Assembly: GCF_003259315.1 (NCBI RefSeq)
Contig: NZ_QLLT01000008.1
Location: 62,001-126,000, forward strand
Source of the DNA: Kitasatospora sp. SolWspMP-SS2h
GTDB lineage: Bacteria > Actinomycetota > Actinomycetes > Streptomycetales > Streptomycetaceae
DNA: 64,000 bases
Direction of reading: 5' to 3'
This document shows positions 1 through 64,000 of this stretch, piece after piece (the first letter of the stretch is position 1; the number at the start of each line of letters is the position of its first letter). The notes under the pieces were generated by a model, which was not told the origin of the DNA, searched no databases, and was given only the letters and a program-made list of their open reading frames with translations. The position numbers and the translations under genes were made by a program.

Positions 1-1466
1 GGGCACAGGCCCCGGTCGACCTCGACGCCGCTCGCCGCCAGCTCGTCCGCGACGATCGTGCCGAGCAGCTTCACGCAGGAGCCGCAGTTGGTGCCCGCCC
101 GGGTGCACTTCTTCACCTCGGGGACGGTGGCGCACCGGTGGTCCGTGACGGCCGCCCGGACCGTGCCCTTGGTGACGTTGTTGCAGCTGCAGACCACCGC
201 GTCGTCGGGCAGCGCGGAGCCGCCCAGCGAGACCGCGGTGTCCGCGCCGGCCGGCAGCACCAGCGACTCGGCGGGGACGGGCAGCGGCCGCCCGGTACCC
301 GCCAGCGGGCGGAGCGTGGCGTAGGCCGAGGCGTCACCGACCAGGATGCCGCCGAGCAGCGCCCCCTCACCGGTCACCACCAGCTTCTTGTAGACGCCGG
401 AGCGGGAGTCGGAGTAGACCACGTCGAGCGAGCCGGGCGTGCGGCCGAAGGCGTCGCCGAAGCTGGCCACGTCGACGCCGAGCAGCTTGAGCTTGGTGGA
501 GAGGTCCGCGCCGGTGAACGGCTGCGGGGCCTGCTCGGCGAGCTGCCGGGCCACCGCGACGGCCATCTCGTAGCCGGGGGCGACCAGGCCGTACACCCGG
601 CCGTCCACCGCGAGGGCGCACTCGCCGATCGCGAAGACGTGCGGGTCGGAGGTGCGGCAGTGCTCGTCGATCGCGATGCCGCCGCGCTCACCGACCGTCA
701 GCCCGGCCTCGCGGGCCAGCTGGTCGCGGGGGCGGACACCGGCGGAGAACACCACCAGGTCGGTCGCCAGCTCGGAGTCGTCGGTGAAGGACATGCCGAC
801 CGCGCGCCCCCCGGCGACGGTGATCGCCTTGGTGCCGATGCCGGTGTGCACCACCACGCCCATCGACTCGATGGTCCGGCGCAGCGCAGCGCCGCCCGCC
901 TCGTCGACCTGGACGGGCATCAGGCGCGGCGCGAACTCCACCACGTGGGTCTCCAGGCTGAGGCCCCGCAGCGCACCGGCGGCCTCCAGCCCGAGCAGGC
1001 CGCCGCCGACCACCGCGCCGACCCGGGCCCCGGCCGCGTAGGACTCGATCGCCTGCAGGTCCTCGATGGTGCGGTAGACGAAGCACCCCTCGGCGTCCCG
1101 GCCGTCCACCGGGGGGACGAAGGGGTAGGAGCCGGTGGCCAGCACCAGGGTGTCGTACGGGAGGGTGCGCCCGGCGGCCGTGGTGACGGTCCGGGCCGCC
1201 GGGTCGAGTGAGACGGCGGGGGAGGAGAGGTGCACCTCGAACCCGTGCCGATCGGTGAAGCCCTCCTCGGCGAGCAGCAGGTCGTCCGCGCTCCGGCCGG
1301 AGAAGTACGAGGTCAGGCCGACCCGGTCGTAGGCGGGCCGGGGCTCCTCGGCGAGGACGACGACCCGGTAGCGGGCGGCCGCCCCGGTGTCGGCCAGGGC
1401 TTCCAGGAAGCGGTGGCCGACCATGCCGTAGCCGACCAGGAGCAGTGTGGGCTTGGTGGTGGTCAT
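1..1466 (-). CDS. nirB: Assimilatory nitrite reductase (NAD(P)H) large subunit, NirB; C-terminus cut by window edge
   Basis: About 488 codons are visible, starting at ATG 1466 with GGAGGG about 8 nt upstream. The N-terminal part is a flavoprotein pyridine-nucleotide reductase: an FAD-binding start (LLLVGYGMVGHRF) and a second Rossmann motif near residue 150 (GGGLLGLEAA). Next comes a BFD-like [2Fe-2S] domain near residues 425-480 with cysteines in CNCNNVTKGT and CTRAGTNCGSC. The sulfite/nitrite reductase core that carries siroheme and [4Fe-4S] lies beyond the left edge. NirB reduces nitrite to ammonium in the cytoplasm using NAD(P)H. A sirohydrochlorin chelatase-like gene at 4855 could supply the siroheme. 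A GlnR-like box about 190 nt upstream fits nitrogen control. Family assignment is firm; whether the missing C-terminus is intact cannot be seen. Confidence 0.93.
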   Translation of the reverse strand, partial: MTTTKPTLLLVGYGMVGHRFLEALADTGAAARYRVVVLAEEPRPAYDRVGLTSYFSGRSADDLLLAEEGFTDRHGFEVHLSSPAVSLDPAARTVTTAAGRTLPYDTLVLATGSYPFVPPVDGRDAEGCFVYRTIEDLQAIESYAAGARVGAVVGGGLLGLEAAGALRGLSLETHVVEFAPRLMPVQVDEAGGAALRRTIESMGVVVHTGIGTKAITVAGGRAVGMSFTDDSELATDLVVFSAGVRPRDQLAREAGLTVGERGGIAIDEHCRTSDPHVFAIGECALAVDGRVYGLVAPGYEMAVAVARQLAEQAPQPFTGADLSTKLKLLGVDVASFGDAFGRTPGSLDVVYSDSRSGVYKKLVVTGEGALLGGILVGDASAYATLRPLAGTGRPLPVPAESLVLPAGADTAVSLGGSALPDDAVVCSCNNVTKGTVRAAVTDHRCATVPEVKKCTRAGTNCGSCVKLLGTIVADELAASGVEVDRGLC

Positions 1467-1921
1467 CGGGAAGTCCCTCCGAGGTCGCGCTCCGGACGGT
1501 GGGGGCCGGAGCTGGCGGGCCGACCGGGCGCCGACCGGACCGCCGTCGGTCCGGGGCGCGGCACGCCTCCGGTCCCGCCGGAGGCCCCGACCGGGCGGGC
1601 CGCCGGTGGCCCGGAGCCCGGTCGCTGTCGTGCCACCGAGCATGTGCGGAGGGTGTTTCCCGACCGGGGCCGCGCTGTTTCACGGCCGGAACTTCGGCCT
1701 CAGCGGCACCGGGCGCCGACTGTGAGAGCGCCCGGTCCCGGCCCGGCCCGGCACCAGGCCCGGCCGGTTGCCCTTTACCAGGCGGCGGGCCCGCGCGGGG
1801 CGGGACCGCCGATCCGGAACGTGATTCGGGGAGAAGTCGGCACGAGGGGGTGGGGGAGTGCGTACCCTGCACGCAGGGGAACGGGTTCGAAGATCCGGTC
1901 CGAGTCCGGCCGGGAGCTGGC
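1467..1921. other. Divergent intergenic region between nirB and the HTH-Sel1 gene
   Basis: 455 bp without a gene. It holds the GlnR-like box (1655-1692) for nirB. On the plus strand there is a possible -10 hexamer TACCCT at 1863-1868, about 55 nt before the downstream ATG, without a clear -35. I see no RNA structure or other gene. Confidence 0.5.
1655..1692 (-). promoter_or_regulatory. GlnR-type binding box upstream of nirB
   Basis: Read on the minus strand the segment is GTTCC-n6-GAAAC-n6-GCCCC-n6-GAAAC. That is the a1-b1-a2-b2 spacing known for streptomycete GlnR boxes (gTnAC-n6-GaAAC repeated), with both GAAAC elements perfect and exactly 22 nt apart. The a2 half-site is poor. It lies about 190 nt upstream of the nirB start on the coding strand. 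GlnR control of nirB is known in Streptomyces; its use at this site is inferred. Confidence 0.65.
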
Positions 1922-4600
1922 ATGACAACAGACGTGCAGGTGAGGGGCCGGGCGACCCGCTCCGCGGTGCTGCGCGAACTCCTGCCGCTCTGGGACGAGG
2001 CCCGCCGGACCGGCGGCCGGACGATCACCCAGGAACGGCTCGCCCGCATCGCCGGGATCAGCCCCTCCACCCTGCGCGGCTGGCTGTCCGGGCGTTCGGT
2101 GCCCCGCGAGGCGGATCGACTCGCCGCGGTGGCCGGGGAGTTGGCCCGTGCCGCGGGTCGGCCGGTGCGGTCGGTCCGCCACTGGTCCGCCCTACTGGAG
2201 GCCGACCGCCGCCACGCCCGGCTCCCCCGGCAGCGGAACGACCGCCAGCCGCCCGAGCCGGCCGTCGGCGCGTCGTGCCCGGCCGTCCGGCGGTCGGTGA
2301 CCGTCCGGGGCGCCGAGGGCGCGGGCCGCCGCGTCCGGTCCACGGCGGCCGTCACGGTCGGCGGCGCCCGCCTGGCCGTGAGTAGCGGCCCCGTACCGGC
2401 CGGGGCGCGGTTGGTGAACCGCTACCGCTCGGCTCCGCCCGCCGCCCGGGCCGTCGTCGACGCGGCGCTGGACGCGGTGCGCCTCGGCCACCGTCCGGTC
2501 CTCCCGGCTGCGCTGCTGGCCGCGTCCGCCCCGCACTACCTGACGTCCCGAGAGCTCAGCGCCCTGCGCCCCGGCTGGGTGGCCGACGGGCTGGCCTACC
2601 TGCGCAAGGCGGTCCCCGGGGCGGGCGCGCTGCTGACCACCGGCCGGGCCGCGGGCAGCCGCACCGCGGGCAGCCGCACCGGGGACGGTCGACCCGCCGC
2701 CGGTCGGGCACCGTACGGCGCCGCGGCGGCCCGCGCGGCGGAGGCGCTCCGGACGGCGGGCGGCCACGAGGTGCGGATCGCCGAGGCCCTGGTGCGGCAG
2801 CTGCGGCCCGAACGGGAGGGGCGCACCGTTCCGGCCGGACTGTGGGAGGGCCTGGCCAGGTACGCACACCCCGCCGACCGGTCCGCCCTCGCGCGCTCGG
2901 CGGCGACCCGGGGCCTCACCCGGATCGCGGTCGGCCTCTGCGCCTCGGCCGCCGAATCGGGGGACCCGACCGCGCTCTCGATCGGCGCCGCCCTGCTCGC
3001 CGAGGCGGGCCGCACCGCCGAAGCGGCCGACTGGTACGGCGCCGCCGCCGACCGGGGAGTGCCGGAGGCCGCCGTCCGGGCGGCGGAACTGCTGGAGCGG
3101 GACGGCCGGTTCGCCCAGGCCGTCGACTGGTACGACCGGGCCGCCCAGCACGGGGACGTCGACGCCCACTGCCGCGGCGCCGAACTGCTCGGCCGGCACG
3201 GCGAGATCGCACCGGCGCTGCACCGGTTCGAGGCGGCCGCCCGGGCCGGCCACCCCACCGCCCGCCACCGGGCCGGCCGCCTGCTCGCCGAACTCGGCCG
3301 CACCGACGAGGCGTTGGAGTGGTTCGAACGGGCGGCGGCCGACGGGCACCCCGAGGCGGCCGCCGACGGCGCCAGGCTCTGCGCCGCCGCCGACCGGATC
3401 GACCAGGCGGTCGCCTGGTGGGAACGCGCCTGGGCCCTGGGAACGGCCGCCGGCGCGCACGAGGCGGCCCGCACGCTGGAGGCCGCCGGCCGGATCGACG
3501 AAGCCGCCGCCTGGTACGAGCGCGCGGCGGCGTCCGGCGACGAGACCGCCTGGCACGAGGCCGCGGCCCTGCTCGCCCGGCACGGCCAGTACGGCAACCT
3601 CCCCTGGTACGCGCACATCGGCGACCCGCAGGCGCTGCGCGAACGCGCCGAGCGGTGCGAACGGGCCGGCGACCCGGACGGCGCGCTCGACTGGTACCGG
3701 AAGGCGGCCGAGGCGGGCAGCGAGACCGCCCTCTTCCAGGGCGCCGACCTGCTGGAGCGGCACGGCGACCGCACCCGCGCCGTCCGCTGGTACGAACGCG
3801 CCGCCGCCCGCGGCGACGTCTACGCGATGCGCGAACTCGCCCGGCTGCTGGGCGAACTGGGCCGCCTCCGGGAGTCCGCCGACTGGTACCGGTCCGCGCT
3901 CGCGGCGGGCGGCCGCCCCGTCCTGCCCGTCCCCACCGCCGCGGCCCCGCTCGCGCCCGGCCTCGGACGGTTCGAGCTGCGGCAGCCGCAGGCACCCGTC
4001 GACCCGGCCCCGCCCCGGGCACCGGCCGCCCGCGCCGCGAGCCCGTCCGGACCGGGCACGCCCGGCGACGTCCCGGTGGACGTCCCCGCCGTCCGGCCCG
4101 GCCCGGCAACGCTGGACGAGGCGGTGGAACTGCTCAAGGAGGCCGGCCGGTTCTTCGAGGCGAGCCTGCTGCTGCGCTCCACCGACCGCCCGGAGCCGGA
4201 GCGGCTGCGCGAGGCGGCCCGGATGTTGTCCGGCGCGACCTGCGGCGACCGGGCCGTCGCCTGGGTGCAGCGGCTCGCCGACGGCGGCGACCGCCCGGCC
4301 GTCCGGGAGGCCGCCGAGATGCTGGAGAGCCGGGGCCGGGTCGACGACGCGCTCGCCTGGTACGGGCGGGCGGCGGACGGGGGCGACCGGGACGCCCTGC
4401 TCGCGGCGGCCCGGATGCTCGCCGAACGCCGCCGGCCGCAGCACGCCGCGGAGTGGTACCGCCGGGCCGCCGAGGCGGGCGACCCGCTGGCCCACCGGGA
4501 GGCGCTGATGCTCCTCCAGGAGTACGGCGAAGCGGCCCGCCCCTCCGTCGGGACCGGCGCACCTGCCGCAGCGGGTGAACCGGGCGACGACGGCCGGTGA
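1922..4600 (+). CDS. HTH domain plus Sel1/TPR repeat protein, 892 aa
   Basis: The ATG at 1922 is preceded by GGGAG. The frame is open further upstream, but the HTH begins soon after this start. Residues about 35-62 form an XRE-like helix-turn-helix (ITQERLARIAGISPSTLRGWLSG). A variable Ala/Arg/Gly-rich section follows to about residue 340. The protein then becomes a long array of about 36-residue Sel1/TPR units with the recurring signature A-x-x-W-Y-x-x-A-A-x-x-G. Around residues 670-715 there is a Pro/Ala-rich linker, then more repeats to the C-terminus. No signal peptide or catalytic motif is visible. Such solenoids are protein-interaction scaffolds, so a DNA-associated or transcription-factor scaffold role is inference. 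It lies between nirB and the chelatase gene, but nothing shows a functional link. Confidence 0.75.
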   Translation: MTTDVQVRGRATRSAVLRELLPLWDEARRTGGRTITQERLARIAGISPSTLRGWLSGRSVPREADRLAAVAGELARAAGRPVRSVRHWSALLEADRRHARLPRQRNDRQPPEPAVGASCPAVRRSVTVRGAEGAGRRVRSTAAVTVGGARLAVSSGPVPAGARLVNRYRSAPPAARAVVDAALDAVRLGHRPVLPAALLAASAPHYLTSRELSALRPGWVADGLAYLRKAVPGAGALLTTGRAAGSRTAGSRTGDGRPAAGRAPYGAAAARAAEALRTAGGHEVRIAEALVRQLRPEREGRTVPAGLWEGLARYAHPADRSALARSAATRGLTRIAVGLCASAAESGDPTALSIGAALLAEAGRTAEAADWYGAAADRGVPEAAVRAAELLERDGRFAQAVDWYDRAAQHGDVDAHCRGAELLGRHGEIAPALHRFEAAARAGHPTARHRAGRLLAELGRTDEALEWFERAAADGHPEAAADGARLCAAADRIDQAVAWWERAWALGTAAGAHEAARTLEAAGRIDEAAAWYERAAASGDETAWHEAAALLARHGQYGNLPWYAHIGDPQALRERAERCERAGDPDGALDWYRKAAEAGSETALFQGADLLERHGDRTRAVRWYERAAARGDVYAMRELARLLGELGRLRESADWYRSALAAGGRPVLPVPTAAAPLAPGLGRFELRQPQAPVDPAPPRAPAARAASPSGPGTPGDVPVDVPAVRPGPATLDEAVELLKEAGRFFEASLLLRSTDRPEPERLREAARMLSGATCGDRAVAWVQRLADGGDRPAVREAAEMLESRGRVDDALAWYGRAADGGDRDALLAAARMLAERRRPQHAAEWYRRAAEAGDPLAHREALMLLQEYGEAARPSVGTGAPAAAGEPGDDGR

Positions 4601-4854
4601 CCGGGCGCGGCCCCTGCCGCACCGTCGCCGCCTGCCGCCTGCCGACCGCCTGTTGCCGCCCTCCGGCGGCCCGGAGCGCCCGGGGCCCGGGCCGCCGAGT
4701 CCCGTTCGGGGCGCTGATCCGGGCGGGCCCACGGCCACCGGCGGACGGCGGCCGGGCCGCTCTCACCCGCGCGGAGCGGCCGGGTGAGAGCGGGGGAAAG
4801 CACCCGTGACAGGTGGGCAACCGGACCGAAACAGGGGTCCGGCAAGCTGGTGGT

Positions 4855-5607
4855 ATGACCACCACTCCACTCTCCGGCCGCACCGCCCCGCTGCGGGTGC
4901 TGCACGCGGCCCGCCGCCCGGCCCTGGTGCTGGTGGCGCACGGCTCGCACGACCCGGCCGCGTCCGCCGAACTCGGCCGGCTGCACGCCCGGCTGCGACG
5001 GGCCCGCCCGGAGCTGGACATCCGGCTCGGCCACCTCGGCCTGAACGACCCGCTGCTGCCCGAGGTGCTGGACGAGCTGAGCGGCCGGGTGGTCCTGGTG
5101 CCACTGCTGCTCAGCCGCGGCTACCACAGCAAGACGGACATCCCCCGGGTGCTGTCCGCCGCACCGCACCTGGCGGGGGAGTGCGCCCCGCCGCTCGGAC
5201 CGGACCCGCTGCTCACCGCGGCCCTGGCCGACCGCCTCGCGTCGGCCGGATGGCGCGGGGAGCCCGTGGTCCTCGCCGCCTCCGGCTCCCGCGACCAGGA
5301 CGCCGCCCGGGACACCGAGACCCAGGCCGGGCTGCTCGCGGACCACCTGGGCGTCACCGTCCGGCCCGGGTACGTGGCGGCGGGCGGCCCCAGCGTGGCC
5401 GCCCGCGTCGCCGAACTCACCGCCGAGGGCCACCCGCGGGTCGCCGTCGCCTCCTACTTCACCGCACCGGGAGACTTCGCCCGCCTGGCCGCCGCGGCCA
5501 GCGGCGCCCTGACCTCAGCTCCGCTCGGCGACCACCCGGCCCTGGCCCGGCTGGTCCTGGAGCGCTACCAGTCCTGCGTCAGCCGCCCCCTCCTCCTGGT
5601 CGGCTGA
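4855..5607 (+). CDS. Sirohydrochlorin chelatase / CbiX-SirB family protein
   Basis: 250 aa. The start chosen is ATG 4855, because an in-frame ATG 42 nt upstream only adds residues unlike the family. The N-terminal VLVAHGSHDPAA carries the conserved active-site histidine of class II chelatases. The typical LVPLLLSRGYHSKTDIP segment with a second conserved histidine follows near residues 82-99. Both half-domains of the CbiX fold are present (second half from about residue 140). The family inserts Fe2+ or Co2+ into sirohydrochlorin in the cytoplasm. Close to nirB, ferrochelation to siroheme is the likelier role. A cobaltochelatase role in B12 synthesis cannot be excluded by sequence alone. Confidence 0.82.
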   Translation: MTTTPLSGRTAPLRVLHAARRPALVLVAHGSHDPAASAELGRLHARLRRARPELDIRLGHLGLNDPLLPEVLDELSGRVVLVPLLLSRGYHSKTDIPRVLSAAPHLAGECAPPLGPDPLLTAALADRLASAGWRGEPVVLAASGSRDQDAARDTETQAGLLADHLGVTVRPGYVAAGGPSVAARVAELTAEGHPRVAVASYFTAPGDFARLAAAASGALTSAPLGDHPALARLVLERYQSCVSRPLLLVG

Positions 5608-5702
5608 GCCCCACCGCCACTGCCTCACCGCCACCACCTCACCGCCACCGGCCCACCGCCCGGGCCCGTCGCCCCCGGCCGGTCACCTGCGGCCCGTCAC
5701 CC

Positions 5703-7208
5703 TCAGCCCGCGTCGAGCGCGCACGCCGCGCCGCCCGCGGCGCCACCCGGCGCAGGAACCTCCGCTGCGCCTGCGGCCCTCCGGTCCTTCCGCACCTGCC
5801 CGGCCCGCGGTGCCACCGGAGGCACCGGCGTCATCCCATTCCCACTCCCGCTCCCGCTCCCGCCGACCGGCGCGCGGCGCTCGGTGGGCAGGTCGCGGAC
5901 GCGGCGCATCGGCGAGCACCAGAGGATCAGCGCGGCCAGCGGCACCCCGGCGGTCATCAGCCACATCGCGGGCCGCACGCCGAGCTGGGTGCCGAGCACG
6001 CCGGCCAGCAGCGAGCCCAGCGGGATGGAGCCGAAGTTGAGCACCGCGCTGCTGGCGGAGAGCCGGCCGAGCAGTTCCGGCGGGCAGTAGCGCTGCTGGA
6101 AGGTCGCCTTGATGACGTTCCCGGCGACGACGCCGCAGGTGGCGCCGAACCCGCCGATCAGGTACCAGGCCAGCCCGGCGCCGCGGCCGGTCAGCGGGAT
6201 GAGGACGGTCAGCGCGGGCAGGGCGAACTCCAGCACCAGCATCGCCCGCGAGCTGCCGAGCCGGGCGACGAGCCGACGGGCGACGGCCGCGCCGACGATG
6301 CCGCCGGTGGAGGCGAGCGCGACCAGCAGGCCGACGGTGCCCTCGCTGACGCCGACCTCGCGGATCAGGAAGACCACCAGCAGCGCCTGGTAGCCCGACA
6401 GGACCAGGTTGGAGGCCGCGCCGAACAGCGCGAAGGTGCGGAACCAGACGTCGGAGGCGAGCAGGCGCAGGCCCTCGCCGATCTCCCGGCCCAGCGCCCG
6501 CCGGGGCCGATCGCCGCAGTCGGGTTCGCGGTGGCCGATCCGGGCGGTGCACCAGAGCGAGAGCAGGAACGTCGCGGTGTTGGCCAGCAGCCCGTTGACC
6601 GGTCCGGCCAGCTGCGCGATCAGGCCGCCGCTGCCCAGTCCGGCGATGCCCGCCGCCGAGGCGCTGCCGTGCAGTTTGGCGTTGCCCTCGGCCTGGTCGG
6701 CGGGTTCGAGCAGCTGCGGCAGGTACGCGGTGTAGGCGGTCTGGAAGAACACCCCGGCGGCCCCGGCGAGCAGCGCGACGGTCAGCAGGTGCCCCAGTGT
6801 CAGCGTCCCGGCGAGCGCGGCCAGCGGGACGGTGGCGTACAGCAGCAGCGAGACGACGGTCGAGACGAGCATGATCGGGCGGCAGCGCAGCCGGTCCACC
6901 CACACTCCGGCGGGCAGCCCGATCAGCAGCCAGGGCAGCCAGCCCGCGGCGCTGAGCAGCCCGACCTGGAGGGTGCTCGCGTGCAGGGTGCTGACCGCGA
7001 CCAGCGGCAGGGCCAGCCCGGTGACCGCGGAGCCGTACTTGTTGGCGGTCTCGCCGATCCACAGCCTCCGGAAGTCGCGGTGCCGCCGCAGGAGTCCGGC
7101 GGGCGCGGGCGCGGGCACGGCCGAGGCGTCGAGCGCCGACCCGGCCGCGGCTCCGGCGTCGGGCCCGGGCGCGGCGGCGGGGCGGTCGCCGGTGGTGTTC
7201 GTGGTCAT
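5703..7208 (-). CDS. MFS transporter (enterobactin-exporter-like, 12 TM)
   Basis: 501 aa. The ATG at 7208 overlaps the stop of the upstream ArsR-type gene by 4 bp (ATGA), so the two are translationally coupled. An N-terminal Ala/Pro-rich extension of about 45 residues precedes the motif [27 protein letters not shown], typical of the MFS_3/EntS-like group. The loop after TM2 reads [13 protein letters not shown], a motif A variant. About 12 hydrophobic segments are visible, and the C-terminal tail is Gly/Ser/Ala-rich. Drug or metabolite efflux at the cytoplasmic membrane is the probable role; the substrate is unknown. The ArsR-family partner and its operator array suggest ligand-inducible expression. 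Confidence 0.85.
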
Positions 7209-7831
7209 GGCCGGTCGGCCTCCTTTCGGGGCAGTGCCTGGATCTGGACGACGACCGGCCGTGCCGCCGGGTCGGGGGCGACGTCCGGGGCGGGGGTGTG
7301 CCGGGCGACCACGGCAGCCAACTCGTCGATGAGGGACTGGAGTTGGGCGGGGGTCAGCCGCAGGTCGTTCCAGTCGGTGACGGAGCCGGCGCCGTGCCAC
7401 TCGCCCTCCCAGTCGGCGGCCAGTGAGTCGGCGACCCGCTGGTACTGCCGGCGCAGGTTCTCGGCCAGGTACACCGAGACCGCGGCCTGGGCGGAAGGGT
7501 CCTGGTCGAAGTCGGTGGCGGCCAGCACCAGGGCGCCGCGGGCGGCGCGCCACCAGCGTTCCCGCTTGGTGCCGCGGCCGGACTCCTCCTCGATGAAGCC
7601 GTGCGCGGCGAGGTGGCGCAGGTGCCAGCTGACGGTGCCGGTGGACTCGCCGGTGCGCTCGGACAGCCGGGCGGAGGTCGCGGGGCCGTTCAGCCGCAGC
7701 TCGTCCAGCAGTCGCATCCGCAACGGGTGGGCGAGCCCGCGCAGCGAACCCGCGTCCAGCCTGCGGCGCGGTGCGTCGGCGGGGCGGGGGGCGCGGTCGG
7801 CGGACGGGTCTTCGGGGCGGTGCTCGGTCAT
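7205..7831 (-). CDS. ArsR-family winged-helix transcriptional repressor
   Basis: 208 aa from ATG 7831. Residues about 25-95 form an ArsR/HTH_20-type winged helix: LRGLAHPLRMRLLDELRLNGPATSARLSE, then the recognition helix STGTVSWHLRHLAAHGFIEE. No CxC metal-binding motif is visible, so it is probably not a metal sensor. The C-terminal half is helical with several Trp residues and may bind a ligand. It heads a two-gene operon with the MFS transporter. Three overlapping palindromes lie only 15-61 nt upstream, at the expected promoter, which strongly suggests autoregulation. Confidence 0.85.
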   Translation of the reverse strand: MTEHRPEDPSADRAPRPADAPRRRLDAGSLRGLAHPLRMRLLDELRLNGPATSARLSERTGESTGTVSWHLRHLAAHGFIEEESGRGTKRERWWRAARGALVLAATDFDQDPSAQAAVSVYLAENLRRQYQRVADSLAADWEGEWHGAGSVTDWNDLRLTPAQLQSLIDELAAVVARHTPAPDVAPDPAARPVVVQIQALPRKEADRP

Positions 7832-7846
7832 GGGTCCAGAGTAGGT

Positions 7847-7892
7847 TGCAGAGAAGTCTCTGCATAGACCTCTTTGCAGAGAAGTCTCTGCA
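7847..7892. promoter_or_regulatory. Overlapping triple palindromic operator of the ArsR/MFS operon
   Basis: TGCAGAGAAGTCTCTGCA occurs perfectly at 7847-7864 and again at 7875-7892 (8-bp arms, 2-bp centre). The junction 7861-7878 reads TGCATAGACCTCTTTGCA, a degenerate third copy that shares its TGCA ends with both flanks. The array therefore has an exact 14-bp period. It covers the presumed promoter just upstream of the ArsR start and lies in an AT-richer island. Operator function is inferred from position and symmetry. Confidence 0.75.
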
Positions 7893-8000
7893 ATTTTTGA
7901 TCGACCCCCCACACCGCCCCCGCCCGCCACCTCCCGTTCGTGCGCCCGTTCGCGCGGCGCGGGGCGGGATGTCCGTCGTTCGGCGTACGGTGACTGGCAT

Positions 8001-9284
8001 ATGAAGAACACCGCTCCGTACGATCCGCAGTCCGAGGCGCGCTGGGTGCCCGAGCCCGACAAGCGGCCCGGCCGCACCGCCTTCCAACGGGACCGCGCCC
8101 GGGTGCTGCACTCCGCCGCGCTGCGCCGGCTGGCCGGGACGACCCAGGTGGTCGCGCCGATGCGCAGCGACTTCCCGCGCACCCGGCTGACGCACTCGCT
8201 GGAGTGCGCGCAGGTCGGCCGCGAGCTGGGCGCGGCGCTCGGCTGCGACCCGGACCTGGTGGAGACCGCCTGCCTGGCCCACGACATTGGCCACCCGCCG
8301 TTCGGCCACACCGGCGAGGAGGCGCTCGACCAGGCCGCCCGGGCCTGCGGCGGCTTCGAGGGCAACGCGCAGTCGCTGCGCATCCTGACCAGGCTGGAGC
8401 CCAAGCGCTTCGCTCCGCTGGACGAGCCCGAGGTCCGGCTCTCCCCGTGGCCCGGCCGCAGCGTCGGCCTGAACCTGACCCGCGCCGCGCTGGACGCCGC
8501 GACCAAGTACCCGTGGCCGCGCGGCCAGCACCCGGCCGACCCCGGGTCCACCAAGTACGGCGTGTACGGGGACGACCTGCCGGTGTTCCGCTGGCTGCGC
8601 ACCGGCGCGCCCGACGGCCGCAAGTGCTTCGAGGCCACCGTGATGGACTGGTCCGACGACGTCGCGTACTCCACCCACGACGTGGAGGACGGCCTGCAGG
8701 CCGGCCACATTGACCCGGCCGCGCTGCGCTCCCCGGAGGAGCGCGCCGAGCTGTTCAAGACCGCCGAGCGGTTCGTCCCCGGAGCCGGCCCGGAGGAGTT
8801 CGGCGAGGCGCTCGACCGCCTGCAGGCCGAGGACTGGTGGCCGGCCGGCTACGACGGCACCGCCCGCGCCCGGGCCGGCCTGAAGGACCTCACCAGCCAG
8901 CTGATCGGCCGCTTCTGCCTGGCCGCCGAGCAGGCCACCCGGGCCCGCTACGGCCCCGGCCCGCTCACCCGGTACGCCGCCGAGCTGGTCGTCCCGTACG
9001 GCGTCCGGCTGGAGTGCGCGGTGCTCAAGGCGGTCGCCGTCCGGTACGTGATGCAGCGCGCCGAGCAGGCCCAACTCCGCTCCCGCCAGCGGGTGGTGAT
9101 CGCCGAGCTGGCCGACGCCCTGATGGTCGACGCCCCGCACCGCCTGGACCCGGTGTTCGCCGCCCAGTACGCGGAGGCCGAGGACGACCGGGCCGCGCTG
9201 CGCAGCGTGATCGACCAGATCGCCACCCTCACCGACGCCTCCGCGCTCGCCCTGCACGCGAAGCTGGTCACCCGGCAGCCCTGA
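8001..9284 (+). CDS. dgt: Deoxyguanosinetriphosphate triphosphohydrolase-like protein
   Basis: 427 aa from ATG 8001. TACGGT lies 9 nt upstream and no good SD is present, so the leader is probably very short. The HD-domain signature is complete: [11 protein letters not shown] (His65) and [19 protein letters not shown] (His94, Asp95), plus a downstream metal-ligand aspartate ([17 protein letters not shown]). Length and motifs fit type 2 bacterial dGTPases, which hydrolyse dGTP to deoxyguanosine and tripolyphosphate and help control dNTP pools. The gene is immediately upstream of dnaG, an arrangement I recall from other actinobacteria, which ties it to replication. Confidence 0.92.
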
Positions 9285-9378
9285 GTCGCCCGCGAGCCCT
9301 CGGCCGATCGGCGGCCCCGCCGCCCGGCAGCCCCACTCGGCCCCGGGCCGGGGCCCCGGAGTGTCAGCCCCGCTCCCG

Positions 9379-9390
9379 TAGACTTCCCGG
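9379..9390 (+). promoter_or_regulatory. Leaderless-type -10 element of dnaG
   Basis: TAGACT at 9379-9384 is followed by 6 nt and then the GTG start of dnaG. No Shine-Dalgarno sequence lies between. This places transcription initiation at or next to the start codon. There is no convincing -35. Confidence 0.5.
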
Positions 9391-11307
9391 GTGGCCGGTC
9401 GGATCAGGGACGAGGATGTGCAGGCGGTGCGTGCCGCCCTGCCGATCGACGCCGTGGTCGGCGACTACGTGCAGCTGGCGGCCGGTGGTGGGGCGCAGCT
9501 GAAAGGCGTCTGCCCGTTCCACGACGAGAAGTCGGCGTCCTTCTACGTGCACCCGGGCAAGGGCGTCTTCCACTGCTTCGGCTGCGGCGAGTCCGGCGAC
9601 ACGATCACCTTCCTGATGAAGATCGAGCACTGCTCGTTCGCGGAGGCGGTCGAGCGGATGGCCGCCCAGGCGGGCATCACCCTGCGCTACGAGGAGGGCG
9701 GCTACAGCCCGCGCCACCAGCAGGGCGAGCGGACCAGGCTGGTCGAGGCGCACAAGGTGGCCGCCGCCTGGTTCCAGGAGCAACTGGCCACGCCCGAGGC
9801 CGAGATCGGCCGCCGCTTCCTGGCCGAGCGGGGCTTCGACGAGGCCGCCGCCAAGCACTTCGGGGTGGGCTACGCCCCGGCCGGCTGGGAGCACCTGGTG
9901 CGCTTCCTGCGCGGTCGCGGCTTCACCGACAAGGAGATCTCGGTCGGCGGCCTGGCCTCGCAGGGCCAGCGCGGCGGCCTGATCGACCGCTTCCGGGGCC
10001 GCCTGGTCTGGCCGATCCGGGACAGCTCGGGCGACGTGGTCGGCTTCGGCGCGCGCCGGCTGCGCGAGGACGACAACGGCCCGAAGTACCTGAACACCCC
10101 CGAGACGCCGCTCTACAAGAAGTCGAACGTCCTGTACGGAATCGACCTGGCCCGCAAGGAGATCGCCAAGTCCGGCCGGGCGGTGGTGGTCGAGGGCTAC
10201 ACCGACGTGATGGCCTGTCACCTGGCGGGCGTCACCACGGCGGTGGCCACCTGCGGCACCGCCTTCGGCGAGGACCACATCAAGATCATCCGCCGGCTGC
10301 TGATGGACACCACCTCCACCGCGGGCTACCGCGGCGAGACGGTCTTCACCTTCGACGGCGACGCGGCCGGTCAGAAGGCCGCCCTGCGCGCCTTCGAGGA
10401 CGACCAGAAGTTCGCCGCCCGCACCTCCATCGCCATCACCCCGGGCGGCATGGACCCGTGCGAACTGCGCCTGGCCCAGGGCGACGAGGCGGTCCGCGCC
10501 CTGGTGGACCACCCCGTCCCGCTGTTCGAGTTCGCGCTCCGCTCCGCCGTCGCCCGGCACCGGGTGGACACCGCAGAGGGCCGGGCCGCCGCCCTGGAGG
10601 AGGCCGCCGGGATCATCGTCAAGATCAAGGACCGCTCGATCCAGCACGAGTACGCCGTCCAACTGGCCGGCATGGTCGGCATCCTGGACGAGCGCTTCGT
10701 GGTCAACCGGATCGCCCAGCTGGCCCGCTGGCAGCGCGAGAACCAGCAGAGCGGCCCGCAGCGCACGCTGCGCCGCCCCGACGCCGCCCCGCAGCCCGCC
10801 CGCCCGGAGCGGCCGGTCTTCCGGCTCAACCCGCGCGACCCGGCCCAGTTCGTCGAACGCGAACTGCTCAAGCTCGCCCTCCAGCACCCCGACCTGGTCA
10901 GCCCGGCCTTCGACCAGTACGGCGAGGACGAGTTCCCCACCCCGCCCTACCGGGCCGTCCGCCGCGCGATCGGCCAGGTCGGCGGCACCGCGTACGGCGC
11001 GAGCCTGCCCGACTTCACCGCCGCCGTCCGCGAGGCCAGCCCGGACGACCAGGTGCGCGGCCTGGTCACCGAGCTGACCGTCGAGCCGATCCGCTCCCGC
11101 CGCAAGGCCGACCAGCTGTACGCGGGGGAGTTCCTGGTCAAGCTGCGGCTGCAGGCCGTGGACCGCCGGATCGACGAGGTCCGCGCCCACCTGCGCCGGC
11201 TCGGCGACCGGGCCACCGCCGAGGAGCAGCACCCGGTGCAGAGCGAGCTGTGGGCCCTGCAGCAGTACGGCCAGCAGCTCCGGTCCCGCGGCGCCGCCGC
11301 GCTCTGA
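9391..11307 (+). CDS. dnaG: DNA primase DnaG
   Basis: 638 aa from GTG 9391. The CHC2 zinc ribbon is intact: C41-P-F-H44 and C62-F-G-C65. The primase core follows, then a TOPRIM domain with the catalytic Glu in [16 protein letters not shown] (about residues 263-278) and the metal-binding Asp motif [12 protein letters not shown] near residue 320. The C-terminal part (from about 430) is the poorly conserved helicase-interacting region, with a Pro/Arg-rich linker first. It makes RNA primers at the replication fork with DnaB. No SD is present, and the -10-like TAGACT sits 6 nt before the GTG, so the mRNA is predicted to be leaderless. Confidence 0.96.
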
Positions 11308-11468
11308 CCCAGCCTGACCGGGCGTCAACTCGCGGCACCCGCAGGCCTGGAGGGTGCCGTTCGCCCACCTCGCGACCGCTCGCAGGTGCCCGGGCCCGCC
11401 GCGCTGGGTATCCCCTCGGGTGTGGCGCGGCAACCCCCATGCCGCGCGCGGCCCCTGGAGGGATGCCC

Positions 11469-12680
11469 GTGGAGCTTTCCGTTGCCCGCCCGGCCCAGAC
11501 CGCCCCGGCCCGGGACGCCGCGATCCCGCCCCAGCCCGGCCCGCCCGTCCCCGAGCTCACCGTCGTGCCCGCCCCCGGCCCGGACACCGGCCCCACCGGC
11601 TCCGTTGCCGAGGAGGCCACCCCGACCGCCGACGGCCTTTTCCCCGGTGAGCCCGCCGCCGGTGAGCCCGCCGTCGAGGAGCCCGCCGCCGGTGAGCCCG
11701 CCGTCGAGGAGCCCGCCGTCGAGGAGCTCGCCGACGAGCCGCCGGAACCCGCGCTGGACGAGGGCACCGGCCCGGCCGCCGACCTGCTGCGCCAGTACCT
11801 GCGCGAGATCGGCCGGATCAGGCTGCTCACCGCCGTCGAGGAGGTGGAGCTGGCCCGCGCCATCGAGGCCGGCCTGTTCGCGGAGGAGGCGCTGAACCAC
11901 GTCCCGGACGCCGACGAGCGCCTGCTCGGCGACCTGGACCGGCTGGTGGTGCTGGGCCGGATCGCCAAGCGCCGCCTGATCGAGGCCAACCTGCGGCTGG
12001 TCGTCTCGGTCGCCAAGCGCCACGTCGGGCGCGGCCTGACCCTGCTCGACCTGGTCCAGGAGGGGAACCTGGGCCTGATCCGGGCGGTGGAGAAGTTCGA
12101 CTACGCGCGCGGCTACAAGTTCTCGACCTACGCCACCTGGTGGATCCGCCAGGCGATGAGCCGCGCCCTCGCCGACCAGGCCCGCACCATCCGGGTGCCG
12201 GTGCACGTCGTGGAGCTGATCAACCGGGTGCTGCGGGTGCAGCGCTCGATGCTGCAGGAGCGCGGCGTGGAGCCGACCGCCGCCGAGGTCGGGGCGGCGC
12301 TGCAACTGTCGCCGGAGCGGGTCCGGGAGATCCGTCGGCTGGCCCAGGAGCCGGTCTCCCTGCACACCCCGGTCGGCGCGGAGGACGACATCGCCCTCGG
12401 CGACCTGATCGAGGACGCCGACGCGGCCTCCCCGGCGGAGAGCGCCGCCTTCCTGCTGCTGCGCGAGCACCTGGAGGCGGTGCTGGCCACCCTCGGCGAG
12501 CGCGAGCGCCAGGTGGTCCAGCTCCGCTACGGTCTCGACGACGGCCGCCCCCGCACCCTGGAGGAGATCGGCCACCTGTTCGGGGTGACCCGGGAGCGGA
12601 TCCGCCAGATCGAGGCGAAGACGCTCGGCAAGCTCCGCGACCACGCCTTCGCCGACCAGCTCCGCGGCTACCTCGACTGA
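11469..12680 (+). CDS. Sigma-70 family (group 1/2, HrdA-like) RNA polymerase sigma factor
   Basis: 403 aa. GTG 11469 is preferred over in-frame ATG 11463, because the SD GGAGGG (11457-11462) directly abuts the ATG but lies 6 nt from the GTG. The N-terminal 95 residues are acidic, Pro/Ala-rich and repetitive. Region 1.2 follows ([31 protein letters not shown]), then region 2 with the -10-recognition helix ([19 protein letters not shown]), region 3, and region 4 with the -35 HTH ([19 protein letters not shown]). Streptomycetes carry one essential HrdB and several dispensable paralogues. The location just after dnaG recalls hrdA, but sequence alone does not fix which Hrd this is. Confidence 0.88.
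11646..11730 (+). repeat. In-frame 30-bp tandem repeat in the sigma-factor N-terminus
   Basis: A 30-bp unit encoding about [20 protein letters not shown] is repeated roughly two and a half times, built of 15-bp half-units (GAGCCCGCCGTCGAG and GAGCCCGCCGCCGGT). It keeps frame and encodes an acidic Pro-rich spacer upstream of region 1.2. It is probably prone to copy-number change. Confidence 0.8.
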
Positions 12681-12776
12681 CGCCCGACGGCCCGGCCTCG
12701 CCAGAGCGCCGACGCGCCGTCGAGCGGACGCGCACCCGCACCCCGCTTCGAGCCGGGCCGGGCCGGGCCGGGGGTC

Positions 12777-14183
12777 TCAGTGGTGGAACCCGCTGCGCGG
12801 CGGCATCCCCAGCGCGCTGAGCGGCGCGGGCTGGCGCTCCAGCTCGGGCAGCAGCCGCCGCAGGTCGGCCAGCAGCAGGTCCGCCAGGTCCCGGGTGAAC
12901 CCGTTGCGGCACACCACCCGCAGCACCGCCAGGTCGGTCCGCCCCTCCGGGAAGGTGTACGCGGGCACCTGCCAGCCGCGTTCGCGCAGCCGCCGCGAGA
13001 CGTCGAACACGTCGAACGGGCAGTCGTCGACGGTGGTGAACGCGAACACCGGCAGCTGGTCGCCCCTGGTGATCATCCGGAACGGCCCGAGCCCGGCGAT
13101 CTCCCCGGCCAGGTACCCGGCGACGTCCCGGCAGGCCTGCTGGATCGCGTGGTACCCGCCGAACCCGAGCCGGAGGAACGCGTAGTACTGGGCGACCACC
13201 TCGGCGCCCGGCCGGGAGAAGTTCAGCGCGAAGGTCGGCATCTCGCCGCCCAGGTAGTTGACCTTGAACACCAGTTCCTCGGGCAGCGCCGCCCCGTCCC
13301 GCCACAGCGCCCAGCCGACGCCCGGGTACACCAGCCCGTACTTGTGCCCGCTGGTGTTGATCGAGGCCACCCGGGGCAGCCGGAAGTCCCAGACCAGCTC
13401 CGGGTCCAGGAACGGCGCCACCATGCCGCCCGACGCCCCGTCCACGTGCACCGGCACGTCCAGCCCGGTGCGCTGCTGGAAGGCGTCCAGGGCGGCACAG
13501 ATCTCGGCGACCGGCTCGTACGAGCCGTCGAAGGTGGAGCCGAGGATGCCGACCACGCCGATGGTGTTCTCGTCGCAGTGCGCCACCGCCTCCTCGGCGC
13601 TCAGGTGGAAGCGGTCGCCCGCCATCGGGACGAGCCGCGCCTCGACCTCCCAGAAGTTGCAGAACTTCTCCCAGCAGACCTGCACGTTGACGCCCATCAC
13701 CAGGTTCGGCCGGGCCCCGGCGGCGTACCGGTCGGCGTTGCGGGTCGTCCAGCGCCGCTTGAGCGCCATCCCGGCGAGCATGCACGCCTCGCTGGAGCCG
13801 GTGGTCGAGCAGCCCACCGCGGCCGACGGGTCGGGCGCGTGCCACAGGTCGGCGAGGATCGCCACGCAGCGCCGCTCCAGTTCGGCGGTCTGCGGGTACT
13901 CGTCCTTGTCGATCATGTTCTTGTCGGAGCACTCGGCCATCAGCCGGTCCGCGTGCTCGTCCATCTGGGTGGTGACGAAGGTCGCCAGGTTGAGCTTGGC
14001 GTTGCCGTCCAGCATCAGCTCGTCGTGGATCAACTGATAGGCGACGTCCGGCGGGATCGGCACCCGGGGCAGTTGGTGCAGCGCCGGTGCCAGCTGCATC
14101 GCGCCCAGCGGATCGGTCAGCGCGTGCAGCGGGCTGACCGGCAGTGTGCGGTCCTCCTCGCCCTGTCCCTTGTGCAGCGCCAT
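12777..14183 (-). CDS. gadB: Glutamate decarboxylase (PLP-dependent)
   Basis: 468 aa from ATG 14183, with GGAGGG about 11 nt upstream. It shows the group II PLP decarboxylase pattern: the GCSTTGSSEACMLAGMALKRRW phosphate-binding region, VPVHVDGASGGMVAPF with the PLP-contacting Asp/Ala, and SINTSGHKYG with the Schiff-base lysine near residue 280. Length matches bacterial GadA/B (about 466). It converts L-glutamate to GABA with proton consumption, giving acid resistance or a GABA shunt in the cytoplasm. No adjacent GadC antiporter is visible, which argues for a metabolic role. The gene converges on the sigma-factor gene and is alone on this strand until xylB 112 bp upstream. Confidence 0.93.
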   Translation of the reverse strand: MALHKGQGEEDRTLPVSPLHALTDPLGAMQLAPALHQLPRVPIPPDVAYQLIHDELMLDGNAKLNLATFVTTQMDEHADRLMAECSDKNMIDKDEYPQTAELERRCVAILADLWHAPDPSAAVGCSTTGSSEACMLAGMALKRRWTTRNADRYAAGARPNLVMGVNVQVCWEKFCNFWEVEARLVPMAGDRFHLSAEEAVAHCDENTIGVVGILGSTFDGSYEPVAEICAALDAFQQRTGLDVPVHVDGASGGMVAPFLDPELVWDFRLPRVASINTSGHKYGLVYPGVGWALWRDGAALPEELVFKVNYLGGEMPTFALNFSRPGAEVVAQYYAFLRLGFGGYHAIQQACRDVAGYLAGEIAGLGPFRMITRGDQLPVFAFTTVDDCPFDVFDVSRRLRERGWQVPAYTFPEGRTDLAVLRVVCRNGFTRDLADLLLADLRRLLPELERQPAPLSALGMPPRSGFHH

Positions 14184-14295
14184 GGCGAACCGTCCCTCCA
14201 CTCGTGGAACCTCCACGGTGGCACCGGCCCGCCGCCCCCGCACGTCCGCCCGCGCACGTCCGCCCGCGGCGGGACCGAAGCGCGGCCGGGGCGGG

Positions 14296-15735
14296 TCAGG
14301 CGGCGGCGGTCTCCGGGTGGTACTGCTCGCGCACCGCCGCGAATTGCTGGCGCACCGCGCCGCCGACCGCCAGGTCGTGCTCCCGGTCGGGGGCGAGCAC
14401 GGTCAGGTCGGGCAGCTCCCAGTGCGGGGGCTCGGGCGTCCCGGCGAGCGCCCAAGCAGCCTGCCGGGCCGCGCCGCGCGCCGCGTGGTCGCCGCCCGGC
14501 GGGGGGACCGCCACGGGCAGGCCGAACAGCTGCGGCGCGATCTGCTGCACGGCGGGCAGCCGTCCGGCCGTCCCCAGCAGGAACACCCGGTTCACCGCCA
14601 CCCCGTGCCCGCGCAGCACGTCCAGCGCCTCCGCCAGGTTGCACAGCATGCCCTCGACGGCGGCCCGCGCCACGTGCTGCGGCGCCATCGACTCGACCCG
14701 CAGCCCGGTCAGGGTGCCCGCCGCGTGCGGCAGCTTCGGGGTCCGCTCGCCGTCCAGGTAGGGCAGGAAGACCATCCCGTACGCGCCGGGCGAGGACTGC
14801 AGGGCCAGTTCGGACAGGCCCGCCAGGTCGGTGCCGAGCATCGCGGCGGTGGAGCGCAGCACCTGCGCGGCGTTCAGGGTGGCCACCATCGGCAGGTGCC
14901 GGCCGGTGGCGTCCGCGAACGAGGAGACCAGGCCGGACGGGTCGACCACCGCCCGGTCGTGCACCGCGAAGATCGTGCCGTTGCCGCCCAGCGACACCAC
15001 CGCGTCGCCCGGGCCCAGCCCGAGGCCCAGCGAGGCCGCCATGTTCTCCCCGGTGCCGGCCGAGATCAGCAGCCCCTCGGGGGTGTGCCCGGCGGGCTCG
15101 GCCGGGCCGAGCACGTCCGGGAGGTTCAGCTCGTGGCCGAGCGCCAGCTTGACCAGGTCCTGCCGGTACTCGCCGGTGATCGGCGACCAGTAGCCGGTGC
15201 CGGAGGCGTCGCCGCGGTCCGTGGTGCGCCGCCGGGCCCCGCCCAGCAGCTGGGAGACCAGCCAGTCGTGCGGCAGCAGCACCTCGGCGATCCGCTGCGC
15301 CGACACCGGTTCGAACTCGGCCAGCCAGCGCAGCTTGGCGATGGTGTAGGTGGGGCCCGGCACTGCGCCGATCGCCTCCACCCAGGGCTGCGGGCCGCCC
15401 AGCGCGTCCAGCAGCGCGGCCGCCGAACCCGCCGAGCGGGGGTCGTTCCACAGCAGCGCGGGGCGCACCAGCACGCCGCCCGCGTCCAGCCCGATCAGCC
15501 CGTGCTGCTGGGCGGAGACCCCGATCGCCCGGACCCCCTCCAGCAGGCCCCCGGCGGCGGCGTCGCCCAGCGAGTGCAGCCAGTTCTGCGGGTCGACCTC
15601 GGTGCTTCTGGCGTCCTCGCCCTCCGGCAGCGGGTGCGGAGCCCGGCCCTGCCGCAGCACGGCGCCGGTGTCGGCGTCGCACGCGACGATCCGGGTGCGA
15701 GTGGTGGAGCTGTCGATGCCCGCGACGATGGCCAT
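14296..15735 (-). CDS. xylB: FGGY-family carbohydrate kinase, xylulokinase type
   Basis: 479 aa from ATG 15735. The N-terminal ATPase motif (VAGIDSSTTRTRIVACD) and the adenosine-binding region (AVVSLGGNGTIFAVHD, FLLGTAGRLPAVQQI) match the FGGY/actin-like fold. The substrate-side DAGGVLVRPALLWNDPRSAGSA resembles the xylulokinase W-x-D-x-R region. The likely reaction is ATP-dependent phosphorylation of D-xylulose for the pentose phosphate pathway. No xylose isomerase or transporter is nearby, so the true sugar is uncertain. It runs the same way as gadB but probably forms its own unit. Confidence 0.82.
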   Translation of the reverse strand: MAIVAGIDSSTTRTRIVACDADTGAVLRQGRAPHPLPEGEDARSTEVDPQNWLHSLGDAAAGGLLEGVRAIGVSAQQHGLIGLDAGGVLVRPALLWNDPRSAGSAAALLDALGGPQPWVEAIGAVPGPTYTIAKLRWLAEFEPVSAQRIAEVLLPHDWLVSQLLGGARRRTTDRGDASGTGYWSPITGEYRQDLVKLALGHELNLPDVLGPAEPAGHTPEGLLISAGTGENMAASLGLGLGPGDAVVSLGGNGTIFAVHDRAVVDPSGLVSSFADATGRHLPMVATLNAAQVLRSTAAMLGTDLAGLSELALQSSPGAYGMVFLPYLDGERTPKLPHAAGTLTGLRVESMAPQHVARAAVEGMLCNLAEALDVLRGHGVAVNRVFLLGTAGRLPAVQQIAPQLFGLPVAVPPPGGDHAARGAARQAAWALAGTPEPPHWELPDLTVLAPDREHDLAVGGAVRQQFAAVREQYHPETAAA

Positions 15736-15855
15736 GCCGAGATCATGCCGCAGTCGACGGCCGGGGCGGGACCGACTGCCGCAAGTGTTGCCCAGTCGGT
15801 ACCGGAACCACCCCGTCCGGCGACCGTCCGCCCCAGCTCAGCGGGGCTCCACGGC

Positions 15856-16149
15856 TCAGGGGCGCACGGTGCCCCAGCCGTCGTCCTCGCCGTGCTGCTT
15901 GGCGAAGTACGGGACGCGCTCGGTCAGCGCGTTCGGCAGCTTCTCGCCGACCTTGTCGGCGACCACCCCGGCGGCCTTCCCGGCCACCGCACCGGCCTGC
16001 TGCTTGGCCTTCTCCGCCGCGTCCTGCACCCGCGGGTTGTCCCGCACGTGCCGGGCCGCGCCGGCCAGCTGCTCGTAGCGTTCGCGCCCGGCCCGGGTGC
16101 CGAGGACGTACCCGATCCCGAGACCCACCAACAACGACACCTTCCACAT
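15856..16149 (-). CDS. YtxH-like small membrane-anchored protein
   Basis: 97 aa from ATG 16149, preceded by a GGTGGAA SD. One N-terminal hydrophobic/glycine zipper segment (MWKVSLLVGLGIGYVLGTRAGRERY) is followed by an amphipathic Ala/Lys/Gln-rich helix (DAAEKAKQQAGAVAGKAAGVVADKV) and a short polar tail. The G-x-G-Y-V-L-G-T-R-A-G-R-E-R-Y pattern is typical of actinobacterial YtxH-domain proteins. Function is not established; a stress-related envelope protein is the usual guess. It ends 120 bp upstream of xylB. Confidence 0.75.
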   Translation of the reverse strand: MWKVSLLVGLGIGYVLGTRAGRERYEQLAGAARHVRDNPRVQDAAEKAKQQAGAVAGKAAGVVADKVGEKLPNALTERVPYFAKQHGEDDGWGTVRP

Positions 16150-16494
16150 GCCCTGGTTCCACCCTTCGTCGCCGCGCGTCTGTGTGCCGCGTCTACCCGT
16201 CCGGCCGGGCCGTGAACCACCCTTCCGGTGGCGGGTCCGGGGCGGCCGGAGCCGCCGTGCACCAGCATCCCCGTCCGCATCGCGGGGCGCGCGCGGGGCG
16301 CGCCGGACCGGGCGGGGCGAAGGCGGGGCGCAGGCGGCCCCGCGGTGGGGGAGCAGGTGGCCGCGGGGCGGGCGGGCGGGCCGGGCAAAGCGATTGGCGG
16401 AACACCCCCCTGAGTGCGCTAATGTATGTCCCGCAGCGAGCACCGTGGGCCCCGGAGCGATCCGGAGACCGGGGTGGGCGAGGCGGAAGCACGA
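16150..16494. other. Gene-free region upstream of the tRNA-Asn pair
   Basis: 345 bp, very GC-rich for most of its length (16250-16385 is low-complexity G/C), ending in an AT-richer patch. TAATGT at 16420-16425 is a plausible -10 for the tRNA transcript. TTGGCG at 16394-16399 is a candidate -35, but the 20-bp spacing is long. I see no protein gene. Confidence 0.45.
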
Positions 16495-16567
16495 TCCTCC
16501 ATAGCTCAATTGGCAGAGCAGCCGACTGTTAATCGGCAGGTTATTGGTTCGAGTCCAATTGGAGGAG
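16495..16567 (+). tRNA. tRNA-Asn (anticodon GTT), copy 1
   Basis: A 73-nt cloverleaf. The acceptor stem TCCTCCA pairs with TGGAGGA, with D-arm AGCTCAATTGGCAGAGC, anticodon arm GCCGACTGTTAATCGGC and T-arm TTGGTTCGAGTCCAA. The discriminator base is G and no CCA is encoded, as is usual in streptomycetes. Confidence 0.97.
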
Positions 16568-16572
16568 CGCGG

Positions 16573-16645
16573 TCCCCCATAGCTCAATTGGCAGAGCAGC
16601 CGACTGTTAATCGGCAGGTTATTGGTTCGAGTCCAATTGGGGGAG
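16573..16645 (+). tRNA. tRNA-Asn (anticodon GTT), copy 2
   Basis: Starts 5 nt after copy 1 and is identical to it except for one compensatory acceptor pair (TCCCCCA with TGGGGGA). Anticodon GTT, discriminator G, no encoded CCA. Both copies are presumably processed from one transcript. Confidence 0.97.
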
Positions 16646-16681
16646 CTTCACCGGAAGTCGCGGTGATCGGTACAGAGCGAG

Positions 16682-16706
16682 GGCCCTTCGGCAACGCCGA
16701 GGGGCC
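16682..16706 (+). terminator. Hairpin terminator after the tRNA-Asn pair
   Basis: GGCCCTTCGGC and GCCGAGGGGCC pair with one G-T wobble around an AAC loop and are followed by TTCGTGTTT. It lies 37 nt after the second tRNA. Confidence 0.75.
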
Positions 16707-16775
16707 TTCGTGTTTCCCGGGCGGGCGTCACCCGGTCCAGGCGTCACCGGAGCGGGCTCCCGGAACCGGCCCGGC

Positions 16776-17546
16776 TCAGCCGGAGGCCCGTCGGTACAGG
16801 TCGGTGACGTGCGCGTCGAAGGCCACGCTGTACGAGGTGTCCGGGCTGATCCCGCCCTCCTGGTGGCCCCCTATCACCCCGACCACCCGGCCCGCGTCGG
16901 TGACCCACGGGCTGCCGCTGGTGCCGTCGGTGAACCCGGCGCAGTCGAAGCGCTGCTGGGTGGCGCTGTACGAGGAGGTGCGGGCCCGGCAGGTGATCGG
17001 GGCGTCGTCCTGGTTGGGATAGCCGGTGACAGTGACGTCCAGCCCGGAGCCGAGGCCGACGGCGAGTGCGTCGGCGCCCACCGCGTCCTCGACCTGCTCG
17101 CCGTCGAGCGCCCCGACGGCCAGGAAGGCGACGTCGTGGTCCTCGTCCTGCCTGGCCTCCCAGTCCGGGTCGACGGTCACCTCGGTGACCGGCCACGTCC
17201 CGTGCGGGGCCCGGCCGTCCCGGTAGCCGGGGACGAACACCAGGCCGTCGGTCCGGACGCCGCCGGGGGCCGCGCAGTGGGCGGCGGTGACCAGCAGGTT
17301 CCGGCCGGGGCTGTGCACCACCCCGGCGGTGCAGGCGCGGGCGCCGTCGGGGCCGCCGACGAACAGCGCGCCGACCCGGTCGGCGGCCGGACCGGCGGCG
17401 GCGGGACGGGCGACGGCCTGCCCCTGCTGCCCGTCGCCGGCCTGCTCGGCGGAGCCGCAACCGGCCGCGGTCGCGGCCAGCAGCAGCGCCAGCGCGCCGA
17501 CGGCCGCGGCCGGGAACGCGCCGGGTCCGGGGGAGGTGCGCGACAC
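16776..17546 (-). CDS. Secreted trypsin-like serine protease, probable lipoprotein
   Basis: 256 aa from GTG 17546, chosen for the [11 protein letters not shown] 5 nt upstream; the frame stays open another 19 codons. A hydrophobic signal segment (AAAVGALALLLAATAAGC) ends in a lipobox-like cysteine at residue 30. The chymotrypsin-fold triad is visible: His90 (LLVTAAHC), Asp138 (DEDHDVAFL) and Ser210 (DGTSGSPW). A conserved Cys pair near residues 186 and 202 could form a disulfide. It is probably an extracellular, membrane-tethered peptidase; the substrate is unknown. It faces the tRNA-Asn terminator. Confidence 0.85.
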   Translation of the reverse strand: MSRTSPGPGAFPAAAVGALALLLAATAAGCGSAEQAGDGQQGQAVARPAAAGPAADRVGALFVGGPDGARACTAGVVHSPGRNLLVTAAHCAAPGGVRTDGLVFVPGYRDGRAPHGTWPVTEVTVDPDWEARQDEDHDVAFLAVGALDGEQVEDAVGADALAVGLGSGLDVTVTGYPNQDDAPITCRARTSSYSATQQRFDCAGFTDGTSGSPWVTDAGRVVGVIGGHQEGGISPDTSYSVAFDAHVTDLYRRASG

Positions 17547-17920
17547 CGTCGCTCCCTTCCGCTCGGCGGCCCGCCCGGGATGCCGGACGGGTGGTCCCAG
17601 CAAGATCTACCAGGGCCCGCACGGGCCGGGCAACCGAGGCCCGACGGCCGTCCCCGACACCCGGCCGCTCGCTCCCGCTCGCGCTCGGGCCAATCCGGAG
17701 ACCGGGCGTCACCCGCCGTCGGACGGCCCGTCACCACCGGTCCGCCACCGCCGGTGCGCCGGGTCGGCAGTGCCGTTGCGCGGGGCCGCGGACCCGGCGT
17801 ACCCGGATGCGCCCCCGGCGCGCACCACCGGTGATCGACCGGCTATGCTGCCGGGGACGGCCCTGAGGGGCCGTCTGCTGCTGCCAGGACCGCGTCGTCG
17901 GCCCCGGCGGGTCGAGTCGG
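17547..17920. other. Region between the protease gene and tRNA-CAT
   Basis: 374 bp without a gene. It contains a possible -10 TATGCT at 17844-17849 for the tRNA and a perfect hairpin at 17856-17875 (GACGGCCC, TGAG loop, GGGCCGTC). The hairpin would lie in the 5' leader of the precursor tRNA, about 45 nt upstream of the mature end. Confidence 0.5.
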
Positions 17921-17994
<74 letters not shown>

Positions 17995-18444
17995 CCTCGG
18001 TCGCTGACGGCGCGTCAGCGGAACCGGCCCCCTGATCAGGCGAAACGCTGATCGCGTCACGCAAATCGTAGAGCATCGGACCGTCACTCGACCTCCTCGG
18101 GGCCGTAAATTCACCCTCCAGTGGTCGCCTCGTGGACGCGGGGCGGCTCCTTCGGCGAACGGTGCGAGCCGACCGCCGACCCCGTCCCCCTGCACCCGGG
18201 CCACCCCGTCCACACCCGCTTCGACCGGGTCCGCCCGGCGGGCTCGCAGCCGCGTCGTCGAGTCCAGTGGCGGCCCTTCGTCGCAGAGCCGCCGGTGGGC
18301 CGGGCCGTCGGTTCCGCCGAACGGTCCGTCGAGCCGTCATGTCCAAGTGCGGGCAAAGGAAGCGCATATAAAACCTCGACTGGACATTAGTTCGGGTGGG
18401 AAGCTGTGGCGCTCTCCGTCAACCACACTCCTGGAGCCCGTTCC
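17995..18444. other. Gene-free region downstream of tRNA-CAT
   Basis: 450 bp before the first secreted repeat protein. The 3' part is AT-richer, with CATATAAAA near 18365-18373 as a possible promoter element. I looked for an integrase remnant or a duplicated tRNA 3' end and saw neither. Confidence 0.4.
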
Positions 18445-21183
18445 GTGCGCCTGCGCCAATCAGCCGCCCTCGTCGTCGCCGCCGCGACCTCTGCCGTCGT
18501 CTTCCCCGCCTTCCACGCCGCGGCGGAGACAGCAGGCACCACGCTCTACGTGAACCGCCTCTCCGGTTCCTGCACCGACACCGGCAGCGGCGCCGAGGCC
18601 GCGCCGTTCTGCTCCGTGTCGGCGGCCGCGGCGGTGGTCGAGCCGGGTCAGACCGTCCAGGTCGTGCCGGGGACGGGCTTCTACCAGGAGAGCGTGACGC
18701 TCACTCGGTCCGGTACGCCGGAGAGGCCGATCACCTTCCAGGGCGTGTCGTTCCAGTCGCCGGGCGCGCGGCCGGTCCTGCGTCCGGCGTCGGGCTCCGC
18801 CAGCGCGTTCGTGCTGACGGGCGTGCACGACGTGGTGGTCCGCGGGTTCCAGGTCAGGGGCTACCCCGTCGACCAGAAGGCGTCCCCGCTGGTGGTCCGG
18901 GGCTCCTCCCGGATCAGTCTCGACCAGAACGAGTACGCCACCTCGCTGCTGTCGGGCGTGGACATCGCCGGGGACGGTTCGGAGGTCACGGTCAGCCGCA
19001 GCCGGTTCGCCTTCACCGGAGGGGTGTCCGTCGGCGCGGGCTCCCGCCGGACGCTGATCACCGCCAACGAGTTCAACCGGAGCAGGACGCGGGCGGTGGC
19101 CGTCACGGACGCGCCCGGCACCGTGGTCACCAACAACACCATCGCGTTCTCCTGCGGCGAGAGCGTGCGGATCGACGGAGCCTCCCCCGGCGCGGTGGTC
19201 GAGAACAACGTCATCTCCGCCGAGCACGGGGCGGACACCGACGTCACCCCGGCCGCGGCCTGCTCGGCGACCGACCGGGGCGAGGCGGAGATCGCGGTGT
19301 CCGCGGGGTCGGTCGGCGGCTCCAAGGTCGACTACAACCTCGTCCACCCGTGGGCGGACGGCTCGGCCTACGCCTGGGCCGGCACCGGGTACCCGACCGC
19401 CGCCGCGTTCGGCGCCGCCGTCCCCGGCCAGGCCGGGCACGACATCGACCTCGACGTCTCGTTCAACCCGAACGGCGACGGCCGCCTGCGCCTGCCGGAC
19501 TCGGCCACCGCGGCGATCGACTCGACCGACCCGACCGCGCCGGGCGTCGACACCGACATCCTCGGCAGCGGTGCCGTCGACCACCCGGGCGTCCCCAACA
19601 CCGGTGCCGGGGTCCGGGACCGGGGCGCCTTCGAGTCGGTCGGCCAGCGGTCGGTCAAGCTGACCGTGACCGCCGGCGTGCGGACCCTGCAGGGGCCGGC
19701 CCCGTTCGCCGTCTCGCTCACCGCCGCCGCGAACAACGCCTGGAACGTCCAGCAGGCCAACTACCGCTTCGTCTTCGGGGACGGCACGACGCTCGACTCG
19801 CCCGTGCCGACCGTCAGCCACACGTACACCATTCCCGGCGTCTACAACGCCTTCGTCACCGCGACCGACACCCTCGGAACACCCGTCAGCTCGGAGTCCA
19901 CCCGGGTCGACGTCCGGCCGGCGGGGAACCTGACCGCCGAGCTGGCCGTCCGGACGGACGAGCAGCTCGGGGCCGGCGTGACGGTGACCGTCTCCTCGCC
20001 GTACGCCCCTTACAGCAACTACTTCGTCAGCTTCGGGGACCGCGACAACAACGGCGACGGCCAGGTGCCGCCCGGCCTCCCCGCCCAGCACCAGTACTCC
20101 GCGCCCGGCACCTACGAGATCACCGCCATCGTCAACGACGAGTCCCTGCGGCAGACCGTGGTCCACAAGACCGTGACGGTCTCCAGCGCCGGGTACACGG
20201 CCTCGCTCGCCGCGGGCGAGCGCGTGCAACTGTTCGGCTTCCGTGCGGACAACGGGCAGCCGGTCAACGCGGGCACCAACTACACGCAGGGCCGGTGGGC
20301 GCCGTTCCTGCCGGTGCGGAGCGACGGCCGGCCCAGCGGCCGGGCCGGGGCGACCGCCTCGGTCATCACGCAGGACCAGTACCTGCGGTCGTTCTGGCTG
20401 GGCTCCGACAGCCGGATCCACTTCGCCGACCGCAACCTCGGGCCGAACGACGGCACCCTCGCCACCGGCCAGTGGGGCCCCTGGTCGGAGCTGACGGCCG
20501 CCGACCGGGCCGGCGCGCTGCCGGGCGTCACGCAGCTGACGGCCACCACGATCGGCTCCCAGGTGCACCTGGTGGCGGTGGCCGGCGGCCGGGTCTACGA
20601 GACGCACGCGGAGCGCGGCCTCTGGCAGTGGACCCGGTGGGGTGACGTCACCGGCGCGCTCGGCTTCCCGGCGGACGTGACCGGCGTGGCGGCGGCCTCC
20701 ACCGGAAACGTGGTGCACGTGGCGATGCTCAGCCGGAACGGCCGGATCCGGGTCGCCGACGGCGACTACAACCGCGGTCGCTGGGGCGGTGGCGACCTGA
20801 CGGCCCAGATCGGAGGGCTCCCCGCGATCCCGCAGCAGTTGGTCGCGGCGGTCACCCCCGGTTCGAGGTTCCAGCTCGCCGCGCTGGTCGACGGCAAGAT
20901 CCACCAGACGACCGGAGACTATGCATCCGGCGGTTGGAGCGGTTGGGGCAACGTCTCCAACGCGACCTCCATGCCCGATGCCACCCGCCTCGGGGCGGCC
21001 GCCACCGGCAACAGCCTCCACCTCTTCGCCCTCACCACCGACGGGGCGCTGGTGACCGCCGACGGCGACTACACCGCCGGCCGCTGGAGCCCGTACCGCC
21101 GGGTCGACAGCCCCTCCGGCACCGGCACGGTGGACCCGTTCGGCACCACCGGTCTCGACGTCTTCAGCGTGGCCGGCCGCTGA
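18445..21183 (+). CDS. Secreted beta-helix / PKD / propeller-repeat protein, paralogue A
   Basis: 912 aa. GTG 18445 is chosen because GGAG lies 9 nt upstream and it aligns with the start of the neighbouring paralogue (both begin near LRQSA); an in-frame GTG at 18406 would add 13 residues. A signal peptide (about 1-32, ending AFHAAAETAG) precedes a right-handed beta-helix (about 35-400) with the Cys pair in GSCTDTGSG...PFC and N-rich turns (VTNNTI, VENNVI). Two PKD-like Ig domains follow (about 410-590; FVFGDGTT, VSFGDRDNNGDG). The last 320 residues contain five or six GxW repeats (GRWAPF, GQWGPW, GRWGGGD, GGWSGWGNV, GRWSPY) resembling a lectin/tectonin-type propeller. The architecture suggests extracellular polysaccharide or surface binding; no catalytic residues are evident. 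Confidence 0.7.
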   Translation: MRLRQSAALVVAAATSAVVFPAFHAAAETAGTTLYVNRLSGSCTDTGSGAEAAPFCSVSAAAAVVEPGQTVQVVPGTGFYQESVTLTRSGTPERPITFQGVSFQSPGARPVLRPASGSASAFVLTGVHDVVVRGFQVRGYPVDQKASPLVVRGSSRISLDQNEYATSLLSGVDIAGDGSEVTVSRSRFAFTGGVSVGAGSRRTLITANEFNRSRTRAVAVTDAPGTVVTNNTIAFSCGESVRIDGASPGAVVENNVISAEHGADTDVTPAAACSATDRGEAEIAVSAGSVGGSKVDYNLVHPWADGSAYAWAGTGYPTAAAFGAAVPGQAGHDIDLDVSFNPNGDGRLRLPDSATAAIDSTDPTAPGVDTDILGSGAVDHPGVPNTGAGVRDRGAFESVGQRSVKLTVTAGVRTLQGPAPFAVSLTAAANNAWNVQQANYRFVFGDGTTLDSPVPTVSHTYTIPGVYNAFVTATDTLGTPVSSESTRVDVRPAGNLTAELAVRTDEQLGAGVTVTVSSPYAPYSNYFVSFGDRDNNGDGQVPPGLPAQHQYSAPGTYEITAIVNDESLRQTVVHKTVTVSSAGYTASLAAGERVQLFGFRADNGQPVNAGTNYTQGRWAPFLPVRSDGRPSGRAGATASVITQDQYLRSFWLGSDSRIHFADRNLGPNDGTLATGQWGPWSELTAADRAGALPGVTQLTATTIGSQVHLVAVAGGRVYETHAERGLWQWTRWGDVTGALGFPADVTGVAAASTGNVVHVAMLSRNGRIRVADGDYNRGRWGGGDLTAQIGGLPAIPQQLVAAVTPGSRFQLAALVDGKIHQTTGDYASGGWSGWGNVSNATSMPDATRLGAAATGNSLHLFALTTDGALVTADGDYTAGRWSPYRRVDSPSGTGTVDPFGTTGLDVFSVAGR

Positions 21184-21418
21184 TCCGCACCGCCGCAGCC
21201 GGCACCGGGTCCCGCCGATCCCGTCGGTGGGACCCGAACAATCGGACGTTGCCGGATGTTCCGGAAAACCGGCTCGACGGGGCCTCGGCCCGGGTGCCAA
21301 GCTGTGCCGGTTTCCCGCACCGCGCGGGGCGGCGGGGGACGGGCGACAGCTCCGACCACGCCTCCACGGCTGGTGCGGCCGGACGAATTTCCGATGGCAT
21401 CCCCTGGGAGAAGCGCCT

Positions 21419-24139
21419 GTGCCTCTGAGCCTGCGTCAGTCGGCCGTCCTCGCGGTGGCCGCCGCGACCGGCATCGTCACCGTCCCCGCTGTCTCGACAG
21501 CGCAGGCGGCCCCGGCCGACATCTACGTCAACAACTGGGGCGGCACCTGCTCGGACACCGGCGGCGGCACGGCCGCGCAGCCGTTCTGCACCATCTCCGC
21601 CGCCGCGGCCGTCGTCCGGCCCGGGCAGACCGTCCGGGTCGTCGGCATCACCACCTACGACGAGGCCGTGCACCTCACCCGCTCCGGTACGCCGGAGCAG
21701 CCGATCGTCTTCCTCGGCACCCCGCTCACGGACAGCGGCGCGGCGGAACAGCCGACGCTCTACCCGAAGCCGGCACAGGGAAGCGCGCTCACGCTGGACG
21801 GCGTGCACGACGTGGTCTTCCGCGGCTTCGGCTTCTACAGCCAGGACAGCACCGCGGCCAACCCGTCCGTCGTGGTGAAGAACAGCAGCCGGGTCACCAT
21901 CGACGGCAGCCTGTTCCCGGACGGCCGCCTCGCGGTCACCGGCGGCAGCGACGGCGTCACGATCAGCCGGAACACCTTCGTGGACCACGGCGGGATCGAC
22001 CTCGGCGCCGGCACCCAGCACGCGCTGGTCACCGCGAACCTGCTCAGCGACACCACGTCCGCCGCCGTCAAGGCCGTCGACGCGCCGGGCACCGCGATCA
22101 CCAACAACACCATCCTCCTCTCCTGCGAGGAGAGCGTCAGGCTCGATGGAGCCTCGCCCGACGCGGTGATCGAGAACAACGTGATCACCGCGGGGTACAC
22201 CCAGCGGTCCGGCACCCCGGTCGGCTGCAGTACGGCGGGGTCGACCCGCGGCGAGACCGAGATCTCGGTGTCCGCGGCGTCCACGGCCGGGACCGTGGTG
22301 GACTACAACTCCGTCCACCCGTGGCCCGACGCGAACGCCTACACCTGGAGCGGGACGCCCTACCCGACCGTCGCAGCGTTCCAGGCCACCGGCCGGGGCG
22401 CGCACGACATCGACGTGGACGTCAGCTGCATCAACGGGAACTGCAACATCCCGTCCTCCCGGCTGCCGGTCCTCCTCCCGGTCCTGGCGGACTCCGCCGA
22501 TCCGGACGCGCCCGGGGTCGGCACCGACCTGAGGGGCTACACCTACGCCGACCACCCGAACGCGGCCGACAACCCGGGCATCCGGGACCGGGGCGCGTAC
22601 GAGGCCACCGGCCAGCGGGGCGTCACCCTGGCGGTGACCTCCGGGCAGAGCGGGACCAAGCTCACCGCCCCGCTCACCGTGACCGCCACCGCCACGGTGC
22701 AGAGCGACTGGCCGATCGAACAGGCCGACTACGCGTTCACCTTCGGTGACGGCACCACGGTGCACTCCACCTCGCCGACGGTCACCCACACCTACCTGAC
22801 GGCCGGTACTTTCCAACCCTCCCTCACCATCGTCGACAAGCACGGCGCGAAGGCCTCAGCCAGCGGTTCGTCCTTCCAGGTCGCCACCACCCAGCTCGCG
22901 GCCGACCCCGCGATCGAGGTCGACCCGGGGCTGTACGCGACGATCCTGCCGCACGTCACCACGCCGTGGTACCTCAGCTCCGAGGAGATCGACTTCGGCG
23001 ACGGCACCCCCAAGGAGTCCAGCACCTACGGGTCGAGCGCCTACTACCACCAGTACATGGTGGCCGGCGACTACCAACTGACCCTCACCGACAGCGACGA
23101 CAGCGGGCGGACGCTGGTCACCAAGCGCACCGTACACGTGGCGAGCGCCCGGGACACGGCGGCACTGCAGCCCGGTCGGCGGGTGCAGCTGCTCATCCGC
23201 AACAGCAAGGACTGGCTCGGCGACGCCGGGGCGAACTACGACGCGGGCGTGTGGGGCGGGTTCATGCCGGTGCCCGGAGCCGGATTCCCCGCCAAGCAGG
23301 TCACCTCGCTGGCCTCGGTGACCACCGCCGACCAGTACCTGCGCGCCTTCGCGCTGGCGAACGGCAAGCTGTACAGCGCCGACCGCAACCTCGGCCCGGC
23401 GGCCGGCGGAGTGGCCCAGGGCCAGTGGCTCCCCTGGACCGAGGTGACCCGTGCGAACGGGGCGGGCGCACTGAGCGGCATCAGCCAGGTCTCGGCCGCC
23501 TCGACCGGCAACCGGATCCACGTCCTGGCGGTCGCCAACGGCCGGGTGTACGAGTCGTACGGCGACCGGGCGGCCGGCACCTGGACGAAGTGGGCCGACG
23601 TCACCGGCGCGCTCGGCTTCCCGGCCAACGCGACCAGCGCGTCCGCCGCGTTCATCGGCAACGTGCTGCACGTGGCGATGGTCTGCTCGGACGGGCACGT
23701 CCGGATCGGTGACGGCGACTACAACCGCGGCCGGTGGAGCGGCGGCGACCTGACCGGATCGATCGGCTACGCCTGGCCGTCGCAGTACACCAAGCCGGTC
23801 CAGGTCGGGGTGGCGGCCACGCCGGACGGCAAGCTGCACGTCTTCGCCGTGGTGTGGGACCGGCTCCTCGAAGCGACCGGCGACTACACGGCCGGGCGCT
23901 GGAGCAACTGGGGCGACGTCAGCGCCGCCACCGGGATGAACAAGGTCGGCCAGGTCACGGTCGCCGGGAACGGCAGCACCCTGCGGGTGTTCACCCTGGA
24001 CTCGGACGGCCCGGGGAACATCATCGAGGTGGACGGTGACTACGTCGCCGGGCGCTGGACGCGGGCCGCGCCCGTGAACGGCATCGGGCCGGCCGGCGGC
24101 GACTCCAGTACCTCCCTGTTCGCGGCAGCCGGGCTCTGA
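21419..24139 (+). CDS. Secreted beta-helix / PKD / propeller-repeat protein, paralogue B
   Basis: 906 aa from GTG 21419, with GGGAGAAG just upstream. It has the same domain order as paralogue A: signal peptide (LRQSAVLAVAAATGIVTV...AQA), beta-helix with the Cys pair in GTCSDTGGG...PFC, two PKD-like domains (FTFGDGTT, IDFGDGTP), and a C-terminal GxW repeat region containing WADVTGALGFPA and GDGDYNRGRW, near-identical to stretches in A. The beta-helix has an extra Cys pair near CINGNCNIP. It lies 235 bp after paralogue A on the same strand and is closed by a strong terminator. Probable tandem duplication. An extracellular carbohydrate-binding or adhesive role is inferred from architecture only. 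Confidence 0.7.
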   Translation: MPLSLRQSAVLAVAAATGIVTVPAVSTAQAAPADIYVNNWGGTCSDTGGGTAAQPFCTISAAAAVVRPGQTVRVVGITTYDEAVHLTRSGTPEQPIVFLGTPLTDSGAAEQPTLYPKPAQGSALTLDGVHDVVFRGFGFYSQDSTAANPSVVVKNSSRVTIDGSLFPDGRLAVTGGSDGVTISRNTFVDHGGIDLGAGTQHALVTANLLSDTTSAAVKAVDAPGTAITNNTILLSCEESVRLDGASPDAVIENNVITAGYTQRSGTPVGCSTAGSTRGETEISVSAASTAGTVVDYNSVHPWPDANAYTWSGTPYPTVAAFQATGRGAHDIDVDVSCINGNCNIPSSRLPVLLPVLADSADPDAPGVGTDLRGYTYADHPNAADNPGIRDRGAYEATGQRGVTLAVTSGQSGTKLTAPLTVTATATVQSDWPIEQADYAFTFGDGTTVHSTSPTVTHTYLTAGTFQPSLTIVDKHGAKASASGSSFQVATTQLAADPAIEVDPGLYATILPHVTTPWYLSSEEIDFGDGTPKESSTYGSSAYYHQYMVAGDYQLTLTDSDDSGRTLVTKRTVHVASARDTAALQPGRRVQLLIRNSKDWLGDAGANYDAGVWGGFMPVPGAGFPAKQVTSLASVTTADQYLRAFALANGKLYSADRNLGPAAGGVAQGQWLPWTEVTRANGAGALSGISQVSAASTGNRIHVLAVANGRVYESYGDRAAGTWTKWADVTGALGFPANATSASAAFIGNVLHVAMVCSDGHVRIGDGDYNRGRWSGGDLTGSIGYAWPSQYTKPVQVGVAATPDGKLHVFAVVWDRLLEATGDYTAGRWSNWGDVSAATGMNKVGQVTVAGNGSTLRVFTLDSDGPGNIIEVDGDYVAGRWTRAAPVNGIGPAGGDSSTSLFAAAGL

Positions 24140-24146
24140 TCCGCGT

Positions 24147-24182
24147 CCGAAGGCCCCCGCGCACCGGCGCGGGGGCCTTCGG
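24147..24182 (+). terminator. Strong hairpin terminator after the secreted paralogues
   Basis: A perfect 16-bp stem (CCGAAGGCCCCCGCGC with its complement) around an ACCG loop, 8 nt after the stop codon. Confidence 0.85.
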
Positions 24183-24416
24183 CGTTTCCGGGCCGCGCTG
24201 AGCTGCGGTGATGTGGACGGGCGCGGCTGCGCATCGACCGATCGGATGATGCGGGGGTCCACCGGAACGCTCGCTGGGTCGAGCCGGTTCGCCGACGAAG
24301 TGGGGCCGGGGGCAGGGCAAATATGGAGTCGGGACGTCGACTGACCCGCCCCCACCCGCCGCCCGCATCTGTCGAGGCATTCCGTGCCGTACCTGCCGCC
24401 CCTCAGGAGGAGGACC

Positions 24417-25085
24417 GTGATCACCGCCAACGACCGACGCCTGCTCACCGCCGCGCACACCGGCGACCTCGACGCCGCCCGGACCGCCCTGGCGGCGGGC
24501 GCCGACCCGGAGGCCCGCGATCCGCACGGGCGGACGCCCCTGCTGCTGGCGGCGCTCGCCGACCGGGTGCCCGTCGCCGAACTGCTGGTCGCCGCCGGGG
24601 CGGACCCGGACGCCCAGGACGAGCGGGAGGACAGCCCCTGGCTGGTCACCGGTGTCACCGGCAGCGTGCCGATGATGCGCGCCCTGCTGCCCGCCGGGCC
24701 GGACTTCGGGCTGACCAACCGGTTCGGCGGGGTGAGCCTGATACCCGCCGCCGAGCGCGGCCACGTCGCCTACGTGCGAGCCGTGCTGGCGGAGACCGAC
24801 ATCGACGTCGACCACGTCAACCGACTGGGCTGGACGGCCCTGCTGGAGGCCGTGATCCTCGGCGACGGCGGCAGCGCGCACGCCGAGGTCGTCCGGCTGC
24901 TGCTCGCCGCGGGCGCGGACCCGGGGCTCGCCGACACCGACGGCGTGACACCGCTGCGGCACGCCGAACGGCGCGGCTTCGGCACCCTCGCCGAACTGCT
25001 CCGGAAGGCCGAGGCCGGAGCCGGAACTCGGGCCGGGACCCGGGCCGGAGCCCGGAACGAACGGGAGAACGGAGGCGCCGGATGA
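24417..25085 (+). CDS. Ankyrin-repeat protein
   Basis: 222 aa from GTG 24417, directly after a strong AGGAGGAGG SD; an in-frame ATG at 24384 lacks one. It contains about five ankyrin repeats: TAAHTGDLDAARTALAAGADPEARDPHGRTPLLLAAL, VAELLVAAGADPDAQ, VVRLLLAAGADPGLADTDGVTPLRHAE and more degenerate ones between. The tail is short and Gly/Ala/Arg-rich. No signal peptide, so cytoplasmic. Its stop overlaps the ATG of the next gene (ATGA), so the two proteins are translationally coupled and likely act together. The binding partner is unknown. Confidence 0.82.
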   Translation: MITANDRRLLTAAHTGDLDAARTALAAGADPEARDPHGRTPLLLAALADRVPVAELLVAAGADPDAQDEREDSPWLVTGVTGSVPMMRALLPAGPDFGLTNRFGGVSLIPAAERGHVAYVRAVLAETDIDVDHVNRLGWTALLEAVILGDGGSAHAEVVRLLLAAGADPGLADTDGVTPLRHAERRGFGTLAELLRKAEAGAGTRAGTRAGARNERENGGAG

Positions 25086-26239
25086 CGACCACCCGCCGCA
25101 GGCGCACCTGCCGCACCGGTCCACTGTTGCGGCTGCTGCTGGCGGCCGTGCCGGTGCTGGCCCTCCTGCTGGCCGGCTGCGCCGACCCGGACGGCGACGG
25201 TGCGGCCGGAGCCCCCGCCGTGCCCACCTCCGCCCCCGCCGCCGCGCGATCGGCCGACGCGGCACCGACCCCGGCCGGGACGCTGCTGGTGGCCGACTTC
25301 GGGTCTGACACCGCGACCTTCGTCGACCCGACGCACGGAGCGGTCGGTTCGGTGCGGGTCGGCACGGCGCCGTACGCGGTGGCGGTCGGGCCGGACGGGC
25401 GGGCCTGGGTGAGCACCGCGGAGGGCGTCGCCGAGATCGACACCCGGGCGCGCACGCTGCTCCGGAGCATCCCGTACCGCAGCTGGGCCGGGCCCGCGGG
25501 CACGGGCGAGTACCGGGGCGGCGGCATGGGGCTGGCCCTGTCGCCCGACGGCACCCGGCTGTACGTCGGCGTGAACATACCGGGAGGCGACGGCGTGCTG
25601 GAGGTCATCGACACCGCGAAGGGCGAGGTCACCGGCGCGGCCCCGATCGGTCGGCGCCCCTTCGACGTCGACGTCTCGCCGGACGGGCGGGAGGTCTACG
25701 CGACCGGCCACGACTCCTTCGACGTGACGGTGGTCGCGGCGGACGGCCTGGCCACCCGCCGGATCCAGGTCGCGCCCTACGGCACCGAGGGCGGGCTCGG
25801 CTCCTGGCTGAAACCGCACTACACGGCGGTCCGGCCGGGCGACGGCAGACTGCTGCTCCCCTTCGAGGGCGAGCGCCTCGCCGTGGTCGACCCGGCCACC
25901 GGCCAGGTCGCCATCGAGCCGATGACCGCCGACACCCATCAGCACGGCGTCACCATCGCCCCGGACGGACGCCTGCTGGTGGTCGGCTCCGGCCCGATCA
26001 CCAAGGACAACCGGGGCCCCAGCCTGACGGTCCGCAACCCCGACGGCAGCGAACGGATCTACCCACTCGGCATCCCGCACGAGAACGTGGCGCTCTCGGC
26101 GGACGGACACACGGCCTACGTCACCGGCGGCTTCACCAGGGACGGCTCCTGGGACGGAATCACCCTGGTCGACCTCGACAGCGGTGCCACCCACCGGGTG
26201 GAGGCCGGCCACCGGCCACTGGGGGTGGCAGTGCTCTGA
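25082..26239 (+). CDS. YncE-like beta-propeller lipoprotein
   Basis: 385 aa from ATG 25082. The basic N-terminus and hydrophobic stretch (LLRLLLAAVPVLALLLAGC) end in a clear lipobox, Cys37. After an Ala/Pro/Ser-rich linker, residues about 65-385 form a seven-bladed propeller of YVTN/YncE type. Typical blade motifs include VGTAPYAVAVGPDGRAWV, GMGLALSPDGTRLYV, RRPFDVDVSPDGREVYATG and HRPLGVAVL at the end. It is expected on the outer face of the membrane. A role in ligand or cofactor binding, or as an accessory to an electron-transfer protein, is speculative. It is coupled to the ankyrin gene by a 4-bp overlap. Confidence 0.8.
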   Translation: MTTTRRRRTCRTGPLLRLLLAAVPVLALLLAGCADPDGDGAAGAPAVPTSAPAAARSADAAPTPAGTLLVADFGSDTATFVDPTHGAVGSVRVGTAPYAVAVGPDGRAWVSTAEGVAEIDTRARTLLRSIPYRSWAGPAGTGEYRGGGMGLALSPDGTRLYVGVNIPGGDGVLEVIDTAKGEVTGAAPIGRRPFDVDVSPDGREVYATGHDSFDVTVVAADGLATRRIQVAPYGTEGGLGSWLKPHYTAVRPGDGRLLLPFEGERLAVVDPATGQVAIEPMTADTHQHGVTIAPDGRLLVVGSGPITKDNRGPSLTVRNPDGSERIYPLGIPHENVALSADGHTAYVTGGFTRDGSWDGITLVDLDSGATHRVEAGHRPLGVAVL

Positions 26240-26474
26240 CGGTCCGGCAGTCGGCGAGGGGGAGCAGCAGAGGGAGAGCGGGACAGGATCGAGCGGTCGA
26301 GCGGTCGAGCGATGCCCGGCGGGAGGGAGGTGGAGTGGTGGAGGGCGGATGAGGTTCGGCCGCCGGGCGGCGAGCCGTGCCGGACGGCGGGCGGTGCCGG
26401 GCGGTGCCCGGCGGTGTCGGACCGCCGGGCGGCGCTCGGGTGGGCTGCCGGGAGGCAGGCTCTAGGGTGGGCGG
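26240..26474. other. Low-complexity spacer with leaderless -10 for the PLP enzyme
   Basis: 235 bp rich in short G/C repeats (for example GAGCGGTC repeated near 26290). TAGGGT at 26463-26468 lies 6 nt before the ATG at 26475, a leaderless-type -10. I see no other element. Confidence 0.5.
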
Positions 26475-27368
26475 ATGCTTCCCGCCGCTGTCCTGCCCAC
26501 GCCGTTGATGCCGGTCGACGATCCGGAGTTCGCCGCCGCGGGGGCGGAGCTGTGGCTCAAGCGGGACGACCTGGCGCATCCCACGGTGCCCGGCAACAAG
26601 TGGCGCAAGCTCGCGCCCAACCTGGAGCGGGCGGTCGCGGAGGGGGCCCGGGGGCTGCTCACCTATGGCGGGGCGTACTCCACGCACGTGCGGGCGGTGG
26701 CGGCGGCTGCGGGCGGGCTCGGATTGGCCAGTGTCGGGGTGATCCGCGGGGCGGAACTCGCCGGGCAGCCGCGCAACTGGTCGCTGGCGCGGGCCGAACG
26801 GGACGGGATGGTGCTGGAGTTCGTCGAGCGTTCCGTCTACCGGGCGGTGGCGGGTGGCCGGGTTGAGCGGCGGGCGGGGTACTACGTGCTGCCCGAGGGC
26901 GGCTCCAACGGCCTGGCCGTGCGCGGTGCCGCGGTGATCGCCGGTGAACTCGCCGACCAGCTCACGGACTTCGGTTCGCGGGACGTGGTCTGCTGCGCGG
27001 TCGGCACCGGTGGCACGCTGGCCGGCATCGCGGCGGGGCTGCCGGCGGGGCCGCAGGCGCTCGGCGTGGCGGTGCTGCGCGGGGAGGGCTACCTGGAGGA
27101 CGAGGTGACGGTGCTGCACCGGGCCGGTTGCGGGCGGGAGTTCGCCAACTGGCGGCTGGCCCACGGTTGGCACGGCGGCGGCTACGGGCGGGTGCCCCCG
27201 GAGCTGGAACGATTCGCCGGCTGGTTCGAGGCCGCGTACGGGGTGCCGGTGGAGCGCAGGTACGTGGCGAAGGCGCTGTGGGCGGTGTACGGGCTGCTGC
27301 GGGCGGGCGAGTTGCGGGACCGCCGGGTGACGGTGGTGGTGACGGGGGTCCCCGACCCGGCGCCGTGA
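26475..27368 (+). CDS. PLP-dependent ACC deaminase / D-cysteine desulfhydrase family enzyme
   Basis: 297 aa from ATG 26475, no SD (predicted leaderless). It has the fold-type II PLP pattern: ELWLKRDDLAHPTVPGNKWRKL, with the Schiff-base lysine in GNKWRK near residue 46, then TYGGAYSTHVRAVAAAA and the phosphate-binding AVGTGGTLAGIAAGL near residues 175-189. Members deaminate 1-aminocyclopropane-1-carboxylate or desulfhydrate D-cysteine. Without the diagnostic substrate-pocket comparison I cannot choose, and D-cysteine desulfhydrase is commoner in bacteria. It converges on the LCP gene across a shared hairpin. Confidence 0.8.
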   Translation: MLPAAVLPTPLMPVDDPEFAAAGAELWLKRDDLAHPTVPGNKWRKLAPNLERAVAEGARGLLTYGGAYSTHVRAVAAAAGGLGLASVGVIRGAELAGQPRNWSLARAERDGMVLEFVERSVYRAVAGGRVERRAGYYVLPEGGSNGLAVRGAAVIAGELADQLTDFGSRDVVCCAVGTGGTLAGIAAGLPAGPQALGVAVLRGEGYLEDEVTVLHRAGCGREFANWRLAHGWHGGGYGRVPPELERFAGWFEAAYGVPVERRYVAKALWAVYGLLRAGELRDRRVTVVVTGVPDPAP

Positions 27369-27440
27369 AGCCGTGCGGCGGGGTGGCGCGGTGACGCGGT
27401 GGAGCGACCCGGTGGGGTAACGCGGTGGGGCCCGACCACC

Positions 27441-27473
27441 CGCCCGTTCCCGGAGCGGTCTCGGGAACGGGCG
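27441..27473. terminator. Bidirectional hairpin between PLP enzyme and LCP genes
   Basis: CGCCCGTTCCCG and CGGGAACGGGCG form a perfect 12-bp stem with a 9-nt loop between two convergent genes. Confidence 0.7.
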
Positions 27474-27501
27474 GACAGCGGACGGGCGAGCAGGCGAACG
27501 G

Positions 27502-29178
27502 TCAGCCGAAGTTGAGGTCGCTGCAGAGGTCGGTGTCGGCGGGGCGGGTGTTGTCGGTGATGCCGGACGGGATGGCGGTGGGCAGGGCGCTGGGCGAGGC
27601 GCTGCTACCGGTGCCGCCGATGCCACCGGTACCACCGATGCCGCCGGTGCCGTCCGGGTCGGCGGCGTCGGGCCCGCCGAGGGTGTCGGCGCGGTCCTGG
27701 CCCAGGGTGAGGACGATGCCGTCGAGGGGGCTGCTGCGCAGTTCGGCGCCGGGGTAGAGCCGGGCGAGCTGTTCGGCGGCGGACCGCAGCGAGGGGGCGT
27801 ACTCGATCAGGGTGGTGCGGCGGGCCGGGGTGTTGGCGCCGATGGTGATGTCGGTGTAGCCGCTGCCGCGCAGCGAGAGCGCGGTGCGGCCGGCCAGCCC
27901 GGCCGTCTTGGCGGCGTTGTGCACGGTGACGGGCACGTTCAGCGCCGCGCCGTCGGTGACGCCCGCGCCGCCCGTGCCCGTACCCGCTCCGTCCGTGCCC
28001 GCGCCGCCCGTGCCGGCGCCGCCGCTCGCGCTGGCCGCCGCGGTGGCGGAGGGGGAGGCGCCGGGGCTCGGCTCGCCGCTCGCGCCGGGGCTCGCGCTCA
28101 CCCCCACCCCCGTACCGGGGCTCGCGCTCGCGCCGGCCCCGCCGGTGGGGTGGCCGTCGAGGGTGCGGTCCTGGCGCAGCAGGCCCCACAGGATGCTCGC
28201 GTCGGGTTCGACCACGGCGACGCGGGCGCCCTGGAAGCGCCAGGGGAGGGTGACGAACTGGATGTCGGAGAGCTGGATGTCCTGGAGGGACTGGGCGAAC
28301 TCGGCGAGCTTGTAGGGGGAGCCGAGTTCGCGGTCGACGGTCAGCGACTTGGTGGCGGCGTCGGCCAGGGGCAGCAGGGTGGTCAGGTCGAAGCCCTCGC
28401 CCTGCACCTTCTTGATCAGCGAGGACATGAAGGCCTGCTGGCGGAGCATCCGCCCGATGTCGGAGCTGTCGCCGAGGCCGTGCCGGGCCCGGACGTAGTC
28501 CACGGCCTGCTGCCCGGAGACGGTCTGCCGCCCCTTGGTGAGGTGGATGCCGTACGAGTCCACGTCGTTGGGGACGCAGACGTCCACGCCGCCGACGGCG
28601 CTGGTGATGGCGGCGAAGCCCTTGAAGTCGACGACCAGGGTGTGGTCGACCCGCAGGCCGGTCAGTGCTTCGACGGTGTTCTGCGTGCAGGCCGGGTTGC
28701 CGGCCTTGAACTCGCCGACGGTGAAGGCCGAGTTGAACATCTGGTTGGTCCGCTGCGGGCTCCACTTGCCGTCCGGCAGCAGGCAGGGCGGGACGGTGAC
28801 CAGGGTGTCGCGCGGTATCGACACACCGACGGCGTGCTTGTGATCGGCGTACACGTGCAGCAGGATCGCGGTGTCGGAGTGGCCCACGCCCTCGTCGCCG
28901 CCGCCCAGCGAGCTGTTGCCGTCGTCGCGGGTGTCGGAACCGAGCAGCAGGATGTTGACCGGGCGCCCGCCGGTGGGCGCGGGCGTGGCGACCGGGGGGC
29001 GGCTGGAGGCGATGCCCTCGGGCGCGAAGGTCGTGATGTTGCGGTCCAGCCGCTGGTAGTACCAGGCACCGGCACCGGCCGCGGCGACGACGAGCGCGGC
29101 AGCGGTGGCGCCGAGCCCCCGGGCTATTCGGCGGCCACGGGAACGGGTCGGAGCGGCCTTCGGCGTGGCGTCGGTCAT
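27502..29178 (-). CDS. LytR-CpsA-Psr (LCP) family cell-wall ligase with LytR_C domain
   Basis: 558 aa from ATG 29178; the frame stays open 30 codons further. Residues about 15-40 give a basic cytoplasmic start and one TM segment (GLGATAAALVVAAAGAGAWYYQ). The LCP domain spans about 70-300 with NILLLGSDTRDD, HSDTAILLHV, VSIPRDTLV, NTVEALTGLRVDHTLVVDFKGF and the Arg-rich DYVRARHGLGDSSDIGRMLRQQ. After a long Gly/Ala/Ser/Thr low-complexity linker (about 365-425) comes a LytR_C domain (VTVHNAAKTAGLAGRTALSLRGSGY). LCP enzymes transfer undecaprenyl-linked glycopolymers to peptidoglycan outside the membrane. A -35/-10 pair (TTGTCG at 29318-29323, TGTAAC at 29296-29301, both on the minus strand, 16-bp spacer) lies upstream. 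Confidence 0.9.
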   Translation of the reverse strand: MTDATPKAAPTRSRGRRIARGLGATAAALVVAAAGAGAWYYQRLDRNITTFAPEGIASSRPPVATPAPTGGRPVNILLLGSDTRDDGNSSLGGGDEGVGHSDTAILLHVYADHKHAVGVSIPRDTLVTVPPCLLPDGKWSPQRTNQMFNSAFTVGEFKAGNPACTQNTVEALTGLRVDHTLVVDFKGFAAITSAVGGVDVCVPNDVDSYGIHLTKGRQTVSGQQAVDYVRARHGLGDSSDIGRMLRQQAFMSSLIKKVQGEGFDLTTLLPLADAATKSLTVDRELGSPYKLAEFAQSLQDIQLSDIQFVTLPWRFQGARVAVVEPDASILWGLLRQDRTLDGHPTGGAGASASPGTGVGVSASPGASGEPSPGASPSATAAASASGGAGTGGAGTDGAGTGTGGAGVTDGAALNVPVTVHNAAKTAGLAGRTALSLRGSGYTDITIGANTPARRTTLIEYAPSLRSAAEQLARLYPGAELRSSPLDGIVLTLGQDRADTLGGPDAADPDGTGGIGGTGGIGGTGSSASPSALPTAIPSGITDNTRPADTDLCSDLNFG

Positions 29179-29466
29179 CGGTCGGCGGTCTCTCTGCGCG
29201 CAGCGGCAACTGGTACCCGAGGGAAGGCACTCGGCTGATCCGCCGCACTGCGGATCGGCACTCGTCACTACTTGGACGGTTCGGCGAACGGAATGGTTAC
29301 ACGCGAACCATCTTTTTCGACAATTTCTTCGATCCGCCGGAACCGGGCAGGTCAGCGCTGTCGTCCGGGCGCGAGGAGGGGAGCGAGGAGAGGAGGAACG
29401 GCAGCGGGAGCGGAAGGAGGAGCGGCGGCGGGAGGGCGCGGGCGGGCCCGGCGGCCCCCGGCGGGC

Positions 29467-29967
29467 TCAGCCCGCCCGGCCGCCGGGGGAGGCGGGGCCG
29501 GGCGCGGAGGCCGGGCCGGGAGCGGTGCCGGACGTGGAGTCGAGCATCCGCCGCAGCAGGTCGCGCAGTTGCGCGCGCTCGTCGCCGTCGAGGGCGGCCA
29601 GCGGCTCGCGGGCGAAGTTCAGCGACTCGCGCAGTTCGGTGGAGGCGGAGCGGCCGGCCTCGGTGGCGACCACCAGCTTGACCCGGCGGTCCTGCGGGTC
29701 GGACTCGCGGGTGACGAAGCCGCGGCCCTCCAGCCGGTCGACGATGCCGGTGATGTTGGACGGCTCGCAGGAGAGGGTCTGGGCGATGTGCCGCATCGGC
29801 ATCGGGCCGCGCCGGAGCAGGGCCAGCACCTTGGCCTGGGCGCCGGTGAGCGAGCGGGCGGCCGCGGCCTCCTCGTACTCGCGGTGGAAGAGCCCGACCA
29901 GGCGCGCCATCAGGTCGACGACCTCCAGCGTGATCGGGTCGGCGACCGGGGTCCGCTCCGCCGTCAT
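29467..29967 (-). CDS. MarR-family transcriptional regulator
   Basis: 166 aa. ATG 29967 is preferred to the upstream in-frame ATG 29994, because the SD AGGAGGAG lies between the two. The winged helix covers about residues 40-105: LTGAQAKVLALLRRGPMPMRHIAQTLSCEPSNITGIVDRLEGRGFV, with the wing ESDPQDRRVKLV. The C-terminal dimerisation helix is followed by a Pro/Gly/Ala tail. It is divergent from a quinone/NADPH oxidoreductase gene, and GTGAA-n3-TTCAC-type repeats fill the shared promoter. This suggests a phenolic- or redox-responsive repressor of its neighbour and itself; the ligand is unknown. Confidence 0.87.
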   Translation of the reverse strand: MTAERTPVADPITLEVVDLMARLVGLFHREYEEAAAARSLTGAQAKVLALLRRGPMPMRHIAQTLSCEPSNITGIVDRLEGRGFVTRESDPQDRRVKLVVATEAGRSASTELRESLNFAREPLAALDGDERAQLRDLLRRMLDSTSGTAPGPASAPGPASPGGRAG

Positions 29968-30008
29968 GGCCTGCTCCTCCTGCTGCTGATCCATGCTTTC
30001 GAGTCTAG

Positions 30009-30070
30009 CTGAACATTTGACAACGTGAACCTTTCATCCTAACGATTGCTTTAGCCAGTGAATATTTCAC
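30009..30070. promoter_or_regulatory. Divergent promoter with MarR-type operators
   Basis: An AT-rich intergenic stretch. Rightward promoter: TTGACA at 30017-30022, 17-bp spacer, TAACGA at 30040-30045. Operator-like sites: a perfect GTGAATATTTCAC at 30058-30070, an imperfect GTGAACCTTTCAT at 30025-30037 (33 bp apart) and a weaker CTGAACATTTGAC at 30009-30021 overlapping the -35. A regulator bound here could block both genes. Confidence 0.7.
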
Positions 30071-30085
30071 CCTGAGGAGTAAGTG

Positions 30086-31114
<1,029 letters not shown>

Positions 31115-31141
31115 CGCCGCGTCGGCTGCCGCACCGTCAGC

Positions 31142-31177
31142 ACGCCCCCGCCGGAGCGCGATCCCCGGCGGGGGCGT
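31142..31177 (+). terminator. Hairpin terminator after the oxidoreductase
   Basis: ACGCCCCCGCCGG pairs perfectly with CCGGCGGGGGCGT across a 10-nt loop, 28 nt after the stop. Confidence 0.75.
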
Positions 31178-31254
31178 ACGCGTGCGGCCGTTCGGGGGAG
31201 CTGGGCGCTGCGGGGGTAGACCTCCCGGACCGACCGACTAGCATGGGGTGAAAG

Positions 31255-31302
31255 CTTGTCCGTTTTGCTCGATTTGATGACCTAATGTCGAATAAATTGA
31301 GC
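31255..31302. promoter_or_regulatory. AT-rich upstream element of the DUF3145 gene
   Basis: A local AT-rich island about 90-135 nt upstream of the GTG, with candidate hexamers TAATGT and TAAATT. GCTCGATTT (31267-31275) and AAATTGAGC (31294-31302) form an inverted repeat with one mismatch over 9 bp. Promoter or operator function is inferred from composition only. Confidence 0.4.
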
Positions 31303-31390
31303 TCCCCGGGGTAGCCACTGATCAGGACCCGCCGGTGACGGAGCGAGGCAGCTGGGGAAGGCGACCCTCGTCCACAGCCAGGAGGTCCCG

Positions 31391-31885
31391 GTGACGACAC
31401 GTGGTGTGCTCTACATCCACTCCGCCCCCCGCGCACTGTGCCCGCACGTCGAGTGGGCGGTCGCGGGCGTGCTCGGCGTGCGGGTCAACCTCGACTGGAT
31501 CAGGCAGCCCGCCGCGGCCGGCCACTGGCGGTCCGAACTCTCCTGGCAGGGAGAGCCCGGCACCGCCTCCAAGCTCGCCTCCGCGCTGCGCGGCTGGCAG
31601 CTGATGCGCTACGAGGTGACCAGCGAGCCCTGCGCCACAGCGGAGGGCGAGCGGTACTCCTCCACGCCCGCGCTCGGCGTCTTCCACGCCGTCACGGGCC
31701 TCCACGGCGACATCCTGATCCCCGAGGACCGGCTGCGCGCCGTGCTGCTGCGCGCCCGCAGCGAGGGCGGCGACCTGGAGGCGGAGATCGCCAAGCTGCT
31801 CGGCAAACCCTGGGACGACGAACTGGAGCCGTTCCGGTACGCGGGCGAGGGCGCGCCCGTGCGCTGGCTGCACCAGGTGGTGTGA
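31391..31885 (+). CDS. DUF3145 domain protein
   Basis: 164 aa from GTG 31391 with an excellent AGGAGGT SD. The protein matches the actinobacterial DUF3145 family along its whole length: it starts TTRGVLYIHSAPRALCPHVEWAVAGVLG and carries the LDWIRQPAAAGHWRSELSWQGEPGTASKLASAL and FRYAGEGAPVRWLHQVV signatures. It is soluble, has no signal peptide and its function is unknown. The gene converges on the fab operon. From memory, DUF3145 beside FASII genes is a common actinobacterial arrangement, so a link to fatty-acid metabolism is a reasonable but untested inference. Confidence 0.85.
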   Translation: MTTRGVLYIHSAPRALCPHVEWAVAGVLGVRVNLDWIRQPAAAGHWRSELSWQGEPGTASKLASALRGWQLMRYEVTSEPCATAEGERYSSTPALGVFHAVTGLHGDILIPEDRLRAVLLRARSEGGDLEAEIAKLLGKPWDDELEPFRYAGEGAPVRWLHQVV

Positions 31886-31890
31886 CGCGT

Positions 31891-31930
31891 CGAGGGGGGG
31901 TGCGGGGGAGAACCCCCGCACCCCCCCTCG
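31891..31930. terminator. Bidirectional hairpin between DUF3145 and fabF
   Basis: A perfect 18-bp stem (CGAGGGGGGGTGCGGGGG and complement) with AGAA loop, placed between convergent gene ends. Confidence 0.85.
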
Positions 31931-31952
31931 CGGGCAGTGCGGCGTACCGTCG

Positions 31953-33221
31953 TCAGACGGTGCGCAAGGCCAGCACCACGTTGTGGCCGCCGAAGCCGAA
32001 GGAGTTGTTGAGGGCGGCGATCCGGCCCTCGACCGGCAGCTTGCGGGCCTCGTCGCGGACGATGTCGGCGTCGATGTCGTCGTCCAGGTCGACCACGTTG
32101 ACGGTCGGCGGCGCGATCCGGTGGTACAGGGCCAGCACGGTGGCGACGGTCTCGATGCCGCCGGCGCCGCCCAGCAGGTGGCCGGTCATCGACTTGGTGG
32201 CGGAGATCGCCACGTGGTCGAGGTGCTCGCCCAGGGTGCGGCGCAGCGCCTTGATCTCGGCGGTGTCGCCCTGCGGGGTCGAGGTGGCGTGCGCGTTGAC
32301 GTGCACCACCTCGGACTTGTCCAGCTCGTTGCGGGCGAACAGGTCGTCGATGGCGCGGGCCACGCCGGCGCCGGTCGGTTCGGGCTGGGCGATGTGGTGG
32401 GCGTCCGAGGAGAGGCCCTGGCCGACGGCCTCGCAGTAGACCCGGGCGCCGCGGGCGGCGGCGTGCTCGGCGGACTCCAGCACGACCACGCCCGCGCCCT
32501 CGCCGAGCACGAAGCCGTCGCGGGCCTTGTCGTACGGGCGGGAGGCGTGCTGCGGGTCGTCGTTGTTCTTGGACATTGCCATCATGTTGGAGAAGGCGAC
32601 GATCGGCAGCGGGTGCACCGCGGCCTCGGTGCCGCCGGCCACGACCACGTCGGCGCGGCCGGTGCGGATCATCTCGATCGCGTAGCCGATCGCCTCGGCG
32701 CCGGAGGCGCAGGCGGAGACGGGGGTGTGCACGCCCGCGCGGGCGCCGACCTCCAGGCCGACGTTGGCCGCCGGGGAGTTGGGCATCAGCATCGGGACGG
32801 TGTGCGGGGAGACCTTGCGGACGCCCTGCTCCTTGAGCACGTCGTACTGGTCGAGCAGGGTGGTGACGCCGCCGATGCCGGAGGCGATGACCGCGCCCAG
32901 GCGCTCGGGGGCCAGCGGGTTGGCGTCGTCGGTGGCCGGGGCCTGGTAGCCCGCGTCCTTCCACGCCTCGCGGGCGGCGATCAGCGCGAACTGGGCCGAG
33001 CGGTCCAGCTTGCGGGCCAGCGGACGGGGCAGGATCTCACCGGGTTCGACGGCCACCCGGGCGGCGATCCGCACCGGCAGCTCGGCCGCCCAGTCCTCGG
33101 TGAGGGCGCGGACCCCGGACTTGCCGGCCAGCAGCCCCTCCCAGAAAGTGGCGGCGTCGCCGCCCAGCGGCGTGAAGGCGCCGATACCCGTGACGACCAC
33201 GGTGCGGTTTTCAGCAGTCAC
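31953..33221 (-). CDS. fabF: Beta-ketoacyl-ACP synthase II
   Basis: 422 aa from GTG 33221 with a weak purine-rich SD. It has the thiolase fold with the condensing-enzyme triad: Cys in PVSACASGAEAIGYAIEM near residue 170, the first His in VHVNAHATSTPQGD and the second in NNSFGFGGHNVVL near the C-terminus. It elongates acyl-ACP with malonyl-ACP in type II fatty-acid synthesis. It is the last gene of the fabD-fabH-acpP-fabF operon, about 100 bp after acpP. The FASII context and lack of a chain-length-factor partner argue against a polyketide synthase role. Confidence 0.95.
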   Translation of the reverse strand: MTAENRTVVVTGIGAFTPLGGDAATFWEGLLAGKSGVRALTEDWAAELPVRIAARVAVEPGEILPRPLARKLDRSAQFALIAAREAWKDAGYQAPATDDANPLAPERLGAVIASGIGGVTTLLDQYDVLKEQGVRKVSPHTVPMLMPNSPAANVGLEVGARAGVHTPVSACASGAEAIGYAIEMIRTGRADVVVAGGTEAAVHPLPIVAFSNMMAMSKNNDDPQHASRPYDKARDGFVLGEGAGVVVLESAEHAAARGARVYCEAVGQGLSSDAHHIAQPEPTGAGVARAIDDLFARNELDKSEVVHVNAHATSTPQGDTAEIKALRRTLGEHLDHVAISATKSMTGHLLGGAGGIETVATVLALYHRIAPPTVNVVDLDDDIDADIVRDEARKLPVEGRIAALNNSFGFGGHNVVLALRTV

Positions 33222-33323
33222 TGGTTTCTTCTTCTCTCACATCTGGGGAGGCCCGGGAGGCCGGTGGGAGGGGGACCGGCCGGGGCGCGACCGGCGCGCC
33301 CCGACCGGGAGCCTGACGGCAGG

Positions 33324-33566
33324 TCAGACGTTGGCGACGATGAAGTCCACCGCGTCGCCGACGGTCTTGAGGTTCTTGACCTCGTCGTCCGGGATCTTCG
33401 CGCCGAAGCGCTCCTCGGCGGCGACGACGACCTCGACCATGGACAGCGAGTCGACGTCCAGGTCGTCGGTGAAGGACTTGTCGAGCGCGACGTCCTCGAC
33501 CGGGATGCCGGCGATCTCGTTCACGATCTCGGCGAGACCTTCGAGAACCTCTTCGCGGGTAGCCAT
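33324..33566 (-). CDS. acpP: Acyl carrier protein
   Basis: 80 aa from ATG 33566, SD GAAGGAG. It is a small acidic four-helix protein with the phosphopantetheine attachment Ser40 in DDLDVDSLSMVEVV. It carries growing acyl chains for FabD, FabH and FabF. It lies between fabH and fabF, 81 bp after fabH. Length and motif are standard. Confidence 0.96.
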   Translation of the reverse strand: MATREEVLEGLAEIVNEIAGIPVEDVALDKSFTDDLDVDSLSMVEVVVAAEERFGAKIPDDEVKNLKTVGDAVDFIVANV

Positions 33567-33647
33567 ATCGGCTGCTCCTTCTCGGTGTTGACAGCGTGCG
33601 GTCCGGCGGACCGACGCGGGTTTCCAGGGGGGGCGGGGGAAGAACGC

Positions 33648-34676
33648 CTAGGGGAGCGTAACGACTGCGGCGGCGTAGACCAGACCGGCCCCGAAGCCGA
33701 TGATCAGCGCCAGGTCGCCGCTCTTGGCCTCGCCGCGCTCCAGCATCCGCTCCATGGCGAGCGGAATGGAGGCGGCGGAGGTGTTGCCGGTCTCCGCGAT
33801 GTCGCGGGCCACCGGGACGTTCGGGGGCAGGTCCAGCTTCTTGACCATGGCGTCGATGATCCGCATGTTGGCCTGGTGCGGGATGAACGCGCCGAGCTGG
33901 TCGGCGGTGATCCCGGCGGCCTCCAGGGCCTGCTCGGCGACCTTCGCCATGTCGTACACGGCCCAGCGGAAGACGGTCTGGCCCTCCATCCGCAGGGCCG
34001 GCCACTTCGCCTCCTCGCCGGGCCCGTTGACCGCGTCCGGCTTGGCGAACGCGGTGTCCCAGGCCTGGGTCTGCGAGATCACGTCGGCCTGCGAGCCGTC
34101 CGAGCCCCAGATCACCCGGCCGATGCCGGGGGTGTCGGAGGGGCCGACGATCGCGGCGCCCGCGCCGTCGCCGAAGATGAACGCGGTCGACCGGTCGGTC
34201 ACGTCGGTCAGGTCGGACAGCCGCTCCACGCCGATCACCAGCACGTACTCGGCGCTGCCGCCGCGCACCATGCCGTCGGCCAGGCTCAGGCCGTAGCCGA
34301 AGCCCGCGCAGGCGGCCGAGATGTCGAACGCCGGGGCGGTGCCGCAGCCGAGCCGCTGGGCGATCTCGGTGGCGATCGCCGGGGTCTGCTTCAGGTGCGA
34401 GACGGTGGCGACGATCACGCCGCCGATCTGCTCCGGGCGGATGCCGGCCATCGCGACGGCCTTGCCGGCCGCCTGCACCGACATCTCGGCGACGCTCTCC
34501 TCCGGCCCGGCCCAGCGGCGCTCGGCGATCCCGGAGCGGGTGCGGATCCACTCGTCCGAGGAGTCGATCCAGTTCAGCACCTCGGAGTTGGGGATCACCC
34601 GGGTCGGCCGGTAGCCGCCCACGCCGTGGATGCGGGAGTACTGGGCGCCGGTGGCCGGCTTGATGGTCGCGCTCAC
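33648..34676 (-). CDS. fabH: Beta-ketoacyl-ACP synthase III
   Basis: 342 aa from GTG 34676, whose start overlaps the fabD stop (GTGA). The catalytic Cys lies in FDISAACAGFGYGLSLADGM, His in GAFIPHQANMRIID and Asn in ETGNTSAASIPLAM. It initiates fatty-acid synthesis by condensing an acyl-CoA with malonyl-ACP. Streptomycete FabH prefers branched starters, which gives iso/anteiso acids; that preference is family knowledge. Translationally coupled to fabD. Confidence 0.95.
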   Translation of the reverse strand: MSATIKPATGAQYSRIHGVGGYRPTRVIPNSEVLNWIDSSDEWIRTRSGIAERRWAGPEESVAEMSVQAAGKAVAMAGIRPEQIGGVIVATVSHLKQTPAIATEIAQRLGCGTAPAFDISAACAGFGYGLSLADGMVRGGSAEYVLVIGVERLSDLTDVTDRSTAFIFGDGAGAAIVGPSDTPGIGRVIWGSDGSQADVISQTQAWDTAFAKPDAVNGPGEEAKWPALRMEGQTVFRWAVYDMAKVAEQALEAAGITADQLGAFIPHQANMRIIDAMVKKLDLPPNVPVARDIAETGNTSAASIPLAMERMLERGEAKSGDLALIIGFGAGLVYAAAVVTLP

Positions 34677-35611
34677 GCGCTCTCCTCCTGGCCGCCGTGC
34701 TCGGCCACGAGGGCGCGGGCCTTGTCGAGATCGGCGGGGGTCTTCAGGGCCAGCGTGGCGACACCCTTGACGTTGCGCTTGACCAGGTTGGTGAGCGTCC
34801 CGGCGGGGGACAGCTCGATCACGGCGGTCGCGCCGAGCTGCTGCAGGGTCTCCATGCACAGGTCCCAGCGGACCGGGTGGGAGACCTGCGCGACCAGGCG
34901 GGACAGCACCTCGGCGCCGGAGCCGACCACCTCGCCGTCCCGGTTCGAGACGTACGCGAGGGCCGGGTCCGCGGCGGTCAGGGTCGGCGCCAGCTTCTCC
35001 AGCCGCGCCACGCCCGGGGCCATGTGCGCGGTGTGGAAGGCGCCCGCGACCTTCAGCGGGATCAGCCGCGCGCCGGCCGGCGGGTCCGCCTTCAGCGCGG
35101 CCAACTGCTCCAGCGTGCCGGCCGCGACGATCTGGCCGCCGCCGTTGTTGTTCGCCGGGGTCACGCCGTGCTCGGCGAGCTTCGCGGCGACCTCCTCCGG
35201 GTCGCCGCCGAGCACCGCGGTCATGCCGGTCGCGGTCGCCGCGGCGGCCTCGGCCATGCCCAGGCTGCGCTCGCGGACGAAGCCCAGCGCGTCCTCCTCG
35301 GAGAGCACCCCGGCCAGCGCCGCGGCGGTGATCTCGCCGACGCTGTGGCCCGCCACCGCGCCGACCGTCCCGGCCGCGCCCGCGGGGAACAGCGCCGCGG
35401 CGGTCACCAGTCCGGCGGCCACCAGCAGCGGCTGGGCGACGGCGGTGTCCTTGATCTCCTCCTCGGAGGCCGCGGTTCCGGCGTGCACCAGGTCGAGCCC
35501 GGCCGTCGCCGACCACCGGCGCAGCCGGTCGGCGGCGCCGTCCAGTTCGAGCCAGGGGTTGAGGAAGCCGGGAGTCTGGGCACCCTGTCCAGGGGCGACG
35601 ATAACGAGCAC
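34673..35611 (-). CDS. fabD: Malonyl-CoA:ACP transacylase
   Basis: 312 aa from GTG 35611, SD GAGGG 7 nt away. The active-site GHSVGE (Ser90), the N-terminal VIVAPGQGAQTPGF with its conserved Gln, and GAFHTAHM with the catalytic His are present. It loads malonyl groups onto AcpP for FabH and FabF. First gene of the fab operon, 90 bp downstream of fasR on the same strand. That gap probably contains the FasR-controlled promoter, though I cannot identify FasR boxes confidently. Confidence 0.95.
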   Translation of the reverse strand: MLVIVAPGQGAQTPGFLNPWLELDGAADRLRRWSATAGLDLVHAGTAASEEEIKDTAVAQPLLVAAGLVTAAALFPAGAAGTVGAVAGHSVGEITAAALAGVLSEEDALGFVRERSLGMAEAAAATATGMTAVLGGDPEEVAAKLAEHGVTPANNNGGGQIVAAGTLEQLAALKADPPAGARLIPLKVAGAFHTAHMAPGVARLEKLAPTLTAADPALAYVSNRDGEVVGSGAEVLSRLVAQVSHPVRWDLCMETLQQLGATAVIELSPAGTLTNLVKRNVKGVATLALKTPADLDKARALVAEHGGQEESA

Positions 35612-35701
35612 GGTTCAACCCTCTCTCGCCGGACGCCCGGGGGCGGGTAGGCGACGATGACGAAGAAAAGCACGTCGGCTTGTGGGTTCCCTACAGTCCG
35701 T

Positions 35702-37054
35702 TCAGCCCTGGTCCGATCCGGAACCGAGACGCCCCAGAGCAAGGGCGATGCGCAGGGTGAACGCCGAACGTACGTCTGACGGAGCATAGCCGGTGACGTC
35801 TGTCACACGACGCAGCCGGTAGCGCACGGTGTTCGGGTGGACGAAGAGCATCCGGGCCGCGCCCTCCAGGGAGGACGCCTGCTCCAGGTAGACACTCAGC
35901 GTCTCCAGGAGTGCCGAACCGGCCTCCTCCAGGGGTGTGTAGATCTCCTCCACCAACTGACGGCGCGCCACTTCGTCGCCCGCCAGCGCCCGTTCCGGCA
36001 GCAGGTCGTCGGCCAGCACCGGGCGCGGCGCGTCCGGCCAGGCCGCGCACGCCTTCAGGCCCTGCGCGGCGGCGTGCGCCGAGCGGGTCGCCGAGAGCAG
36101 GTCGCCGACCGTCGGGCCGACCACCACCGGGCCGGGCGCGAACTGGCCGATCAGCGCCCGGGCCGCGTGCACCGGCTCCTTGTCGCCGCCGACCACCACC
36201 ACCAGGCGGCGGCCCAGCACGCCCGTCAGCACGTGCAGTTTGGCGTACCGGGCGGCCCGCCGGATCGCCTCCACCACCAGCTCGCTGTCCCCGTCCGGGG
36301 CGCTGCCCATCACCACCCGCACCTGGCTGGGCTGTCCCCAGCCGAGCGCCGCCGCCCGCGACAGCACGCCCTCGTCGGCGTCGCCGGACAGCAGCGAGTT
36401 CACCACCAGCGCCTCCAGCCGGGCGTCCCACGCGCCGCGCGCCTCGGCGGCCTGCGCGTACACCTGGGCGGTGGCGAACGCGATCTCCCGGGCGTAGACC
36501 AGCACCGACTCGCGCATCCCGGCCTCGTCGCCGGGCGCGGCCACCTCCTCGATGGCCTCCTCCATCACCTCGATGGTGGTGCGGATCAGCTCCACGGTCT
36601 GCCGCAGCGTGATCGCCCGGGTCAACTCCCGCGGCGCGGTGCCGAACACGTCCGTGGAGATCGCCTGCGGCGCCTCCGGGTGCCGGTACCACTCGGTGAA
36701 CGCCGCGATGCCCGCCTGCGCGACCAGGCCGATCCACGAGCGGTGCTCCGGCGGCATCCGCCGGTACCAGGCCAGCTGGTCGTCCATCCGGGCGATCGCC
36801 GCGGACGCCAGCTTGCCCGCCGACTTCTCCAGCCGCTTCAGCGTCGCCGCCCGCAGCTCCGCCCGCTCGGCGGCCAGCCGGCGCTCCTCGGCCGTCATCC
36901 GCCCCCGGCCCGGTACGGCGGCGGGGCGCCCGGGCGCGGCGGCGCGCTTGGCGGGCTTCCTCTCCGGGGCCCGTTCGGCGGACCGCTCCGGGGAGGAGCG
37001 TTCGCCGGGCGACCGGTCGGAGGGCTTGTCGGGTTTCGCTGAAGCGGACGGCAC
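35702..37054 (-). CDS. fasR: FasR-like PucR/CdaR-type activator of fatty-acid synthesis
   Basis: About 450 aa if GTG 37054 is used (GAGGCAGG about 8 nt upstream). GTG 37072 and ATG 36898 are in-frame alternatives, and the start is the main uncertainty. The first 50-60 residues are Pro/Lys/Arg-rich. The core from ATLKRLEKSAGKLASAAIARMDDQLAWYRRMPPEHRSWIGLVAQAGIAAFTEWYRHPEAPQAI is strongly like S. coelicolor FasR as I recall it. The C-terminal PucR HTH (LETLSVYLEQASSLEGAARMLFVHPNTVRYRLRRV) binds DNA. FasR activates fabDHPF transcription, and its position directly upstream of fabD fits. It is divergent from the pirin gene. Confidence 0.9.
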   Translation of the reverse strand: MPSASAKPDKPSDRSPGERSSPERSAERAPERKPAKRAAAPGRPAAVPGRGRMTAEERRLAAERAELRAATLKRLEKSAGKLASAAIARMDDQLAWYRRMPPEHRSWIGLVAQAGIAAFTEWYRHPEAPQAISTDVFGTAPRELTRAITLRQTVELIRTTIEVMEEAIEEVAAPGDEAGMRESVLVYAREIAFATAQVYAQAAEARGAWDARLEALVVNSLLSGDADEGVLSRAAALGWGQPSQVRVVMGSAPDGDSELVVEAIRRAARYAKLHVLTGVLGRRLVVVVGGDKEPVHAARALIGQFAPGPVVVGPTVGDLLSATRSAHAAAQGLKACAAWPDAPRPVLADDLLPERALAGDEVARRQLVEEIYTPLEEAGSALLETLSVYLEQASSLEGAARMLFVHPNTVRYRLRRVTDVTGYAPSDVRSAFTLRIALALGRLGSGSDQG

Positions 37055-37132
37055 GGCACTAGCCTGCCTCACCCTGACGGGTGCTCGTGCACGCCGGGCC
37101 CGATGTCGGCCGGTGGCACCCGTCACACCGGC

Positions 37133-37145
37133 TACCGTGGTGCCC
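37133..37145 (+). promoter_or_regulatory. Leaderless-type -10 of the pirin gene
   Basis: TACCGT at 37133-37138 followed by 7 nt and the GTG start. No SD is present. Confidence 0.5.
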
Positions 37146-37970
37146 GTGAGCGTGGATTCTTCGCCCTGGGGCGGGCAGGCATTCGAACCCGTCGAACCGG
37201 CGTCCGGGTCCGTCCGGAAGGAGCGCGGCCGGGCCGATCTGCGGCGCACCGCCGAGCGCTACCTGTCGGAACCCGCCGAAGGCGTCACCGCCCGGCACGC
37301 CTTCTCCTTCGCCGGCCACTACGACCCGAGGAACACCTCCTTCGGCGCGCTGCTCGCCTGCAACGAGGAGACGCTGGCCCCCGGCGCCGGGTACGCGGCC
37401 CACCGGCACAGCGAGACCGAGATCGTCACCTGGGTGGTCTCCGGCGCCCTCGCCCACCGCGACGACGCGGGCCACGCCAGCGTGGTGCGGCCCGGCACCG
37501 TCCAGGTGCAGTCCACCGGGACGGGCATCAGCCACACCGAACGCAACCCCGGCGGGGCCGTCGAACCGGTCACCTTCGTCCAGATGTGGCTCCAGCCCGA
37601 CGCGTACGGCGCCCCGCCCGGCTTCGGGCTCGCCACCGTCCCCGACGGGGACGGGCTGACCCTGCTCGCCTCCGGGCGGGACGGCGACCGGGCGCTGCGG
37701 CTGCGGCGCGGCGACGCCGCGCTCTGGCTGGTCCGGGCCCCGGCCTGGACGCCGCTGCCCGAACTCCCCGCCGCGCCCTTCCGCTACGTCCACGTGGTCG
37801 CCGGCTCGGTCGGCTACCGCACCGTCCCGGGCCCGCAGGGCGGCGGCCGCTCGGCCGGGCCCGGCGACTCCGTCCGGATCACGGGCGACGCCTTCGCCGA
37901 CCCGACGGCGGGGGAGGACGGCGTCGAACTGCTGCTCTGGGAGATGCACAGCCCGGTCAAGTACGGCTAG
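37146..37970 (+). CDS. Pirin-family bicupin protein
   Basis: 274 aa from GTG 37146, predicted leaderless. The N-terminal cupin carries the pirin metal-site motif AAHRHSETEIVTWVVSGALAHRDDAG with two His near residues 85-90 and a downstream HTER segment (ISHTERNPGG). The C-terminal cupin is more degenerate and ends in LLLWEMHSPVKYG. Bacterial pirins include quercetin 2,3-dioxygenases and regulators, such as those that bind pyruvate dehydrogenase E1. The N-terminal His set is intact but activity cannot be assigned. The gene is divergent from fasR. Confidence 0.83.
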   Translation: MSVDSSPWGGQAFEPVEPASGSVRKERGRADLRRTAERYLSEPAEGVTARHAFSFAGHYDPRNTSFGALLACNEETLAPGAGYAAHRHSETEIVTWVVSGALAHRDDAGHASVVRPGTVQVQSTGTGISHTERNPGGAVEPVTFVQMWLQPDAYGAPPGFGLATVPDGDGLTLLASGRDGDRALRLRRGDAALWLVRAPAWTPLPELPAAPFRYVHVVAGSVGYRTVPGPQGGGRSAGPGDSVRITGDAFADPTAGEDGVELLLWEMHSPVKYG

Positions 37971-38247
37971 CGGGACGGCGGGGACAGCGGGACGGCGGGG
38001 CGGTGCGGACCGGCGCGCGGGGAACTGCGCGCGGCGGCAGGTGAGTGTCCGCGAGGTCGCGAGGAGGGCGGTGAGTCGATGTCTGCCCGCGATCTTGCGG
38101 CGGGTGCGGGGTTGCTCGCGCAGTTCCCCGCGCCCCTGGCTTCGCAACGTCTGGCACAGCAACGCCCGGCGCAGCGGCGTCTGGTGCGGCGGTGTCTGGT
38201 GCGGCGGTGTCTGGGGCGGTGGTTCGTTCCGCGTCGTCGGGGGGGCG
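37971..38247. other. Convergent spacer with 17-bp inverted repeat and 15-bp tandem repeat
   Basis: GCGCGGGGAACTGCGCG at 38015-38031 and its exact complement at 38117-38133 can form a 17-bp stem with an 85-nt loop between the convergent pirin and serine hydrolase genes. Near 38179-38223 a 15-bp unit (GTCTGGTGCGGCGGT) is repeated three times, the last copy degenerate. No gene is seen. The 17-mer resembles a short sequence I recall as common between Streptomyces genes. Confidence 0.7.
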
Positions 38248-39078
38248 TCAGCGCGCTTCGGTGAGGACCGCGTCGCTGAGTTGCGGCCAGACCTCCGCCG
38301 CCCAGGAGCCGAAGTCGCGGTCGGTGAGGGCGAGGCAGGCGAGGCCGGCGTCGGGGTCGACCCAGAGGAAGGTGCCGGACTGGCCGAAGTGGCCGAAGGT
38401 CGCGGGGGAGTTGGCGGTGCCCGTCCAGTGCGGGGCCTTGTGGTCGCGGATCTCGAAGCCGAGGCCCCAGTCGTTGGGGCGGCGGTGGCCGAAGCCGGGC
38501 AGGACGCCGCTGGTGCCGGGGAAGGCGACCTCGCGGGTGGCCGCGCGCACGGTGGCCGGGTCGAGCAGCTTGGGGGACTGCAGCTCGGCGGCGAAGCGGA
38601 CCAGGTCCGCGGCGGTGGACAGGCCGCCCGCGCCGGCCGGGGCGCGGTGGGCGGTGTTGATCAGGGTGGCGTGCATGCCGAGCGGCTGGAAGACCGCCTC
38701 GGCCGCGTACCGGGCGAACGGGATGCCGGAGGCGCCCTCCAGGGTGGCGGCCAGCACGTCGAACCCGGCGTTGGAGTAGAGGCGGCGGTTGCCGGGCTCG
38801 GCCGTCACCCGGTGCTCGTCGAAGGCCAGGCCGGAGGTGTGCGCCAGCAGGTGGCGGACGGTGGAGCCGTCCGGCCCGGCCGGGTCGTCGAGCTCGAAGA
38901 CGCCCTCCTCGACGGCGACCAGCACGGCGTACGCGCTGAGCAGCTTGGTCACCGAGGCGAGCGGGAACAGGTGCTCCTGCGGGCCGTGCGCGCCCAGCAG
39001 CGCGCCGTCGCTCCCGCGGACCACCGCCGCCGCGGCGTGGGGTACCGGCCAGTCCTCGATCATCCGCAAGCTCTGCAT
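38248..39078 (-). CDS. Serine hydrolase, beta-lactamase/DD-peptidase family (class C fold)
   Basis: 276 aa from ATG 39078, which follows a TAGAGT-n7 leaderless-type -10 on the minus strand. The S-x-x-K motif is in LASVTKLLSAYAVL near residue 45 and Y-x-N in RLYSNAGFDVLAATLEG near residue 100. A GHFGQSGTFLWVDPD segment occupies the usual third (KTG/HxG-like) box. There is no signal peptide, so it is probably cytoplasmic: an esterase or peptidase of the beta-lactamase superfamily rather than a true antibiotic-degrading enzyme. It is divergent from the MerR gene. Confidence 0.82.
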   Translation of the reverse strand: MQSLRMIEDWPVPHAAAAVVRGSDGALLGAHGPQEHLFPLASVTKLLSAYAVLVAVEEGVFELDDPAGPDGSTVRHLLAHTSGLAFDEHRVTAEPGNRRLYSNAGFDVLAATLEGASGIPFARYAAEAVFQPLGMHATLINTAHRAPAGAGGLSTAADLVRFAAELQSPKLLDPATVRAATREVAFPGTSGVLPGFGHRRPNDWGLGFEIRDHKAPHWTGTANSPATFGHFGQSGTFLWVDPDAGLACLALTDRDFGSWAAEVWPQLSDAVLTEAR

Positions 39079-39130
39079 GGGCGGAACTCTAAACGACCGG
39101 TGGCGGGCCGCGGGCCGGTGTGTGTCAGGC

Positions 39131-39161
39131 TTGCTTGGAGTGCGCTCCAACTCAGTAGCGT
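39131..39161 (+). promoter_or_regulatory. MerR-type promoter and operator
   Basis: TTGCTT (39131-39136) and TAGCGT (39156-39161) are separated by 19 bp, the over-long spacer characteristic of MerR-controlled promoters. The spacer carries the palindrome TTGGAGTGCGCTCCAA at 39135-39150. Its position upstream of the MerR gene predicts autoregulated activation of the MerR/aldo-keto reductase operon. Confidence 0.8.
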
Positions 39162-39193
39162 CGGGGTCGTCGCCGAGGACGGGAGTCGTGGCA

Positions 39194-39690
39194 ATGGCAG
39201 GGTCCGAGCAGTGGCCGGTGAGGGAGCCGGCGTGCGAGGAGGCGTTCCGCAGCCCGCGCTCCGCACCGGACCGGATGCCGCGCCACCCGATCAGCGAAGT
39301 GGCCGCGATCAGCGGCCTGACCGCGCACACGCTGCGCTGGTACGAGCGGATCGGCCTGCTGGAGCCGGTGGACCGCTCGTACGCCGGGCAGCGCCGGTAC
39401 ACCGACGCGGACCTGGCCCGGCTGGCGTTCCTGACCAAGCTCCGGCTGACCGGCATGCCGGTGGCCGACATGGTGCGGTACGTCGAGCTGATCCGGGCCG
39501 GGGACGGCACCCGGGACGAGCGCCGGGAGCTGCTGGTCGCGCACCGCGCGGAGGTGCGCCGGCGGCTGGCCGACCTGCACGCCACGCTCGCGGTGATCGA
39601 CCGGAAGATCGACCACTACGGCGGTCCCGGCGTCCCGGTCGGCGGCGACGAGGAGACAGCGAACCACTCAGGACAGGACAGGAAGAGCGC

Positions 39691-39694
<4 letters not shown>
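39194..39694 (+). CDS. MerR-family transcriptional regulator
   Basis: 166 aa from ATG 39194 (GGGAG 8 nt upstream; an in-frame GTG at 39188 is too close). After a 33-residue N-terminal extension, the HTH is ISEVAAISGLTAHTLRWYERIGLLEPVDRSYAGQRRYTDADLARLAFLTKLRLTGMPVADMV. It is followed by the long dimerisation helix. No metal-binding Cys are visible, so it is not of the metal-sensing type; it resembles regulators of aldo/keto reductases. Its stop overlaps the start of the aldo/keto reductase (ATGA). Confidence 0.88.
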
Positions 39695-40704
<1,010 letters not shown>

Positions 40705-40753
40705 CCGCGGCCCGGGCGGCGGTCCGTCGGCCGGCGGTTCCGGTGGCGGTCCG

Positions 40754-41944
40754 TCAGCCCTGGGTCTCGGACGGGCCGCTGACGTCCCCGTAGTGGCCGA
40801 GCGCGATGGCGGCGAAGTTGTGCCGGCTCGCGGTGCCCTCGGCCAGGTAGCCGGTGTGGCCGGTGGCGCCCAGCGAGGAGACCGACACCGCGCCGAAGGC
40901 GTGGGTGGTCGGGTCGGCGCCGTGGCCCAGGCCGCCGACCTCCAGGTAGGGGACGTTGCCGATCCAGTCGCCGGGGTTGCGGGCCGCCCACACCTGGACG
41001 CCGGCGCCCAGCTCGGCCGCCGAGTCGACGCCCATCCCGGGGCTGCCGAACGCCACCACGTCGGTGGGCTGCGCGGCGTGCAGGGTGGGCGCGGTGGTGC
41101 CGCACACCACCGAGCCGTACGAGTGGCACAGCAGCGCGGGCGGCGCCTCCGGGTGGGTGGTCTGCTCCAGGCCGCCGAGCAGCCGGTGCAGCCGGGGCGC
41201 GGCGGCCTCCGCCAGCCGGGAGGTGACCGCGTCCGGGCCCAGGCCCTGCGGGGTGACGTACCCGGTCCAGGCGATCACCGCGGTGCGGGTGCCGGGCGAC
41301 TGGGCGTGCTCCTCGGCGTACAGCGCGCGGGCCATCCCGGCGGGGGAGCGCAGCGGGTCGGCGCTCTGGTCGAAGTGGCCGAGGTCGGCGTCCGAGCCGG
41401 GCACCAGGACGGCGATCCGCTGGGCGGTGGCGAGGTCGCCCCAGACCTCGGTGACCAGGCCGCGGCCGCGCGGGTCGAAGGCGAGGACCTGGCGGTCCGC
41501 GCCGAGCAGCCGCTCCGAGTCGTTGGCGCGGGAGAGGGCCAGCGCGCGGGTGGTGGGGTCCAGGCCGGTGTCCGCGGCGCGCTGCCGGGCGCGGTCCCGT
41601 TCGGCGGTGATCGCCACCCGGTTGGCGCGGTAGCGGACGGCCGGCGGGGCGCCGTCCAGGTTGCCGACCACCAGCGGGTACTCGGCGACCAGCCGGTCCA
41701 GCTCGGCGGGCTCCAGCGAGGCGAAGAACGCGGCGACGGCGGCCGGGGCGGCGGTGGCCGGGTCCGGCAGCTCGCGGCCGAGGGAGTGGTCGGCGACCCA
41801 GGCGGAGCTGCCCGCGGGCGGGGTGGTGATGGCCAGCTGCTCGTTGGAGGCGGCGGCCTGCGCGGCCGCCGCGCCGGCGTCCACCAGGGCGGCACAGCCC
41901 GCGAACACGCCGATCAGGATCCGCTTCACCCGCCTGCGGTGCAT
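40754..41944 (-). CDS. Secreted alpha/beta hydrolase with DUF1023 domain
   Basis: 396 aa from ATG 41944 (GGGAG 8 nt upstream; in-frame GTG 41953 is less well placed). A signal-like N-terminus (RRVKRILIGVFAGCAALVDAGAAAAQAAA) is followed by a helical region and the DUF1023 hydrolase core. The core has AVLVPGSDADLGHFDQSADPL, the nucleophile elbow LLCHSYGSVVCGTTAPT (Ser) and HTGYLAEGTASRHNFAAIALG at the end. It is probably exported; lipase/esterase-like activity is inferred. Many actinobacteria carry several such genes. It stands alone here. Confidence 0.82.
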   Translation of the reverse strand: MHRRRVKRILIGVFAGCAALVDAGAAAAQAAASNEQLAITTPPAGSSAWVADHSLGRELPDPATAAPAAVAAFFASLEPAELDRLVAEYPLVVGNLDGAPPAVRYRANRVAITAERDRARQRAADTGLDPTTRALALSRANDSERLLGADRQVLAFDPRGRGLVTEVWGDLATAQRIAVLVPGSDADLGHFDQSADPLRSPAGMARALYAEEHAQSPGTRTAVIAWTGYVTPQGLGPDAVTSRLAEAAAPRLHRLLGGLEQTTHPEAPPALLCHSYGSVVCGTTAPTLHAAQPTDVVAFGSPGMGVDSAAELGAGVQVWAARNPGDWIGNVPYLEVGGLGHGADPTTHAFGAVSVSSLGATGHTGYLAEGTASRHNFAAIALGHYGDVSGPSETQG

Positions 41945-42087
41945 GGCGTCCACTCCCTCGGGCCGTACATCGCGGCGGGACGGGCCCGACGGTGCTGTGA
42001 CTTCCGACTACTAGTCAGCCAGCGTAGAGGGCGACCGACCCCGGGGGCAGGGAGTAAACCGTGTTCCGCGTCACATTCGCCCGTACG

Positions 42088-42432
42088 CTACTCCCCGCGC
42101 TCCCCGTGCCCGGCCACCGCCCGTTTCGGTGCGACCGACCGCCAGGCGTCGGTGAGCAGTTCGCGCAGCTCCTCGGGGCCGGTCCCGGCCAGCCGGACCC
42201 GCACCCAGCCGAACCGGCCGGTGTACGGCGCCACCGAGTACACCCCGGGCGCGGCGGCGATCAGCTCGGCCTGCTCCGCCGGGGTGGCCTTCACCGTCGC
42301 CTCCCCGGACTCCGGGCGGCCCATCGCGAAGATCTTCCGCCCCACCCGCAGCGTCACCTGCTCCCAGGTCTCCTCCTGGTGGGCCCCCGGCAGGGACAGG
42401 GCCAGCTCGGTCAGCTCGTCGAAGGTCGCCAT
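42088..42432 (-). CDS. MmcQ/YjbR family protein
   Basis: 114 aa from ATG 42432. TACGCT lies 7 nt upstream and no SD is seen, so it is probably leaderless. It matches the YjbR/CyaY-like fold: ELALSLPGAHQEETWEQVTLRVGRKIFAMG at the N-terminus and FGWVRVRLAGTGPEELRELLTDAWRSVAPKR at the end. Members bind DNA non-specifically in some studies, but their function is not settled. It is cytoplasmic and monocistronic. Confidence 0.85.
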   Translation of the reverse strand: MATFDELTELALSLPGAHQEETWEQVTLRVGRKIFAMGRPESGEATVKATPAEQAELIAAAPGVYSVAPYTGRFGWVRVRLAGTGPEELRELLTDAWRSVAPKRAVAGHGERGE

Positions 42433-42575
42433 GGCCGCCAGCGTACGGGCCGCCGCCGACAGCTGACGCCCGCTCAGGCCGCGTCCGGCGCGTGCGCCGC
42501 GTCCGGCCCGCACGCCGCGAACAGCGCCGCGCCCGCCACCGCCACCGCCCGCCGGGCCCGGGACGGCCGCGGGGC

Positions 42576-43253
42576 CTACTGCGCGCCGGGCCGGACCAGG
42601 CCGCTCTCGTAGGCGAGCACGACGGCCTGGGCGCGGTCGCGCAGGTCGAGCTTGGCGAGGATCCGGCCGATGTGGGTCTTGACGGTCTGTTCGGCGAGGA
42701 CGAGGTGGGCGGCGATCTCCCGGTTGGACAGGCCGCGGGCGATGAGCTCCAGGACCTCGGTCTCGCGCGGGGTGAGGCCGTTCAGCCGCAGCCGGGGGTC
42801 GCGGCGCGGCGCGGGCCGGTTCCTGGCGAAGTCGGCGATCAGGCGGCGGGTGACGGAGGGCGCGAGCAGCGCGTCGCCGGCCGCGACGACCCGGACGGCG
42901 GAGATCAGGTCGGCGGGCGGGGCGTCCTTGAGCAGGAAGCCGCTGGCGCCGGCCCGCAGCGCCTCGTACACGTAGTCGTCCACGTCGAAGGTGGTGAGCA
43001 TCAGCACCCGCGGCCGGTGCGCCGGGCCGGGCGGCGGGTCGAGCAGCCGGCGGGCGGCCTCCAGGCCGTCCATCCCGGGCATCCGGACGTCCATCAGGAC
43101 CACGTCGGGGCGGGTGCGCCCGCTGACCTCCAGGGCCTGCCGGCCGTCGGACGCGTCGCCGACCACGTCGATGTCGCTCTGGGCGTCGAGCAGGGCGGCG
43201 AATCCGGCGCGGACCATCGCCTGGTCGTCGACGACGAGGACGCGGATGGTCAT
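42576..43253 (-). CDS. NarL/FixJ-family response regulator
   Basis: 225 aa from ATG 43253, overlapping the histidine-kinase stop by 4 bp. The receiver domain has the acidic pair DDQAMVRAGF and the phospho-acceptor Asp near residue 53 (PDVVLMDVRMPGMDG), with the conserved Thr and Lys (LTTF, FLLKDAPP). The LuxR-type HTH near residues 160-215 is LTPRETEVLELIARGLSNREIAAHLVLAEQTVKTHIGRILAKL. It is the partner of the adjacent sensor. Target genes are unknown; no obvious transporter operon adjoins it. Confidence 0.93.
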   Translation of the reverse strand: MTIRVLVVDDQAMVRAGFAALLDAQSDIDVVGDASDGRQALEVSGRTRPDVVLMDVRMPGMDGLEAARRLLDPPPGPAHRPRVLMLTTFDVDDYVYEALRAGASGFLLKDAPPADLISAVRVVAAGDALLAPSVTRRLIADFARNRPAPRRDPRLRLNGLTPRETEVLELIARGLSNREIAAHLVLAEQTVKTHIGRILAKLDLRDRAQAVVLAYESGLVRPGAQ

Positions 43254-44521
43254 GCGGTGATCTCCCCCGGCCCGGTGCCGTCCAACGGCAGGACGGCGGT
43301 GACCCGGTAGCCTCCCCCGGCGGTCGGGCCGGTGTCCAGGGTGCCGGCCAGCAGCCGGACGCGCTCGCGCATTCCGACCAGCCCCTGCCCGGTGCCGCCG
43401 GAGACCTCGACGGCGGCGCGGGCCCGGCCGGGCGGCGGGCCGTTGCGGACGGCCAGGGCGAGCGCGCCGTCCGCGGCGGTGACCGCGACCTCGGCGGCGG
43501 CGCCCGGGGCGTGCCGGACGACGTTGGCCAGCGCCTCCTGGACGATCCGGTACGCGGACAGGCCGACCGCCTCGGGCACCGGGCCGAGCGCCGACACCCC
43601 GTCCCCGACGGCCAGTTCGGCCCGCACCCCGGCCCGGCCGACGGTGGCCAGCAGCTTCGGCAGGTCGGCCAGGCCCGGCTGCGGGGCCCGGTCGGCGGCG
43701 CTGTCGGCGGTCCGCAGCACCCCCAGCAGGCGGCGCATCTCGCCGAGCGAGCCGCGCGCGGCGGCCGCGATCTGCCCGAACTCCTCGACCGCGGCCGGGG
43801 GCAGGCCCTCGATCCGGTACGGGGCGCTGTCCGCCTGGACGGTGATCACCGACATGTGGTGGGCCACCACGTCGTGCAGCTCGCGGGCGATCCGGGCCCG
43901 CTCCTCCAGCAGGGCGCGCCGGGCCCGCTCGGTCTCCGAGACCCGCTCCTGCGCGGCGAGCAGCCGCTTGGCCTCGCCGCGCCCGCGCAGGCTCCAGCCG
44001 AGCAGCAGGACCACGCCGGACAGCGCGGTGACGACCACCGAGGAGCCGTCGGAGTGCGCGCCGGAGACCGTCCGGCCCAGGCCGCAGCCGAGGAAGGTGA
44101 CGACCCAGACCGCGAGCAGGGTGCGCCCGCGCTCCCGGACGGCCAGGAGGACCATCAGGAGCAGGTACCCGAGCAGCGTGGTGACCGGCCACGGCCAGGA
44201 CCGCTCGGCGGTGGCGCCGTGCGTGGCGACCGCGCCGACCAGCACCGAGGGCACCACCAGCCGCCAGGCCGGCAGCGGCCGGGTCAGCGCCAGCGGCAGC
44301 GCCCCGGCCTGCACCGCGGCGAGCGCGGTGGCCAGCGCGGGGTCCACCCCGTGGAACCGGACCAGCGTCACGACGCCGGTGGGCAGCAGCGAGCCGGCCA
44401 CGAGCAGCACCAGCACGTAGGGGGCCCGCCGGAGCCAGGGCCGGCGGGCCGTCGCCAGCGGCGGCCGGTGGTCGCCGAGGGGCTCGGTGAGGGCGCGGAG
44501 GAACTCTTTCCACAGGCTCAC
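43250..44521 (-). CDS. NarL-type sensor histidine kinase (HisKA_3)
   Basis: 423 aa. GTG 44521 is chosen because a -10-like TACCCT lies exactly 7 nt upstream (leaderless pattern); a GTG at 44560 would add 13 residues. The N-terminal half has four to five TM segments with little extracellular sequence. Next comes the HisKA_3 box with phospho-acceptor His in RIARELHDVVAHHMSVI near residue 210. The HATPase_c domain follows (YRIVQEALANVVRHAPGA, then GQGLVGMRERVRLLAGTL). The signal is probably membrane-borne, such as cell-wall stress or lipophilic compounds. Coupled to the response regulator. Confidence 0.92.
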   Translation of the reverse strand: MSLWKEFLRALTEPLGDHRPPLATARRPWLRRAPYVLVLLVAGSLLPTGVVTLVRFHGVDPALATALAAVQAGALPLALTRPLPAWRLVVPSVLVGAVATHGATAERSWPWPVTTLLGYLLLMVLLAVRERGRTLLAVWVVTFLGCGLGRTVSGAHSDGSSVVVTALSGVVLLLGWSLRGRGEAKRLLAAQERVSETERARRALLEERARIARELHDVVAHHMSVITVQADSAPYRIEGLPPAAVEEFGQIAAAARGSLGEMRRLLGVLRTADSAADRAPQPGLADLPKLLATVGRAGVRAELAVGDGVSALGPVPEAVGLSAYRIVQEALANVVRHAPGAAAEVAVTAADGALALAVRNGPPPGRARAAVEVSGGTGQGLVGMRERVRLLAGTLDTGPTAGGGYRVTAVLPLDGTGPGEITA

Positions 44522-44609
44522 CGGGCCGAGGGTAGGGCGGGGGCGGGGCGCTGTCCTCACCCTCCGGTAGCCGGTCCGGGGCGGTACCCGGGTACGGGGT
44601 CGGCCGCCG

Positions 44610-45263
44610 TCAGCGCCAGGAGCCGGCCAGGGCCGGGCCCAGCTGGTCGAAGTGGCGCTCGATCAGCTCCAGCATGCCGTCCATCGAGTGGCTCCCGGCG
44701 TCCGGGGCGGCGGCGTAGGCGAGGTGCGAGATCCGCACCACGGTGCCGAACACGGCGGCCAGCAGGCGCGGGCGCAGGTCGACGGCCGGGTCGAGGCCCT
44801 CGCGGTCGGCGAGGATCCGGGCCACCTCGACCTCCTGCTGGATGGCGTGCCGCAGGTGGGCGGCGAGCAGCGTCGGGGTGGACTCGATCAGCTCGAACAG
44901 CTCCAGGGCGGCCGGACCGCTGTCCCGCCCCCGGTCGACGGCCTGCCAGACCTCGCGGACCGCGCCGCGCATCGCCTCCAGCGGGTTCTCCCCGGCCGGG
45001 CGGGCCCGCAGGAACTCCAGGAACGCCTCCTCGGCCTCGGCCAGCACCGCGAGGGCGACCTCCTCCTTGTTGGCAAAGTACCGGAAGAAGGTGCGCTGGG
45101 AGACCTCCACCTCGGACGCGATCTCGTCCACCGTGGTGCGTCCGTAGCCGTGGCAGAGGAAGAGCCGGTGCGCGGCGTCGACCAGGGCGTCCCGGGTGCG
45201 CCGCTTCTTGCGTTCCCGCAGGCCGACGGGCTGCGGGTCGGCGGCGGTGGTGGGGGTGGCCAT
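44610..45263 (-). CDS. TetR-family transcriptional repressor
   Basis: 217 aa from ATG 45263, with TATCGT 7 nt upstream on the minus strand and no SD (leaderless). An in-frame start at 45302 is unlikely because it would lie upstream of that -10. HTH: TRDALVDAAHRLFLCHGYGRTTVDEIASEVEVSQRTFFRYFANKEEV. The C-terminal ligand domain ends with a conserved LIERHFDQLGPALAG. It is divergent from a DHA2 multidrug exporter, and the shared region contains two inverted repeats. This is the standard arrangement for ligand-induced efflux. Confidence 0.9.
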   Translation of the reverse strand: MATPTTAADPQPVGLRERKKRRTRDALVDAAHRLFLCHGYGRTTVDEIASEVEVSQRTFFRYFANKEEVALAVLAEAEEAFLEFLRARPAGENPLEAMRGAVREVWQAVDRGRDSGPAALELFELIESTPTLLAAHLRHAIQQEVEVARILADREGLDPAVDLRPRLLAAVFGTVVRISHLAYAAAPDAGSHSMDGMLELIERHFDQLGPALAGSWR

Positions 45264-45302
45264 GGCCACCACGATAGCGCCGCGATCAGGAGATGGCACC
45301 AA

Positions 45303-45348
45303 GTGACAGGAGTCACCGTTTGTCGAATGTCAGTGGCTGACATAATGT
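45303..45348. promoter_or_regulatory. TetR/exporter divergent operator region
   Basis: Inverted repeats GTGACAGGAGTCAC (45303-45316) and TGTCAGTGGCTGACA (45328-45342) share TGAC/GTCA half-sites. The second sits in the spacer of a rightward promoter TTGTCG (45320-45325), 17 bp, TAATGT (45343-45348). The first lies just upstream of the TetR -10. Repressor binding is inferred. Confidence 0.7.
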
Positions 45349-45468
45349 TCCCGGTGGCGGTGTCCGTCCATCGTGGAGCTCGTGGGGACGGGCGTGAGGG
45401 CCGGGCACCGCCCTTCTCGTGCCCAGCGCGGTCTCCTGCCCACCACACGAACGGGGAAGTCCCGAGAC

Positions 45469-47037
45469 ATGAGCCAGTCCGTAGTACTCGACAAGGAAGC
45501 GGCTCCGTCCGCCGGCGGCCGGCTGCGGGGACACCCCTGGCTGACGCTGCTCACCGTCGCCGTCGGCGTCATGATGGTCGCCCTCGACGGCACCGTCGTC
45601 GCCATCGCCAACCCGGCCATCCAGCACGACCTGAACGCCTCGCCCGCCGACATCCAGTGGGTCACCTCCGGCTACCTGCTGGCCCTCGCGGTCTTCTTGA
45701 TCACCGCCGGCAAGATCGGCGACCGGTTCGGCCACAAGACCACCTTCCTGGTCGGCGCGGTCGGCTTCGCCGCCACCTCCGCCGCCATCGGCTTCGCCGG
45801 CTCGATCCAGCAGGTGATCCTGTTCCGGGTGCTCCAGGGCCTGTTCGGCGCCCTGCTCCAGCCCGCCGCGCTCGGCCTGCTGCGCGGGGCCTTCCCCGCC
45901 GAGAAGCTCAACATGGCGATCGGCATCTGGGGCGGCGTCATCGGCGCCTCCACCGCGGCCGGCCCGATCGTCGGCGGCCTGCTGGTCGAGCACGTCAACT
46001 GGGAGTCGGTGTTCTACATCAACATCCCGGTCGGCGTCATCGCGCTGGTCCTCGGCCTGCTGGTGCTCAAGGACGTCCGGGCCGAGAACGCCGCCAAGTC
46101 CTTCGACATCCCCGGCATCGTGCTGCTCTCCGGCGCGATGTTCATGCTGGTCTGGGGCATCATCAAGGCCCCGAGCTGGGGCTGGGGCGACCCGGCCACC
46201 CTGCTCTTCCTGGGCGGCGCGGTGCTCGCCCTGGCGGCCTTCGCGGTCTGGCAGAAGTACGCCAAGGAGCCGCTGGTCCCGCTCTCGCTGTTCCGCTCGG
46301 TGCCGCTCTCGGCCGGCACCCTGCTGATGGTGCTGATGGCCTTCGCCTTCTTCGGCGGCATCTTCTTCGTCACCTTCTACCTGCAGAACGTGCACGGGAT
46401 GGCCCCGGTCGACGCCGGCGTCCACCTGCTCCCGATGACCGGCATGATGATCGTCGGCGCGCCGCTGGCCGGCTACCTGATCGGCAAGGTCGGACCGCGC
46501 ATCCCGATCGTCGGCGGCATGCTCTTCACCACCGCCGCGATGCTCGGCATGTCCACCCTCGACATCCACTCCGGCAACGGCGCGATGGCCCTCTGGTTCG
46601 TCCTGATGGGCCTGGGCCTCAGCCCGGTCATGGTCGGCGCCACCGAGGTCATCGTCGGCAACGCCCCGATGGAGCTGTCCGGCGTGGCCGGCGGCCTCCA
46701 GCAGGCCGCGATGCAGGTCGGCGGCAGCCTCGGCACCGCCGTCCTCGGCGCCGTGATGGCCTCCAAGGTCACCAGCGCGCTGCCCGGCAAGTGGCAGGCC
46801 GCGACCGGCCAGCCGCTGCCCCCCGGCCCGGACGGCGAGCAGCTCAAGCAGGCCGCCCAGCTCGGCATCGCCCCGTCCGGTGTCCCGCAGGGCGTCGCCG
46901 ACGCCGTCCACTCCTCCTTCGTCAGCGGCATGGGCGTGGCCTTCGTGGTCGCCGCGGTCGTCGCCCTGGCGGCGGCCGGGCTGGGCCTGCTCACCCGCCG
47001 CGGCGTGAACGAGACGGGGCCCGCGGTCCACATCTGA
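45469..47037 (+). CDS. DHA2-family MFS multidrug exporter (14 TM)
   Basis: 522 aa from ATG 45469, GGGGAAG upstream. It is EmrB/QacA-like: TM1 VGVMMVALDGTVVAIANPAIQ contains motif D1, the loop GKIGDRFGHKTTFLVG is motif A and VLQGLFGALLQPAALGLLRGAF belongs to motif B/C. About 14 TM segments are visible. It should export drugs or metabolites by proton antiport at the cytoplasmic membrane. The divergent TetR gene and the operators predict induction by substrate. Confidence 0.92.
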   Translation: MSQSVVLDKEAAPSAGGRLRGHPWLTLLTVAVGVMMVALDGTVVAIANPAIQHDLNASPADIQWVTSGYLLALAVFLITAGKIGDRFGHKTTFLVGAVGFAATSAAIGFAGSIQQVILFRVLQGLFGALLQPAALGLLRGAFPAEKLNMAIGIWGGVIGASTAAGPIVGGLLVEHVNWESVFYINIPVGVIALVLGLLVLKDVRAENAAKSFDIPGIVLLSGAMFMLVWGIIKAPSWGWGDPATLLFLGGAVLALAAFAVWQKYAKEPLVPLSLFRSVPLSAGTLLMVLMAFAFFGGIFFVTFYLQNVHGMAPVDAGVHLLPMTGMMIVGAPLAGYLIGKVGPRIPIVGGMLFTTAAMLGMSTLDIHSGNGAMALWFVLMGLGLSPVMVGATEVIVGNAPMELSGVAGGLQQAAMQVGGSLGTAVLGAVMASKVTSALPGKWQAATGQPLPPGPDGEQLKQAAQLGIAPSGVPQGVADAVHSSFVSGMGVAFVVAAVVALAAAGLGLLTRRGVNETGPAVHI

Positions 47038-47053
47038 ACCCGCGCGCGCCGGT

Positions 47054-47092
47054 GGTCCGCCCGGAGAGGGAACTTCCCTCCCCGGGCGGACC
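47054..47092. terminator. Long hairpin after the DHA2 exporter
   Basis: 19-bp arms with one mismatch (GGTCCGCCCGGAGAGGGAA against its near-complement) and a very short loop, 17 nt after the exporter stop. Confidence 0.8.
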
Positions 47093-47132
47093 TGGCCGTT
47101 CTCCGGGGCTGCCCGCGCCCCGCCCCGCCGGG

Positions 47133-47149
47133 GCGCGGGGAACCGCGCG
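47133..47149. repeat. Third copy of the 17-bp GGGGAAC intergenic motif
   Basis: GCGCGGGGAACCGCGCG differs by one base from the 17-mer at 38015-38031. It lies between the two hairpins that separate the exporter and aceE genes. Confidence 0.6.
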
Positions 47150-47171
47150 GAGCGGGAGGCGCAGACGGAGA

Positions 47172-47214
47172 GGTCCGCCCGAGGAAGGGGACTCCCCTTC
47201 CTCGGGCGGACCTC
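47172..47214. terminator. Long hairpin after aceE
   Basis: A perfect 20-bp stem (AGGTCCGCCCGAGGAAGGGG and complement) with a 3-nt loop, 34 nt past the aceE stop. Its outer arm GGTCCGCCCG is shared with the hairpin at 47054. Confidence 0.85.
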
Positions 47215-47247
47215 CGGTCAGCCGGTCGGCCGGTCAGCGGCCGGCGC

Positions 47248-49998
47248 TCACGCGTCGCCGCCGGCGGCACCCGGGTCCGCCGCCGCCACGTCGAGCAGCT
47301 GGTAGCGGTCGATCGCGGCCTTCAGCAGCGAGCGGTCGATCTTGCCCTGCTTGGCCAGCTCGGTGAGCGTGCCCAGGACGATCGACTGCGCGTCGATGTG
47401 GAAGAAGCGACGGGCCGCGCCGCGGGTGTCGGCGAAGCCGAAGCCGTCGGCGCCCAGGGACTGGTACTGGCCGGGGACCCAGCGGGAGATCTGGTCCGGG
47501 ACGGCCCGCATCCAGTCGGAGACGGCCACGAACGGACCCTCGGCCCCGGAGAGCTTGGTGGTCACGTACGGGACGCGCTGCGGCTCCTCGGGGTGCAGCA
47601 GGTTGAACTCCTCCGCCTCGACCGCGTCGCGGCGCAGCTCGTTCCAGGAGGTCGCCGACCAGACGTCCGCCTTGACGTTCCACTCCTCGGCGAGGATGCG
47701 CTGGGCCTCCAGGGCCCACGGCACCGCCACGCCGGAGGCGAGGAGCTGCGCGGGGATCTGGCCGTCCTCGGCGTCCTTGAGCTTGTAGAGGCCCTTGAGG
47801 ATGCCCTCGACGTCCACGCCCTCCGGCTCGGCCGGCATCTTGATGGGCTCGTTGTAGACGGTGATGTAGTAGAAGACGTCCTCGCCGTGCGGGTGCTCGG
47901 CGGAGGAGCCGTACATCCGGCGCAGGCCGTCCTGCATGATGTGGGCGATCTCGTACCCGTAGGCCGGGTCGTAGGCGACCACGCCGGGGTTGGTGGAGGC
48001 CAGCAGGTGCGAGTGGCCGTCGGCGTGCTGCAGGCCCTCGCCGGTGAGGGTGGTGCGGCCGGCGGTGGCGCCGATCACGAAGCCGCGGGCCAGCTGGTCG
48101 GACATCTGCCAGAACTGGTCGCCGGTGCGCTGGAACCCGAACATCGAGTAGAAGACGTACACCGGGATCAGCGGTTCGCCGTGCGTCGCGTACGAGGAGC
48201 CGGCCGCGATCAGCGAGGCGGTGCAGCCGGCCTCGGAGATGCCGTCGTGCAGCATCTGGCCGGACGGGGACTCCTTGTACGCCAGCAGCAGCTCGCGGTC
48301 GACCGACTCGTAGGTCTGGCCGAGCGGGTTGTAGATCTTGGCGGACGGGAACAGCGAGTCCATGCCGAAGGTGCGGTACTCGTCGGGCGCGATCGGCACG
48401 AAGCGGTTGCCGATGCCCTTGTCGCGCATCAGGTCCTTGAGCACCCGGACGAACGCCATGGTGGTGGCGATGGTCTGGTTGCCGGAGCCCTTCTTGACCG
48501 CCTTGTACGCGTCGTCGCCCGGCAGTTCGAGCTTGCGCGGGCGGACCTTGCGGGTGGGCACGTAGCCGCCGAGCTCCTCGCGGCGGTCGTGCATGTACTG
48601 GATCTCCTCCGAGCCGCGGCCCGGGTGGTAGTAGGGCGGGTAGCCCTCGTCGAGCTGCTTGTCGGTGATCGGCAGGTGCAGCCGGTCGCGGAAGCGCTTG
48701 AGGTCCTCGACCGTCAGCTTCTTCATCTGGTGGGTGGCGTTGCGGCCCTCGAAGTTGGGGCCCAGCGTCCAGCCCTTGACGGTCTGCGCCAGGATGACGG
48801 TCGGCTGGCCCTGGTGCTCGCGGGCGGCCTTGAACGCGGCGTAGACCTTGCGGTGGTCGTGGCCGCCGCGGCCCAGGTGCTGGATCTGCTGGTCGGACAT
48901 GCTCTCGACCATGGCGCGCAGGCGCAGGTCGCCGCCGAAGAAGTGCTCGCGGATGTACGCGCCGGTCTCGGTGGCGTACGTCTGGAACTGGCCGTCGGGG
49001 GTGGTGTTCAGCTTGTTGACCAGGACGCCGTCGCGGTCCTGGGCCAGCAGCGGGTCCCAGGAGCGGTCCCAGACCAGCTTGATGACGTTCCAGCCGGCGC
49101 CGCGGAACTGCGACTCCAGCTCCTGGATGATCTTGCCGTTGCCGCGGACCGGGCCGTCCAGGCGCTGCAGGTTGCAGTTCACCACGAAGGTCAGGTTATC
49201 CAGGCCCTCGCGGGCGGCCAGCGAGAGCTGGCCGAGCGACTCGGGCTCGTCCATCTCGCCGTCGCCGAGGAAGGCGTACACCTGCGAGTCGGAGGTGTCC
49301 TTGATGCCGCGGTGCTCCAGGTAGCGGTTCATCCGGGCCTGGTAGATCGCGCCGAGCGGGCCGAGGCCCATCGAGACGGTCGGGAACTCCCAGAAGTCCG
49401 GCATCAGCCGCGGGTGCGGGTAGCTGGAGAGGCCGAACGGCGCCTTGGACTTCTCCTGCCGGAACGCGTCGAGCTGCTGCTCGGTGAGCCGGTCCAGCAG
49501 GAAGGCGCGGGCGTAGATGCCCGGCGAGGCGTGGCCCTGGAAGAAGACCTGGTCGCCGGACTCGCCGTCGGCGTCCTTGCCGCGGAAGAAGTAGTTGAAG
49601 CCCACGTCGTACAGCGACGCGGAGGAGGCGAAGGTGGCGATGTGGCCGCCGACGCCGATGCCGGGACGCTGGGCGCGGGAGACCATGACGGCCGCGTTCC
49701 AGCGCGTCGCGTTCAGGATCTTGCGCTCGATCTCCTCGTTGCCGGGGAAGAACGGCTCGTCCTTGGTCGCGATGGTGTTGACGTAGTCCGTGCTGCGCAT
49801 CTCGGGCACGGCGACACGCTTTTCACGGGCGCGCTCGATCAGCCGCAGCATCAGGTAGCGGGCGCGCTCGCGCCCGCGCTCGTCGATGGCGGCGTCAAGC
49901 GACTCCAGCCATTCCGCGGTCTCCTCGGGATCGAAGTCCGGGACCTGGCTCGGGAGGCCGCCAATGATGATCGGGTTGCGATCGGATCCGGAAGCCAC
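47248..49998 (-). CDS. aceE: Pyruvate dehydrogenase E1 component, homodimeric type
   Basis: 916 aa from GTG 49998 with GAAGGAA 5 nt upstream. Length and motifs fit the single-chain E1 of actinobacteria. Visible motifs include [28 protein letters not shown] near residue 100, the TPP-binding [32 protein letters not shown] and TVKGWTLG. E1 decarboxylates pyruvate with TPP and transfers the acetyl group to the E2 lipoyl domain. No aceF or lpd is adjacent, as is usual in streptomycetes. Divergent from the DUF3052 gene. Confidence 0.96.
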
Positions 49999-50467
49999 GC
50001 TGTTCCTTCACTGTCGGTCGAAGCTGAGTTGTCGCGCCGCCTCCATCGTGCTACCGCGTTCGGAGATCCGTCATCTCTACCGATCGGTAACCGTTCCGCC
50101 CGTCGGGGCGGTACGGTCAGGAGGTGGTCCGACCTGGGACCCCGGCCGGACGATGGCGGCCGGTCGGGATGAGGGCCAACAGGAGACTTTACGCCCGCAC
50201 CCTGCTCCGCCCCGAATGCCGTTCGCATCTCGGGCAGGCGTGCGGGGGATGAACGGGCTGCGGGCGGGTACGAGACGAAGCATCCTTGTCGGTACGGACA
50301 GGGACATACGGGTGTGTTCACCACCACAGTGGGCGGCGTGTCGCCGGGCGACACGTCAACCTTTGGGTGGGATCGGGGGTCGGGTACTTGCGCGAACCGC
50401 CGCTCCCGTGTGGACTACGGCCACAGCCCCGGCATGGACGCCGGGCCGAATACTGGAGGTTATTCCC
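49999..50467. other. Divergent region between aceE and DUF3052 genes
   Basis: 469 bp without a gene. It contains the palindrome ACCGATCGGT at 50079-50088 on the aceE side and the inverted repeat GTGTCGC-CGG-GCGACAC at 50338-50354 on the DUF3052 side, about 115 nt before that start. Clear -35/-10 pairs are not obvious. No riboswitch-like structure is recognised. Confidence 0.45.
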
Positions 50468-50905
50468 GTGAGCGCGACCGCGGACCCCGCGGACAAGTCC
50501 AACCCGGCGCTTCGTCTGGGCTTCGAACAGGGCCAGATCATCCAGGAGCTCGGGTACGACGAAGACAGTGACCAGGAGCTCCGCGAGGGGATCGAGGACA
50601 TCACTGGCTCCGAACTCGTCGACGAGGACTACGACGACGTCGCCGACGGCGTCCTGCTGTGGCACCGCGACGAGGACGGGGATCTCACCGACGCCCTGGT
50701 CGACGCCCTGGAGTACCTGGCAGAGGGCGGCCTGATCTGGCTGCTCACCCCGAAGACCGGCCGCGACGGGCACGTCGAGGCGCACGAGATCGCCGACGCC
50801 GCGAAGACCGCCGGTCTCTCGCAGACCAGCTCGGTGGCGATCGCCAAGGACTGGGCGGGCACCCGCCTGGCCACCCCGAAGGCCACGAAGACCGGCAAGC
50901 GCTGA
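50468..50905 (+). CDS. DUF3052 domain protein
   Basis: 145 aa from GTG 50468, SD GGAGG 8 nt upstream. Conserved actinobacterial family, recognisable from [66 protein letters not shown] and the C-terminal [19 protein letters not shown]. It is very acidic in the first half, cytoplasmic, with no known biochemical function. From memory it often lies beside aceE and the peroxiredoxin gene, as here. It has its own promoter region and a downstream hairpin. Confidence 0.87.
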
Positions 50906-50926
50906 CCTTCGGACCCGGACCCGCGA

Positions 50927-50960
50927 CGGGCCCCGCCGGCGACCTCGCCGGTGGGGCCCG
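50927..50960 (+). terminator. Hairpin terminator after DUF3052
   Basis: 15-bp arms with one mismatch around an ACCT loop, 22 nt after the stop. Confidence 0.75.
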
Positions 50961-51118
50961 TCGGCGTCCGGCCGCGACCCGCCCGGCCCCGGCCTGTTCA
51001 CCCGCAGCGAACGCCTCCCCCGGACGGGCCCGCCCGGCTCACCCGGACGGCCGAACCCGGCGCGCCGGGTGGGAGGATCGTCCTGCCCGCACCACCGTCC
51101 AGGCAGGAAGGTCCCCCC

Positions 51119-51577
51119 ATGACCATCGAGATCGGCGCCCAGGCCCCGGACTTCGAGCTGAAGAACCAGCACGGCGAGTCGGTGAGGCTCTCCGACTTCC
51201 GCGGCGAGAAGAACGTCGTCCTGGTCTTCTACCCGTTCGCCTTCACCGGGGTCTGCACCGGCGAGGTCTGCGAGATCCAGAAGGAGCTGCCGCGCCTGCA
51301 GAACGACGGGGTGCAGGTGCTCGCGGTCTCCAACGACTCGCCGTTCTCGCTGCGGGTCTTCGGCGACCAGCAGGGCCTGGAGTACCCGCTGCTGTCGGAC
51401 TTCTGGCCGCACGGCGAGGTCTCCCGGGCCTACGGCGTCTTCGACGAGGACAAGGGCTGCGCGGTGCGCGGCACCTTCGTCATCGACCGGGAGGGCGTGG
51501 TCCGCTGGAGCGTCGTCAACGGCCTGCCGGACGCCCGGGACACCCAGGAGTACCTGGCCGCCCTCGGCGCGCTCTGA
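51119..51577 (+). CDS. Peroxiredoxin, AhpE type
   Basis: 152 aa from ATG 51119, SD AGGAAGG. Thioredoxin fold with peroxidatic Cys46 in [17 protein letters not shown] and a nearby Cys51. A resolving-type Cys occurs in [15 protein letters not shown]. The pattern matches the AhpE class of actinobacterial peroxiredoxins, which reduce organic peroxides and peroxynitrite in the cytoplasm using mycothiol/mycoredoxin or thioredoxin. It lies next to the Ter cluster, which fits an oxidative or metalloid stress neighbourhood. A hairpin follows. Confidence 0.9.
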
Positions 51578-51616
51578 GCCTGCCGCCTCCGCCGCCTCCG
51601 TCGCTCGGCCCGGGAA

Positions 51617-51637
51617 CCCGGCGGAACTTCCGCCGGG
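51617..51637 (+). terminator. Hairpin terminator after the peroxiredoxin
   Basis: CCCGGCGGAA and TTCCGCCGGG form a perfect 10-bp stem. The flanking GGCCCGGGAACCCGGC is repeated about 50 bp later. Confidence 0.7.
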
Positions 51638-51726
51638 CGCCGGGCCGAGTCGCCGCCGCGGCCCGGGAACCCGGCACTACGATCGGGCCGTTGACGGAAC
51701 GGGAACCCGACTTCTTGGAGGACCAC

Positions 51727-52302
51727 GTGGGTGTCAGCCTGAGCAAGGGCGGAAATGTCTCGCTCACCAAGGAGGCGCCCGGCCTGACCGCCGTGGTCGT
51801 CGGCCTCGGGTGGGACGTGCGCACCACCACCGGCACGGACTTCGACCTGGACGCCAGCGCGCTGCTCTGCACCGAGCAGGGCCGGGTCCGGTCCGACGCC
51901 GACTTCATCTTCTTCAACAACCTGAAGAGCGCCGACGGCTCGGTCGAGCACACCGGCGACAACCTCACCGGCGAGGGCGAGGGCGACGACGAGCAGATCA
52001 AGGTGGACCTGGCCGGCGTCCCGGCCGACATCGCCAAGATCGTCTTCCCGGTGTCGATCTACGACGCGGAGAACCGGCAGCAGAGCTTCGGCCAGGTCCG
52101 CAACGCCTTCATCCGGGTGCTGAACCAAGCCGGCGGCGCCGAGATCGCCCGCTACGACCTCTCCGAGGACGCCTCGACCGAGACCGCGATGGTCTTCGGC
52201 GAGCTGTACCGCAACGGCGCCGAGTGGAAGTTCCGCGCCATCGGCCAGGGCTACGCCTCCGGCCTGCGCGGCATCGCGCAGGACTTCGGCGTCAACGTCT
52301 GA
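51727..52302 (+). CDS. terD: TerD-family protein, copy 1
   Basis: 191 aa from GTG 51727, SD GGAGG 6 nt away. Complete TerD domain: [29 protein letters not shown], the Ca2+-binding acidic motifs FDLDASALL and [32 protein letters not shown], and the C-terminal [22 protein letters not shown] followed by [26 protein letters not shown]. TerD proteins bind calcium and are proposed to sit at the inner face of the membrane in a complex with TerC. In streptomycetes they affect differentiation and tellurite response (family knowledge). Near-identical in design to the copy at 55244. Confidence 0.93.
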
Positions 52303-52320
52303 CCCGGCGGCAGGACCGGC

Positions 52321-52352
52321 GCGGGCCGGGGCCGTCCGCGGCCCCGGCCCGC
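52321..52352. terminator. Bidirectional hairpin between terD copy 1 and the kinase gene
   Basis: GCGGGCCGGGGCCG and CGGCCCCGGCCCGC pair perfectly (14 bp) around TCCG, between convergent ends. Confidence 0.8.
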
Positions 52353-52359
52353 CGCGCCG

Positions 52360-54729
52360 CTACTCCGGCGGCAGCGCCATCACCAGGTTGCCCTGGACGG
52401 CGATCAGCAGGTCCTCGCCGCCGGCCAGGTGCCAGGGCAGCTCGGCGCCCGCGTTGGTCTGGAAGACCCAGCGGACCTTGTGGTTGACCACGTCGACGGC
52501 GTAGATGCCGCGGTCCCCGGTGGACACGAACAGGGTGTTCCGGACCAGCACCGGACTGGTGTCCATCGACACCTCGGTGGGCAGCTCCAGGTGCCACAGC
52601 TCGGTGCCGTCGGCGGCGTCGAAGGCCACCACCCGGGTCGGGGCGGTCGGGGTGTAGGTGGTGCCCTGGTAGGTGAGCGTCATGCCGCCGAGCACCGAGT
52701 ACACGACGTGCCCGCCCGCCGCGGGCGGCGAGTACCACATCCGGGTCGAGCGGTCCGAGGTCTTCGCCCAGACCCGCTTGCCGTCGGAGACCCGCACGCC
52801 CTGGATGCCGTTCGGGTCGACCGAGCAGAACACCAGGCCGTCCTGGAGCACCGGCCGGTACTCCGAGCGCGAGTTGGTGGCGGCGAACCAGGTCTGGGCG
52901 CCGTCGGCCAGCGACCGGGCGACCAGGTTCTCCTTGCTGTCGGTGTAGAGCAGGGTGTCGGCGGTCAGGTCGGAGCTGACCGTGTAGTCGGCGGTCTGCT
53001 GGCGGTGCTGGTTCCACAGCATCGAGCCGTCCTCGCGGGACAGCGCCATGATGCCCTTGCCGGTCCTGGCGCCCATGTCGGGCATGCCGTCGGCGTCCGT
53101 CTGCAGGTACGAGCACATCGCGTACACGGCGCGGTCGTCGGCGTTCAGCACCGTGTCCGAGGCGATCTGGGTGCCGTTCGGCTTCCCCCGCTCGGACTGG
53201 TACTTCCACAGCACGGTGCCGGTGGCGGCGTCCACCGTGATCAGGTCGGAGACGGTGCCGTAGCTGACCGTGCCGCCCGCGCAGGCCAGGTGGTAGGCCA
53301 TCGCGTCCTTGGTGATCCACCTCTCCTTCCCGTCGGCCAGGCCCACCGCGATCAGGTCGGCGCTGCCGAGGTGCAGCAGGCCGGGGGAGAAGGCCATGCC
53401 GAGGCTGCCGACGTTGCTCGCTTCGGTCCGGTACGTCCACAGCGGGGCCGGCGGCATGCCGGGGGCCCGGGACGGGGCGGCACTCGACGCGGCGGCCGGG
53501 ACGGCCGGGGAGCCGGTCGGCGGGGCCGGGTCCGGGCCCGGGCCGGGCCGCTGACCGCCGCCCAGCGTCCAGGCGGTCAGGCCGCCCGCGCCGGCCAGCA
53601 CCGCCGCGCCGCCGCCGAACAGCAGCGCCCGGCGGGACGGGCGGCGGCCCCCGGCGGCCGGCTCGGTGGGGTGCCCGACCGGCGCGGCGGCGCCGGTGGC
53701 CGCGCCGGCCGGGGCCGGGACGCCGGGGCGCAGGCGGACGGTGCCCGGGTCGGCGGGGGCGGACCGCTCGGTCGGGGTGCGGACGGCCGGGCCCGACCGG
53801 GGGTCGCGGGAGCGGACCGGCGCCTCCAGGTCCATCATCTCGGCGGCGCGGGCGGCGAGGTCCGAGGCCAGCGCGGCCGGCAGCCAGCCGGAGCGGACCG
53901 GGACGACCGCCTCGCCCAGCAGCCCGCCGAGTTCGGCGGGCGTCGGGCGGCCCGCCGGGTCCTTGGCCAGGCAGGCGGCGACCGCCGGACGCAGCGCCCC
54001 GGGCAGCCCCGACAGCTCGGGCTCGTCGTGCACCACCCGGTACAGCAGCGAGGCCGCGGACGGCGCCGCGCCGTCCTCGGCGTGGTCGAACGGGCCGCGG
54101 CCGGTGGCGGCGAAGACCAGCACCGAGCCCAGCGAGAACACGTCGCCGGCCGGGCCCAGCCGGCGTCCGGCGGCCTGCTCGGGGCTCATGAACCCGGGCG
54201 AGCCCACCACCACGCCGGTGGACGTCATCCGGTCGCCGTCCAGCGCCCGGGCGATGCCGAAGTCGATCACCCGCGGCCCGTCGGCGGCCAGCAGCACGTT
54301 GGACGGCTTGAGGTCGCGGTGCACCAGCCCGGCGGCGTGGATCGCGGCCAGCGCCCGGGCCAGGCCCGCACCCAGGGTGCGCACCGTCTCCACCGGGAGC
54401 GGCCCGTGGGCGCGCACCGCCTCGTCCAGCGCCGGGCCGAGCACGTACGCGGTGGCCAGCCAGGGCGACGGGCCGTCCCGGTCGGCGTCCACCACCGGGG
54501 CGGTGAAGGTGCCGCCCACGGACTGCGCGGCGGACACCTCGCGCCGGAACCGCTCGCGGAAGTCGGCGTCCCCGGCCAGGTCGGCGCGGACCACCTTGAC
54601 CGCGACCGTCCGGCCGCCGGCGGAACGGGCCAGGTACACCCGGCCCATGCCGCCGGCGCCGAGTCCGGCCAGCAGGCGGTAGGGGCCGACCGACTCGGGG
54701 TCGGTGCGGTCGAGCGGTTCGAACGGCAT
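52360..54729 (-). CDS. Ser/Thr protein kinase with C-terminal PQQ-type beta-propeller
   Basis: 789 aa from ATG 54729. The kinase domain (about 15-275) looks active: glycine loop [18 protein letters not shown] lysine, HRDLKPSN catalytic loop, DFGIA and [10 protein letters not shown] Pro/Ala-rich juxtamembrane region leads to one TM segment near residue 375 ([22 protein letters not shown]). Outside it, residues about 430-785 form a PQQ-like propeller with repeated blades ([53 protein letters not shown]). The topology implies an extracellular sensor controlling an intracellular kinase. It lies between, and on the opposite strand from, the two terD genes, so TerD or other Ter proteins are attractive but unproven substrates. 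Confidence 0.9.
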
Positions 54730-55243
54730 CGCTCCGGTGCTCCCTCTGCTCGTCCGCGGGTCTCTGTTCGTCCGCGGGTCCCTGTTCGGCCGGGTGCCGT
54801 GCCGCGTGGTGCCCGGCCCGGCGGTCCCGGCAGCGTACCGGCCGGGCCCGGAGCGGCCCCGGGCGGTCTCCGGCCGTCTCCCGCAGGGGACTTCGCCGAG
54901 GTCCTCCGGGGCGTCGAGCCGGGGCGTCGGGCGGGCGTCGGGCGGTGGGCGAGGCCGCCGGGCGGGACGGGGGAGCTTGATAGATTCGGCGGCGATCCGC
55001 ACACCGACCGGTGCGCGCGCGGGGCGGTCCGAGGCCGCCGGGCGGGGCGACCGGGTCGGCGGCCGCGCGGAGTTCAGGAAGTTCAGTCGGGTGTGCAGCA
55101 CTGCACGGCCGCTCGGGGGCGTAGACCTCTTGGGGTGCGTCCGCCGGACGCGCCCGCCGGACCGGCCCTCCCGGGCGGGACGGCGGCGGTCCACCGCGTG
55201 CACGCCCCGGGAGCCCCGGAGACGGGAGCTGGGAGGAAGTCCG
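54730..55243. other. Divergent region between kinase and terD copy 2
   Basis: 514 bp without a gene. Besides the 18-bp repeat it has GTTCAG direct repeats near 55072-55086, the palindrome GTGCAG-CA-CTGCAC at 55093-55106, and TAGACC at 55132-55137 as a possible -10 for terD about 107 nt before its ATG. TTGATAGATTC near 54978 is a local AT-rich spot. Confidence 0.45.
54751..54786. repeat. 18-bp direct repeat in the kinase leader
   Basis: CGTCCGCGGGTCTCTGTT and CGTCCGCGGGTCCCTGTT are adjacent (one mismatch) 22-57 nt upstream of the kinase ATG. They could be a tandem regulator site or a neutral duplication. Confidence 0.7.
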
Positions 55244-55819
55244 ATGTCCGTCACCCTCGCCAAGGGCGGGAACGTCTCGCTCACCAAGGCCGCGCCGAAC
55301 CTGACGCAGGTGCAGATCGGCCTCGGCTGGGACGCCCGGTCCACCACCGGCGCGCCCTTCGACCTGGACGCCAGCGCGCTGCTGTGCTCCAACGGCCGCG
55401 TCCTCGGCGACGAGTACTTCGTGTTCTACAACAACCTGCGCAGCCCCGAGGGCTCGGTCGAGCACCAGGGCGACAACCTCACCGGTGACGGCGACGGCGA
55501 CGACGAGGTGGTGCAGGTGCACCTCGACCTGGTGCCCGTGCAGATCGACAAGGTCGTGTTCGCCGTCTCCATCTACGACGCCGACGCCCGGCTGCAGAGC
55601 TTCGGCCAGGTCTCCAACGCCTACATCCGGGTGGTCAACCTGGCGGACGGCGCCGAGATCGCCCGCTACGACCTCTCCGAGGACGCGTCCAGCGAGACCG
55701 CGATGATCTTCGGCGAGCTCTACCGCTACCAGGGCGAGTGGAAGTTCCGGGCCGTCGGCCAGGGCTACGCCTCGGGGCTGCGCGGCATCGCGCTCGACTT
55801 CGGCGTCAACGTCCAGTAA
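55244..55819 (+). CDS. terD: TerD-family protein, copy 2
   Basis: 191 aa from ATG 55244, SD GGGAGGAAG. Same length and architecture as the copy at 51727: [108 protein letters not shown] and the [26 protein letters not shown] end. All Ca-binding acidic positions are retained. It is 67 bp upstream of terC on the same strand and probably co-transcribed with it, whereas copy 1 stands with ahpE. The two copies probably arose by duplication flanking the kinase gene. Confidence 0.94.
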
Positions 55820-55886
55820 TCCGGCCCACCGCAGCAGTTCAGTCCGGAATCGGTCAATTCCGGCAGCCAGAAAGGTAACCGACCCC

Positions 55887-57002
55887 GTGTTCCTCCGTAC
55901 GTTCGGATGGTCCTTCGCCATCACGATCGCCGGCCTGATCGCCGCCGGCCTGATCTGGGGGGCCGAAGGATTCGGCGTCGTCCTGATCCTCTCGATCCTC
56001 GAGATCTCCCTGTCCTTCGACAACGCCGTCGTCAACGCCACCGTCCTGAAGCGGATGAACGCCTTCTGGCAGAAGCTGTTCCTGACGGTCGGCGTGCTGA
56101 TCGCGGTCTTCGGCATGCGGCTGGTCTTCCCGCTGCTGGTCGTCGGCCTCACCGCGCACCTCAGCCCCGGCACCGTCATCGAGCTGGCGCTCGACTCCGG
56201 CAAGACCCACGACGGCCACACCTACGCCGAGTACCTCGACCTGGCCAACCCGGCCATCGCGGCCTTCGGCGGCGTCTTCCTGCTGATGATCTTCCTCGAC
56301 TTCGTCTTCGAGGAGAAGGACTTCAACTGGCTGCGCTGGCTGGAGAAGCCGCTGGAGAAGATCGGCCGGCTGGACGCGCTCTCCTCGGTCGTCGCCCTGG
56401 TGGTGCTCGCCCTGTCCTCCCGCTTCTTCGCCGGTGACCGCGCCGAGACGGTGCTGCTGGCCGGCCTCTGCGGCCTCGCCACCTACCTCGCCGTCAACGG
56501 CCTCTCCGAGGTCTTCGAATCCGGACTGGAGGAGCAGCAGGAGGCCGAGGAGCAGGCCGAGCGCAGCGGCAAGTCGATCGTCCAGGTCGGCGGCAAGGCC
56601 GCGTTCTTCCTCTTCATCTACCTGGAGGTCCTCGACGCGTCGTTCTCCTTCGACGGCGTGGTCGGCGCGTTCGCCATCTCCCAGGACATCTTCCAGATCA
56701 CCCTGGGCCTGGGCATCGGCGCCATGTACATCCGGTCGCTGACCGTCTTCCTGGTCCGCAAGGGCACCCTGGACGACTACGTGTACCTGGAGCACGGCGC
56801 GCACTACGCGATCGGTGCGCTGTCGCTGATCCTGCTCGCCTCGATCAAGTACCACATCCCGGAGATCGTCACCGGCCTGATCGGCGTCGCCTTCATCGGC
56901 GCGGCGCTGGCCTCCTCGATGGTCCGCAACAAGCGCCAGCAGGCGCTGGAGGACGCGGGAACGGGCGCGGGAACGGGAACGGGCGCGGGCGCGGAGGGCT
57001 AG
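55887..57002 (+). CDS. terC: TerC-family integral membrane protein (DUF475 type)
   Basis: 371 aa from GTG 55887 with an AAAGG SD. About eight to nine TM segments. The defining acidic motifs occur in membrane segments: ILEISLSFDNAVVNATVLKRM near residue 40 and LEVLDASFSFDGVVGAFAISQD near residue 250. Cytoplasmic helices rich in Glu/Gln (ESGLEEQQEAEEQAE) lie between. TerC is required for tellurite resistance in Ter systems, and homologues act in Mn2+ export or metalation of secreted proteins. It likely forms a complex with TerD at the membrane. A 20-bp hairpin follows. Confidence 0.93.
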   Translation: MFLRTFGWSFAITIAGLIAAGLIWGAEGFGVVLILSILEISLSFDNAVVNATVLKRMNAFWQKLFLTVGVLIAVFGMRLVFPLLVVGLTAHLSPGTVIELALDSGKTHDGHTYAEYLDLANPAIAAFGGVFLLMIFLDFVFEEKDFNWLRWLEKPLEKIGRLDALSSVVALVVLALSSRFFAGDRAETVLLAGLCGLATYLAVNGLSEVFESGLEEQQEAEEQAERSGKSIVQVGGKAAFFLFIYLEVLDASFSFDGVVGAFAISQDIFQITLGLGIGAMYIRSLTVFLVRKGTLDDYVYLEHGAHYAIGALSLILLASIKYHIPEIVTGLIGVAFIGAALASSMVRNKRQQALEDAGTGAGTGTGAGAEG

Positions 57003-57039
57003 CGACCGCCCGCCGACGGCCGTCGGCCCGCCGACGACG

Positions 57040-57083
57040 AGAGCCGCGCCCACCGGGATAACGATCCCGGTGGGCGCGGCTCT
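57040..57083. terminator. Bidirectional 20-bp hairpin after terC
   Basis: A perfect 20-bp stem beginning AGAGCCGCGCCCACCGGGAT with an AACG loop, between convergent terC and the DUF2637 gene. It is followed by a run of GTGCG/GCGCG repeats to about 57145. Confidence 0.9.
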
Positions 57084-57148
57084 TCGTGCGTGCGGTGCGT
57101 GCGGCGCGTGGGTACGTGCGGCGCGTGCGGCGCGTGTGGTGCGGCTGC

Positions 57149-58276
57149 TCAGCCGAGCTGCTGCTCGATCGCCCGGAGCTTGCGCTCCAGCGAGTCCAGC
57201 TTCGGCATCGACAGGGTGTCCTCGTCCATCGTCAGGTCGATGCTCGACGAGTACGAGGAGGAGGAGCTGCTGCTCGACGCGTAGGGGGACGACGACGAGC
57301 TGCTGCCGGTGGACTCGACGGCCGCGCGGGGGCGGCGACCGGCGTTCAGGGCGGCGGGCTCCAGGGCGGAGGCGCCGACCCGGTCGAGGGTGGTCTCCTC
57401 GGCGGCTAGGGCAGGCTCCGTTGCGGACGGGGTGTCGCCACCGGCCGCGGCCAGGGCCGGGACCTGGCGGGCGTGCCGGGCCCGGGCCAGCACGCCGCCC
57501 TGGCGGGCGATCGCCTTCAGCTCGGCCCGCTCGCGGCGGTCGGCGCTGCGGGCGCGGAGCTTGGCGTCCATCTTGGCCTGCCGCTCCTCGCGCACCTCCT
57601 CGACGGCCTCGTCCAGGCTGCGGACGTTCTCCAGCAGCATCAGCGACCAGGCCGCGTAGGTCTCGCGCGGGGCGCGCAGCCAGCGGACCACCCGGATCTG
57701 CGGCAGCGGGCGGGGCACCAGGCCCTGCTCGCGCAGCGCGGCCCGGCGGGTCTGCTTGAGCGCCCGGTCGAACAGCACGGCCGCCGAGATCGACATGCCG
57801 GCGAAGAACTGCGGGGCGCCGTCGTGCGCGCCGCCGCGCGGGGCGTGCACCCAGTTGAACCAGGCGGAGGCGACGGCGAACAGCCACACCAGCATCCGGG
57901 AGCCGAGCGCGGCGTCGCCGTGGCTGGCCTCGCGGACGGCGAGGACCGAGCAGAACATGGCCGCGCCGTCCAGGCCGAACGGGACCAGGTACTCCCAGCC
58001 GCCGGACAGGTTCAGGTTCTGCTGGCCGAAACCGACCAGGCCGTGGAACGACAGCGCGGCGGCCACACCGGCGCAGCAGAACAGCAGCACGTAGGAGGCG
58101 CCGCCGTAGATGGCCTCCTTGCGGCGCCGGCGCTCCTCGCTCCGCTCCCACGAGTCGCCGGAGGACTCGTCGGGCTTGTTGTTCTTGAAGCGCAGGAAGG
58201 CCACCAGGATGGCGGTGAACAGCAGGGCTGCACCGCCTACCACGGCCCAGACCAGCTGTATGGAGGAGAGGTTCAT
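57149..58276 (-). CDS. DUF2637-type membrane protein with Ser-rich tail
   Basis: 375 aa from ATG 58276. It has five predicted TM segments: about 7-29, 57-78, 92-113, 124-142 and 154-170. The 92-145 region (LVPFGLDGAAMFCSVLAVREAS...LFAVASAWFNWVHA) matches the DUF2637 pattern known from actinobacterial plasmid spread genes and chromosomal homologues. A helical, charged cytoplasmic segment follows (EERQAKMDAKLRARSADRRERAELKAIARQ). Then comes a low-complexity Ser-rich stretch near residues 320-345 and a short coiled end (LDSLERKLRAIEQQLG). Function unknown. It lies convergent to terC and divergent from the TerA-like gene, so membership in the Ter locus is by position only. Confidence 0.75.
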   Translation of the reverse strand: MNLSSIQLVWAVVGGAALLFTAILVAFLRFKNNKPDESSGDSWERSEERRRRKEAIYGGASYVLLFCCAGVAAALSFHGLVGFGQQNLNLSGGWEYLVPFGLDGAAMFCSVLAVREASHGDAALGSRMLVWLFAVASAWFNWVHAPRGGAHDGAPQFFAGMSISAAVLFDRALKQTRRAALREQGLVPRPLPQIRVVRWLRAPRETYAAWSLMLLENVRSLDEAVEEVREERQAKMDAKLRARSADRRERAELKAIARQGGVLARARHARQVPALAAAGGDTPSATEPALAAEETTLDRVGASALEPAALNAGRRPRAAVESTGSSSSSSPYASSSSSSSSYSSSIDLTMDEDTLSMPKLDSLERKLRAIEQQLG

Positions 58277-58492
58277 CGCGGGGAGGGCCTCGGCTTTCCG
58301 CAGGGCAGGGGGAAGAGAGGTGACGCACGGTACACCTGTGCGGAGAGACGATATCGCGTCCGGGGAGCGGGCATCGTACGGGAGTGACGAACCCTCTGCC
58401 AGCAGGGCTCGCCGGGGCGCTGACGTTGACTCAGGGCCCCCCGGGTGGGTATGGAGAGGGCGAGGAAGGTACCGGTGCTGGGGGAGGACGCG

Positions 58493-59236
58493 ATGGTCTC
58501 GGTGTGGGAGTTCCTGAAAGGGGACCGCAGCAACACCTTCGACACCGGAGGGCAGTTCAAGGTCACACTGACCAAGTCCCGGCCGCACCACGCCATCACC
58601 GGCACCGCGGCCACCACCGGCTACCTGTACATCAACCTGCACTGGTCGACCCGCAGCGCCGAGGGCCCGGGCGGGAGCGGCGCCCTGCGCCGCTTCTTCG
58701 ACCCGCGCATCCTGCGCCCGCTGGCACCCGCCACCGCCGGGGTCGCGCCGGTCGGCGTCGACCTCGACCTGGCCTGCATGTACGAACTCGCCGACGGCAC
58801 CCGGGGCGTGGTGCAGCCGCTCGGCCGGCTGTTCGGCGACCTGAACCGGCCGCCGTACATCAAGCTCTCCGGCGACGACGTGTCGGGCGCGCCCTCCGGC
58901 GAGACCATGCACATCAACCTGGAGAAGAAGGACCAGTTCAAGCGGCTGCTGATCTTCGTCTACATCTACGACGACACCCCGGCCTTCGACCGCACCCAGG
59001 CCGTGCTCACCATCGTCCCGCAGAGCGGCCCGCGGATCGAGATCCAGCTCGACGAGCGCGCCCCGGCGGCCCGTTCGTGCGCGGTGGTGCTGATCGAGAA
59101 CGACGGGGGCGGCGAGCTGACGATCCGGCGCGAGGTGCGGTACGTGCACGGGTTCCAGTCCGACCTGGACCGGCTGTACGGCTTCGGCATGCAGTGGGAG
59201 CGCGGCTACAAGACGCCGTCCGAGCCCGGGAACTGA
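58493..59236 (+). CDS. TerA/TerD-superfamily protein
   Basis: 247 aa if ATG 58493 is used (GGGGAGG 5 nt upstream). In-frame ATG 58451 and GTG 58445 would extend it by 14-16 residues. It shows Ter-domain features in a diverged form: LTKSRPHHAITGTAATTGYLYINLHW, the acidic VGVDLDLACMYELADGTRGVVQPL, KRLLIFVYIYDDTPAFDRTQAVLTIV and C-terminal YGFGMQWERGYKTP. The overall order resembles TerA-like proteins, whose TerD-like fold is less conserved at the calcium sites. Probably cytoplasmic, possibly part of a Ter complex at the membrane. Confidence 0.75.
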   Translation: MVSVWEFLKGDRSNTFDTGGQFKVTLTKSRPHHAITGTAATTGYLYINLHWSTRSAEGPGGSGALRRFFDPRILRPLAPATAGVAPVGVDLDLACMYELADGTRGVVQPLGRLFGDLNRPPYIKLSGDDVSGAPSGETMHINLEKKDQFKRLLIFVYIYDDTPAFDRTQAVLTIVPQSGPRIEIQLDERAPAARSCAVVLIENDGGGELTIRREVRYVHGFQSDLDRLYGFGMQWERGYKTPSEPGN

Positions 59237-59362
59237 CGGCCACGCCGGGGCGGCGGCGCGAGGGCCCCGCCCCGGTCGCTCTCCGGCCGCGCAGGGGCGG
59301 CCCCGGCGCGGGTGCCGCCGGGGTGCGGCGGTCGGTCCGGCGGTCGGCTTGGCGCGGGGCGC

Positions 59363-60466
59363 TCAGCGCGGCTGGAACTGCGGGCCCTGCGGCGGCAGGG
59401 CGAACGGGGCGCCCGACTGCTGCTGCGGGGGCTGGGCTTGGAGCTGCTGCGACTGCGACTGTGGCTGCTGGGGCTGGTGCTGGGGCGGCTGGGGTTGCTG
59501 CTGGGGGTAGCCGTAGCCCTGCGGCTGCTGCTGAGGCTGCGGCGGGGGGTAGCCGTACCCCTGGGCGGCGGCCGGCTGCGGGTAGCCGTAGCCGTAGCCG
59601 CCGGGCTGGGCCTGGGGCTGCGGGGGCTGCGGCGGGGGGTAGCCGTACCCGGCGGGCTGCGGCTGCTGCGGCGGCTGCTGGACGTGGTGGACGGTCGGCG
59701 GCAGCGCGGGCGGCGGCGGGGCGGTGACCGGCGCGGCCGGGGCCGGCTCCGGGGACGGGTCCGAGACCGGCCGGGAGCCCTCGGCGGGCGTCGCCGGGGC
59801 GATCGTCCAGTCGTCCTCGTCGACCGGCAGCGGCGCGGGCCGCGGCTCGGCGTCCGGGCCGGGGACGCGGACGTCGCCGCTGTGGTCGGTCAGGACGACC
59901 GCGGAGCCGCCCGGGGCGGCGTCCTCGTCCTCGACGGCGATGCCGAAGTCGGTGGCCAGCGCGACCAGTCCGTCCAGGTAGCCCTGGCCGACCGCCCGGA
60001 ACTTCCAGCCCCCGGCCCGGCGGTACAGCTCGGCGGCGACCAGCGCGGTCACCTGCTCGTGCTCGTCGATCGCGAACTCGGCCAGCGCGGGCGCCCCCTC
60101 GGGTGCCGCCGCGTCGAACAGCAGCACCCGCAGTCCGGGCACCGCGGGGAACGCGCCGCCCTCCGCCGAACCGGCCAGCACCACCCGGTCGATCTCGGGC
60201 GGCAGCTGGGCCAGGTCGATCTCCAGCCCGTCCCGCACCGTCCCGTCCGCGGTCTGCTTGGGCAGGTGCCGGACCAGGCCCGACGGGTGCCGCGGCTGGT
60301 TGTAGAACACGAAGTCGGTGTCGTCGCGGACCTTGCCCCGGTCGGTCACCAGCAGCGCCGAGGCGTCCACGTCCGGGACGCCCGGGGTGTCCGTCCACCG
60401 CAGGACGGCACGGACGGCGTCGGCCGTCAGCGGGATGTTTGCGCCCTTCGCCATCACGTGCGTCAT
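59363..60466 (-). CDS. TerD-domain protein with Pro/Gln/Tyr-rich C-terminal tail
   Basis: 367 aa from ATG 60466 (GGATG SD; ATG 60454 is a second possibility). Residues about 1-180 are a TerD domain: [94 protein letters not shown]. From about 185 an acidic, Pro/Ala linker leads to an intrinsically disordered tail (about 250-367) with recurring GYGYP/PPPQ/QQPQ units. Such tails can mediate multivalent interactions; a scaffold role is inference. It is divergent from the HpcH-like gene, across an AT-rich promoter region. Confidence 0.87.
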
Positions 60467-60824
60467 AGCGCACCATCCTGCCGTCTTCCGGGGGCCCGGG
60501 ACAATGCGGGGTTGCGGCATCGGCGAGCCCCGCCGGCGGGCCCCTTCCGGGCGCTCCGGGGGTGCTCCGGGGGTGCTCCGGGGGCGGGGCGGCGCCGGTG
60601 CCGATGACAGCGCGGACAAACTTGCGAGAATTCGATGTTTCGAACTCTTTCGCGGAGGTCATCCGCCCGTACGATGAACCGCCGACGGCCCCGGCGCTCC
60701 GCACCCCGCGACGGTGTCGGCGTTCCGGCGAACTTTCCGGCCGCGCCGACCGTCCCACGGGAGGGAGAGGCGTCAGCCGTTCCCGCCGTCGGCGGACCCC
60801 ACCAGACCACAGCGGGAGAGCACT
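60467..60824. other. Divergent promoter region of the Ter biosynthetic module
   Basis: 358 bp without a gene. It contains an 11-bp tandem triplication (GCTCCGGGGGT) at 60553-60585 and an AT-rich patch at about 60615-60650 with the inverted repeat TTCGA-n4-TCGAA at 60631-60644. A candidate promoter is TTTCGC (60648-60653), 16 bp, TACGAT (60670-60675) for the rightward HpcH-like gene. Confidence 0.5.
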
Positions 60825-61997
60825 TTGCGCCACTTCGGGCATCTCGCGGACGACGTCCGCACCCGGCTCTTTCACGAGCAGCCCGCCGCTTTCGACCGCG
60901 ACAGCGAGGCGTCCGTCCTCGCCACCGCGCTCGGCGCCACGCTCTACAGCCCCGCCACCCGGCCCACCCTGGCCCGCGACATCCGGAAGCAGGCCGCCCG
61001 CGGGGTGGTCTCGATGGTGCTCTGCCTGGAGGACGCGATCGCCGACCACGAGGTCGACGACGCCGAGCAGAACCTGGTCGCCCAGCTCACCGCGCTGGCC
61101 GGGCAGGGCGCCGACGCCGAACTGCCGCTGCTGTTCGTCCGGGTCCGGGCCGCCGAGCAGATCACCGACCTGGCCGGCCGCCTCGGCCCCGCGCTGCGCC
61201 TGCTCAGCGGCTTCGTGGTGCCCAAGTTCACCGAGGACAGCGGCCTGCCCTTCCTGGAGGCGCTGACCGACGCCGAGGAGCGCACCGGACAGCGGCTGTT
61301 CGTCATGCCGGTGCTCGAATCGCCCGAACTCGCCCACCTGGAGAGCCGCCGCGACCAGCTGCACGGCATCGCCCGGCTGCTCGACAAGCACCGCCCGCGG
61401 GTCCTCGCCGTCCGGCTCGGCGTCACCGACCTGTGCTCCGCGTACGGGCTGCGCCGCTCGCCCGACCTGACCGCCTACGACGTGGCCCTGGTGGCCGGCG
61501 TGATCGGCGACGTGGTCAACGTGCTCGGCCGGGCCGACGGCACCGGGTACACCGTCACCGGGCCGGTCTGGGAGTACTTCCCGCTGCACGAGCGGATGTT
61601 CAAGCCGCAGCTGCGCCGCACCCCGTTCACCGAGGCCACCCCGCCCGCCGACGGGGTCCGCCAGCGGCTGATCGAGCACGACCTGGACGGGCTGATCCGG
61701 GAGATCGAACTCGACCGGGCCAACGGCCTGCTCGGCAAGACCTGCATCCACCCCAGCCACGTCGCCGCCGTGCACGCGCTGTCCGTGGTCACCCACGAGG
61801 AGCTGTGCGACGCCCGGGACATCCTCCAGCAGCACCGCGGCGGCGGCGGGGTCAGCCGCTCCGCGTACACCAACAAGATGAACGAGGCCAAGCCGCACCG
61901 GGCCTGGGCGGAGCGGGTGCTGCTGCGGGCCGAGGTGTTCGGCGTGGCCCGGCCCGAGGTCACCTTCGCGGAGCTGCTGTCGGCCTGCGTGTGCTGA
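60825..61997 (+). CDS. HpcH/HpaI aldolase / citrate-lyase beta-like protein (Ter module)
   Basis: 390 aa from TTG 60825, chosen because GGGAGAG lies just upstream and the protein begins RHFGHLADDVRTRLFHE. Alternative in-frame starts further left sit in non-coding-looking sequence. TIM-barrel CitE-like features: ATALGATLYSPATRPTLARDIRKQAARGVVSMVLCLEDAIAD with the metal-binding Glu/Asp, LFVRVRAAEQI, VMPVLESPELAHL and GKTCIHPSHVAAVHAL near residue 300. Members cleave or form C-C bonds with CoA-thioester or keto-acid substrates. Its order with a phosphoribosyltransferase and StiP matches the Ter-associated biosynthetic module, so it probably acts on a small nucleoside-like metabolite rather than citrate. 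Confidence 0.82.
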   Translation: MRHFGHLADDVRTRLFHEQPAAFDRDSEASVLATALGATLYSPATRPTLARDIRKQAARGVVSMVLCLEDAIADHEVDDAEQNLVAQLTALAGQGADAELPLLFVRVRAAEQITDLAGRLGPALRLLSGFVVPKFTEDSGLPFLEALTDAEERTGQRLFVMPVLESPELAHLESRRDQLHGIARLLDKHRPRVLAVRLGVTDLCSAYGLRRSPDLTAYDVALVAGVIGDVVNVLGRADGTGYTVTGPVWEYFPLHERMFKPQLRRTPFTEATPPADGVRQRLIEHDLDGLIREIELDRANGLLGKTCIHPSHVAAVHALSVVTHEELCDARDILQQHRGGGGVSRSAYTNKMNEAKPHRAWAERVLLRAEVFGVARPEVTFAELLSACVC

Positions 61998-62303
61998 CCG
62001 GCGGGGTCCTCGGCGGGCGGGTCCTCGGCGGGTGGGGTCCTTGACCGGCAAGTCTTTTGACGGAGTGTCAGCCGATCGGTCGATGGCCGGGTCGGCCGTT
62101 CGGCGCGCCGGGAGCGGCCGGTCGGTGCGCGGACGCTGGCCGGTCGGATGATCCGGGGACGCTGGCGCGCCCCGTAGGCTCGAACCCGAACCGCACAGCC
62201 GTGCGCCCGCGTCCGTCCCACTGGCACCACCCGTACCGCTTGACCCGCCCGCACCCGACCACCCGCACCGTCCGTACCTGCCTGCCCGTCGAGAGGAGCC
62301 CCG
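61998..62303. other. Spacer between HpcH-like and phosphoribosyltransferase genes
   Basis: 306 bp. It starts with a 15-bp direct repeat (GGTCCTCGGCGGGCG, 62006-62035). TAGGCT at 62175-62180 is a possible -10 for the downstream gene, about 120 nt before its ATG. No terminator is clear. Confidence 0.4.
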
Positions 62304-63623
62304 ATGACCGCCGACACCGACACCGACACCACCGCCCCCGGGCCGGTCGGGGCCGATCCCTGGCCCGGCCAGTGGGTCACCGACCGGCTCGGCCTCCGCC
62401 TCACCGGCGGGCCCGAGCTGACCGGGCTGATCGGCCTCGCCCTGCGGGTCAACCCCCGGCGGGCCCACCTGCTGGTCTCCCGGGTGCTGGGCAAGCACGT
62501 CCCGCAGCGGCCCGCGGCGGTGCACGGCGCCGGGCTCGACCTCGGCCGCCGGGTCGCCGACCTGCTCGGTCCGGCGGACGCCGCGCGCGCCGTCGTGCTC
62601 GGCTACGCCGAGACCGCCACCGCCCTCGGCCACAGCGTCGCCGACGGGCTCGACGCGCCCTACCTGCACTCCACCCGGCGGCCCGTCCCCGGCGTCGCCC
62701 CGCTCGGCGGCTTCGAGGAGGAGCACTCGCACGCCACCAGCCACCTGCTGCTCCCCGAGGACCCGGAGCTGCTGGCCGGCGACGGCCCGCTGGTGCTGGT
62801 CGACGACGAGTTCTCCACCGGCACCACCGTCATCAACACCATCCGCGCCCTGCACGCCGCGCACCCGCGCGAGCGGTACGTCGCCGTCGCCCTGGTCGAC
62901 CTGCGCACCCCCGCCGACCGGGCCCGGCTGCACGCAGCCGCGGCCGAGCTCGGCGCCCGCCTCGACCTGGTCGCCACCGCCGCCGGCGGTGTCGACCTGC
63001 CGGCGGACGTGCTGGACCGGGCCCGCGAGCTGATCGCCGCCGCCCCCGCGCCCCCGCCGCCCACCGGTCCGCTCGGCGAGCTGACCAGGGCCGACCTGCC
63101 CTGGCCCGCCGACCTGCCCGACGGCGGCCGGCACGGCTTCACCCCCGCCCACCGCCGCCGCCTCGACGCCGCCCTGCCCGCCCTCGGCGCCGCCCTCGCC
63201 GAGGCCGTCGGCCCCCGCCCCGGCCGGGTCCTGGTGCTCGGCTGCGAGGAGCTGATGTACGCCCCGCTGCGGCTCGCCGGGGCCCTCCAGCAGGCCCGGC
63301 CCGACGCCGAGGTGCGGTTCTCCACCACCACCCGCTCCCCGGTGTTCGCCCTCGACGACCCCGGCTACGCCATCCGCACCCGCCTCGCCTTCGCCGCGCA
63401 CGACGACCCGGCCGACCGCTCCACCGAGCGCTACGCCTACAACGTCGCCCCCGGCGCCGACCCCGCCCGCCGCTTCGACACCGTCGTCCTGGTCGTCGAC
63501 GACCCCGCCGACACCCCCGCCCTGCACCACGGCCCGGCCGCCCTGCTGCCCGCCCTGCGCACCGCCACCGACCGGGTGGTGCTCGCCGTTCTCCCGTCGT
63601 ACCGCCCCGCGACACCCGCCTGA
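62304..63623 (+). CDS. Phosphoribosyltransferase-domain protein (TRSP type, Ter module)
   Basis: 439 aa from ATG 62304, SD GGAG. The N-terminal PRTase domain contains a PRPP-binding loop VLVDDEFSTGTTVINTIRAL near residues 165-185, preceded by GYAETATALGHSVADGLDAPYLHSTRR and the phosphate-contacting EEEHSHATSHLL. After a Pro-rich hinge (about 250-260) a C-terminal domain (about 290-439) has GRVLVLGCEELMYAPLRLAGALQQ and VVLVVDDPAD, consistent with the TRSP domain fused to such PRTases. It probably transfers ribose 5-phosphate to or from a base-like substrate. It is followed 44 bp later by the StiP gene, so they are likely co-transcribed. Confidence 0.83.
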   Translation: MTADTDTDTTAPGPVGADPWPGQWVTDRLGLRLTGGPELTGLIGLALRVNPRRAHLLVSRVLGKHVPQRPAAVHGAGLDLGRRVADLLGPADAARAVVLGYAETATALGHSVADGLDAPYLHSTRRPVPGVAPLGGFEEEHSHATSHLLLPEDPELLAGDGPLVLVDDEFSTGTTVINTIRALHAAHPRERYVAVALVDLRTPADRARLHAAAAELGARLDLVATAAGGVDLPADVLDRARELIAAAPAPPPPTGPLGELTRADLPWPADLPDGGRHGFTPAHRRRLDAALPALGAALAEAVGPRPGRVLVLGCEELMYAPLRLAGALQQARPDAEVRFSTTTRSPVFALDDPGYAIRTRLAFAAHDDPADRSTERYAYNVAPGADPARRFDTVVLVVDDPADTPALHHGPAALLPALRTATDRVVLAVLPSYRPATPA

Positions 63624-63667
63624 CGCCCCGCTGCCCGAGCATGTCCGTTACTCGTCGAAGGCACAGC

Positions 63668-64000
63668 ATGACCGCACACACCGTCCCGTCCCCGCCCACC
63701 GCCCGCCCGCTGCACGGCCCGGACTTCTCCAGCTACCCGGCCGCCGACGTCACCTGGCTGCTCAAGGACCTCTCCGACGTCCACCTCGAAGCGCCCACCG
63801 AGGAGCGCGAGGAGGCCGTGCAGTCCGGCGGCGCCCACTACGCCGAGTCGCTGCCCGTCGAGTACCAGCCCAGCCCCGAGTACCAGCAGCTCTTCCACAC
63901 CGCGCTGGCCGCCTCCACCACCCGGCTGGCCACCGCCGTCGGCGCCGTCGCCGAGACGCTGCTGCGCGAGCGCGGCCCGCACCTGGTGCTCGCCTCGCTC
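63668..64000 (+). CDS. StiP family protein (Ter module), truncated by window end
   Basis: 111 codons are visible from ATG 63668 (GAAGG SD); the gene runs off the right edge. The N-terminus is typical of the StiP/cysteine protease-like family found with Ter genes: FSSYPAADVTWLLKDLSDVHLEAPTEEREEAVQSGGAHYAESLPVEYQPSPEYQQLFHTAL. The family has been described as containing a PELOTA-like RNA-binding domain and a possible cysteine-protease fold. Neither the catalytic residues nor the end of the protein can be seen here. It lies 44 bp after the phosphoribosyltransferase gene. Confidence 0.8.
   Translation, partial: MTAHTVPSPPTARPLHGPDFSSYPAADVTWLLKDLSDVHLEAPTEEREEAVQSGGAHYAESLPVEYQPSPEYQQLFHTALAASTTRLATAVGAVAETLLRERGPHLVLASL

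Follow-up and report, generated by a model that had tools for sequence, protein, structure and literature searches.

The Ter locus of Kitasatospora

The window considered here, a stretch of 64,000 nucleotides from Kitasatospora sp. SolWspMP-SS2h, closes with a compact set of plus-strand genes. The first of these (60825..61997, +) encodes a CitE-like enzyme of the HpcH/HpaI fold (PF15617 C-C_Bond_Lyase, E 1.3e-122) and begins with a TTG at 60825, in agreement with the RHFGHL start conserved among relatives. It is followed by a PRTase_2 gene with a C-terminal TRSP domain (62304..63623, +; PF15609 PRTase_2, E 6.7e-67; PF12500 TRSP, E 1e-38) and by a StiP-PELOTA_1 gene (PF11202, E 3e-108; PF15608 PELOTA_1, E 2.7e-34), whose N-terminal part occupies 63668..64000 (+) and which extends to 64831 beyond the window (L009:4169-5332). 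Pfam (in round figures E 1e-122, 7e-67 and 3e-108) confirms the original observation of adjacent lyase, PRTase-TRSP and StiP genes at 60825-64000. The operon was also expected to run past the edge, and it does: 29 nt 3′ of the end of StiP at 64831 lies the anticipated HAD phosphatase gene (64861-65679). After it comes a convergent gene (65989-67341, −) for a coiled-coil protein, which gave weak coiled-coil matches only in a PADLOC and PHROGs search; the four module proteins had no match at 0.01 in the same search.

Upstream lie the five Ter-domain or TerC genes noted earlier, i.e. three TerD, one DUF475/TerC and one TerA-like gene, with the TerD and TerC neighbours recognised by Pfam. Two TerD-domain genes (51727..52302, +, PF02342 E 6.7e-88; and 55244..55819, +, PF02342 E 2.2e-81) enclose a gene for a Ser/Thr kinase with a PQQ propeller (52360..54729, −; Pfam) and are followed by genes for a DUF475/TerC-family membrane protein (55887..57002, +; PF04332, E 3.7e-123; PF03741, E 4.4e-20), a DUF2637 protein (57149..58276, −; PF10935, E 9.8e-25) and a TerA-like protein (58445..59236, +). 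The last of these has no Pfam match at 0.001, and its likeness is to the C-terminal half of the E. coli plasmid TerA protein (34% identity over 219 residues). The third TerD-domain gene, which carries a P/Q-rich tail (59363..60466, −; PF02342, E 1.3e-39), is divergent from the lyase gene.

Folds and active sites of the module proteins

Judged by its motifs and its AF2 model (pLDDT 87.2), the PRTase_2-TRSP protein is a canonical PRPP-binding PRTase. Both the type I PRTase fold, with an APRT match at Z 14.3 over 174 residues, and a DD/E-xx-TGxT PRPP loop are present, and the loop residues D167, D168, E169, T172, G173 and T175 are invariant in an alignment of 33 proteins (L095 and L133, among 31 loci picked from 80, being left out for a short or over-long match). 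In the HAD protein, which has no Pfam match at 0.001 and is similar to 6d3v (E 1.1e-9), the phosphatase motifs are likewise intact: GD(S/G)xxD is found in 90/90 sequences and the DxDxT pattern in 89/90, the remaining one reading DLDGTV.

The fold of StiP was taken from the model of a 94% identical K. griseola protein (pLDDT 86.9), and by this model StiP is a PRTase-fold protein. All seven Foldseek matches at E<=0.001 are PRTases (six PyrR, one HGPRT), with PLP enzymes and sugar-phosphate isomerases ranked just behind (E 1e-3 to 6e-3, probability 0.2-0.75). Among the 50 VIA matches listed, 48 are PRTases and two are Bcs3 entries, whose matched region is itself PRTase-like; the entries listed are PRTase-like throughout, and a fold missing from the structural lists is not counted as excluded. 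The top match is to Bcs3 (8a0c_A residues 639-947; Z 10.7, 201 residues, 3.9 A), and the next entry other than Bcs3 is 1ufr_C (Z 9.0, 140 residues); PyrR 4p86 reaches Z 8.9. In sequence, the RAG and FVDGW motifs of StiP are in register with the RAG and VDP of UPRT, and the StiP profile also finds an ordinary Pribosyltran protein (L073), aligned along the same stretch (E 9e-5, under the cut-off). D168-G169-W170 is invariant in 95 StiP sequences; the canonical acidic pair of the PRPP loop is missing, the second acid being absent. Because of this altered loop, StiP could be a non-catalytic partner, and it is named here a PRTase-fold protein rather than a proven PRTase.

Comparing StiP by profile with alignments of UPRT, HPRT-like and PRTase_2 proteins lent no real support (best probability 2.6%, StiP vs UPRT), a method by which even PRTase_2 vs HPRT reached just 15.8%. 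Against PDB sequences, the single StiP sequence had no match at E<=1, and its profile had two weak ones (E 0.34, transporter binding protein; E 0.38, eS12). The structure-input alignment of StiP comprised 34 of 83 loci. Motif-based ORF picking found 28/30 UPRT loci and 2/30 Pribosyltran loci, and phmmer supplied the sequences for the latter. None of the cysteine columns is invariant across the 95 StiP sequences, about 81 of which are from Streptomycetaceae and which are therefore not independent. C202 and C218 are each present in 87 and C365 in 86; C218 is absent in the E. coli, Klebsiella, Pseudomonas, Rhizobium and ME3 sequences, and C202 in those of Pseudomonas, Rhizobium and ME3.

The lyase keeps E106, D107, R143, K171, D239, K342, H346 and P347 (427-aa numbering) in common with CitE enzymes, including the Mg/substrate residues R143 and D239. 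As had been suspected, it does not group with ordinary CitE-like proteins: 14 Ter lyases cluster as a single clade (support 1.0, stem 2.9), with 21 CitE-like proteins outside it, the latter a comparison set for which 25 loci were taken and 21 gave sequence, two of those partial. Position 145 is R in 14/14 Ter lyases vs N in 21/21 CitE-like proteins, and lid position 391 is E in 14/14 vs D in the 19/19 CitE-like proteins covered. The catalytic lid Asp of CitE enzymes (Asp299 of MCLR) is hence absent from the Ter lyases, all of which have Glu391. A catalytic role has been described for Asp299 in MCLR (PMC3832036), and a Glu in its place has been reported within the CitE superfamily only for the malyl-CoA thioesterase cluster. 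R-x-R and M-x-E are kept in 82/82 lyases read and Cys104 stands in place of an Asp in 78/82; of 80 lyase loci considered, the gene is missing at a contig end in five, and four others were excluded for a stop in the aligned stretch. E202 is invariant in 23 Ter lyases, its CitE counterpart falling in an alignment gap. The separate clade together with the changes to Arg145 and Glu391 makes ordinary acyl-CoA lysis doubtful.

Distribution, partners and known relatives

A scan of genome contigs was read for the best 80 of 587 matches, all from Streptomycetaceae. The order lyase-PRTase-StiP-HAD is found in 75/80 Streptomycetaceae loci, with a contig end interrupting the set in the five others, and in 20/20 same-genus loci fetched, a conservation far beyond chance. 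A TerD gene lies upstream of the lyase in 75/75 loci holding it. The compact four-gene form is present in 24/25 same-genus genomes and in the eight same-family genomes listed, and StiP and a strong lyase match coincide in the same 24 of 41 relatives' genomes. The sole same-genus genome without StiP and lyase (G009) is missing PRTase_2 too, which suggests that the module was lost as a unit.

Beyond actinobacteria, the breadth of the module is drawn from records of plasmids and phages, together with a single control genome, that of Deinobacterium chartae. StiP occurs in 2,566/72,556 plasmid records, of which 1,051 carry a Klebsiella label. Some sets are incomplete: the Rhizobium plasmid NZ_CP018234 has StiP and no PF15609 or PF15617 match anywhere on the record, and on scaffold MT836648 PRTase_2, StiP and lyase are present and no HAD was detected. 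Phage ME3 and two distant actinobacteria have PRTase_2, StiP and HAD with no lyase next to them, and these sets led us to reject a place for the lyase in the most widely shared core and to regard it as an add-on.

Other neighbours are less constant. The Ser/Thr kinase-PQQ gene is at the same place in 2/80 Streptomycetaceae loci. The DUF2637 gene is found in 19/20 same-genus loci but in only 6/80 Streptomycetaceae loci, for which reason it was rejected as a conserved neighbour and its product is probably not part of the system. An ATP-grasp gene had been expected past the edge; there is none on this contig, as all six PF15632 matches in the genome sit on other contigs, the best one near a polyprenyl-synthase gene. 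Since the Tsukamurella and ME3 loci have no ATPgrasp_Ter gene either, ATP-grasp was rejected as a required partner and is treated as accessory to the Ter-linked module. A second PRTase, likewise foreseen, is present as StiP itself by its predicted fold and not as a further gene downstream.

The locus belongs to the published 'Ter-dependent' biosynthetic module, of which it is the compact four-gene actinobacterial form. Calling it an undescribed pathway was therefore too strong, since a 2012 paper had already predicted both the module and a nucleoside-like product (PMC4104200, as relayed by citing papers). A 2021 study still terms the biosynthetic part of Ter putative, and a 2025 paper words the same prediction as if shown. 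In agreement with what was noted earlier, no report of the product was found among the matches listed in the literature searches.

As here, PRTase_2, HAD, StiP and a CitE-like enzyme share an operon next to TerD/TerC genes in the Ter cluster carried by enterobacterial plasmids (IncHI2, IncHI1B) and by those of Pseudomonas. However, the gene order of this cluster differs from the actinobacterial form, all three plasmid loci read carry an extra ATP-grasp gene that the actinobacterial operon lacks, and the two enterobacterial ones also carry TerY/PP2C/kinase genes. In Tsukamurella and three other loci of the actinobacterial form, a coiled-coil gene lies directly upstream of the lyase. PRTase_2 and StiP share the fold of type I nucleobase PRTases (APRT, UPRT, PyrR), and PRTase_2 has the full PRPP loop; both differ in their TRSP/PELOTA extensions, and StiP in its missing second acid, its W170 and its weak profile score. 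Similarly, the Ter lyase belongs with the malyl-CoA lyase/CitE-like family of TIM-barrel Mg enzymes and keeps most catalytic positions, yet it has Glu for the lid Asp, Arg145 for Asn and, in most cases, Cys104 for Asp.

A putative ribosylation module

By their motifs and models, PRTase_2, a PRTase-fold StiP-PELOTA protein, an HAD enzyme with intact motifs and a divergent CitE-fold enzyme are kept together beside TerD/TerC. The four genes probably make a ribose-bearing stress metabolite, with both PRTase-fold proteins most likely acting alongside the phosphatase to yield a ribosylated small molecule. On balance, we favour the view that the locus represents the Ter-linked biosynthetic module in its Streptomycetaceae form, making a ribosylated nucleoside-like product that works with TerD/TerC in stress response. 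PRTase_2 would move a 5-phosphoribosyl group from PRPP onto a small acceptor; StiP would carry out a second PRPP-dependent transfer, or complete or position the first; and the HAD enzyme would take off the 5-phosphate to leave the nucleoside-like product. The CitE-like enzyme, dispensable in some versions, may trim or build an anionic part of acceptor or product; the finished product would act with the TerD/TerC membrane complex.

An unlikely alternative is O-ribosylation, whereby StiP, perhaps with PRTase_2, would attach ribofuranosyl-5-phosphate to a hydroxyl group on a small molecule such as a sugar or polyol, to be dephosphorylated by HAD, by analogy with CriT and CrpP of the Hib capsule polymerase Bcs3. 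In VIA, the StiP model matches best the Bcs3 region that its published description assigns to CriT, a PRTase-like O-ribofuranosyltransferase partnered by an HAD phosphatase as StiP is by HAD, and the adjacent DD pair is missing in both. Yet identity between StiP and Bcs3 stands at 8%, the other Bcs3 entry (Z 10.0) scores about level with PRTases, Bcs3 is only 46th in Foldseek (E 5.5e-3), and the likeness is a fold match in which D680/E818 are unplaced on StiP. Moreover, CriT/CrpP acts on a capsule polymer within one multi-domain protein, Bcs3 as described lacks any lyase, TRSP or PELOTA part, and no glycan-synthesis gene is among the scanned neighbours. Breakdown or repair of damaged nucleotides instead of signal making, with the PRTases reversed or salvaging bases, HAD as nucleotidase and the lyase opening the base, would suit the stress-linked neighbours. 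PRTase reactions are reversible and HAD phosphatases can use nucleotides; two dedicated PRTase-fold proteins and the ATP-grasp ligase of the proteobacterial plasmid loci read nevertheless fit synthesis better, leaving this reading quite improbable.

The remaining two explanations take current names at face value, and both were rejected. Pfam and RefSeq label StiP a cysteine protease, and a 2025 survey, the only paper on the StiP protein found by a literature phrase search, counts it among cysteine proteases by annotation. A partly proteolytic module is nonetheless very improbable, given the lack of an invariant cysteine, the PRTase matches of the model and a 2017 survey that places a PRTase_1 domain beside PELOTA_1 and refers to a PRTase-PELOTA protein encoded in Ter operons. 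It is just as hard to credit that the lyase is an ordinary central-metabolism CitE or malyl-CoA lyase placed here by chance: the residues shared with CitE enzymes would allow it, but the separate clade, R145 and E391, the constant R-x-R and M-x-E and the TerD gene upstream in all 75 loci holding the lyase speak against it.

Within the favoured biosynthetic reading, a bolder and quite improbable version is a two-PRTase ribosylation pathway of new chemistry, in which StiP would add a second ribose-5-phosphate to the PRTase_2 product, HAD would remove the phosphates and the CitE-fold enzyme, its usual lid Asp gone, would act on a phosphorylated non-CoA substrate. StiP would here combine a redesigned PRPP loop with an RNA-binding-type domain. 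If true, the product would be a stress messenger carrying two riboses, which TerD proteins would read in Streptomyces, plasmids and phages alike.

New here are a StiP with a predicted PRTase fold and no invariant cysteine, the sets without lyase and a lyase clade with an altered active site. Relabelling StiP from protease to PRTase fold, together with the changed active site of the lyase, alters the choice of assays. Ter loci are widespread, and the compact four-gene form without ATP-grasp offers a simpler, soil-bacterial system in which to find the product.

A conserved module beside TerD genes

The lyase (PF15617), PRTase_2-TRSP and StiP-PELOTA genes lie where the original prediction placed them, with overwhelming Pfam scores, and the HAD gene that it expected past the window edge is the next after StiP, at 64861-65679 on the same contig of the 7.58 Mb draft genome; StiP itself ends at 64831, beyond the window. 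A convergent coiled-coil gene follows on the minus strand (65989-67341, i.e. 6490-7842 of the fetched locus L009). No Pfam match of the HAD protein reaches 0.001; it is similar to 6d3v, a structure named trehalose phosphatase (E 1.1e-9). Spacings here are 306 nt (lyase-PRTase), 44 nt (PRTase-StiP) and 29 nt (StiP-HAD), and the medians across 75 loci with this gene order are 84, 40 and 18 nt (between aligned ends). Within the window, a Ser/Thr kinase with a PQQ propeller (52360-54729) is inserted between two TerD genes; such a gene occupies that site in only two of 80 named loci (Kitasatospora; best 80 of 587) and in some same-genus loci.

All 20 same-genus regions fetched keep the order lyase-PRTase-StiP-HAD, with TerD and TerA-like genes before the four and the coiled-coil gene after them (one region is truncated by the contig end and begins with the TerA-like gene). 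The same order is found in 75 of 80 Streptomycetaceae loci (best 80 of 587), the other five being cut at contig ends, and each of these 75 complete loci has a TerD gene upstream of its lyase, bearing out the proposed association of the module with Ter genes. The closest named relative of StiP is that of Kitasatospora griseola (94% identity). Among 41 relatives, a strong lyase match (at least 329 bits) and StiP co-occur in the same 24 genomes, all belonging to the 25 same-genus genomes (the window's own included); the sole exception, G009, has neither StiP, a strong lyase match nor PRTase_2, and StiP is absent from the other 16 relatives. Across the phylum, StiP matches occur in 15 of 296 genomes (14 above the cut-off). 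Elsewhere, StiP is found in 2,566 of 72,556 plasmids, chiefly of Enterobacteriaceae, in three of 50,697 phage records, two of them the same phage, and at three loci on viral contigs, one again that phage.

The module is real and well conserved, and the locus is a further case of a published Ter-linked system, biochemically unsolved as far as the literature surveyed shows. For this system, a 2012 analysis, as cited by later papers, predicted a nucleoside-like metabolite. Product identity or an assay of the module enzymes was not recognised among the matches listed (titles and abstract starts, with subscription journals mostly uncovered). A reference title ties the TerD-domain gene SCO2368 to calcium homeostasis in S. 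coelicolor.

Shared core and variable additions

Because plasmid, phage and distant loci vary in their lyase and ATP-grasp content, the most widely shared core is PRTase_2 plus StiP, usually with HAD, to which lyase and ATP-grasp are add-ons. Five of six non-actinobacterial plasmid and phage records examined hold three or more of the module's four genes: the plasmid loci from Pseudomonas, E. coli and Klebsiella have all four (PRTase_2, HAD, StiP and lyase) along with an ATP-grasp gene, Acinetobacter phage ME3 carries PRTase_2-HAD-StiP with no lyase match across its whole 234.9 kb, and scaffold MT836648 has PRTase_2 and StiP with the lyase on the opposite strand and no HAD detected. The remaining record, a Rhizobium plasmid, contains StiP and no PF15609 or PF15617 match anywhere; a 26-residue match to the lyase start directly after StiP (E 8e-4; the two together at L075:8986-10214) and annotated transposase genes ~3.4 kb beyond this fragment suggest that the locus may be a module remnant. 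The Tsukamurella plasmid locus holds all four genes without ATP-grasp. In two distant actinobacteria (G170 and G330), PRTase_2-StiP-HAD lies downstream of TerD genes with no lyase at the locus; PF15617 otherwise matches these genomes only weakly, at 40 and 44 bits, in proteins encoded on other contigs that have CitE-type residues.

The coiled-coil gene adjoins the module in 74 of 80 named loci (best 80 of 587). In Tsukamurella (L074:5389-6588) and three further actinobacterial loci (L230-L232) it immediately precedes the lyase, in the same orientation, and may therefore be a fifth part of the actinobacterial module.

Several neighbouring arrangements were also observed. A Ter-type ATP-grasp (PF15632; 113.7 bits in locus L249, 116.6 in the window's genome) lies near a polyprenyl synthetase (L246:8993-9862, minus strand, with L246:11799-12872; L249:4316-8315); the two are separated in L249 by an encapsulin shell protein that has a cNMP-binding domain, and this ATP-grasp, far from the ter locus, is possibly an encapsulin partner. 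AIM24-type genes, called by Pfam for one L228 gene, by record annotation for L074 and otherwise by likeness only, adjoin divergent Ter modules in distant actinobacteria (L228:3398-6036, L229:4020-6088) and Tsukamurella (L074:1-1343). The Pseudomonas-type module includes a trypsin-like peptidase fused to a partial TerD domain (L076:6881-8020), of which a viral contig has a 62% identical copy (L162:6874-8010). Another viral contig closely groups lyase-PRTase-StiP-HAD and ATP-grasp (L161:5000-16400), next to open frames that by eye resemble vWA proteins.

A lyase apart from CitE enzymes

In a tree, 14 Ter lyases formed one clade (support 1.0, stem 2.9) apart from 21 PF03328-type proteins of the phylum. 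Both groups share E106, D107, R143, P170, K171, G236, D239, K342, H346 and P347 (numbering starts at the GTG at 60714; positions counted from the TTG start are 37 lower). In all 14 Ter lyases R145 replaces N, and E391 stands in place of the lid Asp seen in all CitE-like proteins covered at that position; T343, V359 and W398 are further switched positions. The separate clade together with R145 and E391 makes an ordinary CitE enzyme very unlikely. R-x-R and M-x-E occur in 82 of 82 lyases examined, and the LED motif is preceded by Cys in 78 of them and by Asp in four. According to PMC3832036, the CitE-like superfamily keeps the lid Asp, with Glu in its place only in the malyl-CoA thioesterase cluster, and an Asp hydrogen-bonds the catalytic Arg; we place that Asp at the position before LED. 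On this reading, the Ter lyase would keep the Mg site but bind a more anionic substrate, and its reaction may be a hydrolysis in place of C-C cleavage.

StiP and the possible product

RefSeq and Pfam label StiP a cysteine protease, and 'StiP family' proteins were tallied as such on annotation (PMC12111023, in the part available). Yet no cysteine column is invariant in 95 StiP sequences, ~81 of them from Streptomycetaceae: C202 (87/95) is absent in both distant actinobacteria, in Pseudomonas, Rhizobium and ME3, and in three further phage or viral proteins; C218 (absent from all five plasmid/ME3 proteobacterial-type proteins, one viral protein and both distant actinobacteria) is likewise present in 87, and C365 in 86. 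Invariant instead are R113-A-G, S140, D148, F166-V-D-G-W170, D198, D211 and S228-R229. The K. griseola protein modelled with AlphaFold2 (pLDDT 86.9, pTM 0.88) has seven Foldseek matches at E<=0.001, all of them PyrR or HGPRT; PLP enzymes and sugar-phosphate isomerases come next, at lower probability. The 50 VIA matches listed comprise 48 PRTases, led by 1ufr (Z 9.0) and PyrR 4p86 (Z 8.9), and two Bcs3 entries (CriT region; Z 10.7 and 10.0), values just moderately higher than unrelated folds can reach; 1ufr, whose structure title is silent on this, we take to be a PyrR. A Pribosyltran-domain protein of genome G250 (PF00156, E 3.6e-20) also has a match to the StiP profile, below the cut-off, that covers the same region (E 9e-5). 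A sequence-level link of StiP to UPRT is no more than suggestive. PRTase_1 is presumably the earlier name of PF11202. The available text of a 2017 survey of E. coli RNA-binding proteins counts ten PRTase_1 and ten PELOTA_1 domains and cites a PRTase-PELOTA protein from Ter operons. On the strength of the model, StiP is predicted to be a PRTase-fold protein.

PRTase_2 has a complete PRPP loop, and its fold resembles that of APRT (Z 14.3 over 174 residues, 3.2 Å). It would carry out a PRPP-dependent transfer as the first step, StiP the second and HAD a dephosphorylation, with the CitE-like enzyme working on a side chain. An O-ribosylation product is the chief alternative to a true nucleoside, opened by precedents for a PRTase-like transferase working with a phosphatase: CriT/CrpP, and the Klebsiella O4 and O7 polysaccharide ribofuranosyltransferases, which join a PRPP-dependent transferase domain to a phosphatase domain. 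What the analysis adds to this known Ter-linked system are three refinements that change how the module should be tested.
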